From positions 1,531,538-1,595,537 of the forward strand of contig NZ_KQ033885.1 of the NCBI RefSeq assembly GCF_000967265.1: a stretch of 64,000 bases of DNA, read 5' to 3'. Position 1 is the stretch's first letter. Each line of letters begins with the position of its first letter. Source of the stretch: Bifidobacterium mellis (GTDB taxonomy: Bacteria > Actinomycetota > Actinomycetes > Actinomycetales > Bifidobacteriaceae). Positions 1-64,000 of this stretch are shown piece after piece. The notes under the pieces were generated by a model. The model was not told where the DNA came from, did no database searches, and saw only the letters and a list, made by a program, of their open reading frames with translations. A program made the translations under genes and the position numbers.

Positions 1-7
1 ATGAATA

Positions 8-39
8 AGCCGCGGTGGGTTGGCTCCCATCCGCGGCTC
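8..39 (-). terminator. Rho-independent terminator after fdxA
   Basis: Inverted repeat with arms around AGCCGCGG and CCGCGGCT. On the minus strand it lies 16 nt past the fdxA stop and is followed by TTATT. The stem is GC-rich, as expected for termination of the permease-fdxA direction. Confidence 0.65.
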
Positions 40-54
40 GTCAGCCTTAATCGA

Positions 55-372
55 CTACTTGTTGGGCGGCAGTGCTGCCACACCCTCCGGATCGTGATCG
101 TAGGGGCCGACCGCAGCAGCGCCGCCGGCATCCCCCACCTGGGCGAAGAAATCAGTCGCCGCGTCCTTGTACCAGGTCCATTCCTCGGGCAGGTCGTCCT
201 CGTAGAAGATGGCCTCCACCGGGCAGACCGGCTCGCAGGCGCCGCAGTCCACGCACTCGTTGGGGTTGATGTAGAGCGAACGGACGCCCTCGTAGATGCA
301 GTCCACCGGGCATTCGTCCACGCAGGCCTTGTCCTTGACGTCCACGCAAGGCTGAGCGATGACGTAGGTCAT
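55..372 (-). CDS. fdxA: 7Fe/8Fe ferredoxin, FdxA type (105 aa)
   Basis: Soluble electron carrier. Eight cysteines are visible at 9, 17, 21, 25 and 40, 43, 46, 50, including two CxxC-type motifs (CVDECPVDC and [11 protein letters not shown]). This is the pattern of actinobacterial 7Fe ferredoxins carrying one [3Fe-4S] and one [4Fe-4S] cluster; which Cys is the non-ligand cannot be settled by eye. The length of about 105 aa and the acidic C-terminus are normal for the family. The ATG has a strong RBS (AGGAGG, 6 nt upstream). It follows the APC permease gene on the same strand after 57 nt, and a hairpin terminator follows it, so it may be co-transcribed with or read separately from the permease. 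The redox partner is not visible here. Confidence 0.93.
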
Positions 373-429
373 GGGTTACCTCCTGAGTATGCGAGTATTC
401 ACTCTACACTGCAGCGCCGACGCTCCAGG

Positions 430-1953
430 TCAGTCCAGACCGGCCTGGGTGGCCTCGGATATCTTCCCGCTGAGCTGATGTCGACCGAGCAGGGAGTGCC
501 GGTAGGAATAGCAGAAGTAGATGGCCAGGCCTGCTGCCAACCAGACCACGAATCGAATCCAGGTCAGCACGGTCAGATTGAGCATGAGCCAGAGGCAGGC
601 CAGGGCGATCAGAATGGGAACCCAGGGGTTGCCGGGCATCTTGAAGGACCGGGGCAGATCCGGCCGGCGCTTGCGCATGATGGGCAGGGAGATGGCCACC
701 AGCAGGAAGGCCGAGAGCGTGCCGATGTTGACCATGTCGGACAGGACGTCTATGGGGAAGCAGGAGGCCACCACGGCCACCACGATGCCGCCCAGGATCT
801 GGATGCGGGCAGGCGTGCCATGACGGCCGGTGCGGGACAGGGCACGGGGAAGAAGCCCGTCGCGGCTCATGGCGAAGACAATGCGGGTCAGCCCCAGCAG
901 GAGCACCATGACCACGGTGGTCAGCCCCACCACGATGCCGAAGGAGATGATCTTGGCGGCCCAGGGAGCGCCGACCATCTCGAAGCCGGTGGCCAGGGAG
1001 GGGTTCTTGGCCTTGGCCAGGTCCTTGTAGGAGACCATGCCGGTGGTGACGATGGCGACCAGGATGTACAGGGTGATGACGATCAGCATGCCCAGGCCGA
1101 TTCCGCGGGGAATGGTCTTGTGGGGCTCCTTGGCCTCTTCGGAGGTGGTGGCGACGATATCGAAGCCTACGAAGGCGAAGAAGACCAGGGCAGCGCCTGA
1201 GAGGATGCCGGGGACACCGTAGATGGTGGGCTGCATGCCTGAGACCCACTGCCAGAGCGGCTGGCCCATGATTCCCGGTACGCTGGCGCCCGGAACGGCC
1301 GAAGCCGGCTCGGAAGGCGGGATGAAGGGCCGGTAGTTGTCCAACTTGACGTAGAAGAAACCCACCACGATGACGAAGACCACGATGCCGATTTTGAGGA
1401 CGGTCAAGGCGCCGTCGAACCGGGCCGAGAGCTTGGTGCCCAGGACCAGCAGGACCGTGAAGAGGGTGACGACCGCCAGCGGGGCCAGGTCCACGTCCAG
1501 GCCGCCCACATGGAAGCTGGAGCTGAACGAGGTGCCCCCCATCAGATGGATGAAGTCATTCAGGTAGACGCCCCAGTACTTGGAGATGACCGAGGCGGCC
1601 ATGAGCATCTCCAGAATCAGGTCCCAGCCGATGATCCAGGCCACCAGTTCGCCCATGGTGTTGTAGGTGAAAGTGTAGGCCGAGCCTGAAACAGGGATCA
1701 TGGAGGCAAACTCCGCGTAGCACATGACGGCTGCCGCGCAGACGATGCCTGCAATGACGAAGGAGATGATGACGGCCGGGCCCGCATGGAAGGCCGCAGC
1801 CTGGGCACCCACCGAGAAAATACCGGCGCCCACGGCCACTGCGACGGCCATGATGGCCAGGTCCCAGGTGGTCAGCGTCCGCTTGAGCGACCTGCCTTCC
1901 TCCCCGGTCTCTGCCAGGGTCTGTTCAACCGATTTCTTCCTGAATAATTCCAT
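430..1953 (-). CDS. APC-superfamily amino acid permease (507 aa)
   Basis: Cytoplasmic membrane transporter of the amino acid/polyamine/organocation family, YfnA-like. It has about 12 strongly hydrophobic segments. The first transmembrane segment carries the glycine-rich stretch GAGIFSVGAQAA typical of APC substrate binding in TM1, and TSEEAKEPHKTIPRGI after TM6 is the family's conserved loop. Substrate cannot be read from the sequence; cationic or neutral amino acids are usual. The N-terminus (ELFRKKSVEQTL) is cytoplasmic and basic. The ATG is preceded by GGGAG. It stands alone upstream of fdxA, with a 425-nt intergenic region on its 5' side. Confidence 0.9.
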   Translation of the reverse strand: MELFRKKSVEQTLAETGEEGRSLKRTLTTWDLAIMAVAVAVGAGIFSVGAQAAAFHAGPAVIISFVIAGIVCAAAVMCYAEFASMIPVSGSAYTFTYNTMGELVAWIIGWDLILEMLMAASVISKYWGVYLNDFIHLMGGTSFSSSFHVGGLDVDLAPLAVVTLFTVLLVLGTKLSARFDGALTVLKIGIVVFVIVVGFFYVKLDNYRPFIPPSEPASAVPGASVPGIMGQPLWQWVSGMQPTIYGVPGILSGAALVFFAFVGFDIVATTSEEAKEPHKTIPRGIGLGMLIVITLYILVAIVTTGMVSYKDLAKAKNPSLATGFEMVGAPWAAKIISFGIVVGLTTVVMVLLLGLTRIVFAMSRDGLLPRALSRTGRHGTPARIQILGGIVVAVVASCFPIDVLSDMVNIGTLSAFLLVAISLPIMRKRRPDLPRSFKMPGNPWVPILIALACLWLMLNLTVLTWIRFVVWLAAGLAIYFCYSYRHSLLGRHQLSGKISEATQAGLD

Positions 1954-2378
1954 TCTGCTCCCAATCGTGACTTATTGTGCCGTAAGCTCCTCCGGCCCAT
2001 CACTATAGGAGATGGGAATACACAAATCCGGACTTTGCCCATTTCGGGATACTACCCGCTGGGGAGCACGACCGGAACCGTCAAATCACACAGGGATCGA
2101 AACCTCCCTGAAACAGGACAAGACACCCAGACCTTTGTGGTCCGGGTGCCTCATCCTCGCTCTGACCGTAGGGCATCGGAATCGTGTTCAACGTAATGTC
2201 GTGCTCGGTGGCCCCCAGGTACAGACTGGACTATCCGTATGAGTTCTCAAGTAGTCGGCCACATTGGTGCCTGCAGAAAGTACAAAGAACGCTGGGTCGT
2301 ATAGGTGGCAGCTTTTTGCGCCGTCAGAGCTGTCGCACGAAGCGACTTTCTGGCCATGGGGGTCAGCCAACCTGCACA
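1954..2378. other. Intergenic region between the permease gene and uxaC
   Basis: No convincing gene in either strand. It must contain the permease promoter (minus strand, next to 1953) and the 3' end of uxaC transcription. The only clear structure is the hairpin at 2124-2148. Confidence 0.5.
2124..2148 (-). terminator. Candidate terminator downstream of uxaC
   Basis: Inverted repeat CACCCRGACC / GGTCYGGGTG with a 5-nt loop. On the minus strand it is followed by TCTTGTCCTGTTT. It lies about 230 nt past the uxaC stop, which is far, so the assignment is tentative. Confidence 0.4.
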
Positions 2379-3821
2379 TCAGCTCTTAAAAAGGGCCAGG
2401 GCGTTCTCATAGGAGACCGCGCGGACCAGAGGGGCAAGATACTCCTCGTCATCAGGAATGACGCCTTGGCTCGCCCAGTCCCCCAGGAGCCCGCAGAGCA
2501 CCCTCCGGAAGAGCTCGTGCCTGGGGAAGGACAGGAAGCTGCGGGAGTCCGTGGTCATTCCTACCGCATTGCCCAAGAGAGAAGTTTCTGCCAGAACCTC
2601 AAGCTGGCGGCGCATCCCGGTGATGGTGTCGTTGAACCACCAGGCGTTGCCCAGTTGAAGCTGGCCCCGATCATCGCCGCCGAAGCAGCCCAGGTCAGTG
2701 GCTATGGCCATGTAGTCGTTGGGATTGAGGGAATAGACGATGGTCCTGGGCAGGATGTTCGAGCTTTGCGCCTGGTCAAGAAGGGCCGCAAGGGGGGCGG
2801 CCACCGAACCGTCCGCCAGGGCATCGTAACCCGTGTCCGCTCCCAACCGCTGGAAGGCTGTCGAATTGTTGTTGCGACTGGCATGGAGGTGGAGCTGCAT
2901 GGTCCAGCCCTTATCCTTGTAGATCCGCATGAGCTCAAGGAGGAGGCCTGCACGGTATTGGGCCTGCTCCTGCCTGCCAAGGCCCAGTCCGGCCCTGGCC
3001 TTGCTGAAGATGGCATCCAGCTGCTCGGCAGTCGCCGGAGCGAACTCCACCACATCGACAGCATGGTCGGAGAGTCTGGAACCATGCTGATGGAAGTAAT
3101 CCACACGATTGCGCAGAGCTTCGACCAGATCGCTGAAGTCATTGATCGGCTTGCCGCAGACCGACTCCATTGTGGCGATCCACCCGCCATACCCCTTGGC
3201 TGTCGGATTCAGGGCCGCATCCGGGCGGAAGGCGGGGACCATCCTGAAGGGCTCCCCCTCCTTGGCGAACCGATCGTGGTACTCCAGACTGTCCTCAGGG
3301 GAATCCGTGGTGCAGACCACTTTGACGTTCATGCGACGCAGAAGCGCTCTTCGCGAGAAGTCCGGGGTGGCCAGCAGCTCGTTGGTCTGATCAAAGATGG
3401 ACTTGGCGGTCTTGGTGGTCAGGGGTTCGCAGATGCCGAAGTACCTCCGCAGCTCCATGTGCGTCCATAGATAGACCGGGCTGCCCACAGCCTGTTCCAT
3501 GGTCCGGGCGTAAGCCATGAATTTGTCCCAAGGGTCCCCGTCCCCGGTGATCAGCCGTTCCGGAACACCATTGGCCCTCTCCAGTCGCCATTTATAGTGG
3601 TCTCCATAATTGCGTCCATCTGTCAGCCAGGCATCGACAATATTATCGAAGTTGGGGTCCTCATAGATCTCCTTGGCGTGCAGATGGCAGTGATAATCCA
3701 CCAGGGGAAGATTCTCAGCCACGTCATGGAACAACTCTCGAGACAACTGCGTTCCGAGAAGAAAATCGTCATCCAGGAAAGCCACTACAAACTCCTTAGT
3801 CGAAAACAGCAAGTCCGGCAT
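2379..3821 (-). CDS. uxaC: Uronate (glucuronate/galacturonate) isomerase (about 480 aa)
   Basis: Isomerises D-glucuronate to D-fructuronate and D-galacturonate to D-tagaturonate, the first cytoplasmic step of hexuronate catabolism. The N-terminal FLDDDFLLGTQLSRELFHD followed by LVDYHCHLHAKEIYED is the family signature; the His-x-His pair binds metal in this amidohydrolase-fold family. The C-terminal SLLGNAVGMTTDSRSFLSFPRHELFRR is also diagnostic. The start is uncertain. The reading frame is open up to 3896, but family alignment suggests Met at 3821; an AGGAGG lies about 23 nt upstream of it, closer to a TTG codon near 3842. It lies downstream of the LacI-type regulator on the same strand, and uxuB and uxuA are divergent. 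Confidence 0.9.
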   Translation of the reverse strand: MPDLLFSTKEFVVAFLDDDFLLGTQLSRELFHDVAENLPLVDYHCHLHAKEIYEDPNFDNIVDAWLTDGRNYGDHYKWRLERANGVPERLITGDGDPWDKFMAYARTMEQAVGSPVYLWTHMELRRYFGICEPLTTKTAKSIFDQTNELLATPDFSRRALLRRMNVKVVCTTDSPEDSLEYHDRFAKEGEPFRMVPAFRPDAALNPTAKGYGGWIATMESVCGKPINDFSDLVEALRNRVDYFHQHGSRLSDHAVDVVEFAPATAEQLDAIFSKARAGLGLGRQEQAQYRAGLLLELMRIYKDKGWTMQLHLHASRNNNSTAFQRLGADTGYDALADGSVAAPLAALLDQAQSSNILPRTIVYSLNPNDYMAIATDLGCFGGDDRGQLQLGNAWWFNDTITGMRRQLEVLAETSLLGNAVGMTTDSRSFLSFPRHELFRRVLCGLLGDWASQGVIPDDEEYLAPLVRAVSYENALALFKS

Positions 3822-3934
3822 CCGAATTTCCGCGATGCTCAAATCCTCCTGTACAGACCAACGGACAGGTAAGGCAGTCAGACAATCGGAACTCACACGT
3901 GCTCTTGCTCAGCCTATGCGCGCCCGAAAAGGCA

Positions 3935-3947
3935 CAACATGATGTTG
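3935..3947. promoter_or_regulatory. Possible operator palindrome upstream of uxaC
   Basis: Perfect odd-centred palindrome CAACAT-G-ATGTTG in the gap between the LacI-type regulator gene and uxaC. The size and symmetry suit a LacI-family operator. No clear second copy was found upstream of uxuB or uxaB, so the assignment is a guess. Confidence 0.35.
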
Positions 3948-3973
3948 CCATGACTTGTCGGAAACCTCCCTGA

Positions 3974-5005
3974 TCAGGAACCTGACGCAGCCTTTCCCGT
4001 ACTCTGTCTGATGACCAGACGGGCCGGAACCGTCGGGGCTACAGACAGGGAGGCTCCGGAAAGACGCTGCATAAGGAGATCGGCAGCCCCACGTCCAAGG
4101 GCCGAAAGGGACATATGAATGGTTGTCAGAGGCGGACTGCTCACCATGGACATGATGTCGTTGTCGAACCCGATGACCGAGACATCACGAGGGCACTGGC
4201 AACCAAGCCGTCGTAAGGCCACGATCAGACCGATCGCCATCAGATCGTTGTGGGCAATGACCGCTCCCGTAGGATTTGCCAGATATTTCTCTGCAAAGGA
4301 ATAGCCCCCGTAAAAGGTGGGGGCGCAAGGCAGCGAGCGCTTGACGCTCATCCCCCTGGCGTCGCACTCATCGAGGATGTGCCGCCACCGTATGCCACTT
4401 GACCAGGAGGCCGCCGGCCCGTCCAAATAAGTAAGACTCCGGCAACCCAATGAGTGCAGGTAGTCGACCGCCTGGCATGCCCCCTTGGACGAGTCGATGC
4501 TGATGCTGGAGACGCCCCGAACATCACGGTTGACGCTGACAAGAGGACGCAGCTGGGCGCACTTGCGGATCATGGCATCGGGCATCCTAGGGGAGACCAG
4601 AATGATCCCCGAGACCACGGGGGCGACCGCATCGACGATCCTGCGCTCCCGGGTAATGGACTCCCGGGTATCAAGAATCAGGGTTTCGAAATGGAAACGC
4701 TCGCATTCGTCCTGGATATTGCGGATGACCCCGGTGAAAAACTGATTACCCAGGTCGGGCACAATGACCGCCACCAGTCCCCTGCCTTGGGAGTCTGACC
4801 TGCTGTCGACCATGTCGCTGTGATAGCCCAGCGAATCAGCGACCTTCTGAACCATCCGAGCGGTCGAAATGCTGACCCGATCCGGGCGTGAAAAGGTGCG
4901 CGAGACCGTTGAAGGAGAGACGCCGGCCTGGCGGGCCACATCATATATGGTGATGCGGCGGTTGCCCTTGGAGGAATCGCCGCCCGAATCTGCTTCGGTC
5001 TTCAT
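3974..5005 (-). CDS. LacI-family transcriptional regulator, probably of the uronate genes (343 aa)
   Basis: Residues 17-65 form the LacI helix-turn-helix and hinge (ITIYDVARQAGVSPSTVSRT, then RVSISTARMVQKVADSLGY). Residues about 75-335 form the periplasmic-binding-protein-like ligand domain with the conserved NQFFTGVIRNIQDEC and late IGFDND motifs. Length is normal. It is transcribed divergently from uxuB-uxuA and in line with uxaC, so it most likely represses this cluster and is relieved by a uronate intermediate such as fructuronate. The ligand is inferred from context only. The N-terminal 15 residues are a polar tail. The shared divergent region with uxuB is 248 nt (5006-5253). Confidence 0.88.
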   Translation of the reverse strand: MKTEADSGGDSSKGNRRITIYDVARQAGVSPSTVSRTFSRPDRVSISTARMVQKVADSLGYHSDMVDSRSDSQGRGLVAVIVPDLGNQFFTGVIRNIQDECERFHFETLILDTRESITRERRIVDAVAPVVSGIILVSPRMPDAMIRKCAQLRPLVSVNRDVRGVSSISIDSSKGACQAVDYLHSLGCRSLTYLDGPAASWSSGIRWRHILDECDARGMSVKRSLPCAPTFYGGYSFAEKYLANPTGAVIAHNDLMAIGLIVALRRLGCQCPRDVSVIGFDNDIMSMVSSPPLTTIHMSLSALGRGAADLLMQRLSGASLSVAPTVPARLVIRQSTGKAASGS

Positions 5006-5253
5006 CTAGCCGTATCAGCCTTCCCTCTGCAGCCCCATAGCGCATGGAACATACGCCAACAAAGCCGAGTACCTCTTAGTGTCCAAGTATAAGTAATTCC
5101 ACAATGTCCATAACAGCCGACAGCAGTCTGGTGAGAAACAAACGGCAACTCCGAAGGCAGGCAAGCTCCCACTTGAGTAGGTTCGAAAACAAGTGGGGCA
5201 AGTGCGTACGCCTGGTCTCCGCGGAATGGCTCTTTTGATAAAGGAAGACACTG

Positions 5254-6897
5254 ATGCTTCACCTGAGCGACGATATACATAATCAGACTGCTGCCTGGCA
5301 GAAGGCCGGTGTCACCCTGCCAACCTACGACATCGAGGCCATGCGCCAGGCCACCAAGCGCTCGCCTACCTGGGTCCACTTCGGGGCAGGCAACCTCTTC
5401 AGGGCAGTTCATGCCCCCATTGCCCAAAAACTTCTGGATTCAGGCGCCACCGACCGAGGCATATCGGTGGTCGAATCCTTCGACCCGGCCATCATCGACC
5501 AGGCCTATACCCCCTTTGACGACCGCTATCTTCAGGTCATCCTGAAAGCGGACGGATCCATGAAAACCTCGTTGGTCGCCTCGATCGCAGGTGCCTATCC
5601 GCTGGGCGAAGACCCGAAGCCCCTGCGTGATCTGAGGCTGGTCTTCCGCAATCCCAGCCTGCAGATGGTCACCACAACCATCACCGAGAAAGGCTACGCC
5701 CTGGTCGACTCCCAAGGCCGGCCGCTGTCATGGATCGCTCCGGAATTCGAGGGCGGACCCGACAAGGCCAAGAGTGCCATCGCAGCCATCACGGCCCTCC
5801 TGCTGGAGCGCTACCAGGCCGGTGCCCTTCCCCTGGCCCTGGTCAGCACCGACAACTTCTCACGAAACGGGGAGCGGTTCGGTCAGGTCGTCAGGCGGAT
5901 GGCCGAAGAGTGGATAAAGAGAGGCCTGGCCGAAAAAGGCTTCGGCGACTACCTCAGGGACAAGAACAAGATCACCTTCCCACTGACCATGATCGACAGA
6001 ATCACTCCCAACCCAGACGCGGAAGTGGGTCGCCGACTCAAGGCTCTGGGCATCGCCGATGCGGAACCCTTCCGTACCAGGGGCGGAACCGCCATGGCCC
6101 CCTATGCCAACACCGAGGAGACCTGGTATTGGGTGGTTGAGGACGACTTCCCTGCAGGCCGCCCGCCTCTGGAGAAAGCAGGGGTCTACATGGCCGACAA
6201 GGATACGGTCAACGCCGCCGACCAGATGAAGGTCACCACCTGCCTGAACCCCCTGCACACAGCCCTGGCCGTCTTCGGGATGCTTCTGGGGTATCCGACC
6301 ATGTCGAAAACCATCGCCGACCCGGACCTCAAGGCCTTGGTCACCCGCCTGGGGTATGTGGAAGGACTGCCTGTGGTCGAGGACCCGGGCATCTTCTCCC
6401 CCAAGGAGTTCCTCCGCCAAGTCATCGAGATCAGGGTTCCCAATCCCGGCCTGCCCGATACGCCGGCGCGCATCTGCGCCGACACCTCCCAGAAGATTCC
6501 GGTCAGATACGGAATCACCATCAGCAAGTACATCCGAGCCAAGGACCTTGACACAGCCGATCTGGAAGCCATCCCGCTGATCATCGCCGCCTGGCTGCGG
6601 CTGCTGATCGGTTCGGACGGCAATGGAACCGACGATGCCGGACGGCCGGTCAAGCTGAGCCCGGACCCGCGCCTGGAGGAACTTCAAAGGATTCTGGTCG
6701 ACATCCCACTCAATGGGTCAGCCAAGAAGAAGACTCTGACGACAACCATCAAGTCCATCCTGGCCGATACCTCCATCTTCGGAACCAATCTGAACGCCAC
6801 CCCGCTGGCCGACAAAATCGAGACCTTCCTGACCGCCATGTGCCAGGGCAATGGGGCTGTAGCGAGCACCCTTCACAAGGCTGCAAGCGCCTGGTGA
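5254..6897 (+). CDS. uxuB: Fructuronate reductase / mannitol dehydrogenase family (547 aa)
   Basis: NAD-dependent polyol-type long-chain dehydrogenase. The N-terminal WVHFGAGNLFRAVHAP is the nucleotide-binding motif. The stretch MKVTTCLNPLHTALAVFG carries the family's catalytic Lys with the downstream Asn and His. It most likely reduces D-fructuronate to D-mannonate, feeding the next gene. Assignment to fructuronate rather than mannitol rests on the longer length, the NPLHT variant and adjacency to uxuA. The ATG follows AAAGGAAG with 6 nt spacing. It is divergent from the LacI-type regulator and 80 nt upstream of uxuA, probably in one operon. Confidence 0.87.
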   Translation: MLHLSDDIHNQTAAWQKAGVTLPTYDIEAMRQATKRSPTWVHFGAGNLFRAVHAPIAQKLLDSGATDRGISVVESFDPAIIDQAYTPFDDRYLQVILKADGSMKTSLVASIAGAYPLGEDPKPLRDLRLVFRNPSLQMVTTTITEKGYALVDSQGRPLSWIAPEFEGGPDKAKSAIAAITALLLERYQAGALPLALVSTDNFSRNGERFGQVVRRMAEEWIKRGLAEKGFGDYLRDKNKITFPLTMIDRITPNPDAEVGRRLKALGIADAEPFRTRGGTAMAPYANTEETWYWVVEDDFPAGRPPLEKAGVYMADKDTVNAADQMKVTTCLNPLHTALAVFGMLLGYPTMSKTIADPDLKALVTRLGYVEGLPVVEDPGIFSPKEFLRQVIEIRVPNPGLPDTPARICADTSQKIPVRYGITISKYIRAKDLDTADLEAIPLIIAAWLRLLIGSDGNGTDDAGRPVKLSPDPRLEELQRILVDIPLNGSAKKKTLTTTIKSILADTSIFGTNLNATPLADKIETFLTAMCQGNGAVASTLHKAASAW

Positions 6898-6977
6898 CAT
6901 CGGTATCTACCGACTGGACAAGGCAGGCAACAACCGGGTCCGCCCGATTCGAATATCGAATATAAGGAGAGAGCATT

Positions 6978-8105
6978 ATGCACATGGGATTCCGCTGGTA
7001 CGGCCAGGGCAATGACACCATCAGCCTGGATGATATTCGTCAGATTCCGGGAGTGGAGACCATTGTCTGGTCCCTGCACCATAAACAGGCGGGCGAGGTT
7101 TGGCAGCCGGACGAAATCGAAGATGCCATGGCGACAATCACCGGGTTGTCTGCCAGGGATCGGGCGGCAGGCATAACCAAGACCTTCAATGCCGACGTGG
7201 TTGAGTCGGTCAACGTTCATGAGTCCATCAAGACCGGTTCGACAGTCCTCGGGATCAGCCGTGACCAGGCCATTGACGCCTACATCGAGACCGTAGCCAA
7301 CCTGGGCAAGGCCGGGGTCAAAGTCGTCACCTACAATTTCATGCCGGTCTTCGACTGGCTGCGCACGGAGATGTTCCACCCCTGCCCAGACGGGTCCACC
7401 GCCCTCTACTACAACCAGCACCAGGTGGACCAGCTCAGTCCGCAGGGAATCATCGACGAAACCCTGAAGGGGGCCGGATCCCTGACTGTGCCCGGCTGGG
7501 AACCTGAACGGCTTGCCCACCTGCCTGAACTGATGGAAGCTTATCAGGGAATGGACCACGAGCAGATGTACGCCAACTACAAATACTTCCTGGATGCCGT
7601 GATCCCCACCTGCGAGCGCTACGGGGTCAAGCTGGCCGTCCACCCCGACGACCCTGCCTTCGACCTGTTCGGCTGGCCGCGCGTGGTCTCCAGCAAGGAG
7701 GGGATCCAACGAGTGCTGGACCTGAATCCCAGCCCCTGCAACGGACTGTGCCTGTGCCTGGGATCCTTCTCATCCAGACGGGGTAACGATGCTGTGGATG
7801 CAGTCAAAACCTTCATGGACAGGATCTACTTCAGCCACGTGCGCAACATCCGTTTCACCGACGAGCAGGGCTCATTCTACGAGGTAGGTCACCGCGCAAG
7901 CGAGGGCAACGTGGACACCGTCGGCATCATGAAGGCCTACGCCGAGGCCAATTACCAGGGCTACATCCGCCCCGACCACGGACGGCATTTATGGAGCGAG
8001 AACACGGAAGCCGGCAGACCACGGCCAGGCTACGGCCTCTATGACCGCGCCATGGGCATCCAGTATCTGCTTGGAGTCTGGGACGCTTACCGCTACAACC
8101 GTTGA
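6978..8105 (+). CDS. uxuA: D-mannonate dehydratase (375 aa)
   Basis: Dehydrates D-mannonate to 2-keto-3-deoxy-D-gluconate. The family markers are all present: MGFRWYGQG and VETIVWSLHHK at the N-terminus, the metal-site region LAVHPDDPAFDLFGWPRVVS, NGLCLCLGSF, and the C-terminal GRHLWSE followed by PGYGLYDRAMGIQYLLGVWDA. Length is normal. The ATG has an AAGGAGAG RBS. It lies 80 nt after uxuB and ends 18 nt before a strong hairpin terminator, so uxuB-uxuA looks like a complete two-gene operon. The product needs KDG kinase and KDPG aldolase, which are not in the window. Confidence 0.95.
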   Translation: MHMGFRWYGQGNDTISLDDIRQIPGVETIVWSLHHKQAGEVWQPDEIEDAMATITGLSARDRAAGITKTFNADVVESVNVHESIKTGSTVLGISRDQAIDAYIETVANLGKAGVKVVTYNFMPVFDWLRTEMFHPCPDGSTALYYNQHQVDQLSPQGIIDETLKGAGSLTVPGWEPERLAHLPELMEAYQGMDHEQMYANYKYFLDAVIPTCERYGVKLAVHPDDPAFDLFGWPRVVSSKEGIQRVLDLNPSPCNGLCLCLGSFSSRRGNDAVDAVKTFMDRIYFSHVRNIRFTDEQGSFYEVGHRASEGNVDTVGIMKAYAEANYQGYIRPDHGRHLWSENTEAGRPRPGYGLYDRAMGIQYLLGVWDAYRYNR

Positions 8106-8123
8106 TGAAGCAAAATCAAGTAT

Positions 8124-8163
8124 GGTCCCCTTGTCATGCTCTTTGGCAAGGGGACCCTTTATT
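8124..8163 (+). terminator. Terminator of uxuB-uxuA
   Basis: Ten-bp stem GGTCCCCTTG / CAAGGGGACC with a 13-nt loop, followed by CTTTATT, immediately after uxuA. Confidence 0.75.
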
Positions 8164-8260
8164 CTGTCATTGCCGCCATTTTCGTAGCTTATTGCTTGGT
8201 CTCATCGGTCAAGACGAACCTAACCTGAAGGTGAAGCAGAAGGAATCCCAAACAATAAGG

Positions 8261-8315
8261 AAGTGTCTGATGCCGGTCTGGGTCAATCGCAAACCCGACC
8301 TGGCATCAGACACTT
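8261..8315 (-). terminator. Long hairpin, likely terminator of uxaB
   Basis: Arms AAGTGTCTGATGCC and GGCATCAGACACTT form a 14-bp perfect stem with an inner imperfect stem. On the minus strand it is followed by CCTTATTGTTT. It sits between the convergent uxuA and uxaB genes and may act in both directions. Confidence 0.65.
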
Positions 8316-8436
8316 ATTCAGTGTTCCCGTCAGGACCACGCCCGGTGGGAAGTTTTCAACCTTGGAAAGCCGACATATTGCAAACGCGAGAATCAAATTG
8401 CCCCGAAGCGACTGACCACTCGTTTGCACTGTTGGC

Positions 8437-9882
8437 TCATGCCAATCGGTCAATCAGGGGCTGGACACCCCGGTCGGCCAAATCGTCCAGGTTCTTCTGT
8501 ACAGCTTCCGTGAGTCCAGCAATCCTGGTCAGGTCACGGCCCCAAATGGCAGCATCAGCAAGAATCCGGTCGACAAAATCATCCTGACCGGCAGCCACGC
8601 GAAAGGCATCGACGACCTTTTGATCATCCTGAATCTTCACAACATCACCGGCCTTGCCACCATAAATCCACAACAGGCAGGACAGCGCCAGGACGATCCG
8701 CTCCGGAAGCCCACACCCCTGCTCTACGTTGGCCGTAACCAGCGGGAGAAGGCGGGAGATGAATTTGGAGACCGAGTTCAGCCCTATGGAATCCAAGGAA
8801 TGCTGGACAAAGGGGTTGTCGAACCGCTCACGAACCGCATCAGCGAAGTTCTCCAGCTCCTCCTTGGGCAGGCTCTGGACGGGGATGATCTCCTCCTCCA
8901 TCTCACGGGTGATGAATGAGCGCATGGTCTTATCGCCCATGACCTGTCCTACAGTCTCGAATCCAGCCAGCCGAGCCACCTGGGCCATGGTGGTATGAGG
9001 ACCATTGAGCAGATAGACCTTGCGATCACGGTAGGGCTGTACAGCATCGCAGGTCACCAGGTCGATTCCGGCCTTCCGCGCGGGAAGCAGCTCATCAACC
9101 TTGCGCTGGGCGGTCTGGTCGCCGGCCACGACCCAGAGCAGGAAGGGCTCGGCCTTGACCATGTTCTGGTCCTCGTAGCCCAGCTTCCCCCAAAGCTCCT
9201 GGGCATCTTCGCACGGGTAGCCAGGGACTATCCGATCCACGAGGGTGGATACGAACGTGTTCTCCCGATCAAGCCAGTCGATGAAGTCCTTACCCCATCC
9301 GAACCGTTCGGCGACCTTTATCAGGGCACGATACAGGGCCGGACCGTTGTCGGCGATAAGCTCGCAGGGCATAATCAGGAAGCCTGGCATGGACCTGTCG
9401 AACCTACGCTTGAGCAGATGAGCCAACTTCGCCGGATACCCCGCTGGTGGCTGGTCCGTGACCTTATCCCCGTCGTTGACGGCAATGCCTGCCTCGGTCG
9501 TGTTGGAGACGATGATCTGCGTATCAGGATCATCCGCCAGAGCCAGAAACCCCTCCCAGTCCTGGTAAGGGTTGACTGTCTTGCCGATAGAGTCAATCAG
9601 CTCATGGCTGCGGACCGGCTGTCCGTCCTTGAGACCTTCCAAAATGACGGTGTAAAGCTCTTCCTGGTCCTCCAAGACTTGGACTCTGCCGTTTTCTCGG
9701 GGTTGGACCACTGCTACGTTCCCCCCAAACACGCCCTTGTTGTTGAGCTGCTGGACTATCCACTCAACAAATCCTCTGAGGAAATTGCCCTCTCCGAACT
9801 GGATGATTCTGATGGGCCGTCGAGCTGCCTCTGGATTGGTCAGCCCCAGATGCACGGCCACTGCTTCCTGCAGCCTCTCCAC
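8437..9882 (-). CDS. uxaB: Tagaturonate reductase / altronate oxidoreductase (481 aa)
   Basis: NAD-dependent reduction of D-tagaturonate to D-altronate in galacturonate breakdown. The N-terminal RIIQFGEGNFLRGFVEW and NVAVVQPRENGRVQ are the UxaB version of the polyol-dehydrogenase nucleotide-binding site; VSNTTEAGIA and KVYLLNGPHTTMAQVARLAG (catalytic Lys region) are diagnostic. The GTG at 9882 is chosen because it is preceded by AAAGGAAG at proper spacing; the frame is open to 9993 but that extension looks non-coding. It is convergent with uxuA and has its own terminator. The partner altronate dehydratase (UxaA) is not in the window, so the altronate branch is completed elsewhere or is incomplete. 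Confidence 0.9.
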   Translation of the reverse strand: MERLQEAVAVHLGLTNPEAARRPIRIIQFGEGNFLRGFVEWIVQQLNNKGVFGGNVAVVQPRENGRVQVLEDQEELYTVILEGLKDGQPVRSHELIDSIGKTVNPYQDWEGFLALADDPDTQIIVSNTTEAGIAVNDGDKVTDQPPAGYPAKLAHLLKRRFDRSMPGFLIMPCELIADNGPALYRALIKVAERFGWGKDFIDWLDRENTFVSTLVDRIVPGYPCEDAQELWGKLGYEDQNMVKAEPFLLWVVAGDQTAQRKVDELLPARKAGIDLVTCDAVQPYRDRKVYLLNGPHTTMAQVARLAGFETVGQVMGDKTMRSFITREMEEEIIPVQSLPKEELENFADAVRERFDNPFVQHSLDSIGLNSVSKFISRLLPLVTANVEQGCGLPERIVLALSCLLWIYGGKAGDVVKIQDDQKVVDAFRVAAGQDDFVDRILADAAIWGRDLTRIAGLTEAVQKNLDDLADRGVQPLIDRLA

Positions 9883-10124
9883 GATGCTTCCTTTCCGTCC
9901 GTCTGCCTCCCGCCCGCCGACCGCTATGTCATGGGAACCGCCATGCCATTCCTTCCATGACCAGGACTGATGGATCCGACAGACCTGTCTCAACCCACGA
10001 CAAGGCGGGTGACCGTCCGATTGTCCTTTGCTGTTTTCAAGCTATGCGATAGAGGGATGGCGGAGGAATATGTTGCCAGCTGTTGCTTGTCCCGGCATTG
10101 TTGATGTGTACTTTGTATAAAACA
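9883..10124. other. Intergenic region upstream of uxaB
   Basis: No gene seen. It must hold the minus-strand uxaB promoter and leader; no operator could be assigned with confidence. Confidence 0.4.
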
Positions 10125-10156
10125 GACCCTCAGATCCTTGCCTCGATCTGAGGGTC
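10125..10156 (-). terminator. Terminator of murB
   Basis: Perfect 11-bp stem GACCCTCAGAT / ATCTGAGGGTC, followed on the minus strand by TGTTTTAT, 26 nt past the murB stop. Confidence 0.85.
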
Positions 10157-10181
10157 GGGAGAAAGGAATCCTCGAGCAGGG

Positions 10182-11423
10182 CTACCAGGCCAAGTCGATA
10201 CCCGGGGTGACAGGTTCGGGAATCAGGCGGATGCCGAAGGTGGAATCCACGCCTTTCTGTATGGCACGGGCCAAGACCACCATGTCGTCGGAGCCGGCGC
10301 CTCCGCGGTTGGTCAAGGCCAGCGTGTGCACGTCGGACAGGGCTGCAGCCGACCCCTCCTCCAAGGAGAAGCCCTTGTGGAAGCCTGAATGATCAATCAG
10401 CCAAGCCGCCGAGGTCTTGACCAATGCCGAGCCCTCGACAGGATAGCGCGGGGCATCAGCCGGCAGGGCATTCGCGGCCTCACGACTGATGATCGGATTG
10501 GTGAAGAAACTGCCGCAGCTATGGCGGTCAAGCAGCACCCGCTCGCCCCTGGGGCCATGAAGGTCACCCTGGACTGCCTCCAGAGCCTCTTCCAGGTCGG
10601 AGGTCCGACGACATGATCCCATCCAATCGGTCAGGTACCGGTAGGGATCCTCCAGCATCCCCTTGCCTGCCCTGACGGTCAGAACCGCCTGTCGGATCCG
10701 CTCCAGGGGAAGTGTTGCCCCGACCTGCACACCCAGGGCCTTGGCAAGCTGGGCCGAATCCACCCGAGCGGCGGACCCATGTCGCAGGACCAAGGTGACC
10801 GAAAGGACCACATAGCGGGGCGTGGGAAAGAACCGTGCGTCGGGCACAGCCGGCGCCTGGTACATGGTCTGCTTGAGCAGGGAGGTCCTGTATCCAAAAT
10901 CCAGATCCGAGGCCCGCAGATAGGCGGTGACCTTGTTCTGGCGGTCCCATACCTCGACCGAGTCGACAAGGCGTCCGACCTCCTGGCCGTAGGCGCCGAT
11001 GTTCTGGACCACCGAGGCCCCGACAGTCCCTGGGATGCCGGATAGGCCCTCCAGCCCGATCAGGTGCATGCGCACGCAGTAGGAGACCAGGTCATCCCAG
11101 TTGGTCCCAGCCGTGGCGTTGATATGGACGACGGGAACTCCGCCCTCAGGCGGGGCCACCTCGTCAGGCACGCTGATGTCCTGACGGGTATCACGTACAA
11201 CCACGCCGGGAAAGTCCTGGTCAGAGGCAAGCAGGTTGGATCCCCCACCGATCAGGCAGAGGGGCAGCCCCTTGGAATCCGCGCCCTCAACGGCCTCGAT
11301 CAGCCCGACCCTGTCGTGTGGCTGAACAAAGGCTGCAATGCGTCCTCCCACACCCACAGTGGTGATATCAGCAAATGTCGGAGTCGAGATACTGGAGGTG
11401 GCTGCTTCTGGCATGTCTTTCAC
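10182..11423 (-). CDS. murB: UDP-N-acetylenolpyruvoylglucosamine reductase (413 aa)
   Basis: FAD enzyme that reduces UDP-GlcNAc-enolpyruvate to UDP-MurNAc in peptidoglycan synthesis. The N-terminal TTVGVGGRIAAF and LIGGGSNLLASD are the FAD-binding signature, GLEGLSGIPGTVGASVVQNIGAYGQE is the family core, and the C-terminal SCGSFFTNPIIS contains the catalytic Ser region. The length, longer than the E. coli enzyme, fits actinobacterial MurB. Initiation could be at GTG 11423 or at the ATG three codons later (11414). The neighbourhood (rpmG and tRNAs nearby) matches the actinobacterial murB/rpmG region. Confidence 0.94.
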   Translation of the reverse strand: MKDMPEAATSSISTPTFADITTVGVGGRIAAFVQPHDRVGLIEAVEGADSKGLPLCLIGGGSNLLASDQDFPGVVVRDTRQDISVPDEVAPPEGGVPVVHINATAGTNWDDLVSYCVRMHLIGLEGLSGIPGTVGASVVQNIGAYGQEVGRLVDSVEVWDRQNKVTAYLRASDLDFGYRTSLLKQTMYQAPAVPDARFFPTPRYVVLSVTLVLRHGSAARVDSAQLAKALGVQVGATLPLERIRQAVLTVRAGKGMLEDPYRYLTDWMGSCRRTSDLEEALEAVQGDLHGPRGERVLLDRHSCGSFFTNPIISREAANALPADAPRYPVEGSALVKTSAAWLIDHSGFHKGFSLEEGSAAALSDVHTLALTNRGGAGSDDMVVLARAIQKGVDSTFGIRLIPEPVTPGIDLAW

Positions 11424-11774
11424 TGTATCATCGCAGGTGACAGGGCTGGTCCGAAGCCCCTCTTCTCTGCCGGCCCTCGGATCTGCTGTCTTTATCGCTT
11501 TCTCGACCCACTGGCTCGATTCGGTGAATTACGGCAGGCACACCATGTGTCCTCAGCCTGCAAACAGCAGACAAAAGCAAAATACAGCCACCCATGGGTG
11601 TGTTCTCTTGATTGAACCCCGGTCAGCCGAGATGCATACCGACAAGGACGGCGGAGGATGAATAACCTCTTATAAGGAACGCCTATAGAGGCACCGTTGT
11701 CTCGGCATCTGAAAACGGGTTTGATGATCCGTGAAGCACGCGAGCATCTAGGCCACATTCAGAGGAGCGGGCTC
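11424..11774. other. Divergent intergenic region between murB and the transsulfuration gene
   Basis: About 350 nt without a supported gene. It must hold both divergent promoters. AT-rich stretches such as CTTATAAGG near 11670 could be a -10 region for the plus-strand gene. No riboswitch could be recognised by eye. Confidence 0.4.
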
Positions 11775-13106
11775 ATGAGCAAAGGATTCGCAACAAGAGC
11801 CGTCCATGACGGCTATGACTGTCAAAGCCAGGGTGGGGGCGCAGCCAGCGTCCCCATCTACCAGTCAGCCGCCTTTGACATGGTCACCGCCGACCGGGGA
11901 GATGCCCTGGCCGCCGGCGAAATTCAAGGATTCTCATACTCCCGCCTGGCCAACCCCACGGTCAAGGTCCTGGAGGACCGCCTGGCCAGTCTGGAGGGGG
12001 GCAAGGGGGCTGTAGCCATGGCCTCGGGGATGGCCGCCGTCTCGTCCGCCCTCATGTGCGCAGCCGAAGGTGGCGGGAGGCTGATTGCCCCTGTCAATCT
12101 TTATGGAACCTCGGTGGACGCCATGAAGACCTTCTTCCCCAGCTTCGGCATCGAAACGGATTTTGTGGACGACATCAACGATCTTGACGCGGTGGAATCC
12201 CTGATCCAGGACAGCACCAGGGCCATCTTCGCCGAATCCGTGGCCAATCCGTCCACAGCCATAGCCGACATCCCTGGCCTGGCCGAACTGGCCCACCGGC
12301 ATGGACTGGCCCTGATCATCGACAATACGGTGCCCACGCCATACCTGCTCAACCCGATCGACTTCGGCGCCGACATCGTCGTGCATTCGACCACCAAGGG
12401 GATCAGCGGCCATGGCAATGCCCTGGGCGGGGCCATCGTGGACGCGGGACGGTTCGACTGGGGCAACGGCCGCTTCCCGCAGATGAGCCAGCCCGAACTG
12501 ATCATCAGCGACGAGCGGCACGGGTCCATGGTCAGCTTTCTGGATGCCTTCGGCAGGATGGCCTTCCTGCACAGGGTCCATACCAAGTACCTGCACACCT
12601 TCGGGGCGGTCATGAGCCCCTTCACCGCCTACCTGCAGCTGACCGGACTTGAGACTCTGGCCCAGCGGATCGCCACCGAGGTGAAGACGGCAGAAGCCCT
12701 GGCCCGCCACCTGCTGACCGTTCCCCAGGTGGAGCAGGTCAACTATTCAGGCATTCCCGAGTGCCGGCACCAGGGCGATGGCGACCAGCAGGACCGCCTG
12801 GCCTCGACCCTGCTGCCCAAGGGTGTCGGCACCATCCTCTCCTTCAAGGTCCAGGAAGGCTACGGGCAGGTCAAGCGCATCGTGGACTCGGTGCGTCTCA
12901 TGAGCTACATGCCCAACATCGGCGACTGCCGCACCCTGATTGTGGACCCGGCCAGGATCACCCACAGGGAGGTTCCAGGCCCCTACCGCCTCAGCGCCGG
13001 TGTGGGCGACGATCTGATTCGAATCTCCGTGGGCCTGGAGAACCCGGGCGACCTGATCGACGACCTGGATCAAGCCTTTGCAGCCGCCTACCAGAGCAAT
13101 CTCTAG
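11775..13106 (+). CDS. O-acetylhomoserine (thiol)-lyase / Cys-Met metabolism PLP enzyme (443 aa)
   Basis: PLP enzyme of the Cys/Met metabolism family. It starts KGFATRAVHDGYD, has the Tyr/Arg motif FSYSRLANPTVKVLEDRLASLEGG, and the PLP-lysine segment DIVVHSTTKGISGHGNALGG. The length, N-terminus and insertion after the lysine are like O-acetylhomoserine aminocarboxypropyltransferase (homocysteine synthase from O-acetylhomoserine and sulfide) rather than cystathionine gamma-synthase. ATG 11775 is preferred over upstream in-frame ATGs because of AGAGGAG 9 nt before it. It stands alone, convergent with the rpmG-tRNA operon. Confidence 0.85.
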   Translation: MSKGFATRAVHDGYDCQSQGGGAASVPIYQSAAFDMVTADRGDALAAGEIQGFSYSRLANPTVKVLEDRLASLEGGKGAVAMASGMAAVSSALMCAAEGGGRLIAPVNLYGTSVDAMKTFFPSFGIETDFVDDINDLDAVESLIQDSTRAIFAESVANPSTAIADIPGLAELAHRHGLALIIDNTVPTPYLLNPIDFGADIVVHSTTKGISGHGNALGGAIVDAGRFDWGNGRFPQMSQPELIISDERHGSMVSFLDAFGRMAFLHRVHTKYLHTFGAVMSPFTAYLQLTGLETLAQRIATEVKTAEALARHLLTVPQVEQVNYSGIPECRHQGDGDQQDRLASTLLPKGVGTILSFKVQEGYGQVKRIVDSVRLMSYMPNIGDCRTLIVDPARITHREVPGPYRLSAGVGDDLIRISVGLENPGDLIDDLDQAFAAAYQSNL

Positions 13107-13212
13107 AGACTGCGCCCCTCCCCTACAGCACAAAACCTATTCCGCCCCAACGCTATCCCCAGGTAGCGCGGGGCAGGCATATGCACGGATTTACATACAG
13201 AAGAACCGTTGT

Positions 13213-13242
13213 ACAAAAAAGAACCCGACCGAATGGTCGGGT
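13213..13242 (-). terminator. Strong terminator after rpmG
   Basis: Perfect stem GAACCCGACC / GGTCGGGTTC with a 4-nt loop and a TTTTTTG tract on the minus strand, closing the tRNA-rpmG operon. Confidence 0.92.
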
Positions 13243-13270
13243 TCCGATGAAGCCAAAAGACGGGAAGAAC

Positions 13271-13438
13271 TCAGCGGGTCTCCCGATGCAGGGTATGCTT
13301 GCCGCAACGGGGGCAGAACTTCTTGAGCTCCAGACGGTCAGGAGTGTTACGACGGTTCTTGGTCGTAATGTAATTACGCTCCTTGCACACGGTGCACGCC
13401 AGCGTAATGCCAGGACGGATATCTGCGGCTTTTGCCAT
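13271..13438 (-). CDS. rpmG: 50S ribosomal protein L33 (55 aa)
   Basis: The translation begins [20 protein letters not shown] and ends [16 protein letters not shown]. It has the four zinc-ribbon cysteines in two CxxC pairs. ATG 13438 has a GAGGTGAACC RBS. It is last in a tRNA-Tyr/Thr/Met-rpmG operon, an arrangement common in actinobacteria, and is followed by a strong terminator. Confidence 0.96.
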
Positions 13439-13484
13439 GGTTCACCTCTATAGTCGTTGCACGACCGACGTATGTCGGCCACAG

Positions 13485-13558
13485 TAGCGAGGAAGAGACT
13501 CGAACTCTTGACCTTACGATTATGAGTCGTACGCTCTAGCCAGCTGAGCTACCCCGCC
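13485..13558 (-). tRNA. tRNA-Met (CAT)
   Basis: 74-nt cloverleaf on the minus strand. It starts GGCGGGGTAGCTCAG, has anticodon loop GACTCATAATC, and T arm AGAGTTCGAGTCTCT. The acceptor pairs with CCTCGCT. No CCA is encoded. Elongator type is inferred from its position beside tRNA-Thr and rpmG. Confidence 0.95.
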
Positions 13559-13562
13559 AGAG

Positions 13563-13634
13563 AGCCTCGGGTGAGAATCGGACTCACGACCTCTTCCTTA
13601 CCAAGGAAGTGCTCTGCCACTGAGCTACCGAGGC
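13563..13634 (-). tRNA. tRNA-Thr (GGT)
   Basis: 72-nt cloverleaf on the minus strand. It starts GCCTCGGTAGCTCAG, has anticodon stem-loop CTTCCTTGGTAAGGAAG and T arm GTGAGTCCGATTCTCAC, with a 7-bp acceptor GCCTCGG/CCGAGGC. Confidence 0.96.
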
Positions 13635-13635
13635 G

Positions 13636-13717
13636 TGGCGGATAGAGGATTCGAACCTCTGAAGCATTACGCGGCTGATTTACAGTCAGCTCCCTTTGAC
13701 CGCTTGGGAAATCCGCC
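13636..13717 (-). tRNA. tRNA-Tyr (GTA)
   Basis: 82-nt type II tRNA with a long variable arm on the minus strand. It starts GGCGGATTTCCCAAG, has anticodon loop GACTGTAAATC and T arm AGAGGTTCGAATCCTCT. It is one nt from tRNA-Thr. Confidence 0.96.
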
Positions 13718-13757
13718 ATGCCGCACTAGAACCGGAGCTCCGTACGGCAACTTGCCT

Positions 13758-13786
13758 ATAATGACATGTTTTTCCATTTTCCGCAA
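13758..13786 (-). promoter_or_regulatory. Promoter of the tRNA-rpmG operon
   Basis: Minus-strand TTGCGG (-35), 17-nt spacer, CATTAT (-10), about 40 nt upstream of tRNA-Tyr. Sigma-70-type by sequence. Confidence 0.6.
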
Positions 13787-13826
13787 GTCCCGCTCCAACG
13801 TCGTGTCTTCCGTGTCAGAGCGGGAC
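13787..13826 (-). terminator. Inverted repeat after nrdF, possible terminator
   Basis: Nine-bp arms GTCCCGCTC / GAGCGGGAC with a 22-nt loop, just past the nrdF stop. No T-tract follows on the minus strand, and the repeat abuts the -35 of the tRNA promoter, so function is uncertain. Confidence 0.4.
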
Positions 13827-13833
13827 AGACAGG

Positions 13834-14970
<1,137 letters not shown>

Positions 14971-15000
14971 ATCGATTGCACATGCCTGAGGACAGGTGCC

Positions 15001-17196
15001 TTAGAGCATGCAGCTGACGCAGCCCTCGACCTCGGTGCCCTCCAGCGCCTGCTGGCGGATCCTGATGTAGTAGAGGGTCTTGATCCCCTTGCGCCAGGCG
15101 TAGATCTGAGCCTTGTTCAGGTCGCGTGTGGTGGCCGTGTCGGGGAAGAAGAGGGTCAGCGAGAGCCCCTGATCCACATGCTGGGTGGCCTCGGCGTAGG
15201 TGTCCACGATCTTCTTCCAGCCGATCTCGTAGGCATCCTCGAAGTAGTCCAGGTTCTCGTTGGTCATGTAGGGGGCCGGGTAGTAGACGCGCCCGATCTT
15301 GCCCTCCTTGCGGATCTCGATCTTGGATGCGATCGGATGGATGGAGCTGGTGGAGTGGTTGATGTAGGAGATGGACCCGGTCGGGGGGACGGCCTGGAGG
15401 TTCTGGTTGTAGATGCCGTCCTTGAGGATGGCCGCCTGGAGTTCCTTCCAGTCCTCCACGGTGGGGATGTGGACCTGATACTGGTCGAAGAGGTCCTTGA
15501 TCCGCTGGGTCCTGGGCTCCAGGGAACGGCTGCCCTCGGTGTACTTGTCGAAGTAGTTCCCCTGCCCTGCCGGCTTGGCGTAGTCGGACTTGGCGAAGGA
15601 GGCGAAGGCCTTCCCCCGCTCCACGGCCAGGGCATGGGAGGCCCTGTAGGCGTGGTAGGCCACGGTCATGAAGTACATGTCCGTGAAGTCCAGCCCCTCC
15701 TCGGACCCATAGTGGATGCCCTCGCGGGCCAGGAAGCCATGGAGGTTCATCTGGCCCAGACCGATGGCATGGCCCTCGTCGTTGCCCCGCTTGATTGAGG
15801 GGACGGCCTCGATGTTGGTGTGGTCGGAGACGGAGGTCAGGGCCCGCACCGAGGTCTCGACCGTGTCGGCCAGGCCGCCGTCCATGGCCTTGGCGATGTT
15901 CAGGGACCCCAGGTTGCATGAGATGTCGCGGCCGATATGCTCGTAGTTCAGGTTCTCGGAGTAGGTGCTGGGCTCCTGGACCTGCAGGATCTCCGAGCAG
16001 AGGTTGGACATGGTGATCCGGCCGTCGATGGGATTGGCCTTGTTGACCGTATCCTCGAAGAGGATGTAGGGGTAGCCGGACTCGAACTGGATCTCGGCCA
16101 GGGTCATGAAGAAGTCACGGGCATCGATGTACTTCTTGTGGATTCGCTTGTCCTTGACCATCTCCTCATAGTGCTCGGTGATGGAGATGTCGGCGAAGGG
16201 CTTGCCGTAGACCCGCTCCACGTCGTAGGGCGAGAAGAGGGCCATGGGCTCCTTGCGCTTGGCCAGCTCGAAGGTGATGTCGGGGATGACCACGCCCAGG
16301 GCCAGGGACTTGATGCGGATCTTCTCGTCCGCGTTCTCCCGCTTGGTGTCCAGGAAGCGCATGATATCGGGGTGGTGGGCCGACAGGTAGACGGCGCCGG
16401 CACCCTGGCGGGCACCCAGCTGGTTGGCGTAGGAGAAGGAATCCTCCAGGAGCTTCATGACCGGGACCACGCCGCTGGACTGGTTCTCGATGTGCTTGAT
16501 GGGTGCGCCCATCTCGCGCAGGTTGCTGAGCAGCAGGGCCACGCCGCCGCCCCTCTTGGACAGCTGCAGGGCGGCGTTGACGCCGCGGGAGATGGACTCC
16601 ATGTTGTCCTCGATGCGCACCAGGAAGCAGGAGACCGGCTCGCCGCGCTGGGCCTTGCCCAGGTTCAGGAAGGTCGGGGTGGCGGGCTGGAAGCGGCCGG
16701 AGATGATCTCATCCGTGTACTTCATGGCTGCCTGCTCATCCCCGTCGGCCAGCTCCAGGGCCACGGCCACGCAGCGCTGGGGGAAGTCCTCCAGGTAGCG
16801 CTTGCCATCGAAGGTCTTCAGCGCGTAGGAGGTGTAGAACTTGAAGGCGCCCAGGAAGGTCTCGAATTCGAAGCCGCTCTCGGCCGCATGCCTGTAGATC
16901 CTGTCCAGGAACTCAGGGGTGTAGCGATCGAAGACCTTCCGGTCGTAGTACTCGTGATCCAGGAGGTAGGCGATCCGCTCGGCCGTGGAGGGGAAGGTCA
17001 TGGTGTTGGGCCCCACGTGCCGGTCCATGTATTGGCGCTCGGCCTCGTGGTCCTTGTCGAACTGGATCCTGCCGTCCTTGTCATACAGGTTCAGCATGGC
17101 ATTCAGAGCATGGTAGTCGTGAGCCGGATCGAAGGTCTCCTCATCCTCGGATGCGGTCCTGTCCAGGGCCAGGGACGTGTCCTCGTTTGCTCCCAT
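15001..17196 (-). CDS. nrdE: Class Ib ribonucleotide reductase alpha subunit NrdE (731 aa)
   Basis: Catalytic subunit reducing ribonucleoside diphosphates. Active-site cysteines are visible in GEPVSCFLV and SNLCSEILQ, with the NLCSEI cysteine followed by a catalytic Glu and the later cysteine region [10 protein letters not shown]. The C-terminus ends GCVSCML, the redox CxxC that exchanges with NrdH/thioredoxin. No N-terminal ATP-cone, as expected for class Ib. ATG 17196 (MGANEDTS) is chosen over ATG 17211 because AAAGGA lies 7 nt before it. It follows nrdI. It is the only alpha subunit in the window, so both NrdF proteins presumably dock on it. No nrdH is present. Confidence 0.96.
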
Positions 17197-17247
17197 CGGG
17201 TGTCCTTTCATGAATATGGCAGTGATGATACGTGTAATGAAATCGGC

Positions 17248-17745
17248 TCAGGACTCGGGGTGGTTGCGGAAGAAATCCACAACCCCGCGGCGGACCTTCT
17301 CCTGGTCCTCCTTGGTGCCCATGAGCTCGAAATAGTAGAGGAAGGGCACATTGCACTTGCGGGAGATGATGTCCCCCGCCATGCAGAAGGCCTCCCCGAA
17401 GTTGGTGTTGCCCGAGGCGATGACCCCGCGGATGCCGGCCCGGTTGGCCGGGTCGTTCAGAAAACGCTTGATCTGCGGCATGACCGCCTTCTTGGCCGAT
17501 CCTCCCCCATATGTGGGGACGATCAGGATGTAGGGCTGCCGAATGTTGAGCGGCGGATCCTTGGGCCTCAGAGGGATGCGGAAGACGTCAATCCCCTCGT
17601 CGTCCAAATGGCAGTTGGCGATGAACCGGGCGGTGTTGCGCGAGGCCGAAGAGAAGTAGACCACGGCCCCCAGGCGCTGGCCCTGGGCGGCGAACTCGGG
17701 AGCGCTGAGCTCCGAATCTGTCCCGGCGGTCTGCTGTTGCTCCAT
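17248..17745 (-). CDS. nrdI: Flavodoxin-like RNR activase NrdI (165 aa)
   Basis: Flavoprotein that delivers the oxidant used to assemble the radical cofactor of NrdF. FMN-site motifs are visible: VVYFSSASRNTARFI (phosphate loop), [13 protein letters not shown] and VIASGNTNFGEAFCMAGD. ATG 17745 has a clear AGGAGGAAGC RBS. It is first of nrdI-nrdE(-nrdF) and preceded by a leader of about 95 nt and an NrdR-type box pair. The N-terminal 25 residues are an extra polar tail. Confidence 0.95.
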   Translation of the reverse strand: MEQQQTAGTDSELSAPEFAAQGQRLGAVVYFSSASRNTARFIANCHLDDEGIDVFRIPLRPKDPPLNIRQPYILIVPTYGGGSAKKAVMPQIKRFLNDPANRAGIRGVIASGNTNFGEAFCMAGDIISRKCNVPFLYYFELMGTKEDQEKVRRGVVDFFRNHPES

Positions 17746-17840
17746 GCTTCCTCCTGATCAGGCCATCCAGAGCCTGTCTTGACGGTGATGCCCGCCCTGA
17801 GGACGGACCGATCAGAACCCGCCCAGCGCGAGCCTGAACT

Positions 17841-17882
17841 ACTATATGTGCTATCGATATCAAAAACGGTGAGCATATATAG
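17841..17882 (-). promoter_or_regulatory. Paired NrdR boxes upstream of nrdI-nrdE
   Basis: Two AT-rich near-palindromes, ACTATATGTG (17841-17850) and GCATATATAG (17873-17882), with centres exactly 32 bp apart. This is the three-helical-turn spacing known for NrdR repressor boxes upstream of RNR operons. They lie about 95-135 nt upstream of nrdI. Confidence 0.7.
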
Positions 17883-17920
17883 GGTTTTCTGTGCCCAATA
17901 TCACACCGGTTCCAACTGGC

Positions 17921-18985
17921 CTAGAAGTCCCAGTCGTCATCGTCCGTGGACTCGGAGTGCCCCATGACGTAGGAGGAGCCCGAACCCGAGAAGAAATCAT
18001 GGTTCTCGTTGGCCGATGGCGACAGGGCCGCCAGGATCTCCGAGCTGACATCGGTCTGGTCGGCTGCGAACCTGGCCGGGTAGCCCAGGTTCATCAGCGC
18101 CTTGTTGGCATTGTAGCGAACGAAGGCGAAGACGTCCTCGACGAAGGGGAAGCCCTCATAGATCTGCCCGGAGTAGACCATCTCCAGATCGTAGAGCTTG
18201 TCCAGCAAATCATTGGTGAACTTCTCCAGCATGGCCTGGTCGGCCTGGGTCCTCTCCTCCAGACCCCGCTGATACTTGTAGCCCGAGTAATAGCCGTGGA
18301 TGGCCTTGTCGCGCAGGATCAGCCGGATCATGTCGGCCGTGTTCATCAGCTTGGCATGGCTGGAGAAGTAGAGGGGCAGGTAGAAGCCGGCATAGAGCAT
18401 GAGGGAGGAGAGCATGGTGGAGGCCACCTTGCGCTTCAGGGGATCCTCGCTGACATACTCGTGCAGGACCGTGTGGACGCGCTCCTGGAGGACGTCGTTG
18501 GCCACGGCCCAGCGGTAGGCCTTGTCGATCTCCTCGCTGGAGCAGAGGGTGGAGAAGACCGAGGAGTAGGAGCGGGCGTGGACCGACTGCATGAAGGCGA
18601 TATTGGTATAGATGGCCTGCTCCTGCTCGGTCCGGGCGTGATCGATCTGTACCAGCTCGCCGATGGTGGCCTGGGTGGTGTCCAGCATGGTCAGTCCGGT
18701 GAAGACGCGGACCGTGGTCTGGCGCTCGTGATCGGTCAGGGTGTTCCAGGAGGGTATGTCATTGGACAGGGGCACCTTCTCGGGCAGCCAGAAGTTGGAG
18801 ACCAGGCGGTTCCAAACTTCCAGATCCTTCTCGTCGGTGATCTTGTTCCAGTTGACCGGGCGAATCCTGGCCTCAGGGGTGACCCGGTACTGGGGCGGGG
18901 TGATGGATTGGCGCATCATCTCGTCGTCGGCATAGACGCCGGCCTCTGACTTGGCGCTCTCTTTGGTGCTTTCCTGCTGGCTCAT
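17921..18985 (-). CDS. nrdF2: Class Ie (QSK-type) R2 protein, metal-free DOPA-radical NrdF2 (354 aa)
   Basis: Second R2 beta subunit. It aligns along its length with NrdF but three of the four metal-binding glutamates are changed: Glu to Gln133 (FMQSVH), Glu to Ser193 (MLSSL) and Glu to Lys227 (RDKAIHGYY). Asp102, His136, His230 and the radical Tyr140 (ARSYSSVF) remain. Gln/Ser/Lys is the signature of class Ie R2 proteins, in which a post-translationally hydroxylated Tyr (DOPA) carries the radical without metal and which need NrdI for activation. The tail ends DDDDWDF, identical to NrdF, so it should use the same NrdE. An N-terminal extension of about 25 residues is unique to this copy. Its ATG overlaps the nrdI2 stop (ATGA), so the two are coupled. 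Confidence 0.92.
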
Positions 18986-19470
18986 GACAAAACCGCCTTT
19001 CGTGAATCAGTCGACTGCTGCTGGAGCTGCACTCCCATTCCGGCCAGGATGGCCCTGACCGCTTGAACATCCTCCGAGGTGCCCAGCAGCTCGAAGCGAT
19101 AGAGCTCAGGGACGCCGCACCGGCGGGCTATCAACGGGCCGGCTGCGCAATAGGCGCTGCCGAAGTTTCGGTTGCCCGAGGTGATGACCCCGCGAATCAG
19201 CCCGCGGTTGACCGGATTGTTCAGGAAGTGGATGACCTGCTTGGGCACGGCTCCCTTGGCTGACCCGCCGCCATAGGTGGGCACCAGCAGAAGGTAGGGC
19301 GTATCCATAACGGGCATGGGCTGGCGCCGCTCATACAGGGGGATGCGGATGGGCCCCTCCACGCCCAGCCGCTGTACAAAGCGGTGGGTGTTGTTGGAGA
19401 CGCTGGAGAAATACACCAGCCTGGAGGCGCCATCGGGAGGATCGTGCCGATCCACATCTGCTGAGGACAT
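18982..19470 (-). CDS. nrdI2: Second NrdI, partner of the class Ie NrdF2 (162 aa)
   Basis: Flavodoxin-like NrdI paralogue with the same FMN motifs as the first copy ([45 protein letters not shown]) but clearly divergent in sequence. ATG 19470 is chosen for the AAGGAG RBS 9 nt upstream and because the upstream frame crosses the promoter. It is coupled to nrdF2 by an ATGA overlap. In class Ie systems NrdI supplies superoxide for tyrosine hydroxylation, which explains a dedicated copy; that role here is inferred from family knowledge. Confidence 0.92.
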
Positions 19471-19495
19471 AGTGACTGCTGCTCCTTGATAAACA

Positions 19496-19537
19496 CTATA
19501 TATTGGATAAAATTGTCCAGCCAACCACAATATATAG
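19496..19537 (-). promoter_or_regulatory. Paired NrdR boxes and promoter of nrdI2-nrdF2
   Basis: CTATATATTG (19496-19505) and CAATATATAG (19528-19537) are reverse complements of each other with centres 32 bp apart, matching the spacing at the nrdI-nrdE promoter. On the minus strand TTGGCT and TATATA with a 16-nt spacer lie within this stretch, so the proximal box covers the -10 region, ideal for repression. Confidence 0.75.
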
Positions 19538-19648
19538 GTTTATCCAGGGCGACACAAGTTCACAGGAGCAAAACCACCCCCGCTGTGAGATTCCATACAA
19601 GAACGGAGACGGCCATCATTTACATTTACGCTGGCGCCCTTACGACCT

Positions 19649-20755
19649 TTAGTCAGGAATCGGGTCCTGCGGCAAACCCTGTCGACGCAGGTCGGCGCAA
19701 ACCTCCAGGACCCGGTCGTTGGCCTCCCGCTCCCCCACAGTGATGCGGATGCCCTCGCCGGGGAAGGTTCTGACCGACAGGCCGGCATCGCGGAAACGCT
19801 GATCAGCCTGCGACGCGGCCTGGCCCAGAGGCAGCCAGTAGTAGTTGGCCCGAGGTTCAGGAATCTTCCACCCCTGCCCCTTCAAACCAGCCAGGATTCT
19901 GGCCCGTTCCTGCTTGAGTGCCTGGACCCGTTCGGCCAGGCGGTCCTGTGCGTCCAGGCTGGCCATTGCCGCCGTCTGGGCCACATCGGTGACGCCGAAG
20001 GGCAGGGCCACCTTGTTCATGCCGGCGATGATCGGCTCGGCAGCCACGGCGTATCCGATCCGCAGACCCGCCAGTCCGTAGGCCTTGGAGAAGGTCCGGG
20101 CCACTATCACATTGGGATGCTCGCGCATGAGCGACAATCCGTCGGCTCGATCAGGGTCGTCGTTGAACTGTATGTAGGCCTCGTCGAAGAGCACCGGCAG
20201 GTCCGCAGGCAGGGCTTGCAGCAGCCGTTCGGCCTGGCTGCGATCGACATTGGTCGCAGTCGGGTTGTTGGGGTTGTTGACAATGACCAATCTGGTGTGG
20301 TCATTGACCGCAGCGATCATGGACTCGATGTCATGCCGCCCCTGCTTATCCAGAGGCACGGGCACCCCAGTGGCGCCAGCCATGGTGACGATGATGGGAT
20401 AGGCCTCGAAACTGCGCCAGGGATAGACCACCTGATCGCCCTGACCGGCCACCAGGTCAACCAGCTGGGTGATGACCTCAGTGGATCCACATCCCAGCTG
20501 AATGCATGCCGGGTCCACCCCGTGCAGCCGGGCCAGCCGCTCCACCAGACGGGTGCCGCGCATGTCCGGATAGCGGTTCAGATGGCCCAGGGCCTGCTCG
20601 GAGACGGTCTGAAGCACGCCGGGCAGGGGCGGGTAGGGGTTCTCGTTGCTGGAGATCTTGTAACTGTTCAATCCGGGAACGGCTGGTGCAGGGCTGCCCT
20701 GCCGGTATCCGGGAAGGGCATCGATGCTGGCGCGATGACGATAATACATGGGCAC
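19649..20755 (-). CDS. HisC-like histidinol-phosphate / aromatic aminotransferase (about 368 aa)
   Basis: PLP fold-type I aminotransferase of the HisC subfamily. KISSNENPYPPLPGV near the N-terminus, the VNNPNNPTAT motif, LFDEAYIQF (PLP-binding Asp and Tyr) and TFSKAYGLAGLRIGY with the PLP lysine are all present. It could be the histidine biosynthetic HisC or the related aromatic-amino-acid transaminase (Pat) of actinobacteria; there is no his operon here, which favours the latter slightly. Met at 20755 is preferred because GGGGG lies about 8 nt upstream. It is downstream of groES but separated by a terminator. Confidence 0.82.
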   Translation of the reverse strand: MPMYYRHRASIDALPGYRQGSPAPAVPGLNSYKISSNENPYPPLPGVLQTVSEQALGHLNRYPDMRGTRLVERLARLHGVDPACIQLGCGSTEVITQLVDLVAGQGDQVVYPWRSFEAYPIIVTMAGATGVPVPLDKQGRHDIESMIAAVNDHTRLVIVNNPNNPTATNVDRSQAERLLQALPADLPVLFDEAYIQFNDDPDRADGLSLMREHPNVIVARTFSKAYGLAGLRIGYAVAAEPIIAGMNKVALPFGVTDVAQTAAMASLDAQDRLAERVQALKQERARILAGLKGQGWKIPEPRANYYWLPLGQAASQADQRFRDAGLSVRTFPGEGIRITVGEREANDRVLEVCADLRRQGLPQDPIPD

Positions 20756-20821
20756 CATGCTAGCGGCCCCCAAATGTCCCTGCGGTGTCTGTTCCGCTGC
20801 ACGGCCCTCCCGGGATGCAAA

Positions 20822-20854
20822 TGGCCCCTGGTCCTTCCGCAGGACCAGGGGCCA
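20822..20854 (-). terminator. Terminator of groES
   Basis: Perfect 14-bp stem TGGCCCCTGGTCCT / AGGACCAGGGGCCA with a 5-nt loop, followed on the minus strand by TTTGC. Confidence 0.85.
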
Positions 20855-20869
20855 CTATCTCCCGCCTCT

Positions 20870-21163
20870 TTACTTGAGGATGGCCAGAACGTCGCGCGCG
20901 GACACAATCAGGTAGTCCTCGCCGCCGTAGTTGACCTCGGTGCCGCCGTACTTGGAGTACAGAACCTTGTCGCCAACCTTGACATCCATGGGGATGCGCT
21001 CGCCCTTGTCGTCACGACGGCCGGGGCCTGCCGCCAGCACCTCGCCCTGCTGGGGCTTCTCCTTGGCGGTATCGGGGATGACCAGCCCGGAAGCGGTCTT
21101 GGTCTCCGCCTCAGCCTGCTTGATGACGATCTTGTCTTCCAACGGTGTGAGTGAAATCGACAC
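20870..21163 (-). CDS. groES: Co-chaperonin GroES (97 aa)
   Basis: Cpn10 heptamer that caps GroEL. It starts [15 protein letters not shown], has the mobile-loop region [16 protein letters not shown], and ends [16 protein letters not shown]. Length is normal. The GTG at 21163 has a strong AGGAGG RBS 6 nt upstream; the open frame up to 21247 is leader. No groEL follows; separate groEL location is usual in actinobacteria. It is controlled by a CIRCE element. Confidence 0.96.
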
Positions 21164-21265
21164 TGTGGACCTCCTACATCTTGTGAGAACAGCCAATGAA
21201 CCCACGCCGGAACGTCGATGAGAGGCTGACGAACACTCACCACGCATTCCTTTGCGCTACAAGTT

Positions 21266-21294
21266 ATAGTAGCGCGAAATTAGCACTCTGCCAA
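21266..21294 (-). promoter_or_regulatory. Promoter of groES
   Basis: Minus-strand TTGGCA (-35), 17-nt spacer, TACTAT (-10). The -35 hexamer lies in the spacer of the CIRCE element, so HrcA binding should block RNA polymerase. Confidence 0.75.
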
Positions 21295-21306
21295 CTTGAG
21301 TGCTAA
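21280..21306. promoter_or_regulatory. CIRCE operator (HrcA site)
   Basis: Perfect TTAGCACTC-N9-GAGTGCTAA, upstream of groES. Established binding site of the heat-shock repressor HrcA. Confidence 0.96.
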
Positions 21307-21341
21307 CGCTGGTGGTGAAAGAAAGGTCGCCGACTGGTCGC

Positions 21342-22766
21342 TCAGGACTTGGCTGCCGGACGACGCCGGGCCAATATGGCCTCCACGCCGATGGACAGGG
21401 AGTCCTCGCTGCGATCGGGCACCTCGACCTGGGCCTGCATCTCCCGCTTGTGAAAGTCGTCGGGCCGACCATCGGCCTTTTTCTTTTCGGGGGGACGGGC
21501 CACGGAAACCTGACGAGTGGACTTGATCTCCAGGCTTTGGGGACCTTCGTCTTCGCTGCTCTTGCCATCCTTGCCTGATCCCTCGCCACGGGCTGATCCC
21601 AGGGAGAAGGAGATCAGATCCTGGCCCGCCGCCATGCCGAAGGCGTCCAAGGCCGGAGAAGGACTGATGCGCTCGAGCTCATTGGTGGCATCGTCCTGGG
21701 CCTTCGCCAAGGACGATGAAGCTGGGCGCTCTTTGCCAGCAGACGCAGAGACCGATCCGGGCTGGTCTGAATGGGCAGCGGTGGATTGGGCAGGTACGGA
21801 CTCCGGCGCAGTCGGCCGGGCTGCAGACTTGGAGGCAGCAGACTTGTTCACTGACGATTTAGGCGGAGCAGTTTTAGAAGCAGTCTTTTGAGCCTTTGAA
21901 GATTTGGTGGTTGCCGGTTTGGAAGCCGTCGGCCCAGAAGCCGTTTGTTTGGCTGGGGTCCGTTCAGAGGCCTTCTTGGCGACGGACGGACCATTCGACG
22001 CATGTCCGGTCTGCACAGCGGTCTTCTTCGTCGACTGGACGGACCCGGCCGAACCCTTGGCCTTGCTGCTGTTGACCGTCGACTTCGCAGGCTTGGCCGA
22101 ATTGTGCCGCCTGGCCTTGAGGGCTGCCTGCTGATCAGCCTTGGCCTGGGCCAGCGTTCGACGAATCTCACCCTGGTCAAGCACATCCGTGGCAGTGTCC
22201 GTGCGGCCCTCATTCTTGGTCTGCCCAGGCCTGCCGGAGGTCCTGCTCTTGGTCAGACTGGCCGCCTGCTGACGACGCTGCCGGGCACGCCGCTGGGCCA
22301 AATTGCGCTCCCAGGCCCGAGCCTGGGCTGAAGCATGCGCGCCTGCCGCCAACACCACCATCACCAAGGCCAGAGGAATCAAAGTGAACCATGGGCTGTA
22401 GCCCAAGGGGAAAGAGAGCCCAGCCACCAGCAGGGTGACGACCAAGAGGACAAGGACCAGGATGCGACGACGGCGTATGGCCGCGCGGCGCAACTGTCTG
22501 ATCTGCTTGATGCGCTGGGCCTGACTGCGCCGGTTGCCATCCTGCTGCCCTTGCTGCATGACCAACCCTTTCACCGTCCTCGACTGCCTGTCGCAGAACC
22601 TCATGCCGTCTTCCCGCCCCACCATGTGCAGGGAGGTGGAAAGCCTGTCCTGGCGATGCTCCGAGGCCCGCTTCATGCCCTTGACGGTGCGAAACGGCAG
22701 CCAACCCAGCACCAGAATCACTGCAATCACCAAAACCACGATGCTGCTGAGTGATTCATAAACCAT
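21342..22766 (-). CDS. Conserved membrane protein with Lys/Ala/Ser-rich tail, function unknown (474 aa)
   Basis: Not recognised as a named family. Residues about 5-25 form one hydrophobic segment (SIVVLVIAVILVLGWLPF). A pair of segments follows an Arg-rich stretch at about 100-145 (ILVLVLLVVTLLVAGLSF, then TLIPLALVMVVLAAGAHA). The remaining 300 residues are hydrophilic, low-complexity and rich in Lys, Ala, Ser and Thr, probably disordered and cytoplasmic. The last 80 residues are again more complex (SPALDAFGMAAGQDLISFSLG, then SIGVEAILARRRPAAKS), suggesting a conserved short C-terminal motif. It lies upstream of groES on the same strand but with the heat-shock promoter between them. No clear RBS is seen. 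Confidence 0.75.
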   Translation of the reverse strand: MVYESLSSIVVLVIAVILVLGWLPFRTVKGMKRASEHRQDRLSTSLHMVGREDGMRFCDRQSRTVKGLVMQQGQQDGNRRSQAQRIKQIRQLRRAAIRRRRILVLVLLVVTLLVAGLSFPLGYSPWFTLIPLALVMVVLAAGAHASAQARAWERNLAQRRARQRRQQAASLTKSRTSGRPGQTKNEGRTDTATDVLDQGEIRRTLAQAKADQQAALKARRHNSAKPAKSTVNSSKAKGSAGSVQSTKKTAVQTGHASNGPSVAKKASERTPAKQTASGPTASKPATTKSSKAQKTASKTAPPKSSVNKSAASKSAARPTAPESVPAQSTAAHSDQPGSVSASAGKERPASSSLAKAQDDATNELERISPSPALDAFGMAAGQDLISFSLGSARGEGSGKDGKSSEDEGPQSLEIKSTRQVSVARPPEKKKADGRPDDFHKREMQAQVEVPDRSEDSLSIGVEAILARRRPAAKS

Positions 22767-22842
22767 AGGTACTACGTTAGTTGACGGTATGCCCCAAGCG
22801 GCAAGTCAAACCCAGCGTGTCGACCATGTCCGCCCAAGGGGC

Positions 22843-23496
22843 TCATAGACGAGCCAGCAGATCGGGATCGAATCGGTCGCTGATCCAGGCGAAGGTCAGG
22901 TGGTCCCGCCACTGTCCGTTTACATACATGTAGCTATGGCGCAGCCCCTCCGGCTCCATGCCCAGCTTTTGGACTACACGCAGGGAGCGCTGGTTTTCAG
23001 GCAGAATCGCAACCTCCAGACGGTGTAGATGAGGCCCCTTCCTGTCCCTGAAGGCCCAATTCGCCAACATGGCCAAGGCCAGCGGCGCGAATCCGTGACC
23101 AATCCAATCCTGATCCACCCAGTAGCCCGCTACCGCCGTGCACATGGACCCGTATCGGATGGCACCCAGGGAAATCTGCCCGACAATGCTCTGATGAAAC
23201 TCCATGAGGAAGACCGCTGAAGTGCCCTCCTGCCGGGAACGCTCCAACTCCTGCATCCACTGGGCATAGGTCATGCCGGGTCCGTGGCGGGGATCCCCTG
23301 ATTCCCATGGGGCCAGCCAATCACGATTCCTCCACCGGACCGCATTCCAGGCTGCCTGGTCACCCTCGCGGATGGGCCTCAGCAGGAAGTCCCCGTGGCC
23401 TGGAGGCGGAGTCAGACGATCAGGCAGATCCAGGGCATGGTACGACCGGGCTCGGGAACCCTGCCAGACCTGGCGGAAGGTATGCAGAACCGACAT
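22843..23496 (-). CDS. GNAT N-acetyltransferase, RimJ/RimL type (217 aa)
   Basis: Acetyl-CoA-dependent N-acetyltransferase, likely acting on a protein N-terminus or small amine. FLLRPIREGDQAAWNAVRWRN at the start and the late LHRLEVAILPENQRSLRVVQKLGMEPEG are typical of RimJ-like proteins; the acetyl-CoA site lies around AGYWVDQDWIGHGFAPLAL. ATG 23496 is preferred; the frame is open to 23535. It is divergent from the formyl-THF cyclo-ligase gene. Confidence 0.85.
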   Translation of the reverse strand: MSVLHTFRQVWQGSRARSYHALDLPDRLTPPPGHGDFLLRPIREGDQAAWNAVRWRNRDWLAPWESGDPRHGPGMTYAQWMQELERSRQEGTSAVFLMEFHQSIVGQISLGAIRYGSMCTAVAGYWVDQDWIGHGFAPLALAMLANWAFRDRKGPHLHRLEVAILPENQRSLRVVQKLGMEPEGLRHSYMYVNGQWRDHLTFAWISDRFDPDLLARL

Positions 23497-23576
23497 GACT
23501 CCATATTCCCACCGAACGGCAGCCGAGGCGGGCATGCGTCCACCCGGGGAGAACTCCTGCTGGTAGAACTGAGGAC

Positions 23577-24254
23577 ATGGACGAGCAGGAACGCATCAAT
23601 GCGGAAAAGCAGGATCGGCGCGGCCGGCTGCTTGAAGCCAGACGGCGCATCGACCCGGCTCAATGCCTGGACGCAGGCCGCAGGCTCGCCGATCTGCTGG
23701 CCGGCCAGGTGCTTGCCAAGCTCGGGCACTCACGAGGCGACCAGAGCCTGACCGTGGCTGCCTTTTCCTCCATTCGGGGGGAGATAGCCATGGACCCCAG
23801 CCTGGACCTTCTGGTGGGCCGGGGCTATCAGGTGCTCATCCCCATGCTGGGCACGGGCATCCAAGTAGGTTGGGGACGCCTGCAATCAGAGCAGGATCTG
23901 GAGGACATGAAGCGGATTCCCGGCTGGCGGCCGGATGAACCCGATATGCCGGCCCTGCCACCGCAGGCCTTGAATCAGGCCGATCTGATCCTGGTGCCCG
24001 CACTGGCCATCGACCACGCCGGCATTCGTCTGGGTCGGGGCGGCGGCTGGTATGACCGGGCTCTGGCCCTGCGGGCAGAACAGACTTCAGTGGTGGGCAT
24101 CTGCTGGCCTGGCGAATTCGTGGAAGACCCTCTGCCCCATCTGGACCACGATCTTCCTGTGGATGCCGTCCTGACGCCCGAAGGTTTCACGCCCACAGCC
24201 GCAGGTCAGTCACGAAGGCCCGGAGCGGACCATAATGGTGATGAACAAGACTGA
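23577..24254 (+). CDS. 5-formyltetrahydrofolate cyclo-ligase (225 aa)
   Basis: ATP-dependent conversion of 5-formyl-THF to 5,10-methenyl-THF in one-carbon metabolism. The N-terminal KQDRRGRLLEARRRID, the VAAFSSIRGEIAMDP strand, and the diagnostic LILVPALAIDHAGIRLGRGGGWYDRAL with the Gly-rich ATP/substrate loop are present. The C-terminal LPHLDHDLPVDAVLTPEG also fits. It is followed by an fmdB-like gene, a common actinobacterial pairing. Confidence 0.93.
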   Translation: MDEQERINAEKQDRRGRLLEARRRIDPAQCLDAGRRLADLLAGQVLAKLGHSRGDQSLTVAAFSSIRGEIAMDPSLDLLVGRGYQVLIPMLGTGIQVGWGRLQSEQDLEDMKRIPGWRPDEPDMPALPPQALNQADLILVPALAIDHAGIRLGRGGGWYDRALALRAEQTSVVGICWPGEFVEDPLPHLDHDLPVDAVLTPEGFTPTAAGQSRRPGADHNGDEQD

Positions 24255-24355
24255 CGAGAGGCCCGGTGCCGATTCTTCTGGTCGAAGCCACCACTAGGAT
24301 ATTGGGTGTTGAACCAATCGTCGCGCGAACCGACCATCAGCGGAGGGAAAGAACG

Positions 24356-24568
24356 GTGCCCACCTATCATTATCGTTGCAAGAACTGCGGATACGACTTT
24401 ACCAGGGAGCAGTCTTTCAACGACGAGCCCATCACCATCTGCCCCAAGTGCGGGCAGCAGCAGGTCCGCAAGGTCTTCTCCGCAGTGCCCATCGAGTTCA
24501 AGGGCCATGGTTTCTACCGGACCGACGGAGCCTCATCCTCCTCTTCAAGCTCCACAAGCAGCAAGTAA
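24356..24568 (+). CDS. FmdB-family zinc-ribbon protein (70 aa)
   Basis: Small putative regulatory protein. It starts PTYHYRCKNCGYDFTREQ and has the two zinc-binding pairs CKNC and CPKC, then RKVFSAVPIEFKGHGFYRTD and a Ser-rich tail. The GTG at 24356 is chosen from the CGGAGGG RBS and the family N-terminus. It follows the cyclo-ligase and precedes the SAF-domain gene, the order seen in many actinobacteria. Confidence 0.9.
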   Translation: MPTYHYRCKNCGYDFTREQSFNDEPITICPKCGQQQVRKVFSAVPIEFKGHGFYRTDGASSSSSSSTSSK

Positions 24569-24644
24569 GTAGACCGGAAGGCACATTCGACCACATCGGC
24601 CATGCAGACCCATATGCCTGCCAAAATCCTGGCAGGCTGGGGGC

Positions 24645-25584
24645 ATGGTCGATTTTTCCATCTTCAGCAATAAAGACAAGCCTTCAGCCGCCGCCGGATC
24701 CCTGACCCGCAGACGGCGGCTATTTAAGCTGCGACGTGCGGGAGCCGCCCTGGCATTGGGGCTGGTGGTCTTCTGCACCCTGCAGATCCTGGTCCAAGCC
24801 CAGGGTCGCCTGTCTATATTGGTCGCCGCGCGGCCCATTGCACGCGGATCAGCCATCGAGCCTGGCATGGTTGAAACGCGGATCCTGCATGGCAGGGAAC
24901 GGCTGCCCGGCCTGATAGCCTCATTTGGGCAAGTACGTGGACGGCGGCTGATGATCAGCCTCCACACAGGGCAACCGCTGACCACGGCCATGATCAGCAG
25001 CAGACCGGCACAGCCACCCGGAACCACCCCGGTGACCGTACGTCTGGCTGACGATCCAGCAGACCTGCAGGCCGGCGACAAGGTGAATTTGCTGGCCTCT
25101 GGAGACTGCCCAGCCGGTGCCGGCCCGCATCCTGTCCAGCCAAGTTCCCTGCCACCCACCTCCGCGAGAGACCAGCCTGGCGCTGACAGAAAACCAGAGT
25201 TTCCTCACATCCTGCAGGTCAGCGGCCTGCAAACGTCAGCTCCCGGTCAGACCTCAGACGGCGGACAATGCATGATAGCCGAGCAGGCACTGGCGCTACA
25301 ACCGGCACAGACCATAGCCAAAGATCGATCCGATCTGGAAGGACGGGAGGGCAACCAGGTCCGGCAAGCGTCCCAGGCGGTCTTCGCCCTTGATGCCAGT
25401 CAGGCTCTGCTCTTGCTATCGCTGGATCCATCTACACCTGTCATTGCCATCCGCCCCGACAGAACTTCTGCACCGACACCCTCCATTCATGTCGGAAAAC
25501 CGAAACCATCCTGGGCCCGCGATAATGGAGGAAGAAGCAGACGTGGGCGCTCCATGTCTCTTATCAGCTACGGAAGGATGCAGG
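24645..25584 (+). CDS. SAF-domain (CpaB/RcpC-like) membrane protein with lost stop codon
   Basis: The N-terminal ~30 residues are basic, then one transmembrane helix (GAALALGLVVFCTLQILV, about 33-50). A SAF-type domain follows (ILVAARPIARGSAIEPGMVETRIL, then GQPLTTAMI), as in Flp pilus assembly CpaB proteins, and then a VTVRLADDPADLQAGDKVNLLA beta domain. Conserved sequence appears to end with PVIAIRP near residue 271 (25457). No in-frame stop follows; the frame stays open across mscL to 27326. The stop was probably lost by mutation or a small indel (a shift of one frame would stop at about 25521). The end given here is simply the mscL start. It may still make a functional domain with a junk tail. 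Confidence 0.65.
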
Positions 25585-26112
25585 ATGGCCTCGATCAATC
25601 AGGTGGCGGCCAAGGATACCGCCGAAGCAGTCCACAAAATCTCACAAATCAGCAACAAGGGTGTGCTGGGCGAATTCAAGCAGTTCATCTCGCGTGGATC
25701 CATGGTGGATATGGCCGTGGGCGTGGTCATGGGCTCGGCGGTGACCAGCGTGGTCAACGCCATCGTCAACAATCTGATCAGCCCACTGATCGCCATGATC
25801 TTCGGCAAACCGGACCTGTCGGGACTCCTGACCATCAGCTACCGGAACGCCACCATCTCCTTCGGTGCCATTCTGACGGCTCTGCTCAACTTCCTCTTGA
25901 TCGCCATCGCCGTCTACTTCTGCATCATCATGCCCATCAACAAGCTGCGGCAGCTGAGCCGGGCGGCCTCGGGCATCAAGGACCAGCCCAACGCTCCCAG
26001 CCCCCAGGACCAGAGCCTGCAGCTGCTACGGCAGATTGCCGACGACATCCATCAGTCAACGAGCGCAGACAGCCAACAGGCTGGGACCGGACTGCCCAAG
26101 GGCCAGGACTAG
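25585..26112 (+). CDS. mscL: Large-conductance mechanosensitive channel MscL (175 aa)
   Basis: Membrane tension-gated channel that protects from osmotic downshock. GVLGEFKQFISRGSMVDMAVGVVMGSAVTSVVNAIVNNL gives the N-terminal amphipathic helix and TM1 pore; TM2 is ILTALLNFLLIAIAVYFCII. The cytoplasmic tail is longer than in E. coli and polar. The ATG at 25585 has GGAAGG about 8 nt upstream. It overlaps the run-on reading frame of the SAF gene in another frame. Confidence 0.95.
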   Translation: MASINQVAAKDTAEAVHKISQISNKGVLGEFKQFISRGSMVDMAVGVVMGSAVTSVVNAIVNNLISPLIAMIFGKPDLSGLLTISYRNATISFGAILTALLNFLLIAIAVYFCIIMPINKLRQLSRAASGIKDQPNAPSPQDQSLQLLRQIADDIHQSTSADSQQAGTGLPKGQD

Positions 26113-26121
26113 GACCGACAG

Positions 26122-26355
26122 TCAGTCGCCGCGCTCATTGGGGAAGAGCCCCCAATGGGGCGGCAGCTCGCCCAGGATCCGCCGGTCATCCCCGGCAAGA
26201 CGATCGTGCTCACAGACCCGATCCTGGGGATCCTCCTCGGTGCCATCAACATCGAACCGTTCCCTGCCTGGACGAACCACCCGCCGATGGCGACGCCGAC
26301 GCGGAGCCGCAGGCTCACCAGACTGACTTCCACGGTCTAGCTGATTATCCGCCAT
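26122..26355 (-). CDS. Small conserved hypothetical protein (77 aa)
   Basis: The start overlaps the stop of the upstream 1240-residue gene (TGATG), so it is translationally coupled and likely real. The protein is very polar: a basic block PRRRRHRRVVRPGRERFD, then DVDGTEEDPQDRV and the C-terminal ILGELPPHWG motif. No membrane segment or known domain. It belongs to the FHA/helicase-like operon and may be a small partner of those proteins. Function unknown. Confidence 0.7.
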   Translation of the reverse strand: MADNQLDRGSQSGEPAAPRRRRHRRVVRPGRERFDVDGTEEDPQDRVCEHDRLAGDDRRILGELPPHWGLFPNERGD

Positions 26356-29300
26356 CAACGCGCCTGCTGGTAGATATCGGCAAGACGGGCAACGATCCTG
26401 TCGGCTTCCTTGTCGGGGTTGACAAAGGCCGAAACGCTCCAGACGGTCATGACCGACCAACCAAGATACTGCAAATCCTCGGTGGTGAACCGGTGACGCT
26501 CCCGGGTGGACTGGGTGTGCATGAACTCTGCATCGTCGGTCAGTACGGCCAAAGCATAGGGCTTGTTCTTGAGCCCCACCACCAGCGGAATTCGGGGCGC
26601 CTGATCGTACCCGTAATCCAGGGCCACATCCAGCCCCCGGGTCCGCAGCCGCTGGGCCAGATCCCGGAAGAGCACATTGGTGGACTGCTCCGCTTGCTCA
26701 GGCCGGGCGGGTTCAACGTCGGGATGCTCGACCCAGGTCAACAGATCCTTGAGCAGACGCGGCCCGGGCTGGTGAATGCGGTCGTCCTCCAAATCATCAG
26801 CCGAGAATGCCGCGACGATGTCCAGATTCCGATCCGGCAGGACCAGAGCATCCAGCAACATGCCCTTACCCCCTTCGCCCTCCAGATCGCCGAACTGCTG
26901 CAGAAGACGGCCGTGGGTGGTCTTGGCAAAGCCCAGAGTAAGGATCACGTCCGTGGCCCGGGCACCGCAGACCTCGTCAATGCCGACGATGCGTACATGC
27001 CGCAGGAACTTGGCAAAAACCCTGTCCTTGGCTGCTGCCGACTTGAGCTCGGCACCCAACCTGGAGCGGTGGGTTGCCGACAGGGTGACCACAGTCAGCA
27101 GATAACTATTCGGCACCAGGGAGAAGGATCCGGCCTTGCGTTTGAGCATGTTGACAACGGCGGCCACCTCCTGTTGGCTGGACTCGACCAACCCGGTGGC
27201 CATGACAGGGACCCCAGCGCCCTCCACCCTGGTCAGGGTTACCCTGCCAGGCTCCCGGCAATCGGGCACAGGCGCCGACAGATCCCCATATCCATGATCC
27301 TTCAGGAAGGCATCCAGCCGAATTGAGCGGCGCGAGGGGCGGGCTTTGACAGTGACCGGGACCAGTTGGTCGACCAGCTGCAAGAGGCCATCCGAGGTGA
27401 TGGTAGACCGGTGGGCGATGACGGCCACCTGCCGGGCACGAGCCAGCACGGTCAGCACCTGGATGGAAGGCATATGGGCTCCGGCATCGATGATGACCGT
27501 GTCGGCCAGCTGTGTCGGATTGGTCCTGGTCGCCAGTGTGGCCGGAGTTGCGATGATGATGGGTTTGGCCGCCGACAGGATGCCGGGGTGGGCCTGCTGG
27601 AAGACCGCAAGGGAGGCACCAGGGTTGCCGGCCAGCATGGTGTGCAGCTGATTGGCCTCCTGGGTGCGGGAGAAGAGCAGCTCGGACAGGCGCTTTTCGC
27701 TCTCCTGGGCAACCATGGGCCCTACGCTGGCCACGTGCTGGGCATCGACCTGGCTGAAGCGGTCGGCTGCGTTGGACAGGGCGGAGCCGTCCTGGTTGGA
27801 GATGATCTGCGAGGAGCGCATGATGTCGTCGAAGACCGTGGTCCACCAGGCCAGCTGCAGCTCGGCCCGTACCGCCTTGCCTTCAACCTGGCGGTTGCGC
27901 AGGTCCTGGACCAGGTCCTGCAGCCCCGCCTTGTTGAATTCGCCTTCCAGGGCGCAGCGCTCGGGCAAGGTATCCAGGGCTGTGTGGTCGTCAAAGAGGG
28001 CCTTGAGCCGTTCCTCCACCTTGTTCAAGTCCATGGTCTCCAAATCGCCGCCAGCCGGAGTCGTGGCCAGAACGGTGTCCAGAGCCGTCATGTCGCGGAT
28101 CAGGGATTCCTGAGTGTCGATGATGACGTCCAGTTTGGGCGGCAGGACCGGCCAACCGCCGTGGGGGACGAAGGTCCGCCATTGCTCGGCCTGCTTGGAG
28201 ACCACCACCAGCGACTCATGCAGATCCTCGACCTGGGCACCGGGTCTGAGCAGGCTCTTGGCCTCCTTGACCAGACGTCGGCGTTCCCAGAATCCCAGAT
28301 TGGTCCCATTGGCCTTGCGATCGGCCTTGGACTTGGTGGCCTCGATCATGGCGGGAATATCACGCTCGAAGATGGAGGGCTGGAAGACATCCAGAACCCG
28401 GCGCAGATTCTTGAGGACCACCACCTGCCGTCCCCAATTCTTGACGGTGGCCGGCACGGGGAATCCGCAGGTCTCCACAGTTGATTTGACCTGTTCGCGG
28501 GTGTCCGGCAGAAGCCGTTGCAGGAGACGAACCACGCGGGAGTAAGCGTCCACAGCCTCGTTCTCGTTGACCAGGGTGGCACCGAACCAAGGCGTGTCCT
28601 GGGGGCCGATGACGAATTCACCCAGCTCGGCAGCCCTCTCCAGCTTGTCTGCCCAGGCATCCAGCTCAGGCTGCAGGTTGTGGGCTGTGGCCGCGCCCAG
28701 ACGGACACGGGTGGCAGGGTGCGTAGGCATATTGGCGATGTTGGCCAGATTCTGAATGGTCTGGTAGGCCGAAACCCCCCAGCTGGAATCCACCCCATGA
28801 AGATCACCCAAATAGCGGGTCAGCCGGGAGCGGACACCCACAAGCTCGTCAGCCACCTGATCGAAGTGTTCACTGGCCTTGCCGGGTTTGAACCCCACTG
28901 CATCGATCAGCCGCTGATCCAGGACCCGACCAAGCTGATCGTCGGTCAGGTCAAGAGCCATGTCCGCCATCCCGGCGGCATCCAGACGATGCTGGAAGCG
29001 CCGCTTCTCCTCCACCACGCAGGGCACATAGAGTACGGTTCTTCCAGCGGTGACGCAGCGCGAGGCGATAGCCAGAGCATCGTCGGCGCTGTGGCGGCCG
29101 GTCTGTTCATCCACAAGCACGCTGTGCCCGGTCGCCACCAGCTGGGCGGCATAACGGACCCGGTTGTCCACATCTCCGGCCTCAAACTCGCTGTGAGGGT
29201 CAGCATCAAAGGGGCTGTAGTCGGGCACAGGTCCGCCCCTGAGCCGCTCGGAGGCAGCCTGGTCGCCAGCCAAGGCATCCAGCAGATCGTTGCCGGTGGA

Positions 29301-30077
29301 CCCGGCGGTCATCCGGTCCAGAATCCGAAGGCTCTCGCCCAGCAATTGGGCCGATGGCTCAATGAAGCATCCCAGAACGATTTTCCGTTCGATGGTGAAG
29401 TCACTGATATGCGGTGTGATCAGGGCCGTCATGTCCTTGAACAGGGATGAAGTTTCGGGGGTGCCGCCCTGATAGTGGGAGGCGGAAAACAGACGGTCCG
29501 GATCCAGGGTGATGCCCCGCTCACGCATGGCCGAGATCAAGGCAGGATTAAGGTCCACCTTGCCTGTGAACCTGATGGATGCCCTGGAGGCCCCCTGGGT
29601 GCTCTCGTCGATACGCACAGGATAGAGCAGTACGGGCATGTCGCGCCCCTGCCAGGCAGCCACTCCCACAACCATGGAAAGCTGGGCGAAACCGCTGGCA
29701 CGCTCCTTGGCGGCCTGATCGTCCAGAACCCGCTCCATGCGCCGGTGAGCCGCGCGTAGCATACCACGGTCTCGGAAGAGCGCATCCAGATGAACCTGGC
29801 CACTGGCGAAGAGCTGGGCGATGCCTGAAGGATGCGCATGCGTCAGATCCATCTGCGCCGCCAGCTGCGACACATTCTCCAAGGGGGTCAGGCCCACCTG
29901 GTTCTGGTAATCCTGGCGCCATCCCCGGATTCGCTCCAGTGGAGTCAACGGGGCCTTGACCTCTTCTGCTGCGCGGTCGGAGGAGGAGCCGGCCGTTGAT
30001 GCCTGTGCATCTTCAGCCCGTTTCTCCTCTTCCGATCCCCCGGTGCTCATTACCGTCTCGCTCATCCGTCCACTCAC
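26355..30077 (-). CDS. Degenerate SF1 helicase-like protein with C-terminal MTES_1575-type nuclease-like domain (1240 aa)
   Basis: The N-terminal half resembles the DUF4011/SF1 helicase family, but the Walker A position reads VDEQTGRHSADD (about 322-333), without GKS/T. The motif II position reads VIIDAGAHMPSIQVL (about 860), without DEAS/DEAQ, so ATP hydrolysis is unlikely. The last ~100 residues match the pattern of the MTES_1575/VSR-like endonuclease fold: VALDYGYDQAPRIPLVVGL, VLTDDAEFMHTQSTRERHRF, LQYLGWSVMTVWSVSAFVNP. It starts by GTG overlapping the FHA gene's stop and ends overlapping the 77-aa gene, so all three are co-translated. A DNA-binding or DNA-processing role is inferred. Confidence 0.78.
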   Translation of the reverse strand: MSGRMSETVMSTGGSEEEKRAEDAQASTAGSSSDRAAEEVKAPLTPLERIRGWRQDYQNQVGLTPLENVSQLAAQMDLTHAHPSGIAQLFASGQVHLDALFRDRGMLRAAHRRMERVLDDQAAKERASGFAQLSMVVGVAAWQGRDMPVLLYPVRIDESTQGASRASIRFTGKVDLNPALISAMRERGITLDPDRLFSASHYQGGTPETSSLFKDMTALITPHISDFTIERKIVLGCFIEPSAQLLGESLRILDRMTAGSTGNDLLDALAGDQAASERLRGGPVPDYSPFDADPHSEFEAGDVDNRVRYAAQLVATGHSVLVDEQTGRHSADDALAIASRCVTAGRTVLYVPCVVEEKRRFQHRLDAAGMADMALDLTDDQLGRVLDQRLIDAVGFKPGKASEHFDQVADELVGVRSRLTRYLGDLHGVDSSWGVSAYQTIQNLANIANMPTHPATRVRLGAATAHNLQPELDAWADKLERAAELGEFVIGPQDTPWFGATLVNENEAVDAYSRVVRLLQRLLPDTREQVKSTVETCGFPVPATVKNWGRQVVVLKNLRRVLDVFQPSIFERDIPAMIEATKSKADRKANGTNLGFWERRRLVKEAKSLLRPGAQVEDLHESLVVVSKQAEQWRTFVPHGGWPVLPPKLDVIIDTQESLIRDMTALDTVLATTPAGGDLETMDLNKVEERLKALFDDHTALDTLPERCALEGEFNKAGLQDLVQDLRNRQVEGKAVRAELQLAWWTTVFDDIMRSSQIISNQDGSALSNAADRFSQVDAQHVASVGPMVAQESEKRLSELLFSRTQEANQLHTMLAGNPGASLAVFQQAHPGILSAAKPIIIATPATLATRTNPTQLADTVIIDAGAHMPSIQVLTVLARARQVAVIAHRSTITSDGLLQLVDQLVPVTVKARPSRRSIRLDAFLKDHGYGDLSAPVPDCREPGRVTLTRVEGAGVPVMATGLVESSQQEVAAVVNMLKRKAGSFSLVPNSYLLTVVTLSATHRSRLGAELKSAAAKDRVFAKFLRHVRIVGIDEVCGARATDVILTLGFAKTTHGRLLQQFGDLEGEGGKGMLLDALVLPDRNLDIVAAFSADDLEDDRIHQPGPRLLKDLLTWVEHPDVEPARPEQAEQSTNVLFRDLAQRLRTRGLDVALDYGYDQAPRIPLVVGLKNKPYALAVLTDDAEFMHTQSTRERHRFTTEDLQYLGWSVMTVWSVSAFVNPDKEADRIVARLADIYQQAR

Positions 30078-31684
30078 TTCCGCACGGCGTTCAGATATTC
30101 GTGATACCCGTCATTGTTGCGCAGGGCCGCGTCGATGTCCTGGTCGCCCTGAGCCTCCAACCAGGCGTACAGATCATCATAGAGGGCCGGGTTCATCGCC
30201 AGGAAAGGCAGCAGCTGCCGATGCTTGGCCATGGCGAACTGCAGGGCGAAGTCCCCGGTGCGTTTGGCATCATCGGAGCTCATCCCATCCACCACGATGG
30301 CCTCATGGCCACGGTCATAGTCCCCTTTGGAGACCCGCTCGAAGACGGATCCGGGCTCGAAGGCCGGCTGATAACGCTGGTCATCACCCTGCTCATCCGC
30401 TGGTTGGGGATGTCGGGCCTGGTCCGATTCCTTCTTGGACAGGCGGGCCAGCTCTACAGCTCCCAGCGGGGTGAACCCCTGGGCCGAGTCCGCCTTGCTC
30501 CCCTGGCCTTGCCGGGACTGGCCGTCCGCGTAGCCCCTGCGGCCGGAAGCTGGACGATCATCACGATGACCACGGCCGTCACGGGCATCACGAACATCGC
30601 GAACATCCTGGTCGGAGCGATTCTGATCAGGAGCAGATTCAGCGGAACGGGAACGACGAGCATCAGCGAAAAGGTCACGGTCGACAGGCTGGCTGTCCTC
30701 CTCCTGCGTGCCAACCAACGGCAGGCCCTGCTCGGATTCGTGCTCCTGCCATGGCAGAGGCCGATGGGCTTCGCCACGAGCATCCTGGGCCTGGAAGTCA
30801 CCTGCACGCTGGTCACCCTGGCGGCCTTCGGATGCCCTGTCATCCGGCTGGTCCGCATAGCCTCTGCGACGGTCAGATCCCTGACCATCCGCTGAGCCTG
30901 CGTCGGCCGGCCCCATGTCAGCCCGGCCACGCTCGGCTGAATCATAATCGTCAGAATACCGGGCTTGCGAGCCTCGCGACTCTGCGGACGCGGCCCCATC
31001 GGCGAAAGGCCGCGACGGATTGTCCGGCGAGTCGCGAGCGACTGGGGCAGACCTGGGACGATCCTGTGAAGCACCGTCGGCCTCTTGGGAGGAATCGGCT
31101 GCCTTGGCGGCACCCAGGGCCATATCATGAAGGGCAGTGACACGGTTGCGGACCCCGTCGGCCTTGAAGATGCCAGTGGGCTCGCCAGCGCGCATGTCAA
31201 GAATGTCGTCGACGGACATTTCAGCTGCATCAGGCTCCACCATGCCCCGGGGCTGTGTGGAGTATGAGAAGAGGTCGGGCACCCGGGTCGAAGGGTCGGT
31301 CTTATCGTCTTCGGGATTGTTGATGCGCACGAAGTCGACGGGGACATCACCGAATTGGAAACGAGCCGAGCTGCTGGACAGGGGGAAGGCGGCGTCCACA
31401 GGCAGCCTGACCAGCGATCCGTCGGACTGGATCAGATATGACCCGTTGGTGGAACCCATGTCGCGCAGGGTGGCCAGACCGTCCTGGTCGACGGCGAAAA
31501 TGGCATGCCTTTTGGACATGGATTTAGTCTTATCGGACACCTCCAGACGACGCCGACCGTCATCGGCCAGCGGACGCAGGGGCTTGCGGCCGATCTCGAC
31601 GGTCTCGCCAGGCTTGAGCCGGGTCTCTTCCGCCCCATTGAGCTTGATTATCCACACCTGCCCCGGTCGCCGATCGTCACTCAC
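30074..31684 (-). CDS. FHA-domain protein (536 aa)
   Basis: Residues about 10-120 form a forkhead-associated phosphothreonine-binding domain: VEIGRKPLRPLADDGRRRLE, KSMSKRHAIFAVD (Ser/His binding loop), LRDMGSTNGSYL. The middle, about 170-420, is a long Asp/Arg/Ser/Gln-rich disordered region. The C-terminal ~60 residues (AMAKHRQLLPFLAMNPALYDDLYAWLEAQGDQDIDAALRNN) resemble variant leucine-rich-repeat units found in actinobacterial hypothetical proteins. First gene of a coupled three-gene operon. The FHA suggests that a Ser/Thr kinase (not in the window) controls the operon's complex. Confidence 0.88.
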   Translation of the reverse strand: MSDDRRPGQVWIIKLNGAEETRLKPGETVEIGRKPLRPLADDGRRRLEVSDKTKSMSKRHAIFAVDQDGLATLRDMGSTNGSYLIQSDGSLVRLPVDAAFPLSSSSARFQFGDVPVDFVRINNPEDDKTDPSTRVPDLFSYSTQPRGMVEPDAAEMSVDDILDMRAGEPTGIFKADGVRNRVTALHDMALGAAKAADSSQEADGASQDRPRSAPVARDSPDNPSRPFADGAASAESRGSQARYSDDYDSAERGRADMGPADAGSADGQGSDRRRGYADQPDDRASEGRQGDQRAGDFQAQDARGEAHRPLPWQEHESEQGLPLVGTQEEDSQPVDRDLFADARRSRSAESAPDQNRSDQDVRDVRDARDGRGHRDDRPASGRRGYADGQSRQGQGSKADSAQGFTPLGAVELARLSKKESDQARHPQPADEQGDDQRYQPAFEPGSVFERVSKGDYDRGHEAIVVDGMSSDDAKRTGDFALQFAMAKHRQLLPFLAMNPALYDDLYAWLEAQGDQDIDAALRNNDGYHEYLNAVRK

Positions 31685-31881
31685 GTTTTCGACCTCCCAA
31701 ATCTGCAGCCGCCTTCACTCGGTACTATCGCCTATTCTGTCATGAAACCCAGAGATAGGATTGATTGCGTGCCGAATTAACTGATAAAGGACACATGAAA
31801 GACTGGCAGGCATGCCAGTGCGACGAACTCTCCCTGCAGGCAAGGCTTTGGCAACGAAGCAATCGACTCGATCGATAGGAA

Positions 31882-31936
31882 ACGGCGGCCGCTCTCGCTC
31901 TGGATACAACCACCAGAGTCAATCAGCGGCCGCCGT
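31882..31936 (-). terminator. Terminator of the GH30 pair
   Basis: Perfect 12-bp arms ACGGCGGCCGCT / AGCGGCCGCCGT enclosing a nested small hairpin (CTCTGG/CCAGAG), eight nt past the last GH30 stop. No long T-run. Confidence 0.6.
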
Positions 31937-31943
31937 CATCGGT

Positions 31944-33479
31944 TTAGTCCTGGTCGTCCTCTCCCTCGTCGTGGTCGTCGGCTGGGTGCGGAGTCATATG
32001 GACGACGAATTGGTCATCCTCGGGCACCGTGCTGCGATTGAGGCGCTCGGAGTCTGACATATGGCAGGAGACCGTCCCGAAAGCCGGTACACTTACCGGT
32101 CGCCAGTCGGCGCCCCAGCCATTGACGGTCAGGGCAGCCCGGATGGGCACTCCGGTCGGATTGTAGAGGATGACACTGAGCTCGCCGTCGTCGCGGACGA
32201 AGGCTACCGAACCCAGACCGCCGGTCCGGCCATCAAGGGTGTGACTGGTGGAGGCCACCCTGCGAGCGCCGACCGGCACATCCTGTCCGAAATTACGAAG
32301 CATGAAGTATTCCAGATTGCGTTTGATCCCGCCAGTTCGGGAATCGACGGTGATGACACCACGCCGGCCCATGGTCCGCGCCCAGCTGGGCAGACCCTGC
32401 TCATCCAGGGCCAGATTCCACAGGTCGATCATGCCCACGCCCTGGCGGACCAGTCCGATGCCGATCTCCCCGAACATGATATGGCTGGCCTCGTCCACAC
32501 GCTCGTCCAGCATGCAGCGCCGCTCGCTCATGACCGAGCGCCATCCGGGGAACTGTCGGGTGGCGTTCACGACCCACTTGGGCAGGCCGGAGTATGTATG
32601 CATGGCAGTCCCGGCGAAGCTCAGGGCCTCGACAGGGGTCATATAGTCGCTGACCGGTCGGCTGAAGAACCTCAGGCCGTCATCGCCGAAGAAGATCTCC
32701 ACCTCGGGGAAGCTGCGGTCCAGTGCCGGACGCAGGTAGTCCACGCCCCAGCGCACCAGCTGCTCAGGGGTCCAGATCGTCATGGGCCAGGGCGGATTAT
32801 TGGAGGGCTCGTTCTGCATGGTCACTGCCGAGATGGGAATCCCCAGCTTCTGGTAGGCCTCGATGAACCGTACGAAATAGCGGGCATAGGCGGCATCGAC
32901 CGTGTCACGTGGGCGGTAGCCGTTGCCGCAGTATTGCCCCAGCCGCAGATGCCCGGCCCCGTCCAGCCGACCGCTGTCCTTCATCCATGCAGGTGCACTC
33001 CAAGGAGAGGCCAGAATCCGCACGCCCGGGTTGATGGCCATGATCTCCTGAAGGACGGGGACCACGTACTTCATGTCCTTGGTGGCCTCGGGCGAACCCG
33101 GCTTCCCTTGTCCAATGGAGAAGTAGGTCATGCCCGAATCCGACATCACCCCCTCGGGCAAAGCATCATAGGAGTAGTAGCGCTGGCTGGAGAAGTCGCA
33201 GGACCCCATGGAGATCCTCAAGGTGGACAGGCCCGCCTGAGCCGGATCGAAGAGCTCGGTCAGAATCCGATGACGTTGGTCGGCGTCCATGGCCGTCATG
33301 AACAGATAGGCGCTGGAATCCGTCAGAGCAGCGCCGGCCCCCTCCCAGTACTGGTAGCGCCTGGTTGGATCGATGACTATGGGGACGGCAGCACCTGGCC
33401 CATTCGTCGTCTCCGGGGTCGCTATCGGTTCTCGCCGCTGGGACAGATCCCCTGCCGTCGCGGTCCAGATCTCCTTCAT
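31944..33479 (-). CDS. Glycoside hydrolase family 30 enzyme, copy A (511 aa)
   Basis: Beta-glycosidase of GH30 (glucosylceramidase/endo-beta-1,6-glycanase relatives). IDPTRRYQYWEGAGAALTDSSAYL starts the (beta/alpha)8 barrel, and ILASPWSAPAWMKDSG is a GH30 hallmark. The acid/base Glu is in TMQNEPSN (about 223) and the nucleophile Glu in VMSERRC (about 317). The C-terminal beta-domain ends in a very acidic tail. There is no signal peptide, so it should act on imported oligosaccharides. Substrate is unknown; beta-1,6-galactan, beta-1,6-glucan or glucuronosyl-containing glycans are possible. The ATG at 33479 is preceded by AAGGAG. It is 53 nt downstream of a close paralogue. Confidence 0.88.
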   Translation of the reverse strand: MKEIWTATAGDLSQRREPIATPETTNGPGAAVPIVIDPTRRYQYWEGAGAALTDSSAYLFMTAMDADQRHRILTELFDPAQAGLSTLRISMGSCDFSSQRYYSYDALPEGVMSDSGMTYFSIGQGKPGSPEATKDMKYVVPVLQEIMAINPGVRILASPWSAPAWMKDSGRLDGAGHLRLGQYCGNGYRPRDTVDAAYARYFVRFIEAYQKLGIPISAVTMQNEPSNNPPWPMTIWTPEQLVRWGVDYLRPALDRSFPEVEIFFGDDGLRFFSRPVSDYMTPVEALSFAGTAMHTYSGLPKWVVNATRQFPGWRSVMSERRCMLDERVDEASHIMFGEIGIGLVRQGVGMIDLWNLALDEQGLPSWARTMGRRGVITVDSRTGGIKRNLEYFMLRNFGQDVPVGARRVASTSHTLDGRTGGLGSVAFVRDDGELSVILYNPTGVPIRAALTVNGWGADWRPVSVPAFGTVSCHMSDSERLNRSTVPEDDQFVVHMTPHPADDHDEGEDDQD

Positions 33480-33532
33480 ATTCCGTGCGTCTCCTTGCTC
33501 CGGGCTCTTTCCCGGCCTCGCCAATCCGGTCC

Positions 33533-35074
33533 TCAGTCCTGCCCGGGAACCTTGTCGTCCACGGTGTGCTCGGGCAGTTGCAGGGCGAAGTCCTCATCCT
33601 CGGGCACGGCAGAATCGTTGATCCGCTCGCTGGTCGTCGCGTGCATGGTCACGGTCCCCCAGGCGGGCACGGTCACACTCTGCCAGCGGTCCCCCCAGCC
33701 GTTGACGGTGACAGCCGCCTTGACAGGCTTGCCCGTGGGGTTGTAGATGTGGGCGGCGATGGATCCGTCCGGCCCCAGGAAGGCCACGGAGCCTAGGGAG
33801 CCGCTCCAACCGTCGGGGGTGTAGTTGCTTGAGTCGATCACTACCGAACCGGGCTCCACGTCCTGTCCGAAGCTGCGGAGCATGAAATACTCCAGGTTCC
33901 TGCGGACCTTGCCGCTGCCATGGTCGATGGTGACCACCCCGCGTCTGCCGTCGGCGCCGATCTGGTTGGGCAGCCCCCGCTCGTCCAGGGCCATGTTCCA
34001 CAGTGTGATGAAGGAAGAGCCATGGCGGACCAGCCAGTTGCCGATGACACCGGACATGATGTGAGCAGCATCCGCTGGGGTCTGGTCCAGCATGCAGCGA
34101 CGTTCGGTCATGCCATAGATCCACTGTGGATAGACCCGGTTGGCATAGTCCAGATTCGGATAGTCGTTGTCGTAGGTGTGCAGGGTCAGACCATCGATGG
34201 AACGGGCCTGCTCGGCGGTGACATCCTTGTCGACCGGTCCGGTCAGGCAGTGTGCCGAGTCATCGTTGATGAAGATGCGCACCTGGGGGTGCCGACGGTC
34301 CAGCGCAGGCCGCAGGAAGCGGTGGGCGAAGTCGGCCTGCTGGGCCAGAGTCCAGGTCATGGCCGGCCAAGGGGCGGCGTTGGAGGGTTCATTCTGCACC
34401 GTGACCGCCCAAATAGGGATGCCTATGGCTTCCATCTCGTCGATATAGCGGGCGAAGTAACGGGCATAGACCCCCTCTATGGAGTCCTCAAGCGGATCAT
34501 AGCCGTTGCCGGTCCACTCGTTGAAGCGCAGGTGGCCGCCCATGCACAGGTGGCCGGTGTTCTTCATCCAAGGCGGGGCACTCCAGGGCGAGGCGATGAT
34601 TTTCACCGCAGGATTGATGGACAGAATTTCCTGGACGACGGGGATGATGTACTTGTAGTCCTTGGTGGCGTCAGGAGCGCCCGGCTCGCCCTCGCCCAGG
34701 GAGAACCTGGTCAGGTCCCTGTCATGCTCGCCGTAGGGAATGTCGTCGTAGGTGTAGTAGGGCTGGGAGGACGGCTCGCAGGAGCCCAGCGGGATACGGA
34801 TGACCGAAAAGCCGCTCTTGTCAGGGTTGAACATGTCGTCCAGAAGGGCATGCCTTTGCTGTGCTGTTTGGCTGCCCCAGATCAACGAGGCCGCAGCATC
34901 GGTGATGGCGGCTCCGGCCCCGATCCAGGGCTGATGGCGCTGGCAGGGATCAATGACGATGGACTTGGCGTCCTTGGGCTTCTCCCCCATTGCAGGGGCT
35001 TGCATGGGCCTTCGCCGATCGGTCAGATCTCCGGAGGTCACGGTCCAGAACTGGTTGGTGAAGGTGATGGTCAT
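33533..35074 (-). CDS. Glycoside hydrolase family 30 enzyme, copy B (513 aa)
   Basis: Paralogue of the neighbouring GH30. It shares PWIGAGAAITDAAASL, IIASPWSAPPWMKNTG, TVQNEPSN (acid/base, about 228) and GMTERRC (nucleophile, about 323), but is diverged throughout, so the two probably have different linkage or chain-length preference. No signal peptide. It starts at ATG 35074, judged from alignment with the paralogue; the RBS is weak. It is first of the two-gene GH30 operon. No transporter or regulator is adjacent. Confidence 0.88.
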   Translation of the reverse strand: MTITFTNQFWTVTSGDLTDRRRPMQAPAMGEKPKDAKSIVIDPCQRHQPWIGAGAAITDAAASLIWGSQTAQQRHALLDDMFNPDKSGFSVIRIPLGSCEPSSQPYYTYDDIPYGEHDRDLTRFSLGEGEPGAPDATKDYKYIIPVVQEILSINPAVKIIASPWSAPPWMKNTGHLCMGGHLRFNEWTGNGYDPLEDSIEGVYARYFARYIDEMEAIGIPIWAVTVQNEPSNAAPWPAMTWTLAQQADFAHRFLRPALDRRHPQVRIFINDDSAHCLTGPVDKDVTAEQARSIDGLTLHTYDNDYPNLDYANRVYPQWIYGMTERRCMLDQTPADAAHIMSGVIGNWLVRHGSSFITLWNMALDERGLPNQIGADGRRGVVTIDHGSGKVRRNLEYFMLRSFGQDVEPGSVVIDSSNYTPDGWSGSLGSVAFLGPDGSIAAHIYNPTGKPVKAAVTVNGWGDRWQSVTVPAWGTVTMHATTSERINDSAVPEDEDFALQLPEHTVDDKVPGQD

Positions 35075-35301
35075 GATTGCTCTCTCGTTGTCATATCTGG
35101 GCATCGGCGTCACGGTCGATGGGACAGAGCCTTAGCTTAGTTGCGGTTCTCAGCATGAAAAAATTGTTGCAATCTATTTCAATCGTTCCGACTATATGGT
35201 CGTCCCCATGCCCCTGAGTGGCCGAAACTGCGTCCACAACAGCAGGGGCGAACCTACGTCCCGGCGCAACCATCCCCTGCGCGCGGTCGGACAGGATATG
35301 G

Positions 35302-35339
35302 AAAAAGCCCCGCGCTGTCGTTGACAGCACAGGGCTTTG
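35302..35339 (-). terminator. Terminator of rplJ-rplL
   Basis: Arms AAAGCCCTGTGCTGTC and GACAGCGCGGGGCTTT with a short loop, then TTTCC, 30 nt past the rplL stop. Confidence 0.88.
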
Positions 35340-35370
35340 CAAGATGCAAGGGCTCGGAAAGAGCCGATGA

Positions 35371-35751
35371 CTACTTGAGCTCGACGGTGGCGCCGGCCTC
35401 TTCTAGCTGGGCCTTGGCCTTGTCGGCGTCTTCCTTCTTGGCGCCTTCCAGGACGGCCTTGGGGGCACCGTCAACCAGAGCCTTGGCATCGGCCAGGCCC
35501 AGGTTGGTGATGGCCTTGACGGCCTTGATGACCTGGATCTTCTTGTCGCCGATGGCGGAGAGGACGACGTCGAACTCGGTCTTCTCCTCCTCAGCCGGAG
35601 CAGCAGCACCGGGGGCGGCAGCGGCCACGGCCACAGGGGCGGAGGCCTCAACATCGAACTCGTCCTCGAACTTCTTGACGAAGTCGGACAGCTCGACCAG
35701 GGTCATTTCCTTGAACGCGTCGATGAGCTCGTCAGCGGAGAGCTTGGCCAT
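35371..35751 (-). CDS. rplL: 50S ribosomal protein L7/L12 (126 aa)
   Basis: Ribosomal stalk protein that recruits GTPase factors. N-terminal dimerisation domain ([31 protein letters not shown]), Ala-rich hinge, and C-terminal domain [28 protein letters not shown] through [11 protein letters not shown]. It follows rplJ after about 100 nt. No rpoB follows. Confidence 0.97.
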
Positions 35752-35854
35752 AATGGCTTCCTTTCATTTGTGGCGACCGGCATTGACTGGTAGGCCGATC
35801 ACCGAACATCTTTTCTTGTATTTGCCGTATGAATCCGGGCCGATGGCCGTGGAC

Positions 35855-36376
35855 TCAGGCGGCCTTTTCCTGCTTCTCGCGCAGGGCGTCGAACGTGCGC
35901 ACGGCCTTGGTAGGCACAGCGACGAACAGGTTGGCGGCCTTGGACATGGTGCCCTTGAGCGCGCCGGCCATCCGGGAGAGCAGAACATCGCGGGATTCCA
36001 GATCCGCGATCTTCTCCATGGCATCCGCGTCAGCAACAGCTCCATCGATGAAGCCGCCCTTGACGATCAGTGCCGGGTTGTCCTTGGCGAAATCACGCAG
36101 CGCCTTGGCGGCATTGACGTAATCACCCTTGACGAAGGTGATGGCGCAGGGGCCGGCAAGCATCTCATCGAGACCCTCGATCCCAGCCTCTTTGGCCGCA
36201 ATCCGGGCTAGCGTGTTCTTCGCCACGTTGTAGGAAGTATCGCGGCCTAGCTTGTTTCGCAGATCGGCGACCTGCGGAACACTGAGCCCGCGGTACTCGG
36301 TGAGGATGATGGCATCGGCGTCACGGAACTTGTCCGTCAGCCTGGCGACAGCCTCTTCCTTTTCGGGCCTTTTCAT
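35855..36376 (-). CDS. rplJ: 50S ribosomal protein L10 (173 aa)
   Basis: Stalk base protein. It starts MKRPEKEEAVARLTDKFRDA, with VTEYRGLSVPQVADLRNKL-like core (ILTEYRGLSVPQVADL), YNVAKNTLARIAA and the C-terminal stalk-binding helix. ATG 36376 has a GGAAGGA RBS; the upstream open frame is leader. It is preceded by an L10 leader with a terminator-like hairpin. Confidence 0.96.
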   Translation of the reverse strand: MKRPEKEEAVARLTDKFRDADAIILTEYRGLSVPQVADLRNKLGRDTSYNVAKNTLARIAAKEAGIEGLDEMLAGPCAITFVKGDYVNAAKALRDFAKDNPALIVKGGFIDGAVADADAMEKIADLESRDVLLSRMAGALKGTMSKAANLFVAVPTKAVRTFDALREKQEKAA

Positions 36377-36570
36377 GGCGTTCCTTCCTAGACAGACCTC
36401 TGGAGGGAGCCGGACGACCGAGCTTGACAGGCAAAAAGAAAGCCCTGCCGACAGGCAGAGCGGAAAACAGGCCGCGAGGACCGATTTGAAACTCAACCTG
36501 TGCTGGCTCGATCAACCGAACTTAGGAGACCCAAGGGTCCCGACCAACGGTCTTTGGTATGCAAGGGCCG
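36377..36570 (-). ncRNA. Ribosomal protein L10 leader
   Basis: Structured 5' UTR between the rplJ promoter and start. Established L10 leaders bind the L10-L12 complex for autoregulation. It contains the attenuator hairpin at 36432-36461. Assigned from position and the hairpin; the L10-binding kink-turn was not drawn. Confidence 0.65.
36432..36461 (-). terminator. Attenuator hairpin in the L10 leader
   Basis: Arms GCTCTGCCTGT and the complement ACAGG... in GCCCTGCCGACAGGCAGAGC form a stem, followed on the minus strand by TTTCTTTTT. It lies about 55 nt before rplJ, so it looks like a transcription attenuator. Confidence 0.7.
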
Positions 36571-36599
36571 ATAGTACACAAATTAACGACGACCGTCAA
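36571..36599 (-). promoter_or_regulatory. Promoter of rplJ-rplL
   Basis: Minus-strand TTGACG, 17-nt spacer, TACTAT. Strong sigma-70-type match about 195 nt upstream of rplJ, two nt from the end of the GH78 gene. Confidence 0.8.
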
Positions 36600-36601
36600 G
36601 T

Positions 36602-39307
36602 CTATAGATGCGGCACCATCAAATGGTGATGGCCGCAGGGCAGCACATCCATAACCAGAGATCCTGCTCTGCAACGGATGCCGACCACCCGGCTCTCGGC
36701 ATCCAAGGATTTCAGCATGATTGGCGATCCGTCCAGTGAGGCCTCGACCTGACCTCCTGGTCTGACGCCACGCATAGGCGGGAGGACCAAGTGACCCCGA
36801 CAGCCCTGTGGCACCACCAAGTCCAGATTGATATCCGGCAGGAGGACAAACCCTGGCCTGCAATCCACTTTTCCTGTAATCCTATAGGAGATATGGATGT
36901 CCCCAGTGGGCACGGGCATGGTCAGCTCGGCCCTGTCCAGACCCCCAGGCTGGAGGGCGGCAACGAATTCACGATACCCGGGCTTCAAAGGCCGAAGCCC
37001 CATCAGCCCGCTGGAGATCAGCCAGACAGGCGAGGCCCCCCAAGGGTGCGAATAGGTGGTGTTGGATTTGATCGATGGATCCCAGGCCTCCATGGTGCCT
37101 CCAGCACCCTGGTCCAGCATGTGCTTCCAGGTGCGCATACCCTCCCCTGCCGAGAGCAAAGCCAGAGCATCAGCACCTAGACCTGAACGATACAGTCCAT
37201 CCAGAAGCACGGCGGCCGCATAGGCGCTGCAGACCATCCCCCGACGACGCAGATAGGTACCAACCGCTTCCAGACGTGCGGGATCCGAAGGAGGCGCAAA
37301 AGCCAGAACAAAGGCCGAAGCATGCATGGCACAGTGATCGATGGCCGGGCCGTCGGGACCGTCTAGCAGACCATCCCGGTAGGCGCCGACCGCTGGATCG
37401 TAGAGCCGCTCATCCAAGGCCTCTTGTATTTTCCGGGACACCTCTGCCAGACGGGCAGCTCTGCTACGCCGGCCTAACGCCCGCGACAGACGAGCCATGG
37501 CTTTATAGGCGGCACTGGCCAGTGCATTGATGACCGTGTTGACACGACCGAAGACATATCCATCGCGTTCAACGGGCGGCCAGTCAACCAGATCGCCATC
37601 CATCTGGCTGGAAGCGCCGGGGTCCTTGACAATCAACCAGCTGTCCCGATCCAGGTATCTATCTGGCAGCAGTCCCATCAGCCGTTCATACTGGGTCGCC
37701 GCCTGAGTCAGATCTCCGGTGTGCATCCAGGCATCGTACACAGCCAGAATGCTGTAGAGGGGCCACTCGGTGGGCCAGGTCCTGTTGGCGATCAGATAGT
37801 CCACACTGTAACGGCCCAGAGCAGGCGCATCATCCAGCACCATATGAGCCCGCTGTTGAATCCAGGCATCAGCCTCATAGGGGGCCCGCTCCCTGGTCCA
37901 GGAATCGACATAGATATCGGCGTTGAGTCCCCTGATGGTGTTCCGCCCCAGCTGCCAGACCTTATCCAGCAGAGGCTTGTCGCAATGAAACCTTGCATGG
38001 TCATCATATACGGGAGCCTCAAGGCACTCCGCCCACAGGCCCCCGTCAGACAGGCTCGCCAGCAGCCCTTCAGGGTCGGATTCCGCCGACCATATCAGCT
38101 CCAGATATCGGAAGACCCGGATCCCCCAAGTCTGTGCCCGGTTGCGGCCAGGTTGCAGCCGCCAGCGATCCTGATAGACGTTGGAGGTGGCCAGGTGGTA
38201 GCGAACGCCACCTTGGCCGTCCAGGACCTCCCCGTAGCGGACGGTCAAGTCCAAATGTTGCGACAGATCTACCCGCAGACCGATGCCACCCAGCCGTACG
38301 GAGCCGAAATCCAGCAGAAGATGACCAGGAGCAGCATCCAAAACCCGACGAACATCCACTCGGGTCAGTCTGGTGCCATCTGCAGGAGCTGCCAGGCACT
38401 TGGAGAATGGGGGCCGAATCCGGACCTTGGGCCAGGCAGAGTCATCAAAGCCCGGGCCGGGAAAGCCCCAGGGATATCGGGACAGATCGATGTCCTCAGC
38501 CGGAGCCTGATAGTAGGTCGTACCGATGGAGGCGCTGTCTGGAAAGGCCTCAACACCGTTAATGGCTCTCCATTCGGCATCCGTGCCGTAGTGTTCCACC
38601 CTGCCATCAGGTCGACCCACATCCAACTGGGCCTGGAAGCGTTGGCCTTCCATGGCATAGGCCACCACGCCCAGAACATTCTGAGCCCCCGGACGCAAGA
38701 GGCCGGTGACCTCGTAGCCCCTGTAGCGATCCTCGCCATCCAAGGGGAATACCGGTCCGCAGCCCAGAAAGCTCCCATTGAGCCATAGGCGGTACACAAA
38801 CTGACGCGCAGGTACGGTGCTGTCAGCGGTCGCATACAGACTAGCCCAGGGGATCGGCCCCGGGGGCAACCGGACCACACCACGCATCAGTGCCCAACCT
38901 TTGGCATTGCCCTGGGATTCTGAGGAGCTCCTTTCGCTCTCCGTGGACCAAATGGCCTGAGCGTGCCAGAGCAGGCCAGGCCCTGTGCCAAAGGTGATAG
39001 GTTCAGACCCTATCAACCGACGGCCCTGCGCATCCAGCAGAAGAACGGTCAGCCAATACCGTCGCGAGGGATCCATATCAGGTCCAGGCAGACGGCTGCC
39101 ATTGAGTTCGTCCGCAGGGTGGATACCGGTATCTACAAGTACCCGCCCCTTAGGCTGTTCGAAGACTCGTACCCTAGCAAAACGGACCCTATCCACCCAA
39201 GTCGGCAAAGGGTCCAGCCTCCACCTGACCTTGGGCCTGGTCCCCGGCTCGATATCCACAGGACGGTCCCTGTCCTCGATCAACACCTGCAAAGGCCCAC
39301 AACACAT
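36602..39307 (-). CDS. Alpha-L-rhamnosidase, GH78 (901 aa)
   Basis: Hydrolyses terminal alpha-L-rhamnose from plant glycosides or pectin side chains. Order: N-terminal Ig-like domain, beta-sandwich with LYATADSTVPARQFVYRLWLNG (GH78 N domain), LLDFGSVRLGGIGLRVDLSQ, then the (alpha/alpha)6 barrel with the catalytic motif DSWTRERAPYEADAW (Glu about 472), and a C-terminal domain with TTYSHPWGASPVWLISSGLMGLRP. No signal peptide, so intracellular. The ATG has AAGGAGG about 10 nt upstream. It is preceded on the same strand by a truncated DUF624 gene; no transporter is nearby, so the locus appears eroded. Confidence 0.92.
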   Translation of the reverse strand: MCCGPLQVLIEDRDRPVDIEPGTRPKVRWRLDPLPTWVDRVRFARVRVFEQPKGRVLVDTGIHPADELNGSRLPGPDMDPSRRYWLTVLLLDAQGRRLIGSEPITFGTGPGLLWHAQAIWSTESERSSSESQGNAKGWALMRGVVRLPPGPIPWASLYATADSTVPARQFVYRLWLNGSFLGCGPVFPLDGEDRYRGYEVTGLLRPGAQNVLGVVAYAMEGQRFQAQLDVGRPDGRVEHYGTDAEWRAINGVEAFPDSASIGTTYYQAPAEDIDLSRYPWGFPGPGFDDSAWPKVRIRPPFSKCLAAPADGTRLTRVDVRRVLDAAPGHLLLDFGSVRLGGIGLRVDLSQHLDLTVRYGEVLDGQGGVRYHLATSNVYQDRWRLQPGRNRAQTWGIRVFRYLELIWSAESDPEGLLASLSDGGLWAECLEAPVYDDHARFHCDKPLLDKVWQLGRNTIRGLNADIYVDSWTRERAPYEADAWIQQRAHMVLDDAPALGRYSVDYLIANRTWPTEWPLYSILAVYDAWMHTGDLTQAATQYERLMGLLPDRYLDRDSWLIVKDPGASSQMDGDLVDWPPVERDGYVFGRVNTVINALASAAYKAMARLSRALGRRSRAARLAEVSRKIQEALDERLYDPAVGAYRDGLLDGPDGPAIDHCAMHASAFVLAFAPPSDPARLEAVGTYLRRRGMVCSAYAAAVLLDGLYRSGLGADALALLSAGEGMRTWKHMLDQGAGGTMEAWDPSIKSNTTYSHPWGASPVWLISSGLMGLRPLKPGYREFVAALQPGGLDRAELTMPVPTGDIHISYRITGKVDCRPGFVLLPDINLDLVVPQGCRGHLVLPPMRGVRPGGQVEASLDGSPIMLKSLDAESRVVGIRCRAGSLVMDVLPCGHHHLMVPHL

Positions 39308-39361
39308 TCCAGCAAATCCTCCTTGAGCCTGCTCTCAAATGCAACTTTTCTTCGTGAACCG

Positions 39362-39772
39362 CTATTGACGGTAGTCTTGCAGCGCGGTAAAGGAAGAGCC
39401 TTTGGCTCCATCGTCAGGCAGTCCATACGTGGCCTGGACACCTGGGTCCCCACTCTCACGGGCCATCTGCCGGACGAAAGGTTCGACCTGCCACCTCACA
39501 GCGGCCCAGGCCATATACCAGATCAGTCCAGTGGCCAGAAGAGCCACTAGGATGGGCGAGCGCATCAGCCCCCAGGAATACCCAGCCAGAACCGCCAGTG
39601 ACAGAACCAACATGTACCAGCGGCGCACCGACAGGAGGAGGCCATTGACCAGGACCTTGCGGATGCGCGCCCGAGGATATTCCACTGGCAGTACCATAGA
39701 GACCAAAGCGGTCTGCACCAGGAGCGGCGAGCATAGCAGGACAGGGAAGAACCCCGCTGATAAGTCCTTCCC
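39362..39772 (-). pseudogene. Remnant of a DUF624 (YesL-like) membrane protein
   Basis: Only the C-terminal half of a YesL-type protein is recognisable: two or three hydrophobic segments (FPVLLCSPLLVQTALVSMVLP, WYMLVLSLAVLAGYSWGLM, ILVALLATGLIWYMAWAAVRW) and a polar tail. Upstream of about 39772 the same frame reads as the antisense of the regulator pseudogene, so the N-terminal half is missing. DUF624 proteins accompany carbohydrate ABC transporters and glycosidases; here it sits upstream of the GH78 gene. Confidence 0.6.
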
Positions 39773-39792
39773 AAAGCTCCCCCGGCGGCAGG

Positions 39793-41052
39793 ATGGTTCC
39801 CGCCTCAGAGACGAGAGCTGATCCTCAACGCACTTCTTAGAGAGAGCGTAGTCAGAGTACCCTACCTGGCGCGGATGATGGGCACCACTGACATAACCGT
39901 CCGAAGGATTTTGAATAATCTGGCCAGAGCTGGTCTCGTCAGAAGGGTGCGTGGAGGTGCACTGGCCTTCAAATCGCTGGATTCCCAAGGCCAATCTGTT
40001 GAATCGTTCACGATTTCTTCCTCCAATGATTCTGATCCAACCTTGGTTGGAATACCAAAATCATCAGTCGGAACGAAAGCCGCCTCGAAAAGAAAGACAG
40101 AAGAAAGAGCAATCCAAATCAAGCCAGCAACAGTGGAAGCACCGACGGCAAAACCAGTGCCGGCCTGTCAAGCCCCACCATGGATAAAACCTCCAGACAG
40201 GATAGAGCAGCTGTCGTTCGTGGAAACCGAATCGGGGTAGCTCTGCCCGAGCCCAGCTTCATCTGACCCTCAGTGAACGATGCCATCAGACGCGTGGCGG
40301 CTGAACAATACGGACTGGAGATCGTGGCCAAGGAAACCTCCTATGAGACTTTTCCTGAGGTAGACATCCTGGAAGATCTGGCCACTGATCCACAGATGCT
40401 CGGACTGATCGTGGCCCCAAGCATCGAACCGGATATCGCACCGGAAACCTGGCAATGGCTGACCGAGTGCCAACTGCCGGTAACCGTTCTGGAACGTCAT
40501 CCGCCACAGTGGCTGCCCGGATCCTTCGACTCGGTTCATACCGACCATCCAGCCGGAGTCCGCCGGGGACTGCAACACTTCCGTCAGCACGGCCACCATC
40601 GGGGGGGGGGGGACTGGCTCTGGGTGGCACCCCCACCGCAGGCGATATCAAGCTGGGCTGGCAGCTGATGATGCGAGAAGGAGACGGGCTTGAGCAGACC
40701 TTCCTGCTCAAGGACAAGCAGCCATATGCAGCCGAGGATGTCGAGCAGATCGTCCAGACGATTCTCGACACACACAACGGCTGTCCTGGTCCATCCGGAT
40801 TACCTGTCCATCGCTCTGGTCCCGGCACTGGAAAAACGGGGGTGCCGTATTCCCGACGATCTATCCATGATCACCATCGATGGCTACACCAAGCGCCTGA
40901 CCGTCCTGCGATCCTCGGCCCAGGACCTGGCGTCCGCCGCCCTGCGCCTCCAGGTCAGGCGGATACAAGACCCGGACCAGCGCATTGAGCACGTCTACAT
41001 AGAACCCACACTCATCGACAGGGGATCAGTTGCCGACATGGCCGACAAGTAG
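39793..41052 (+). pseudogene. Broken DeoR-HTH / LacI-type sugar-binding regulator
   Basis: A DeoR-type HTH (RRELILNALLRESVVRVPYL, then TTDITVRRILNNLARAGLVRRVRGGA) is followed by a LacI-like ligand domain (RIGVALPEPSFI, DAIRRVAAEQYGLEIVAKE, later RGCRIPDDLSMITIDGYTKRLT). The pieces lie in different frames. Lesions seen: a frame change between 39793 and 39809, another in the linker before about 40180, an in-frame TGA at 40264 (SFI-stop-PSVN), a frameshift at the G12 run (40601-40612) and an opposite shift at the CACACACA stretch near 40770. It probably once controlled the adjacent rhamnoside genes. Confidence 0.75.
40601..40612. repeat. Homopolymer run of 12 G in the regulator pseudogene
   Basis: Twelve consecutive G on the plus strand within the ligand-binding region. 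Thirteen or ten G would join the upstream and downstream coding frames. Such runs are prone to slippage and to sequencing error. Confidence 0.85.
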
Positions 41053-41250
41053 ATAGCGTCTCCCTAGGGCCTGCATGGAGCAACTGGCAACCAGCTGCCC
41101 CAAAAACCGGTCAAGGCCAGAGTGGCCGCAATAACCATGTAATTGATGAATAACCAGCCAATGAATGCGCAAGCAAAGTCCGTCAACCCACAGCCAACAG
41201 CCTCCAACAGGCAAAAGCCCCTCAAACAGGGAATCCCTGTTGGTCGGCAA

Positions 41251-41985
41251 TTAAAGTTCGCGCACGATGCCCAGCACCAGCCTGGCGGCCGTGTCGGCAT
41301 ATTCGGAGATGTCGAACTCGCGAAAAACCTCATAGTCGGTATCGGCGTTGTCACTGAGAGCACGGATGACCAGAGCCGGGACCTTGTTGCGGGCCGCCAC
41401 ATGGCAGACGGCCGCCCCCTCCATCTCGACCGCATCAGCCCCTGTCTGCTCCTTGACCTGGGCGATCTTCTCCGGGCTGTCCACAAAGTAGTTGCCTGTG
41501 GCAATGGTGCCGACGATGTGCTTGATTCCCATAGTATCCAGAGTCCGGCTTGCCAGATCCAGCAGGTGGGGGTCCGAGTGGAACTCCTCGGTTCCTGGGG
41601 CTGACTGGGCCACCAACCGCATGTCCGTGTCCAGATAGCGCAGGGTGCCTCCAAGAACCACGTCGTTGATGTGCAGCTCCTTGTTCAGGTTGCCTGCAAT
41701 GCCGGAGAAGATGACGGCCCTGGGATGGAAGGCATCAATCAGATACTGTGTGGTGGCGGCGATGTTGACGGTGCCCATGCCGCCCACGGTGGCAGCCAAT
41801 CGAACCGGGCCCTGCGACCCATCAAGGGTGCCGCATATGACTTTCAACCCGGCATCGCTGGCGTGCGGATCCTGATCCGCCTGCTTCAGGCCTTGGCCAA
41901 TCAGGGCCACCTCCTCGTCCATGGCTCCTATGACGGCAACCGGCCGTCGATCTTCGCCCTCCAGGGAACCGTCTGTTTCACTCAT
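41251..41985 (-). CDS. mtnN: 5'-methylthioadenosine/S-adenosylhomocysteine nucleosidase (244 aa)
   Basis: Cleaves MTA and SAH to adenine and thioribosyl products, recycling SAM by-products. VAVIGAMDEEVALI at the start, AATVGGMGTVNIAATTQYLIDAF, VIFSGIAGNLN, and the active-site VEMEGAAVCHVAARNKVPALVIRALSDNAD are the family signature; the Glu of VEMEGAA and the Asp of SDNAD are the conserved catalytic residues. ATG 41985 is preferred over 42003 because AAGGAG lies 6 nt upstream. It stands alone downstream of the DAHP synthase pair. Confidence 0.93.
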   Translation of the reverse strand: MSETDGSLEGEDRRPVAVIGAMDEEVALIGQGLKQADQDPHASDAGLKVICGTLDGSQGPVRLAATVGGMGTVNIAATTQYLIDAFHPRAVIFSGIAGNLNKELHINDVVLGGTLRYLDTDMRLVAQSAPGTEEFHSDPHLLDLASRTLDTMGIKHIVGTIATGNYFVDSPEKIAQVKEQTGADAVEMEGAAVCHVAARNKVPALVIRALSDNADTDYEVFREFDISEYADTAARLVLGIVREL

Positions 41986-42050
41986 GCCTGACTCCTTATC
42001 CATAATTTCACCCGCGAATGCGGCCCGACCAGCCTACTGCAGGCCGTAGG

Positions 42051-43271
42051 TCAACGAGCCGTGCTGCGACGACGGTCCACTGCCTGTGCCAGCTCCTCCA
42101 GCAGATCCTGGGTATCGGGCCAGGAGATGCAGCGGTCGGTGATCGAACACCCGTAGACCAGCTGGTCCAGCGGGGCCGGCTTCTGATTGCCGCCACGTAT
42201 GAAACTCTCCATCATCAGCCCGGTAAAGCCCTCCTCGCCGTCGCCTATCCGCTGGGCCAACTCATGGACTACCTGGATCTGGCGCCGCTCGTCCTTGCCG
42301 GAATTGCCGTGGGAGGCATCGATGAGCAGTCCGTGGGCAGCCGCGCTGTCCTTGGGCATGCGCTGGCGAAGCACGGCGAGCGCCGCCCGCACCGAGTCCT
42401 GATCGTAGTTGGGACCGGACTTGGAGCCGCGAAGAACCAGATGGCAGTCGGGGTTGCCCATGGTCGCTACGGCTGCGGCCTGACCCTCGTGGTCTATTCC
42501 AAAGAAGGTGTGGCGCTGAGAGGCCGCATAGCAGGAGTCAATGGCCACATCCACGCTGCCGTCCGTAGCGTTCTTGAAGCCAATGGGCATGGACATGCCG
42601 CTGGCCAGCTGCCGATGGACCTGGCTCTCCGTGTTCCGAGCACCGATGGCCCCCCAGCTGACCGCATCAGAAATGTACTGGGGCGATGTGGGCTCAAGGA
42701 ATTCCGTGGCCGCCGGAAGCCCGGTGTCCAGCACACCCAGCAGGATGCGCCGTGCCAGGACCAGGCCCTTCTGAATGTTGTGGCTGCCATCCAGGTCGGG
42801 GTCGTTGATCAGACCCTTCCAGCCGACCGTGGTCCGGGGCTTCTCGAAGTAGACCCGCATGACGATCAGCAGCCGATCCTTCAACCGCTCATTGACGGCC
42901 GACAGACGACGGGCATAGTCCAACGCGGCATCGGGATCGTGGATGGAGCAGGGGCCCACAATGACCAGCAACCGGTCGTCCCGCCCATGCAGACAGTCCA
43001 CAATCTCCTGCCGGGAGCGGATGACCAGGTCCTTGGCCGGTCCATCCAAGGGGTATCGGGTCAGCATCTGCGCGGGCGAAGGCAGGCGGTCAAGCTCAAA
43101 GACCCGCCTGTTGACGATCCGGCCTATGCCTACCTCGTCCTCCCACCTGGGCACGTTCCCGGTCTGCAAGGGGTTGACGCCGGCCGCCAGCGCCTTGTGC
43201 ACCAGTTCAACCTCGTAGGCCTTGCTGGGTCGGGGCAGAGGCTCCTGAGGCTCATCCTTCATCCCACTCAT
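42051..43271 (-). CDS. aroG: 3-deoxy-7-phosphoheptulonate (DAHP) synthase, class I, copy 2 (406 aa)
   Basis: First step of the shikimate pathway: PEP plus erythrose-4-phosphate gives DAHP. Class I AroAI-alpha motifs: VIVGPCSIHDPDAALDYARRL, VMRVYFEKPRTTVGWKGLINDP, SWGAIGARNTESQVHR, MGNPDCHLVLRGSKSGPNYD, LIDASHGNSGKD. The N-terminus is about 35 residues longer than in copy 1 and carries unusual sequence (EVGIGRIVNRRVFELDRL), which may give different allosteric control. It overlaps the stop of copy 1 (ATGA), with an AAAGGAAG RBS. Confidence 0.94.
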   Translation of the reverse strand: MSGMKDEPQEPLPRPSKAYEVELVHKALAAGVNPLQTGNVPRWEDEVGIGRIVNRRVFELDRLPSPAQMLTRYPLDGPAKDLVIRSRQEIVDCLHGRDDRLLVIVGPCSIHDPDAALDYARRLSAVNERLKDRLLIVMRVYFEKPRTTVGWKGLINDPDLDGSHNIQKGLVLARRILLGVLDTGLPAATEFLEPTSPQYISDAVSWGAIGARNTESQVHRQLASGMSMPIGFKNATDGSVDVAIDSCYAASQRHTFFGIDHEGQAAAVATMGNPDCHLVLRGSKSGPNYDQDSVRAALAVLRQRMPKDSAAAHGLLIDASHGNSGKDERRQIQVVHELAQRIGDGEEGFTGLMMESFIRGGNQKPAPLDQLVYGCSITDRCISWPDTQDLLEELAQAVDRRRSTAR

Positions 43272-44413
43272 GCCTTCTTCCTTTCCCGACGGGCTTGCAC
43301 GGCATCGGCCAGGATCTGCAGCAGTTCCTCGGTCCTATCCCAGGCAATGCAGGCATCGGTGACGGACCGGCCGAAGACCAGCTGATCCAGTGGAGCCGGT
43401 TTCTGGTGACCGCCCTCAAGAAAACTCTCCATCATGATGCCCGACAGACCCTGCTCGCCCTTGGCGAGACGGTCTGCCAGCTCCTCGACCACCTGGGCCT
43501 CACGTACTGGGTCCTTTCCGCAGTTACCGTGGGCTGCATCCACAATCAGACCCCGGCAGGCACCAGGACCCAGCGGCGCCTGATGCATGACCTCCAGGGC
43601 GGACCTGACGGATTCCGCATCGTAATTGGGGCCATGGCTGGAACCGCGCAGAATAATGTGGCAGTCGGGGTTGCCCCTGGTCTCGGCGGCGATGACATGG
43701 CCGTCCAGGTTGATGGACAGGAAGTGATGCTCGGATGCCGCAGCCAGACAGGAATCGACCGCAGCCTCTACACTGCCCTCGGTCGAGTTCTTGAAGCCCA
43801 TGGGCATGGACATGCCGCTGGCCAGCTCCCTGTGGACCTGACTCTCCGTGTTCCGAGCGCCGATGGCCCCCCAGCTGACCGCGTCGGAAAGATACTGTGG
43901 GGTGATGGGATCCAGCCATTCCGTGGCTGCCGGAATCCCCTGGCCCAGGACCTGCCAGAGCACCTGACGTGCCAGGCGAATCCCCTTGCGAATGTTGAAT
44001 GTTCCATCCAAATCGGGGTCGTTGATCAGCCCCTTCCAGCCGACTGTGGTCCGGGGCTTCTCGAAGTAGACCCGCATGACGATCAGCAGCCGATCCTTCA
44101 ACCGCTGATTGACGGCCGACAGACGACGGGCGTACTCCAGAGCAGCCTCCGGGTCGTGGATGGAGCAAGGGCCGGTGATGACCAGCAACCGGTCGTCCCG
44201 TCCATGCAGAACATCGCGAATGGCCTGGCGGGAGTCCCGGACCAGCTCCATACGCTTCGAATCCAGGGGCCGCGAGCGCAGAAAGACCCTGGGTGCCGGG
44301 ATGGGATCCAGCTGACGGATGTTGACATCCACTGTTTCGGGAAAGACGGCCGTATCGGCAAAATACTGCCGCTCCTCTTCCGGGATGATATCCGGTTCCT
44401 TGACGAATGCCAC
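43268..44413 (-). CDS. aroG: DAHP synthase, class I, copy 1 (381 aa)
   Basis: Paralogue of the downstream gene with the same catalytic motifs (VITGPCSIHDPEAALEYARRL, RVYFEKPRTTVGWKGLINDP, IVDAAHGNCGKDP). The GTG at 44413 is chosen for the GAGAGGAGAG RBS; an upstream open frame to 44473 is not conserved-looking. First of a two-gene operon. Two isoenzymes usually differ in feedback by Phe, Tyr or Trp; which is which cannot be told by eye. Confidence 0.94.
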   Translation of the reverse strand: MAFVKEPDIIPEEERQYFADTAVFPETVDVNIRQLDPIPAPRVFLRSRPLDSKRMELVRDSRQAIRDVLHGRDDRLLVITGPCSIHDPEAALEYARRLSAVNQRLKDRLLIVMRVYFEKPRTTVGWKGLINDPDLDGTFNIRKGIRLARQVLWQVLGQGIPAATEWLDPITPQYLSDAVSWGAIGARNTESQVHRELASGMSMPMGFKNSTEGSVEAAVDSCLAAASEHHFLSINLDGHVIAAETRGNPDCHIILRGSSHGPNYDAESVRSALEVMHQAPLGPGACRGLIVDAAHGNCGKDPVREAQVVEELADRLAKGEQGLSGIMMESFLEGGHQKPAPLDQLVFGRSVTDACIAWDRTEELLQILADAVQARRERKKA

Positions 44414-44532
44414 GGTCGCTCTCCTCTCTGTCGCGCTACGACGATCATGCCCGAATTTCTTATGACCGCCCACATCCGGGTCAATGTGGACGGTCCGTTC
44501 CCGCGACCCTTATAGGCCACGGGAGCGAACAG

Positions 44533-44560
44533 TTAGATAGGTAAGCTTAGATAGGTAAGC
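44533..44560. repeat. 14-bp tandem duplication abutting the pepC stop
   Basis: TTAGATAGGTAAGC occurs twice in exact tandem, directly adjoining the TGA of pepC (44561-44563, minus strand). Confidence 0.9.
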
Positions 44561-45925
44561 TCAGGCCAAGGCACCCATGGGGTCCCAGGCGGGCAGCATG
44601 ATGGCCTCCTGGTCGAAGGCCTGGCGATACTCCTCGGACAGCATGGACTTGGGCACGGCCACCTCGTAGACATACTGGCTGAACCAGTCGTCGCTCATGG
44701 TGAAGTAGCCCTTGTTGGCGATGTCCCCGCCCCAGGAGTTCTCCACCCGCCAGCGGTTGGTGGTCCGGCCGTCATCGGCCACATCCACGCCCACGAATGC
44801 CATGGCGTGGTTCTGGGCCGAATCGCCGAAGCGCACCCGCTGCTCCTTGTCCATGTCGAAGTCCACACCGTAGACCCGGCCGTACTCGAACAGGTCGGTG
44901 GCCCACTGACCGGCCTTGCGGTCCATCATGGGGTGGCAGTCGGCACCGAACCAGACCGGCAGACCCTGCTCACTCATCAGACGACGGGCACAGTCCTTCA
45001 TGACCTCCACAGGGACGTTCAGGTACTCGGTGGGATCGCCGCCGGCCACGTTGCCCAGATGCTCAATGCCGATCTTGCGGCCCTTGGGGTGCTCGGGGCG
45101 CGGATCGTCGACCAGGCAGACATAGTCCTCAAGCCCGGCATTCACATAGCGCTTCCAGAACTCCTGCGGGGTGATCCGCCCATCCCGGTGGAAGACGCCG
45201 TCCTTGTCGGTCCACTCCCAGTCGAAGCTTGTGGGAGGAGTGCCCAGATGAATGGTCAGGATACGGTGACCGGCCTCCAGGGTCCGGTCGATGATCTCGT
45301 CGATGCCGTCCGGATTGGCCACCATGTGAGCCGTGGCCTGATGGAGCAGGCGACGCAGCTGATCGTTCATCTGGCTGGTGTTCTGGGAGGAAGCGGTCTC
45401 GGGATAGTACTGCTTGGGCACTGCGCCGTACTTCTTATAGATGTTCATGGCCATGATCCACTGGCCGCCATCGCCCATGACATCGCCCATCAGGAAGCGC
45501 ATGAGCTGGGAGTCGACGGGCTCGCCGGCACGCACCAGAGCCGCCACGTCGCGCAGGAAGTAGTTGACGCGCTCAAGCTTGTCGTAGTACATGGCGTAGT
45601 TCTGGGACAGCTCGAAATCGCCCATCGGGTTGGCGGTGCTTTCGCCGTCAATGTTCAGAGCCTTGCGGGCCACGAATCGGGCTACATTCAGCGAGCTGAA
45701 GAGCCAGCAACGGCCGGAGTGCGCCTGCGAGGTGACCGTGCCATTGTCGATGCTGACCGAAAATCGGTGCTGGAGCAGGCGGGAGCGATTATAGTTGTGG
45801 GCCACTTCGTCAATGCCTACCTGAGTGACGGCGTTCATGGCGACGTGGTTGGCCTCGCGCTCGTCGAAGGCGGTGCGCAGGCCCTCCAAACGGGTCTGAT
45901 CCAGTGGTGTCAGTGCTGATGTCAT
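44561..45925 (-). CDS. pepC: Aminopeptidase C / bleomycin hydrolase (454 aa)
   Basis: Cytoplasmic cysteine aminopeptidase of peptidase family C1B. The catalytic Cys73 is in HSGRCWLFSSLNVAR, the His in QNHAMAFVGVD (about 375) and the Asn in RVENSWGGD (about 395). Length and the C-terminal segment ending the chain inside the active-site arm are typical of PepC of lactobacilli and bifidobacteria. It degrades imported peptides. Monocistronic by spacing. Confidence 0.95.
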   Translation of the reverse strand: MTSALTPLDQTRLEGLRTAFDEREANHVAMNAVTQVGIDEVAHNYNRSRLLQHRFSVSIDNGTVTSQAHSGRCWLFSSLNVARFVARKALNIDGESTANPMGDFELSQNYAMYYDKLERVNYFLRDVAALVRAGEPVDSQLMRFLMGDVMGDGGQWIMAMNIYKKYGAVPKQYYPETASSQNTSQMNDQLRRLLHQATAHMVANPDGIDEIIDRTLEAGHRILTIHLGTPPTSFDWEWTDKDGVFHRDGRITPQEFWKRYVNAGLEDYVCLVDDPRPEHPKGRKIGIEHLGNVAGGDPTEYLNVPVEVMKDCARRLMSEQGLPVWFGADCHPMMDRKAGQWATDLFEYGRVYGVDFDMDKEQRVRFGDSAQNHAMAFVGVDVADDGRTTNRWRVENSWGGDIANKGYFTMSDDWFSQYVYEVAVPKSMLSEEYRQAFDQEAIMLPAWDPMGALA

Positions 45926-46037
45926 ACGGTCTGTCCTTGTTTCCTTTCATGCGGATGTATCTGCATCCCTGCATCCAGCATAGCGGGAATCAGTCACCGA
46001 GGGTTCGCCTGGAGGAGGATGTGGACAACTGTATCTA

Positions 46038-47054
46038 TCAAGCCAGGGAGAAGCGCTGGGCTGCATTGACCACTGCCAGGACCACCAGGACGGCCAACCC
46101 AAGAGAGATCCAACCCTTATAGGTTCCGTGGCGTGAGCGGTTGGCACGCAGGTAGTCTGCCAGCTGTCCCCGAATCAGCCAGAGGACGACCAGTACCCCA
46201 ACCAGGCCCAGAATGGTCATTCCTTGGTTGATCATCGTGCCGGTGCGGGCCGGCACCGTCTGGGTCAGCCACATCATGGCGTCAGCCAGGACCAGATTGT
46301 TGAAAATATGCAGCGCCATGGACCAGATGATCGAGTATTCCATGGCGATGAAACCCAGGACCAGACCCAGCAGGAAGGTGAACAGGCTCTGGGTGATGTC
46401 TCCGTGCAGGCAGGCGAAGATAAGGGAGGAGGTGACGATGGCGAAGGTCCGACCGTAGGGTCTGAGCCTGCCCATGACCACGCCGCGCAGCAGGAACTCC
46501 TCGACGACGGGGACCAGGATGGCCGTGTCCAGGGGCGACAGGAACCCATGCTGGCCCGCCGCGATCTGGGAAGTTGTTGAATGGTAGACCAGCCCAAGGG
46601 CCTGGGACCCCTGGTTGACCACCCAGGTGAATCCCGTCTCGATGCTGCTGGCCAGCATGATCAGCAAGATGGCCCCGATCAGCACGGCCGGGCCGGGATT
46701 GGTCTGAGCCTTGTACCGTACAGGGTTGGATCCGCGGCCGAGCAGGTCCTGGCCACGGGTGCCGAAGAGGAAGACCAGCATGACCAGATCGCCCAGCAGA
46801 TCGGCCATCCCTGGCTGACGGGCAATGCCCAGGGCTGCGGCCACCGAGGGCAGATTCAGAACTCCCGCAATCAGGTTGGCCACCACAAGATACACCAGGG
46901 CATAGAGGGATTGCAGATCCACCCCACGACGAACCTGGGCGCTCCATGAGCGTGCGGGTCCTGGAGATGCGCCCGATCCTCCCCGTCTGCCCGCATCCGC
47001 CTCGATCGAACCTGTGGCGGACGAATCTGATGATGAGTGATTTGGCTGCTGCAT
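46038..47054 (-). CDS. CPBP-family intramembrane metalloprotease (338 aa)
   Basis: CAAX-protease/bacteriocin-processing (Abi) family. About eight hydrophobic segments. Motif 1 EEFLLRGVVMGRLR (the EExxxR pattern), motif 2 LIFACLHGD (His) and the third HIFNNLVLAD (HxxxN-like) are present in order, as required for the glutamate/histidine active site. The N-terminal ~45 residues are polar and cytoplasmic. Substrate unknown. It is flanked by pepC and the DivIVA-like gene without obvious operon. Confidence 0.85.
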   Translation of the reverse strand: MQQPNHSSSDSSATGSIEADAGRRGGSGASPGPARSWSAQVRRGVDLQSLYALVYLVVANLIAGVLNLPSVAAALGIARQPGMADLLGDLVMLVFLFGTRGQDLLGRGSNPVRYKAQTNPGPAVLIGAILLIMLASSIETGFTWVVNQGSQALGLVYHSTTSQIAAGQHGFLSPLDTAILVPVVEEFLLRGVVMGRLRPYGRTFAIVTSSLIFACLHGDITQSLFTFLLGLVLGFIAMEYSIIWSMALHIFNNLVLADAMMWLTQTVPARTGTMINQGMTILGLVGVLVVLWLIRGQLADYLRANRSRHGTYKGWISLGLAVLVVLAVVNAAQRFSLA

Positions 47055-47232
47055 GATGCTCTCCCAACCCTGTGACCCTTGGTCTGCACCTCTACACCAT
47101 CGACTCTAGGCCAGAGCAAGGGTCGGAATCGAGATTGACGCCCACGCCGGTTCGGCATGCGGTCAGGCAACTTCCAGGCAAGATAGAGGCCGGGTCGCAG
47201 ATCATGCCTGCAATCCGGCCCTGATGAATTAT

Positions 47233-47259
47233 CGACGTCCCTTGACCGACGTCCCTTGA
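47233..47259. repeat. 14-bp tandem duplication abutting the DivIVA-like stop
   Basis: CGACGTCCCTTGA occurs twice with a 14-bp period, directly adjoining the stop (47260-47262) of the minus-strand gene. It resembles the arrangement at the pepC stop. Confidence 0.85.
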
Positions 47260-49005
47260 TCAGTCTCGGTCGGTCGGGGCCACGTCATCCTTGATGGGCG
47301 GAATGACTGTAGTCTCCTGGTCAGTGACCGCCTTCTGCGGCTGTCCATCCCTGGCCTGGACCGGCGCATCATCGGCCTGGCCGGATGCATCGGGCAGGAC
47401 GCTCGGAGCCGGGGAGGGCAGAACCTGAGTGGGCATATTGGCCGAGGACCGGACAGTCACGGCCGCGCTGGCCTTATCTTCGGGATTGCCGACGGAATCA
47501 GTTGCCGCGTCATCAGCTGCCAGGTCACCGGCCGGTTGGCCCGCTGCGACAGAATCGTCCGATGTCTGAGTAGCTTCTTCTTGAGGGACGGCCAGGGGCT
47601 GGGCGCCTCCCTTATCCTCCACTTCAGTCTTCGAGGATGTCACCGAAACCGGTGAAGAGGGGGTCGGCAGGGGGTCCGCGGCAGGCACAGCGTTGACCAC
47701 GGGTACGCAGGGAGCCTGGCCATCGTCCTGGTCATTGACCACAGCCTCATCGTGGAAGCCGTCGAAGTTGCCGAAGGACTTGGAGAAGATGTTCCGCAGT
47801 TCGTCGACCCGGGAAGTGATGGTGGCTTCCCGGTGCTGCAGCTTGGTGATGTGGTCCTTGAGCCCGTCCAGCTCAGCCTGTGCGGCCTTGCGATGGGCTT
47901 CGACCTCGTCCTGTGCGCGCTGCTTGGCCTCCTCCAGCAGCTGGCTGGCCTTGCGTTCGGACTCCTCGCGCTTGAAGGAGGCGAACGAATCGGCATCCTT
48001 GCGGGTGGCCTTGGCCTGTTCAATCAGCTCCTGGGACTCCTTCTCGGTCTTGACCCGCCGTTCCTCAAGGCTCTTGAGCAGCTCGCCCACCTTCTTGGTG
48101 GCATCCTCCTGCTGGGCGGCGATGTCGGAGCGGACCTGCTCGGCCTCGGCGTTCACCTTGGCCATGGTCTCGGCGCTGGTGACCTTGGACTCGTCCACGA
48201 TCTGCTGGGCCTCGGACTTGGCCTTGTCGGTGATCTCCGAGGCCTGCCTGCGGGCATCATTCAGGCTCTTGGAGACCTGCTCGCGCACGTCGGCCAGCTT
48301 CTTGTTGGCCTCGGCCAGGGCCTTCTGAATCTGATCGTTGGCATCCTTCTTGAGCTTGGCGATCTCCTCGTCGCTCTTGCGCCGCTTGTCGGCGATCTCC
48401 TTGGCGGCCTTGGCCTTCTGCTCGGACAGCTCCTTGTCCTGGGTGGCCTTGCTGGTGGCCAGTCGTTTCTCATGCTCCTCGCGGGAGTTCTGCAGCTCCA
48501 GATCCAGGGCCTGACGGCGTTCCGCCACGACCTTGTCTGCTGCGGACTTGCTCTGCTCGCTCTGCTGCTTGGCGGTGGTGGTGACGGTCCTGGCTTCGTC
48601 GTTGGCTGCCTCGACGATGGACTTGGCCTTGGCGTTGGCCTCGTCCACGATGTGCTTGGCTTCAAGCTGGGCCTCGTTGACCAGGGTCGTCGCCTTCTCC
48701 TGGGCGGAGGTCTTGGTGGACGCCGCATCCTGCTTGGCGCGGTTGAGCAGCTCGGTGCTGGTCTGCTCGGCCGAAGCCAACAGCTGCTGGGCATTGGCTC
48801 CAAGGGAGGCGAAGGAGTTGCGCGGCTGTTCGACCTTGCGTGACTTGGCCTCCTGGAGCTCAGCCTCCAGCTTCAGAATGCGATCATCATCAGCCTTGAT
48901 CTGCTGACGCAACCGGGCCAGATTGCTCCGCGAGGCCGCCAGGGTCTGGTCGACCCGCTCCTTGTCATAGCCTCGCAGGACAACGGGAAACTGATCTTCG
49001 GCCAT
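47260..49005 (-). CDS. DivIVA/Wag31-like coiled-coil cell-pole protein (581 aa)
   Basis: Cytoplasmic scaffold-type protein. The N-terminal AEDQFPVVLRGYDKERVDQTL is like the DivIVA lipid-binding region (FPxVxRGYDxxQVD). From about residue 25 to 400 there is almost continuous heptad-type coiled coil rich in Ala, Lys, Glu and Gln. The last ~170 residues are acidic/Pro/Ser/Thr-rich and disordered, ending TTVIPPIKDDVAP. Likely organises polar growth or cell division; it is longer than classical Wag31, so it may be a Wag31 paralogue such as a FilP/Scy-like filament protein. ATG 49005 has a GAGGAG RBS and fits the family start. Confidence 0.82.
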   Translation of the reverse strand: MAEDQFPVVLRGYDKERVDQTLAASRSNLARLRQQIKADDDRILKLEAELQEAKSRKVEQPRNSFASLGANAQQLLASAEQTSTELLNRAKQDAASTKTSAQEKATTLVNEAQLEAKHIVDEANAKAKSIVEAANDEARTVTTTAKQQSEQSKSAADKVVAERRQALDLELQNSREEHEKRLATSKATQDKELSEQKAKAAKEIADKRRKSDEEIAKLKKDANDQIQKALAEANKKLADVREQVSKSLNDARRQASEITDKAKSEAQQIVDESKVTSAETMAKVNAEAEQVRSDIAAQQEDATKKVGELLKSLEERRVKTEKESQELIEQAKATRKDADSFASFKREESERKASQLLEEAKQRAQDEVEAHRKAAQAELDGLKDHITKLQHREATITSRVDELRNIFSKSFGNFDGFHDEAVVNDQDDGQAPCVPVVNAVPAADPLPTPSSPVSVTSSKTEVEDKGGAQPLAVPQEEATQTSDDSVAAGQPAGDLAADDAATDSVGNPEDKASAAVTVRSSANMPTQVLPSPAPSVLPDASGQADDAPVQARDGQPQKAVTDQETTVIPPIKDDVAPTDRD

Positions 49006-49149
49006 GGAAACACTCCTCTTCGCCACCAGGACATGCCGGCCCGCGACAAGGTTGTCTTCGGTCCGGTGGATTTACCTCGACTCTACCCCATGGCAGGCAA
49101 AAATTCGCCGTCTGACCTGCCGCCGACACATTGGCCTTACATACCGGTC

Positions 49150-49878
49150 TCAGGCAATAAGAATAGGGCTGGAGGAGGGCCTGCGGTAGTAGCGAATGGT
49201 CTCATTGACCACCTCGCGCACAGCCTGTATCTGCTGATCCAGGGGCAGGCCGCACTCCTGACCGCCGCTTTCGTTGACCAGGGGAAGGCTGACGAACCCG
49301 GCCAGGACATCCTTGTGTCCCGCCGCCCATGCCAGCAGGTTGTAGAAGAGCGCGTTGCAGACATAGGTGCCCGCGTCCGAGCTCAGCGTGGCGGGAATGC
49401 CACAGGTACCGAAGTCATGCAGGATGGCCCTCAAGGGCAGACGGGTCCAGTAGGCGGCCGGACCCCGGGGGTCGATGGGCTGGCGGCTGTTCTCGCGGGC
49501 AGTATCCTGAGGCTCCTGCTCCCCTAAGTTCTCACGGTCGTCAGCGTCGTCCTCCTTGAGGTTGACGGCACAACGCTCCATGGCGATGCCGCGAGCCCGA
49601 CGCTTGAGACCTGTGGCGATGATGATATCGGGGTGCACCCGCTCTATGGCCTCATGCAGTATGGGCCAGGCCTTGGCGAAGCTGACAGGCATGGTGACGG
49701 AGGAAATAGCCAGGTCCACGCCCTCCAAAGGGTCCTCCTCGGTGGGGCCGACAGGGCGCATGCCCTCCATGCCATGCTCGGCCAGAGCCTGTGAGACTTC
49801 ATAGGAGGGGTTGACGTCAACACCCTGGTAATGGTCGTATCCGGCTACGATGACCTTGATCTGCTCCATGTGCCCCAT
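49150..49878 (-). CDS. Pyroglutamyl-peptidase I family protein lacking the catalytic His (242 aa)
   Basis: Cysteine peptidase of family C15. IKVIVAGYDHYQGVDVNPSYEV, PRGPAAYWTRLPLRAI and SSDAGTYVCNALFYNLL match Pcp closely. Glu101 (MERCAVN) and Cys174 (AGTYVCN) of the catalytic triad are present. The usual GFIHxP motif reads GFVSLPLV, so Ser197 stands where the catalytic His should be, and the GQAGG motif is GLKRRARG. A disordered acidic insertion at about 107-135 is also unusual. It may be a pseudoenzyme or a divergent peptidase. Start uncertain: ATG 49878 or 49869. It follows IspD by 14 nt. Confidence 0.78.
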   Translation of the reverse strand: MGHMEQIKVIVAGYDHYQGVDVNPSYEVSQALAEHGMEGMRPVGPTEEDPLEGVDLAISSVTMPVSFAKAWPILHEAIERVHPDIIIATGLKRRARGIAMERCAVNLKEDDADDRENLGEQEPQDTARENSRQPIDPRGPAAYWTRLPLRAILHDFGTCGIPATLSSDAGTYVCNALFYNLLAWAAGHKDVLAGFVSLPLVNESGGQECGLPLDQQIQAVREVVNETIRYYRRPSSSPILIA

Positions 49879-49891
49879 GGTACACAGGGCT

Positions 49892-50701
49892 TCACCCGGC
49901 CAAGGAGCGCGCTATCCATTCAGCCATGGGCATGTCCGAGGGCAGGGTGATCTTCATGTTGGTCACACTGCCGGCCACGATGGCCACCGGCTCCTCGGGC
50001 AGGCGATCCACCACAACCCGGGTGTCATCGGTGGGATGGAAGTCGGGGTCCGCGGCGGCCAGGTCGTAGGCCTTGCGGAGGGTGCTGAAACGGAAGGCCT
50101 GTGGGGTCTGAGCCCTGAACATGTTGTCGCGGTCGGGCACCTGGCGCACCACCTTGCGTTCGCCCAGGTCGCCGGCCATCAGCATGGTGTCGGTCGAGGC
50201 CACGGCCACGGTTGCGGCGTTGAAGGTATCCAATGCATCGATGCAGCCATTGATGGACTCCTGGCTGACGAAGGGACGTACTGCGTCGTGGATGAGCAGC
50301 TTGGCATCCTGGGGGATCTCCGCATCAGCCAGGGTCTGCAGGGCCGCCTCGGTGCTGTCCATGCGCTCGACACCGCCCTGGATGACCGTGCGGACCTTGT
50401 CGTAGGTGTCATCTGCCACAATGGCCTCGACGGCCTCCCGCACCCGATCGTTGACCACGACCAGGATGTCGGTGACTCGGGCATTGGACTGGAAGGCGTC
50501 GATTGACCAGGTGATGATGGGTTTGCCACCCACCTGCACCAGCTGCTTGGGGTTGCTCTCGTCGAATCGAACGCCCAGCCCGGCCGCCAGAATCACCGCC
50601 ACAACCGGCTGAATCTGCTCCTCCGACTCTGCGTTACCCTGACTGACCTCGGACGGGGCTGCCGATGCTCTGCTCTCACTCATAGACTCAACGGTACCCA
50701 T
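49892..50701 (-). CDS. ispD: 2-C-methyl-D-erythritol 4-phosphate cytidylyltransferase, IspD family (269 aa)
   Basis: Nucleotidyltransferase of the MEP isoprenoid pathway, transferring CMP to MEP. VVAVILAAGLGVRFDESNPKQL is the CTP-binding N-terminus, then LLIHDAVRPFVSQESI, FRAQTPQAFRFSTLRKAY and PTDDTRVVVD. The N-terminal ~30 residues are an extra polar tail. TarI-type ribitol-phosphate cytidylyltransferase is a close alternative; no tar genes are nearby, so IspD is preferred. Confidence 0.85.
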   Translation of the reverse strand: MGTVESMSESRASAAPSEVSQGNAESEEQIQPVVAVILAAGLGVRFDESNPKQLVQVGGKPIITWSIDAFQSNARVTDILVVVNDRVREAVEAIVADDTYDKVRTVIQGGVERMDSTEAALQTLADAEIPQDAKLLIHDAVRPFVSQESINGCIDALDTFNAATVAVASTDTMLMAGDLGERKVVRQVPDRDNMFRAQTPQAFRFSTLRKAYDLAAADPDFHPTDDTRVVVDRLPEEPVAIVAGSVTNMKITLPSDMPMAEWIARSLAG

Positions 50702-50802
50702 ACGAAAACACAGATAGGTGCAGACCCGGCGCTATCTGCACCGAACATCTGCACCCGAGGCCTGCTCCTGCTGCCAGGGGCAGGATCAATCAGCACACAA
50801 CG

Positions 50803-51783
50803 TCAGTCATCGGCCAGAATGAGGGCCAGCATGCGACCCTCCCCCGTCTTGCTGGCCAGCGAGGCCCGGCGGTGGGAGTACCAAAGCGGATTCTCCAGCG
50901 TACACAGTGGTCGCCGCAACTCCTCGAGACGCTTCGACAGGGAGGGACCCTCGCTATCCTGGCTGCACAGCTCTTCCAGGTCCGGGTCCTGACGCAGGTA
51001 GCTGGTGGCGGCACCGACCCTGGGGGCGGAGTCCACAATGTGGGTCACTCCTGCCGCCTTCAGTTCCATTATGGCTGCAGCGGCTATGTCGATGGCGATT
51101 CCGCCGAACCGGCACGGTCCGGATGCGCCGGGGAAACGCTTCTCGAAGTCATGGGCCAGATCAGAACCCACCTGATAGCAATCTGCACAGATCCGGGGTC
51201 CCAGGGTTGCCACGATCCTGGACGGGTCAGCACCCCTGTCAGTCATGGCCTTGACTGTGGCCGGAATGACTCCGGCCACCAGACCACGACGGCCGCAGTG
51301 GGCCACCCCCATCACGCCGGTCCGGGGGTCGGCCAGAAGCACAGGAAGGCAGTCGGCGGCGAAGATGCCCAGGGCCAGGTCACGCCGGGTGGTCACCTGA
51401 GCATCGGCCTCGCAGCGTCCCTGGGGCTGACCCTGGTCGGCATCCCAGACCCGGGCTGAGTGAACCTGGTCCACCAGAACTATGGGACGGTCCAGCTGGC
51501 GGCCCAAGGCCTGACGGTTGGCAGCCACCGCCTGCGGGTCGTCACCCCCTTTGCCACCTAGATTCAGCTGGGCATAATCGCCTGAGGAGACCCCGCCCAA
51601 CCTGGTGGTGTAGACCACCTTGATCCCTGGCGCCAGGGCTATGGGAATGGTGACTGGGATGGGCCGACCCTGTTCGTCCAACGTCGACAGTGGGCTGCTG
51701 TCCAGCAGGGTTCGTTCCCGATCCCAGGCTTCGCCCTGAAGGCTCTGGGCGTCCTGCTCGCTTGGTTGGGGCTTGCGACTCAT
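50803..51783 (-). CDS. Laccase-domain purine nucleosidase / PgeF-YfiH family (326 aa)
   Basis: Multicopper-polyphenol-oxidase-like family (YlmD/YfiH). VVYTTRLGGVSSGDYAQLNLG, VLVDQVHSARVWDAD, LGIFAADCLPVLLADP, GVMGVAHCGRRGLVAGVI and ATLGPRICADCYQVGSDL are the conserved motifs. Metal ligands His, Cys and His are visible in QVHS, ADCLP and AHCGR. Members act as purine nucleosidases or clear a mis-made peptidoglycan precursor. It overlaps the upstream aldo/keto reductase gene (ATGA). Confidence 0.9.
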   Translation of the reverse strand: MSRKPQPSEQDAQSLQGEAWDRERTLLDSSPLSTLDEQGRPIPVTIPIALAPGIKVVYTTRLGGVSSGDYAQLNLGGKGGDDPQAVAANRQALGRQLDRPIVLVDQVHSARVWDADQGQPQGRCEADAQVTTRRDLALGIFAADCLPVLLADPRTGVMGVAHCGRRGLVAGVIPATVKAMTDRGADPSRIVATLGPRICADCYQVGSDLAHDFEKRFPGASGPCRFGGIAIDIAAAAIMELKAAGVTHIVDSAPRVGAATSYLRQDPDLEELCSQDSEGPSLSKRLEELRRPLCTLENPLWYSHRRASLASKTGEGRMLALILADD

Positions 51784-52661
51784 GCAGTCGCCGCCCGGTT
51801 CAGACGCTCCATCTCCTCCTCGCTCAGCTCCATATCGGCCGCCTGCAGGGAGTCCAGAATGGTGGCCGCCCTGTGAGCCCCGGGGACCACAAAGACGTTG
51901 CTGTTCTGGGACAGCTCCCAGGCCAGGACCACACGCTGGTAGGAGACGCCGCGCTCCTGGGCCACCTGGCGGAAAGGGTCATAACGGGTTTCGTCTTTGG
52001 GCGCTCGGAAACCTCCCAGGGGGCTCCAGCAGACGAAGGCCAGACCCAGCCCGGCCGCATGGTCCAACTCCTGGCGGGAGCTGGTGAAGGTGGGCGAGAA
52101 CTGGTTCTGCACGGCTACGAGGTCGTCGCCCAGAACCTGGCGAGCCAGGTCCATCCGCTCGATGTCTACGTTGGAGACGCCCAGGGTCCGGGCCACGCCC
52201 TGCTTGGCCAGTTCAGCCATGGCCTCCAGCGACTCCTGGTAGGGCACCTGCGGGTCAGGACGGTGCATATAGAGCAAGTCAATGGTGTCCACGCCCAGGG
52301 CCTGAGCGGACTCCTTGGCGTGCCGGATCAGGCTTTCCGGTCGACCGTCCACAGCCCAGGTTGGCCGACCATCGGTGAAGTTGCGGTAGTGTCCAACCTT
52401 GGTGGCCACCAGCACATCCTGACGGGGTCCCTTCCAGGAGTCCAAAGCCTGGCGAACCAGTCGTTCATTGGTCTGCTCAGGACCACCTGACTCGTAGTAG
52501 GACCAGGCGGTATCCAGATGTCGGCAACCGGCATCCAAAGCCTGATGGATGACGTCGATGGCCGTTCCCTGGTCCGGCTTGCCCTCAATGGACAATCCCA
52601 TGCAACCCAGTCCGACCGCTGTCGTAGTAAAGGGCCCCAAAGCCCGCATCGACGATGTCAT
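51780..52661 (-). CDS. Aldo/keto reductase (293 aa)
   Basis: NADPH-dependent AKR. LGCMGLSIEGKPDQGTA, HLDTAWSYYESGGPEQTNERLV (catalytic Asp and Tyr), VATKVGHY, DTIDLLYMHRPDPQVPYQESLEAM (His) and RTLGVSNVDIE are all present. Substrate unknown. It is coupled to the laccase-domain gene by an ATGA overlap. Confidence 0.92.
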   Translation of the reverse strand: MTSSMRALGPFTTTAVGLGCMGLSIEGKPDQGTAIDVIHQALDAGCRHLDTAWSYYESGGPEQTNERLVRQALDSWKGPRQDVLVATKVGHYRNFTDGRPTWAVDGRPESLIRHAKESAQALGVDTIDLLYMHRPDPQVPYQESLEAMAELAKQGVARTLGVSNVDIERMDLARQVLGDDLVAVQNQFSPTFTSSRQELDHAAGLGLAFVCWSPLGGFRAPKDETRYDPFRQVAQERGVSYQRVVLAWELSQNSNVFVVPGAHRAATILDSLQAADMELSEEEMERLNRAATA

Positions 52662-52739
52662 ACATGTACTCCCGTCTTGTAGATTGATGCCAGCTTCAAT
52701 GCCGCCGGCTTCCTATCGAGCTTAGCTTGTGGCCCAGTA

Positions 52740-55007
52740 TCAACGACCGCCGAAGGAACCACCACCGGAGCCGCCACCGGAGCCGCCGAAGGAACCACCA
52801 CCGGAGCCAAACCCACCAATACCACTGCCGGAACTGTTGCCGCTGGCCTGGCCGATCAGGCCGCCGATCTGGTCGAGTCCCTGGGTCAACTGAGTACCCA
52901 GATCAACCACCCCGCCTTGGCCAAGCATTGAATTTGCAGCCAATGTTTCAGGGCCACTCACGGAGGAAGCCACCGGAACATTCTGGCTGTAAGGCAGGAA
53001 GGTACAGTAGAGCAGGCTCCCGCGCGCATTGTCATTCAGCCAGTCGGAGTCGGTCAGTTCAGGGCTGGCCTGTGCCAGCTGAGCGACAACCCGGTCACTT
53101 ATACCGAAGGCCGCAGCGTAAACCAGGTAGCGGTCCCAGAGCACCAAATCCTCCACGCCCCGGTGGCTAAAATCGCTGAAGTCCAGCAGATAGCGCCGAA
53201 GCCCTGACACCTGACCAGCCATGAGCTGTCCATTCCTGCTGAGCACTTGCGAACTACCATAACGAATGGAGAATGCTGCAACAGCCACCAGAAGCACGGC
53301 CAATGGCGCACGTACCAGCACGGTGCCCGGCAGGAATCCAGCCAGCAGGATGAAAGCGGCCAAGAGCACGGCCAGGAAGGGCAAGACCTCTATACCATGA
53401 CGATAGGCACGCAGGTCAGCATTGTTGGTCTCATACTTGACGGCCTTGTCGAAAGCCTCCAGATAGACCTTGCCATGATTAGCTTCGGTGCTGGAGAAGA
53501 GAGCAATCATCTCGTACAGGTCGAAACGTTCATCCTTGGAGCCCATCAGAGCGGAAGCACCTTCCAGCATGGTCAGGCAGGCTTCCTCGCTTAAGGACAG
53601 GGCCAGGGAGGCTCGATCCTGACTGCAGACCGGATTAATGACCACCTCCATGGACTGCCGTTTGCCTTTGTGGAGCAGCGAGCGCATCACCTTAGTCAGG
53701 GAACCTCCGCCGGAATTCGCCCGGTCCTCATACTTGACCGGAATCAGAGCGATGGCCCGCTTGGAGGCCAAGGAGAGAATTGTTGCTGACAATTGCCTGC
53801 CAATAGGGGATTCTCGGCTCAGCATCAGATCGTTGATAACAGCGGCCACGGCCGGTGACAGATCAGGAGGCTGACGGTAGTAGATAATATCGCCTCGGTA
53901 CTGGGAGTCTCCATAGGTGCGGAAGGTCTGCCAGAGCATGACCGCAATCAGCGCGATAGCAGCCAAGAGTGCCAAGATGCCCGTCAAGAGTCCAATCCGC
54001 GCCCGTCTGGTCTGCTCGGTATGCCAGCGCTCATACTGCTGGCGCTCTTGCTGGACGATACGGTCACGGGCCGGCTGAGAGTCGGTCCTGACCACCGAAG
54101 AAGTCCTCCCCGCATCGAAGAGCACCACCAAATCCAGATGCTGACCAGGCTCGATGTGATCTGCGGAGAATTGGATACGGCTATCATCGCCCACCTGGTA
54201 GGAGCCTCTGCCAGCGAAGTGCAGCCAGGCCTTGGCATCCTTGTCCTTCTCTGTTCCTATCTGCTTGGGAAGCTTGACGTCGGCGCTCATATGCTCAATG
54301 GGAATCTGGTTGGTGTCGCCCACGGGCTCCCATTGGAATTCGGCCACATCGGGATGGGCAGTGGTGACCCCGTGGAAGGTCATGTCGATGCGGAAGCGCC
54401 GTCCTGAATCCTTGGCAGTCTGTGGAATGTTCCAGCCCAACTCCACCTGGCACTGGTTTCCTTGATTGCCACAGGCGGAACCCTGACCCGTATCGCCCGG
54501 ATTGTAGGATTCCAGCCCCGAATCCGAGACCGTGCCCATATACCAGGTGCCAGCCATGGTCTTGTCCCAGTCGGGAACTTGATCGAGGTTATCAGGATCC
54601 TTCGGTGGGTCGGCCTGCCTATATGTGGAGCCATTAGTCAGGTCAGTCACGCTTATGTCGCTTATACCGGTCAGTCGATCAGGCTTGATCTGATAGCGCT
54701 GGTAGAGCTCCCGCCAAGGACGTTCGTCGCCGTTGTCATCCTCTCGGGAATTCATGGTGACGGTCAGGTTCTGACTGATATGCAAATCGCCATTATCAAG
54801 GACCTGGACATCGTAATCGACTGAATCATATACCAGGTCGGGCCGATTCCTATTGAAGACCAGCAGGGCAGCAACCAAGCACGTCACCAAGCCTGCCACC
54901 AGAGCCAGGACCAGAGCTCGGAAGAAACGGGAGGTGCTCCAGGAGGGATGACCCGAGGAGGGGTGTTTCGAGCCCGTCTTCCCGGAGGAGGCCGCTGGGG
55001 CGTTCAC
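52740..55007 (-). CDS. DUF2207 membrane protein with Gly-rich tail (755 aa)
   Basis: Predicted membrane protein. TM1 at about 30-50 (ALVLALVAGLVTCLVAALLVF), an extracytoplasmic beta-rich DUF2207 domain (VDYDVQVLDNGDLHISQNLTV and following), TM2 at about 345-365 (IGLLTGILALLAAIALIAV), cytoplasmic region, and a TM pair at about 540-590. The C-terminus is GGGSFGGSGGGSGGGSFGGR-like, typical of this family. Its gene overlaps lemA (ATGA). DUF2207-LemA pairs are common and of unknown function, probably cell-envelope related. Confidence 0.88.
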   Translation of the reverse strand: MNAPAASSGKTGSKHPSSGHPSWSTSRFFRALVLALVAGLVTCLVAALLVFNRNRPDLVYDSVDYDVQVLDNGDLHISQNLTVTMNSREDDNGDERPWRELYQRYQIKPDRLTGISDISVTDLTNGSTYRQADPPKDPDNLDQVPDWDKTMAGTWYMGTVSDSGLESYNPGDTGQGSACGNQGNQCQVELGWNIPQTAKDSGRRFRIDMTFHGVTTAHPDVAEFQWEPVGDTNQIPIEHMSADVKLPKQIGTEKDKDAKAWLHFAGRGSYQVGDDSRIQFSADHIEPGQHLDLVVLFDAGRTSSVVRTDSQPARDRIVQQERQQYERWHTEQTRRARIGLLTGILALLAAIALIAVMLWQTFRTYGDSQYRGDIIYYRQPPDLSPAVAAVINDLMLSRESPIGRQLSATILSLASKRAIALIPVKYEDRANSGGGSLTKVMRSLLHKGKRQSMEVVINPVCSQDRASLALSLSEEACLTMLEGASALMGSKDERFDLYEMIALFSSTEANHGKVYLEAFDKAVKYETNNADLRAYRHGIEVLPFLAVLLAAFILLAGFLPGTVLVRAPLAVLLVAVAAFSIRYGSSQVLSRNGQLMAGQVSGLRRYLLDFSDFSHRGVEDLVLWDRYLVYAAAFGISDRVVAQLAQASPELTDSDWLNDNARGSLLYCTFLPYSQNVPVASSVSGPETLAANSMLGQGGVVDLGTQLTQGLDQIGGLIGQASGNSSGSGIGGFGSGGGSFGGSGGGSGGGSFGGR

Positions 55008-55588
55008 TGTCCGAAGTCCACAACGGGCGCCTGGCGGCTACCCTCGTCAGCCTGGAAATACTGGGCCTGACGGAAGTGGAAAAGGGATGCGATGATGTTG
55101 GAGGGGACTGTCTCGATGCGGGTGTTGAACTTCTGGACCACGTCATTGTAGAACTGCCTGGCGTAGGCGATCTTGTCCTCCAGGTCCTTGAGCTGACGCT
55201 GCAGATCCAGGAAGTTCTGGTTGGCCTTGAGCTCAGGGTAGGCCTCCGCCCGGGCCATCAGGGTGACCAGGGATTGACCCAGCCGCTGCTCGGCATCGGC
55301 ACGGGCCTGCATCCGGTCCCCGCCAGCCGCCTGGGCCTGGGCCACATCGGCGCGGGCTTTGGTCACCTCCTCCAGGACGGTGGACTCGTGTGAGGCGTAG
55401 CCCTTGACCGTCTGGACCAGGTTGGGCACCAGGTCGGCACGCTGCTTGAGCTGGACGTCGATCTGGGCCCAGCCATTGGCCACGCGGTTGCGCAGATTGA
55501 CCAAGCCGTTGTAAGCCCCGATGCCCCAGATGACCAGCAGCACGACCAGCAGGACAATGACGATAAGCACAATCAGTGATACGGACAT
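55004..55588 (-). CDS. LemA family protein (194 aa)
   Basis: One N-terminal membrane helix (VSLIVLIVIVLLVVLLVIWGIGAYN), then the LemA helical bundle: NLRNRVANGWAQIDVQLKQRADLVPNLV, LTVxxYASHESTVLEEVTKAR-like segment and YPELKANQNFLDLQRQLKDLEDKIAYARQFYND. The ATG at 55588 has GGGAAC upstream; the open frame beyond it crosses the pnp terminator. It is coupled to the DUF2207 gene. Confidence 0.92.
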   Translation of the reverse strand: MSVSLIVLIVIVLLVVLLVIWGIGAYNGLVNLRNRVANGWAQIDVQLKQRADLVPNLVQTVKGYASHESTVLEEVTKARADVAQAQAAGGDRMQARADAEQRLGQSLVTLMARAEAYPELKANQNFLDLQRQLKDLEDKIAYARQFYNDVVQKFNTRIETVPSNIIASLFHFRQAQYFQADEGSRQAPVVDFGQ

Positions 55589-55624
55589 GTTCCCAATTCT
55601 CTCACGGAAGGGTCTGCATACAAA

Positions 55625-55656
55625 ACAGGACCCCGCCCATTGGAACGGGGTCCTGT
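55625..55656 (-). terminator. Terminator of pnp
   Basis: Stem ACAGGACCCCG / CGGGGTCCTGT with a 10-nt loop, then TTTTG on the minus strand, 42 nt past the pnp stop. Confidence 0.9.
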
Positions 55657-55697
55657 CGGAAAATACCGAATCAATCAACATCCGGCATCAGTGGGAA

Positions 55698-58478
55698 TCA
55701 GTCCTCACTGTCGAAGGGATCGAAGTCCCTGCGCACGCGGCGACGGGGGCGTTCGGAGCGCTCCTCCCGGTCGGCCCGGTACTCGTCATAGTGCTCGTCG
55801 GCGGCATAGCGCGGGTTCTCCCTGCGACCACGGTAACCGCCACGTCCAGAAGAGCGACGCTCATGATGACCGCCACGATCACTGCGGTCATCACGCTCGG
55901 CACGGCTGCTACGGCCACGACGCTCGCCACGACCACGGCCGCCACGATCCTCGTCATCGTCGCGGGAGACCCGACGCCGATCACGACGGGAGCCACGGTC
56001 CTCGTCCTCGAACCAGTCACCGCCATCCTCAAAGTCGCGGTCGCGGCTCTGGCGACGGTGCCGGGGACGGTCCTCCTGGTCCTCGTCGTCGTAGTAGCGG
56101 TCATCACGATCGGAACGGGAGCGACGCGGGGCCTCATACCGATCCTCGCGTTCGGAGGAACGGCTGCGGCGATCGCGACGATCACGGTCACCACGACCGC
56201 TGCGCTCACGACGATCACCGCCACGGTCCCGACGGTCACCACGGCCTCCGCGATCGCGACCTCCTGCGGACTCTTGGTCCTCGAAGCCGGGGATGGCCAG
56301 GGAGATCTTGCCTCGGTCGTCCACACCCTGGACGATGACCTCGACGGTGTCGCCCTCCTTGAGGACGTCCTCCACGGAGTCGATGCGCTCGCCGTTGGCC
56401 AGGTTGCGGATCTGCGAGATGTGCAGAAGTCCGTCGGTGCCGGGGGTCAGGTTGACGAAGGCGCCGAAGCTGGTGATCTTGACCACCTTGCCATTGAAGG
56501 TCTCCCCCGCCTCTGGCACGTGCGGGTTGGCGATCTGGTCGATGACCTCCTTGGCCTTGGCCGCAGCCTCGCCGCCCTCGGAGGCGATGTAGACCGTGCC
56601 GTCGTCCTCAATGGAGACATCGGCGCCGGTGTCCTCCTGGATCTGGTTGATCATCTTGCCCTTGGGGCCGATGACCTCGCCGATCTTGTCGACAGGGACC
56701 TTGGTGGTGATGATGCGCGGCGCATAGGGGCTCATCTCGGCAGGTCCGTCGATGCACTCGTTGATAACGTCCAGGATGGTGGCCCGGGCTTCCTTGGCCT
56801 GCTGCAGGGCGGCGGCCAGGATGTCGGCGGGAATGCCGTCAAGCTTGGTGTCCAGCTGCAGGGAGGTGATGAACTCGGAGGTGCCGGCCACCTTGAAGTC
56901 CATGTCGCCGAAGGCATCCTCGGCGCCCAGAATGTCGGTCAGGGTCTTGTAGGTGGGCCGACCGTCGACCTCGCCTGTGACCAGACCCATGGCAATGCCC
57001 GCCACAGGTGCCTTCAGGGGCACGCCGGCAGCAAGCAGGGACAGGGTGGAGGCACAGACGGAGCCCATGGAGGTGGACCCGTTGGAACCGATGGCCTCGG
57101 AGACCTGACGGATGGCGTAGGGGAACTCCTCACGGCTGGGCAGAACCGGGATCAGAGCACGCTCGGCCAGGTTGCCATGGCCCACCTCGCGGCGCTTGGG
57201 CGAACCCACGCGGCCGGTCTCGCCGGTCGAATAGGGCGGCATCTCGTAGTTGTGCATGTAACGCTTGGTGGTGGGGCCGGACAGGGCGTCGATGGTCTGC
57301 TCCATCTTCAGCATGTTCAGGGTGGTGACACCCAGCACCTGGGTCTCGCCGCGCTGGAAGAGGGCGGAGCCGTGCACGCGGGGCACCACGTCCACCTCGG
57401 CGGACAGGGTGCGGATGTCGCGCAGGCCACGGCCGTCGATGCGGTAGTCCTGGGTCAGGATGCGGCGACGGACAATCTGGCGCTGGAGCTCCTTGAAGGC
57501 GTTGCCCAGTTCCTTGTCCTTCTCGGCCTCGTCCATGTCGGTGAACTCGTCAGCCAGAGCCTCGCGGACCTTCTCCTTGATCTCGTGGATGCGCTCCTGG
57601 CGGGGCAGCTTCTCCGCGATGGACAGGGCCTGGTCCAGGTCGGCATGAGCCACCTGGTCGATGCGCGCGTAGAGCTCGTCGGTGTACTCGGGGAAGAGCT
57701 GGAAGTCCTTGGTGGGCTTGGCGGCCTTGGCCTTGAGCTCGCTCTGGGCCTCGCACAGAACCTTGATGAAGGGCTTGGCGGCCTCAAGACCCTGGGCGAC
57801 CACCTCTTCGTCGGGCTTGATCTGGCCCTCGTCATAAATAAGGCTCCAGGCGTTCTTGCCGGCGCCTGCCTCGATCATGGCGATGGCGACGTCACCGCCC
57901 TCGACCACACGACCGGCCACGACCAGCTCGAAGACGGCACGCTCGCGCTCGCTCCAACGGGGGAAGGCCACCCACTGGCCATCGATCAGGGCCAGGCGCA
58001 GACCCGAGACCGGGCCCTCGAAGGGCAGACCGGAGATCAGGGTGGAGGCGGAGGCCGCGTTCAGGGCCAGCACGTCGTAGGCATCCTCAGGATTGACAGC
58101 CAGGATGGTCTCCACAACCTGGACCTCGTTGCGCAGGGTGTGCGGGAAGAGGGGACGCAGGGGACGGTCAATCAGCCGGCAGGCCAGGATGGCTTCGTTG
58201 GAGGGCCGACCCTCGCGGCGGAAGAAGGAGCCGGGGATCTTGCCCGCGGCGTACATCTTCTCTTCCACATCGACGGTCAGCGGGAAGAAGTCGTAGTTCT
58301 CCTTGGGGCTGGATCCAGCGGTGGTGGTGGACAGCACCATGGAATCGTCATCAAGATAGGCGGCTACTGCCCCATCCGCCTGCTGGGCGAGACGACCCGT
58401 CTCGAAGCGCACCGTGCGCTTGCCATATGATCCGTTATCGATCGTGGCTTCTACAGCCGTGATTTCGGGACCCTCCAT
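55698..58478 (-). CDS. pnp: Polynucleotide phosphorylase with long charged C-terminal tail (926 aa)
   Basis: 3'-5' phosphorolytic exoribonuclease of mRNA turnover. Two RNase PH domains (about 15-245 and 330-560; [14 protein letters not shown] and [21 protein letters not shown] are visible), a KH domain (about 583-649, [21 protein letters not shown]) and an S1 domain (about 653-716, [20 protein letters not shown]). Residues about 730-926 are an Arg/Asp/Gly/Ser-rich tail of nearly 200 residues, far longer than in E. coli. ATG 58478 has an AAGGAGGAA RBS. It lies downstream of rpsO, the classic rpsO-pnp order, but with a terminator between them. Confidence 0.96.
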
Positions 58479-58686
58479 AGGGTTCCTCCTTTGTTTACTG
58501 CTTGTTTACTACCTGATGTCAGGATGCTCGGCATCAACTTACTGCCGGATATCCTTCTACTTCGGTCTGGTCCTGCCGAACCCCATGTCCGGCTATCTTC
58601 ATGCCTTGCGGACCAGCCTTGCTTTTCAGTCCGGCACCATCTTCTACAATCCCGTCCCGGGATCGACAGTGCCTGGTTCAGTCATG

Positions 58687-58716
58687 CAAAAGCGCCCGAG
58701 CGCTAGGCCCGGGCGA
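58687..58716 (-). terminator. Terminator of rpsO
   Basis: GC stem CGCCCGGG / CTCGGGCG-type with a short loop, followed by CTTTTGC on the minus strand, 12 nt past the rpsO stop. Confidence 0.8.
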
Positions 58717-58727
58717 AAGCATGCATA

Positions 58728-58997
58728 TCAGTGGCGCAGTCCAAGACGCTCCACCAGGGAACGGTAGCGGTTGATATCCACCTTCTTGAGGTAATCCAGC
58801 AACCGGCGACGATGGCCGACCATGAGCAGCAGGCCACGACGCGAATGGTGGTCGTGCTGGTGCTGCTTGAGGTGCTCGGTCAGGTCGGAGATGCGCTTGC
58901 TCAGCAGAGCCACCTGGACCTCGGGGGAACCGGTGTCGCCCTCGTGGGTCGCGTATTCCTTGACGATTGCCTGCTTCTGCTCACTCGTAAGAGCCAC
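58728..58997 (-). CDS. rpsO: 30S ribosomal protein S15 (89 aa)
   Basis: Binds 16S r[38 protein letters not shown] and [22 protein letters not shown] are the S15 signature; 89 aa is the standard length. GTG start with AGGAGGAG 5-6 nt upstream. Confidence 0.97.
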
Positions 58998-59321
58998 GGC
59001 TCCTCCTCTTGCATTCTTCCGTTACGCGGTGCACCAGCCCTATGCTGAAGCGCTCTCGATCCGCGGGCGAAACACGCCAAAAGTCAATTATACACATTTT
59101 GCGGACCAAATGAACAATGACGGAATCAACAAAATGAAGGAGAGCACGGCGAAAATTGGATTAGCGCCAATGAGGAATCAGCCATCTCACTCCGATGTGC
59201 GAAAATGTCGCACTATGTTGCACGAACCGACTGTGATTTACCGTGTAGTACCATTGTAGGTTGTTAGAGAAGTTGAAGGAATGCAACTTCATTCATCCAT
59301 CAAAGAAAAGAGGGGCACCTA
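58998..59321. other. Intergenic region between rpsO and the T7SS-type cassette
   Basis: No supported gene. It holds the rpsO promoter (minus) and the promoter of the plus-strand cassette. From about 59080 the sequence becomes clearly more A-rich than the flanking genes. Confidence 0.5.
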
Positions 59322-59651
59322 ATGAAACGATCCGAGCAGAACTCCATCAAAACAGAAGACACCATTCTTCCTTTGGGATCCGTGGTGAAAACCGGAAGAG
59401 ACCCGGGTACCCTGCTGGTTATCATCGCCCGCGCACCGTTGACAGTCATGAATGGAACAACAGGTTACTTTGACTATGGTGCCGTACAATTCCCGTATGG
59501 CATGACCGATCCGGCCAAGACCATTTTCTTCAACCGTCCAGACGTCACGGAAATAGTGTTCATGGGATATATCAACGCCGAGGAACAATCCTATGAACGA
59601 ACATTTGATGAAGTCACCAAATCAACCGACTACCCCCATCTTCATCTCTGA
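59322..59651 (+). CDS. DUF4176-type protein (109 aa)
   Basis: ILPLGSVVKTGRDPGTLLVIIARAP, then FDYGAVQFPYGMTDPAKTIFFNRPDVTEIVFMGYINAEEQSYE, is the DUF4176 pattern (one compact beta-rich domain). DUF4176 genes are found with WXG100/LXG effector genes of type VII secretion in Gram-positive bacteria. No signal peptide or membrane segment. The ATG has a GAGGGG RBS. First gene of a plus-strand cassette; 52 nt to the next. Exact role unknown, perhaps an effector chaperone. Confidence 0.75.
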   Translation: MKRSEQNSIKTEDTILPLGSVVKTGRDPGTLLVIIARAPLTVMNGTTGYFDYGAVQFPYGMTDPAKTIFFNRPDVTEIVFMGYINAEEQSYERTFDEVTKSTDYPHLHL

Positions 59652-59703
59652 GTCAGTTACCGGCCACATAGGACAAACTCGATAAAAGGAACAGGAGAAG
59701 ACC

Positions 59704-60003
59704 ATGGTGGACTTTTCCGTGGATTACGGCCAGCTTGGCGACATGAGCAGAACCTTGAACCAGGCCGACGAAAACTGGGAGTCCGAAGTACACAAGATTG
59801 ACGTCGATAGCGCTCAGGGTGAAAACGGATTAGGGGACGACTCAGTAGCCGACAGCACGAATCGGGTCAATGACAACCTAAAACAGCGTTTGTTGAACCT
59901 TCAGCAATCTGTTCACGTTCTTAATCAGTTCATTAAGTCGGTAACCATGCAGACAAGCAATGTCGATGACAAGCTGAGCATCGCAATCAAAAAACGCAAA
60001 TAA
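59704..60003 (+). CDS. Small WXG100-like helical protein (99 aa)
   Basis: VDFSVDYGQLGDMSRTLNQADENW, then a Ser/Asp-rich turn, then NDNLKQRLLNLQQSVHVLNQFIKSV: two amphipathic helices, about 100 residues, no Cys and no membrane segment. This is the size and fold of ESX/WXG100 superfamily partner proteins, although the W-x-G turn is not obvious. The ATG follows AGGAGAAG. It sits between DUF4176 and the large effector-like gene, the usual place for a small partner that targets the effector for secretion. Confidence 0.65.
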   Translation: MVDFSVDYGQLGDMSRTLNQADENWESEVHKIDVDSAQGENGLGDDSVADSTNRVNDNLKQRLLNLQQSVHVLNQFIKSVTMQTSNVDDKLSIAIKKRK

Positions 60004-60064
60004 AAAAATCACAACTTTTAGTATTTGCATCGACGGGGATGACACTATTTAAGGATACGACATC

Positions 60065-61327
60065 ATGAGCGCTTCAGATTTGGATTGGTCGGCTCTTGGC
60101 CTATCAAAGAACCCTGTACCAGGAGGGAAGAACACAATTGACAGACTGGCCTCACAGTTTGCCGAGAACGGTGACCGTTGCAAGGAAGTGAGTCACTCCA
60201 TTACCAGCGCTTGCGGAAAGGCACCTGATTTCAAAGGCGATTCAGCGAAACAGCTCCAGCAGTCTCTTTCTCAGGTGGCACAGTTTGCCGGACGCCTTTC
60301 GGATGTCTGCGCGGACATCGATCAAGCATTAAGAAGCTGGGGGTCTGCAGTTGACGCGAGCCAAGATACCGCATACGAAGATTGCCGAAAGGCAATGAAC
60401 CTTCGCGACTCAATCGCGCAGAATCAGAAGAAACTCGACCAAGCGAAACAGACGTTGCAAACAAACAGCGACAACCTGAAAAGGGTCAGGCAAACCAACG
60501 GGGATAGCATGTCGCGGGAGACCAATCGTCTGCTTGATGTCATTGATGCGACAAACGAGAGCATAACTCAATACCAAGGGCTCGTTGCTGACGACAAGGC
60601 CGAAATCAAGCGGTTGAAGGGTGAAGTCAGCTGGGTTAGGGAACAATATAAGGACGCTGCCAAGACAACCAAAAACGACCTTGATGGATGCATTGATGAA
60701 GCAACCGCCAAGGCTATGCAACTCAATACATTGAACCACTCTTTCACAGTCGGCGATTTTCTTTCTGGCGGTTTTGAATCATTGAGCGGCATCGCTGAAC
60801 TCATGAAAGCCGATCCTGCCCTTATTGAGGGGTTGAAGACAGCAGGCCTCATTGGGGATGAGTTGGCGGGCGACTGGCTGGGACCGATAGTTGGCGGGCT
60901 TATTGAGGGGGGAAACCTGGTTGCACCGGCAACCAAAACCACGGGGAGTTTAGTTCAAGCTGCCGGCAAGGCTGCCGGCACGGCTACAAAAGTTGGTGCC
61001 TTCGGCTCCATAGTCGGCGGCATTGCTGATTCCGTAGGCACATACTATGCACGCAAGGAAGCCTACGGAGAACAGGCAGCTACCCAAGATGCTGTAGCTC
61101 ATGGCCTGATCACTGCCTCTGGTGGTTTTGCAGGTGCTGCAGCAGGAGCCGCCGCTGGAGCAATTGTAGGCTCAATCGCCCCTGGACTAGGTACGATTGT
61201 GGGAGCTGGAATTGGTTTAGTCGTAGGATATCTCGGTGCAGCAGCCGGCAACGCTGTTTACGACGATTCCGTCAATCGCGGGAACGGAGATGACCTGCGG
61301 GGCCACATTAAGGACAATCTATGGTAG
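60065..61327 (+). CDS. Putative type VII secretion effector with glycine-zipper C-terminus (420 aa)
   Basis: Residues about 20-110 form a WXG100-superfamily-like helical hairpin (with SWGSAVDASQDTAYEDCRKAM, resembling actinobacterial T7SS effector heads). Residues about 110-205 are coiled coil. The C-terminal part is Gly/Ala-rich and hydrophobic: VGAFGSIVGGIADSVGTYY (about 310-328) and a glycine-zipper membrane segment at about 352-397. It resembles pore-forming LXG-type toxins, so membrane depolarisation of competitors is a reasonable guess. No Sec signal peptide. The next gene, a multi-pass membrane protein, could be immunity. Lower GC than flanking genes suggests transfer. Confidence 0.7.
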   Translation: MSASDLDWSALGLSKNPVPGGKNTIDRLASQFAENGDRCKEVSHSITSACGKAPDFKGDSAKQLQQSLSQVAQFAGRLSDVCADIDQALRSWGSAVDASQDTAYEDCRKAMNLRDSIAQNQKKLDQAKQTLQTNSDNLKRVRQTNGDSMSRETNRLLDVIDATNESITQYQGLVADDKAEIKRLKGEVSWVREQYKDAAKTTKNDLDGCIDEATAKAMQLNTLNHSFTVGDFLSGGFESLSGIAELMKADPALIEGLKTAGLIGDELAGDWLGPIVGGLIEGGNLVAPATKTTGSLVQAAGKAAGTATKVGAFGSIVGGIADSVGTYYARKEAYGEQAATQDAVAHGLITASGGFAGAAAGAAAGAIVGSIAPGLGTIVGAGIGLVVGYLGAAAGNAVYDDSVNRGNGDDLRGHIKDNLW

Positions 61328-61403
61328 CTTTCCTGCTGTCTCCTGCATTGCCATGTGCGCGGCTCGGACTGAAACCAGGAATGATATTAGGGGGTGCATA
61401 CCG

Positions 61404-62729
61404 ATGCTGTACCTATTGATGGATGTCCTATTAGGCGCTCCGGTGTTGCTGGTCTGGTTGCTTGCGGTGGTGTCGTTCAATGCGTGGAGGTCGAGGCGGC
61501 TGATGGACCGTGTCCTGGCACCCTACCTTCTGGCGCGGGGCCTGTGCCTGCAGACCTTCCAAGGGCATGTGTGGAGGCGGCGCGGCAGGATCGGCCGCCC
61601 CCGGCCCGGGCAGGTCCTGCCCCTGGGATCGCTGGTCGTCCTGGCCGACGGGCCCGCCACCGTATCCGGGGCCTACAGAGGCACCGGATGGTTTGACGGG
61701 CTGGGAAAGGATGGGCTGGTGGTTCGTCTGGTCGGCCAGTACGTGCAGCCACCCGAACAGGCCACCGAGTCATCCGGTCCATGGTATGCGGGCAGAATCT
61801 GCTCCGTGGGCGGCGTTGCCTGCGGACCCGGCGTGGTCCCCGGCGGCGACGCCCCCCTGCCCGAGACCGGCGTCGGGCACGCCCCCGACCCCGACCTGGT
61901 CATCTTCACCCAGGACCAGGTCAGCCTTCTGGCTTGGAAGGGACCCGACAACCCCGTCACCAGGCTCCTACGCGCCCGCCAGGTCCGCGCCCTCGCCCGC
62001 GACCACCGGCGGGAGGACCCGGTCCGCCACCGGACACGGCCGACGCTGCACTGGCGCGCCAGCCGCCCCGCATGGTGGCGCTACGAAGCCATCGGCTTCC
62101 TGCCCGACCGGTTCACCCGCGTCTACTGGGACCGCGTCCGCAACCAGCCCGTCAAGGCCCCCATGCTCTACCGGACCCCGGAAGCCAGGGAATACAACAG
62201 ACGACACTACTCTGTCCCCATATACACCATCGTACTGATCGTCAGCATCCTCCTGGCCGCCTTCAACATAGCCCGCGCATGGCACCGCTCCAGACCGCAC
62301 CGTCCCCTTCAGGGAGGCGATGTCCTCCTGGGCATGCCCCCACGGACCTCGGCGATCGTCAGCTGCGTCCTGGGCCTCGCCATAGGCATCGGCACATGGG
62401 CCTGGGCCACACACCGGCAATTCCCCCAACACCATATGACCCCGGCCAGCAGCCGCGAACTCCAAACCGCCCTTGACAACTACTGGATCGGCATGCGATA
62501 CATCACCGGAACCACTATCCCCTACACCATCCACGTCCTCGGCTACACCGCATTCGTTCTGCTGCCGCTCATGTTCATCATTGATTTCTTCACCCTTCCC
62601 GAATGGGTCCATACCTACCTGAGCTGGCCATTCTTAGCTCTGCTTATAACCTGCATGGACCTACCCCTCATAGATATCTTCTACGGTGGTTCGATAGCCA
62701 AGCGCCTAAATCGGGAATTAGCGGAGTAA
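61404..62729 (+). CDS. Multi-pass membrane protein, possible immunity protein (441 aa)
   Basis: Not recognised as a known family. One membrane helix at about 2-22 (LLMDVLLGAPVLLVWLLAVV), then a long soluble region (about 25-280) with Pro-, Gly- and Arg-rich sequence, then four helices near the C-terminus (YTIVLIVSILLAAFNIARAW; IVSCVLGLAIGIGTWAWA; TIHVLGYTAFVLLPLMFIIDF; YLSWPFLALLITCMDLPLI). The ATG at 61404 follows GGGGGTG. It lies 76 nt after the effector-like gene on the same strand, so immunity is proposed by position only. Its GC-rich coding sequence differs from the three preceding genes and may have a different origin. Confidence 0.6.
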   Translation: MLYLLMDVLLGAPVLLVWLLAVVSFNAWRSRRLMDRVLAPYLLARGLCLQTFQGHVWRRRGRIGRPRPGQVLPLGSLVVLADGPATVSGAYRGTGWFDGLGKDGLVVRLVGQYVQPPEQATESSGPWYAGRICSVGGVACGPGVVPGGDAPLPETGVGHAPDPDLVIFTQDQVSLLAWKGPDNPVTRLLRARQVRALARDHRREDPVRHRTRPTLHWRASRPAWWRYEAIGFLPDRFTRVYWDRVRNQPVKAPMLYRTPEAREYNRRHYSVPIYTIVLIVSILLAAFNIARAWHRSRPHRPLQGGDVLLGMPPRTSAIVSCVLGLAIGIGTWAWATHRQFPQHHMTPASSRELQTALDNYWIGMRYITGTTIPYTIHVLGYTAFVLLPLMFIIDFFTLPEWVHTYLSWPFLALLITCMDLPLIDIFYGGSIAKRLNRELAE

Positions 62730-62890
62730 AGCCTATATCCATCGGCCCCAACCCCCGAGGTCAATTGCGCTTTGGTCTTACGTTCGCACCTCTTGACAGT
62801 GTGCAGACAGGGATCAACCCAAAACCACAACTGGCCAGTTACTGACACCCATCGCGCAGCACATTCTAGTAAATTCAGCAATCCTATGAT

Positions 62891-63607
62891 TCAAACCGCA
62901 GTGATGAGGCCTCCGAAGAGGACGATGGCGATGGCCGCCAGCTCGATGATGAAGAATAATGAGAGAGCCGACCAGCTGTGGGTCAGCGTGTTCCAGGGGG
63001 AATCCTTGCGTACGCATACCAGGATGGCGACGAAAACGACCGCAAAGACCGCTACGCCCAGCCCGGCCGCGATGATGCCCAGATTGGCCGCGTTGGCCAG
63101 GATGGCCTGATGCTGGTAGACGACGAACGTGCTGTACCAGAAGTTCATCTTGAGCAGGCAGAGGCCGGCAATCAGCTGTTCGGCGGCCAGGCCCAGCACA
63201 AACACCACCCGCCAGAACCAGGAGGACGACTCGATGATGGACATGCCGATGCCCATAAAGGTCAGCACGGTCACCGTCCAGGCGATCAGCGCTATGCCGC
63301 GCGGGTCCAGGACCGAGGCATAGTGGAGCACGCCCTGGGTGTGGTTGATGGCCAGCGAGCGGCCATATCCATAAGGAATGACAATGGCCAGGAGGACCGC
63401 CAGCGCGAAGACGACCCAGCGGACCGGGCGGGCACGGCGCTGCTCGATCTCAGCCAACGAGTATTCCGAATCCGGAATAGTCGCCTCAGGATGAGCCGAA
63501 ACCTTATTCACCGCAGTCGCCTCATCCGGGTGCAATGGTACGGCTGTGGAACCAGCTGAATCGCTTCTGCCGGGTTCCGCGCCATCCGCATCGTCGAATT
63601 GCTCCAT
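62891..63607 (-). CDS. Membrane protein of unknown function (239 aa)
   Basis: N-terminal ~60 residues are polar and acidic (cytoplasmic). Then five or six hydrophobic helices: WVVFALAVLLAIVIPYGYGRS, GIALIAWTVTVLTFMGIGMSI, FWRVVFVLGLAAEQLIAGLCLL, AANLGIIAAGLGVAVFAVVFVAI and LFFIIELAAIAIVLFGGLI. No family recognised. The ATG at 63607 follows GGAGGTG at good spacing. Convergent with the T7SS-type cassette and probably not part of it. Confidence 0.65.
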   Translation of the reverse strand: MEQFDDADGAEPGRSDSAGSTAVPLHPDEATAVNKVSAHPEATIPDSEYSLAEIEQRRARPVRWVVFALAVLLAIVIPYGYGRSLAINHTQGVLHYASVLDPRGIALIAWTVTVLTFMGIGMSIIESSSWFWRVVFVLGLAAEQLIAGLCLLKMNFWYSTFVVYQHQAILANAANLGIIAAGLGVAVFAVVFVAILVCVRKDSPWNTLTHSWSALSLFFIIELAAIAIVLFGGLITAV

Positions 63608-64000
63608 CGGCGACCACACCTCCAAGTCCGCTACTCGTGGACACATCGCCTACAAGCTTATACCGGTAGGCGCATCCGCACCCAGGAACACCCGGGCCGC
63701 GTCTTCTGCCCAACCAATCATGCGCATCTGAAAACCATGACAATCCGTGTTCAAACACCCCGCTAGTCATCTGCTAAGCGGCAATGGATGCCTTGAAGGC
63801 AGAAGCAACCTTCAATCAGGGCGCACCAATGCGATTGCTGGGGCTGAAGGAGAATCAAACACTCATGTTCGAACTATGAAGCGGTCATGGATTCTCCCCG
63901 ACGCTCCTATAGCGATCCCTTTACTGATTGCAACAACATATACGAGCCCCGGAATGAGTCAGGCGAACTGCCTAATGCCGAGCACATCGTAGAAACTCAC
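63608..64000. other. Terminal region without a supported gene
   Basis: About 390 nt upstream of the minus-strand membrane gene. It must contain that gene's promoter. Short open frames here lack RBS and protein-like composition; nothing else can be supported. Confidence 0.4.

Follow-up and report, generated by a model that had tools for sequence, protein, structure and literature searches.

The nrdI2-nrdF2 gene pair of Bifidobacterium mellis very probably encodes a class Ie ribonucleotide reductase radical subunit of the QSK kind together with an NrdI flavoprotein, and we propose that this subunit carries a DOPA radical without a metal centre. The pair lies in the window (the whole stretch of 64,000 nucleotides that was analyzed) just upstream of nrdI1-nrdE-nrdF1. 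A preliminary description of this DNA had already assigned NrdF2 to class Ie, and the ligand residues, the phylogeny, and the identity to the characterized Gardnerella protein all support that assignment.

Gene organization and the active site of NrdF2

The features of the locus are as follows.

18982..19470, minus strand: nrdI2, flavodoxin-like NrdI, 162 aa (TIGR00333, PF07972, match to 3N39, tree)
17921..18985, minus strand: nrdF2, predicted class Ie QSK radical subunit (R2e), 354 aa (DQHYSKH, QSK clade, PF00268)
17248..17745, minus strand: nrdI1, NrdI of the bifidobacterial class Ib lineage, 165 aa (TIGR00333, tree)
15001..17211, minus strand: nrdE, class I catalytic subunit (R1), 736 aa (TIGR04170, single PF02867 match)
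13834..14829, minus strand: nrdF1, class Ib metal-dependent radical subunit, 331 aa (DEHYEEH, TIGR04171)
19493..19540, no strand assigned: NrdR-box pair upstream of nrdI2-nrdF2, with boxes at 19493-19508 and 19525-19540 (32 bp apart)
17839..17885, no strand assigned: weaker NrdR-box pair upstream of nrdI1-nrdE-nrdF1, with boxes at 17839-17854 and 17870-17885 (31 bp apart)

The order of transcription on the minus strand is nrdI2, nrdF2, a 175-bp gap, nrdI1, nrdE, and nrdF1. An ATGA shared by nrdI2 and nrdF2 makes these 2 genes overlap, and both the overlap and the open reading frames with their coordinates were as initially described. We placed the start of nrdI2 at the ATG at 19470, which is preceded by AAGGAG, because the TTG at 19530 given as start by mechanical ORF calling would make the gene run through both NrdR boxes. 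All 5 proteins were named as expected by Pfam and NCBIfam. NrdI2 scored above the curated cut-off of the NrdI family (TIGR00333, 149.7 bits with a cut-off of 74.65; PF07972, 144.4 bits) and had E. coli NrdI as best PDB match (3N39, E 6e-46); FMN binding and activation of an R2 protein by NrdI2 would be expected from this family. NrdF2 matched PF00268 (268 bits), NrdI1 matched TIGR00333 (138.1 bits), the nrdE product matched TIGR04170 (1158.5 bits), and NrdF1 matched TIGR04171 (476.6 bits). The latter, the general NrdF model of NCBIfam, also matches NrdF2 because it does not separate the 2 kinds by their ligands. An identical NrdF2 occurs in B. choladohabitans and a 99% identical one in B. apousia, both honey-bee gut species, and the genome analyzed is likewise that of a honey-bee-associated Bifidobacterium.

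To locate the ligand positions, NrdF2 was aligned with R2 proteins of known structure. Its residues 102, 133, 136, 140, 193, 227, and 230 are D, Q, H, Y, S, K, and H. A gap-free phmmer alignment with E. coli NrdF (3N37, offset +35) placed them on D67, E98, H101, Y105, E158, E192, and H195, of which Y105 is the tyrosine and the other 6 residues are the ligands. With the Gardnerella R2e protein (8RAG, gap-free, offset +10), they fell on D112, Q143, H146, Y150, S203, K237, and H240, exactly the residues named in the crystal paper of that protein (PMC11846895). The 2 alignments thus agree with the preliminary description, according to which Asp102, His136, His230, and Tyr140 are kept and the 3 ligand glutamates are replaced: Gln133, Ser193, and Lys227 do occupy 3 of the 6 ligand positions. 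The VPK variant of class Ie (Val, Pro, Lys) is ruled out by the same residues. The nearby NrdF1, 58% identical to NrdF2, is the normal metal-dependent protein it had been said to be, with the full DEHYEEH set and therewith the six-ligand motif D...EXXH...E...EXXH of class Ib; this motif is absent from NrdF2, which has QXXH, S, and KXXH instead. Compared with class Ib NrdF proteins (E. coli 3N37 and NrdF1), NrdF2 has the same fold, tyrosine, and radical path but the 3 ligand glutamates replaced.

In a survey of about 100 NrdF sequences, each full-length protein was either DQHYSKH or DEHYEEH, without intermediate ligand sets (a divergent NrdF-like frame, described below, was counted apart). Since all full-length proteins fall into these 2 sets, the ligand replacement in NrdF2 is not a chance event. 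At 19 further positions, the QSK and class Ib groups were split at >90%, several of which lie close to the site along the chain (for example, S234 for I, L197 for F, and A199 for S), and W66, D226, and the tail residue Y339 are the same in both groups. By homology to known R2 proteins, W66-D226-H136 and Y339 would form the radical route.

Phylogeny, selection, and distribution of the QSK subunit

The best PDB match of NrdF2 is the QSK R2e protein of Gardnerella vaginalis (Bifidobacterium vaginale; 8RAG/8RAH), its closest solved relative (PMC11846895), with an E value of 1e-181, no gaps over 339 residues, and all 7 active-site residues in register. In a tree of 90 NrdF sequences, the QSK (n = 50) and class Ib (n = 40) proteins were on opposite sides of a single branch (SH-aLRT 100), with NrdF2 among the QSK proteins and NrdF1 following the bifidobacterial line. 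The QSK proteins of the Bifidobacteriaceae (Gardnerella, B. thermophilum/boum, B. bohemicum, and the bee group) formed one group (support 99), which suggests that, in the sampled sequences, the QSK subunit entered or arose once for the family.

We also analyzed gene content in the B. mellis genome and across the genus. The genome has 2 NrdF, 2 NrdI, 1 NrdE, 1 class III NrdD, 1 NrdR, and 1 NrdH, the gene of the latter located elsewhere. Because nrdE is the only class I R1 gene found (single PF02867 match), its product is predicted to be shared by NrdF1 and NrdF2; one full-length NrdE was likewise found in 19 of 19 genomes tested. Both R2 proteins and 2 NrdIs are present in 13 of 27 genomes of the genus, both R2 proteins and a single NrdI in 5 (G004, G009, G012, G022, and G026, the first and the last 2 being single-contig assemblies), and only the class Ib R2 in the remaining 9. 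The single NrdI was of the NrdI1 type where read. The gene order nrdF2-nrdI-nrdE-nrdF1 in G022 and G026 equals that of the window locus without nrdI2, and nrdF2 stands alone, away from nrdIEF, in G004, G009, and G012. The absence of an intact nrdF2 from 9 of 27 genomes indicates that this gene is dispensable in the genus. One of these 9, G002, has a broken nrdF2 upstream of an intact nrdI1-nrdE-nrdF1 (L119:7506-7936, minus strand), in which codons 75–256 are deleted and the frame is changed.

This broken copy and the lack of the gene in several genomes would fit a reading in which NrdF2 is a class Ib copy, now decaying or repurposed, that has lost its ligands and no longer serves dNTP production. 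We regard this as highly improbable: a single clade of 50 sequences has the QSK set without exception, the radical-path residues of NrdF2 are kept, and the only class I R2 protein of Gardnerella is of this kind and is active in vitro (PMC11846895). Moreover, the dN/dS of nrdF2 was low, 0.04–0.06 against 3 bee-group relatives and 0.08 against G022. Against the same 3 relatives, the values were 0.01–0.02 for nrdF1, 0.02–0.03 for nrdE, 0.03–0.05 for nrdI1, and 0.12–0.18 for nrdI2. All 5 genes are thus under constraint, nrdI2 least, and the faster evolution of NrdI2 than of NrdI1 may reflect relaxed constraint.

Three further observations were made on related loci. In Gardnerella, B. thermophilum/boum, and G032 (L005, L006, L007, L008, L009, L010, and L125), a QSK nrdF follows a bifidobacterial nrdI-nrdE at the position of the class Ib nrdF, as though the radical subunit had been exchanged within the operon. 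G001, and none of the other 26 genomes of the genus, carries the divergent NrdF-like frame mentioned above (L131:3763-5268, minus strand; about 11765-13270 of contig C1), which encodes 501 aa with an insert of roughly 120 aa and is repeated near the other contig end; at its ligand positions the first Asp is Glu and the last Glu and His are Ile and Ser, and the tail SDDDWDF is kept. Near it, a 199-aa frame (L131:6407-7006, minus strand) matches NrdE in its C-terminal part only (85% to residues 542–736 of the window NrdE) and looks like a truncated nrdE copy.

Lineage of NrdI2 and NrdR boxes of the 2 operons

NrdI2 and NrdI1 are neighbours with 54% identity, as could be expected if nrdI2 were a recent duplicate of the adjoining nrdI1. 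In a tree of 54 NrdI sequences, cleaned of many short and long ones, NrdI2 grouped with NrdIs encoded in QSK operons of Corynebacterium, Streptomyces, Leucobacter, Brevibacterium, and others (95/88), whereas NrdI1 fell among the bifidobacterial class Ib NrdIs, as did the NrdIs from the QSK operons of Gardnerella and B. thermophilum. A topology joining the bee-group NrdI1 and NrdI2 in one clade was rejected (p-AU 0.00014), and with it the reading that nrdI2 was recently copied from nrdI1, to which we give very little probability. An old split, with all Bifidobacteriaceae NrdIs in one clade, was not rejected (p-AU 0.164). The simplest reading would be the acquisition of an nrdI-nrdF(QSK) pair followed by loss of nrdI2 from most lines, where the local NrdI took its place, a history drawn from a short protein with a long NrdI2 branch.

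NrdI2 had also been called the dedicated NrdI of NrdF2. The 2 genes are indeed coupled by ATGA. That NrdI2 is the exclusive maturase is less well supported: 5 relatives have both R2 proteins with one NrdI, and the NrdI used by the QSK R2 of Gardnerella belongs to the bifidobacterial class Ib lineage. A dedicated NrdI is thus a feature of the bee group and is not required for keeping a QSK R2. These same 5 genomes with R2b and R2e, and the class Ib lineage of the NrdIs in the Gardnerella and B. thermophilum QSK operons, are what would be seen if NrdI1 and NrdI2 were interchangeable and either could mature both R2 proteins. This reading is otherwise compatible with NrdF2 being a class Ie protein, and we consider it evenly poised: NrdI2 is retained beside NrdI1 in 13 genomes under purifying selection, and its clustering with other QSK-operon NrdIs suggests some fit to QSK R2 proteins.

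Promoters were searched for NrdR boxes with the NrdR-box consensus, and sites were scored out of 24 over the window. The boxes upstream of nrdI2 scored 22 and 21 and were the 2 best sites and the best pair in the window; those upstream of nrdI1 scored 16 and 17, a score that ties with a chance pair in the window. Relatives have box pairs at the same position, and such pairs are also present upstream of the lone QSK nrdF in G004, G009, and G012. An nrdR gene in the genome and box pairs about 31–32 bp apart upstream are what characterizes an NrdR regulon, and nrdI2-nrdF2 and nrdI1-nrdE-nrdF1 are probably both under NrdR control. The switch by metal supply or oxidative state suggested in the preliminary description is hypothetical: boxes at both promoters argue for dNTP-linked control of both operons. 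Crude scans of the 2 promoters with non-bifidobacterial consensuses detected no DtxR-, Fur-, MntR-, or Zur-like sites above the window background. Another NrdR-box-like pair (31 bp apart, summed score 37) is located at about 900-946 of L116, about 600 bp upstream of a class III nrdD match.

Proposed mechanism and relation to known systems

In the mechanism that we propose, NrdI2 would most likely supply an O2-derived oxidant to NrdF2, which would hydroxylate Tyr140 to DOPA and, lacking a metal centre, form a DOPA radical, Lys227 taking the place of metal site 1. The radical would then pass via W66/D226/H136 and the tail Tyr339 to the single NrdE, also used by the class Ib NrdF1. DOPA, metal absence, NrdI dependence, and activity with the shared NrdE are expected for NrdF2 by analogy with characterized relatives. 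The Gardnerella R2e protein contains only trace metal, its Tyr150 is converted to DOPA only when NrdI is co-expressed, and DOPA-R2 with reduced NrdI and R1 forms dCDP (PMC11846895). That QSK R2 proteins can work with R1s shared with normal R2s was concluded from gene content in that paper (PMC11846895). More tentatively, one R1 may serve a metal-dependent and a metal-free R2, the lineage-distinct NrdIs each preferring their own R2 and the choice of NrdI or oxidant setting which subunit is active; we consider this extended version possible but rather doubtful.

The closest likeness is to Gardnerella R2e, a member of the same Bifidobacteriaceae group, which has the same Q/S/K and other active-site residues, about 78% identity to NrdF2, and an NrdI partner. 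In Gardnerella, however, the QSK protein is the only class I R2 and is encoded within nrdHIEF, where the NrdI belongs to the bifidobacterial class Ib lineage. In the window, the QSK protein is an additional R2, encoded in an nrdIF pair next to a class Ib nrdIEF; its NrdI comes from a different lineage, and nrdH is located elsewhere. The catalogue of John and colleagues (2025) gives 275 QSK genes, 104 of them in an nrdIF pair with a separate nrdE(F) (PMC11846895). As described there, these 104 stretches resemble the window in having nrdI-nrdF(QSK) without its own nrdE, and nrdE with a non-QSK nrdF separately; in the window the 2 stretches lie in tandem on a single strand, with 175 bp between them. 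Similarly, Streptococcus pyogenes combines a class Ib Mn-type and a class Ie metal-free R2, each with its NrdI, but its class Ie protein is of the VPK variant and each operon has its own R1 (PMC8463856), in contrast to QSK and one R1 in the window. The class Ie operon of S. pyogenes is reported to be repressed by Fe and Mn (PMC8463856), and the idea of a metal backup has already been published for this species (PMC8463856, section 8).

Altogether, the QSK kind and the arrangement of nrdIF beside nrdE(F) were already known and catalogued in 2025, and the window is a sound further example; the modest new points are the tandem order, an NrdI2 from a separate lineage, and relatives in which 2 R2 proteins go with a single NrdI. 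The locus offers a compact natural comparison of 2 R2 chemistries and 2 NrdI lineages with one R1 in one organism, alongside relatives that lack nrdI2 or nrdF2. It would be a usable system for the NrdI needs of DOPA maturation and for the timing of metal-free R2 use, a question raised as open by a 2021 review.
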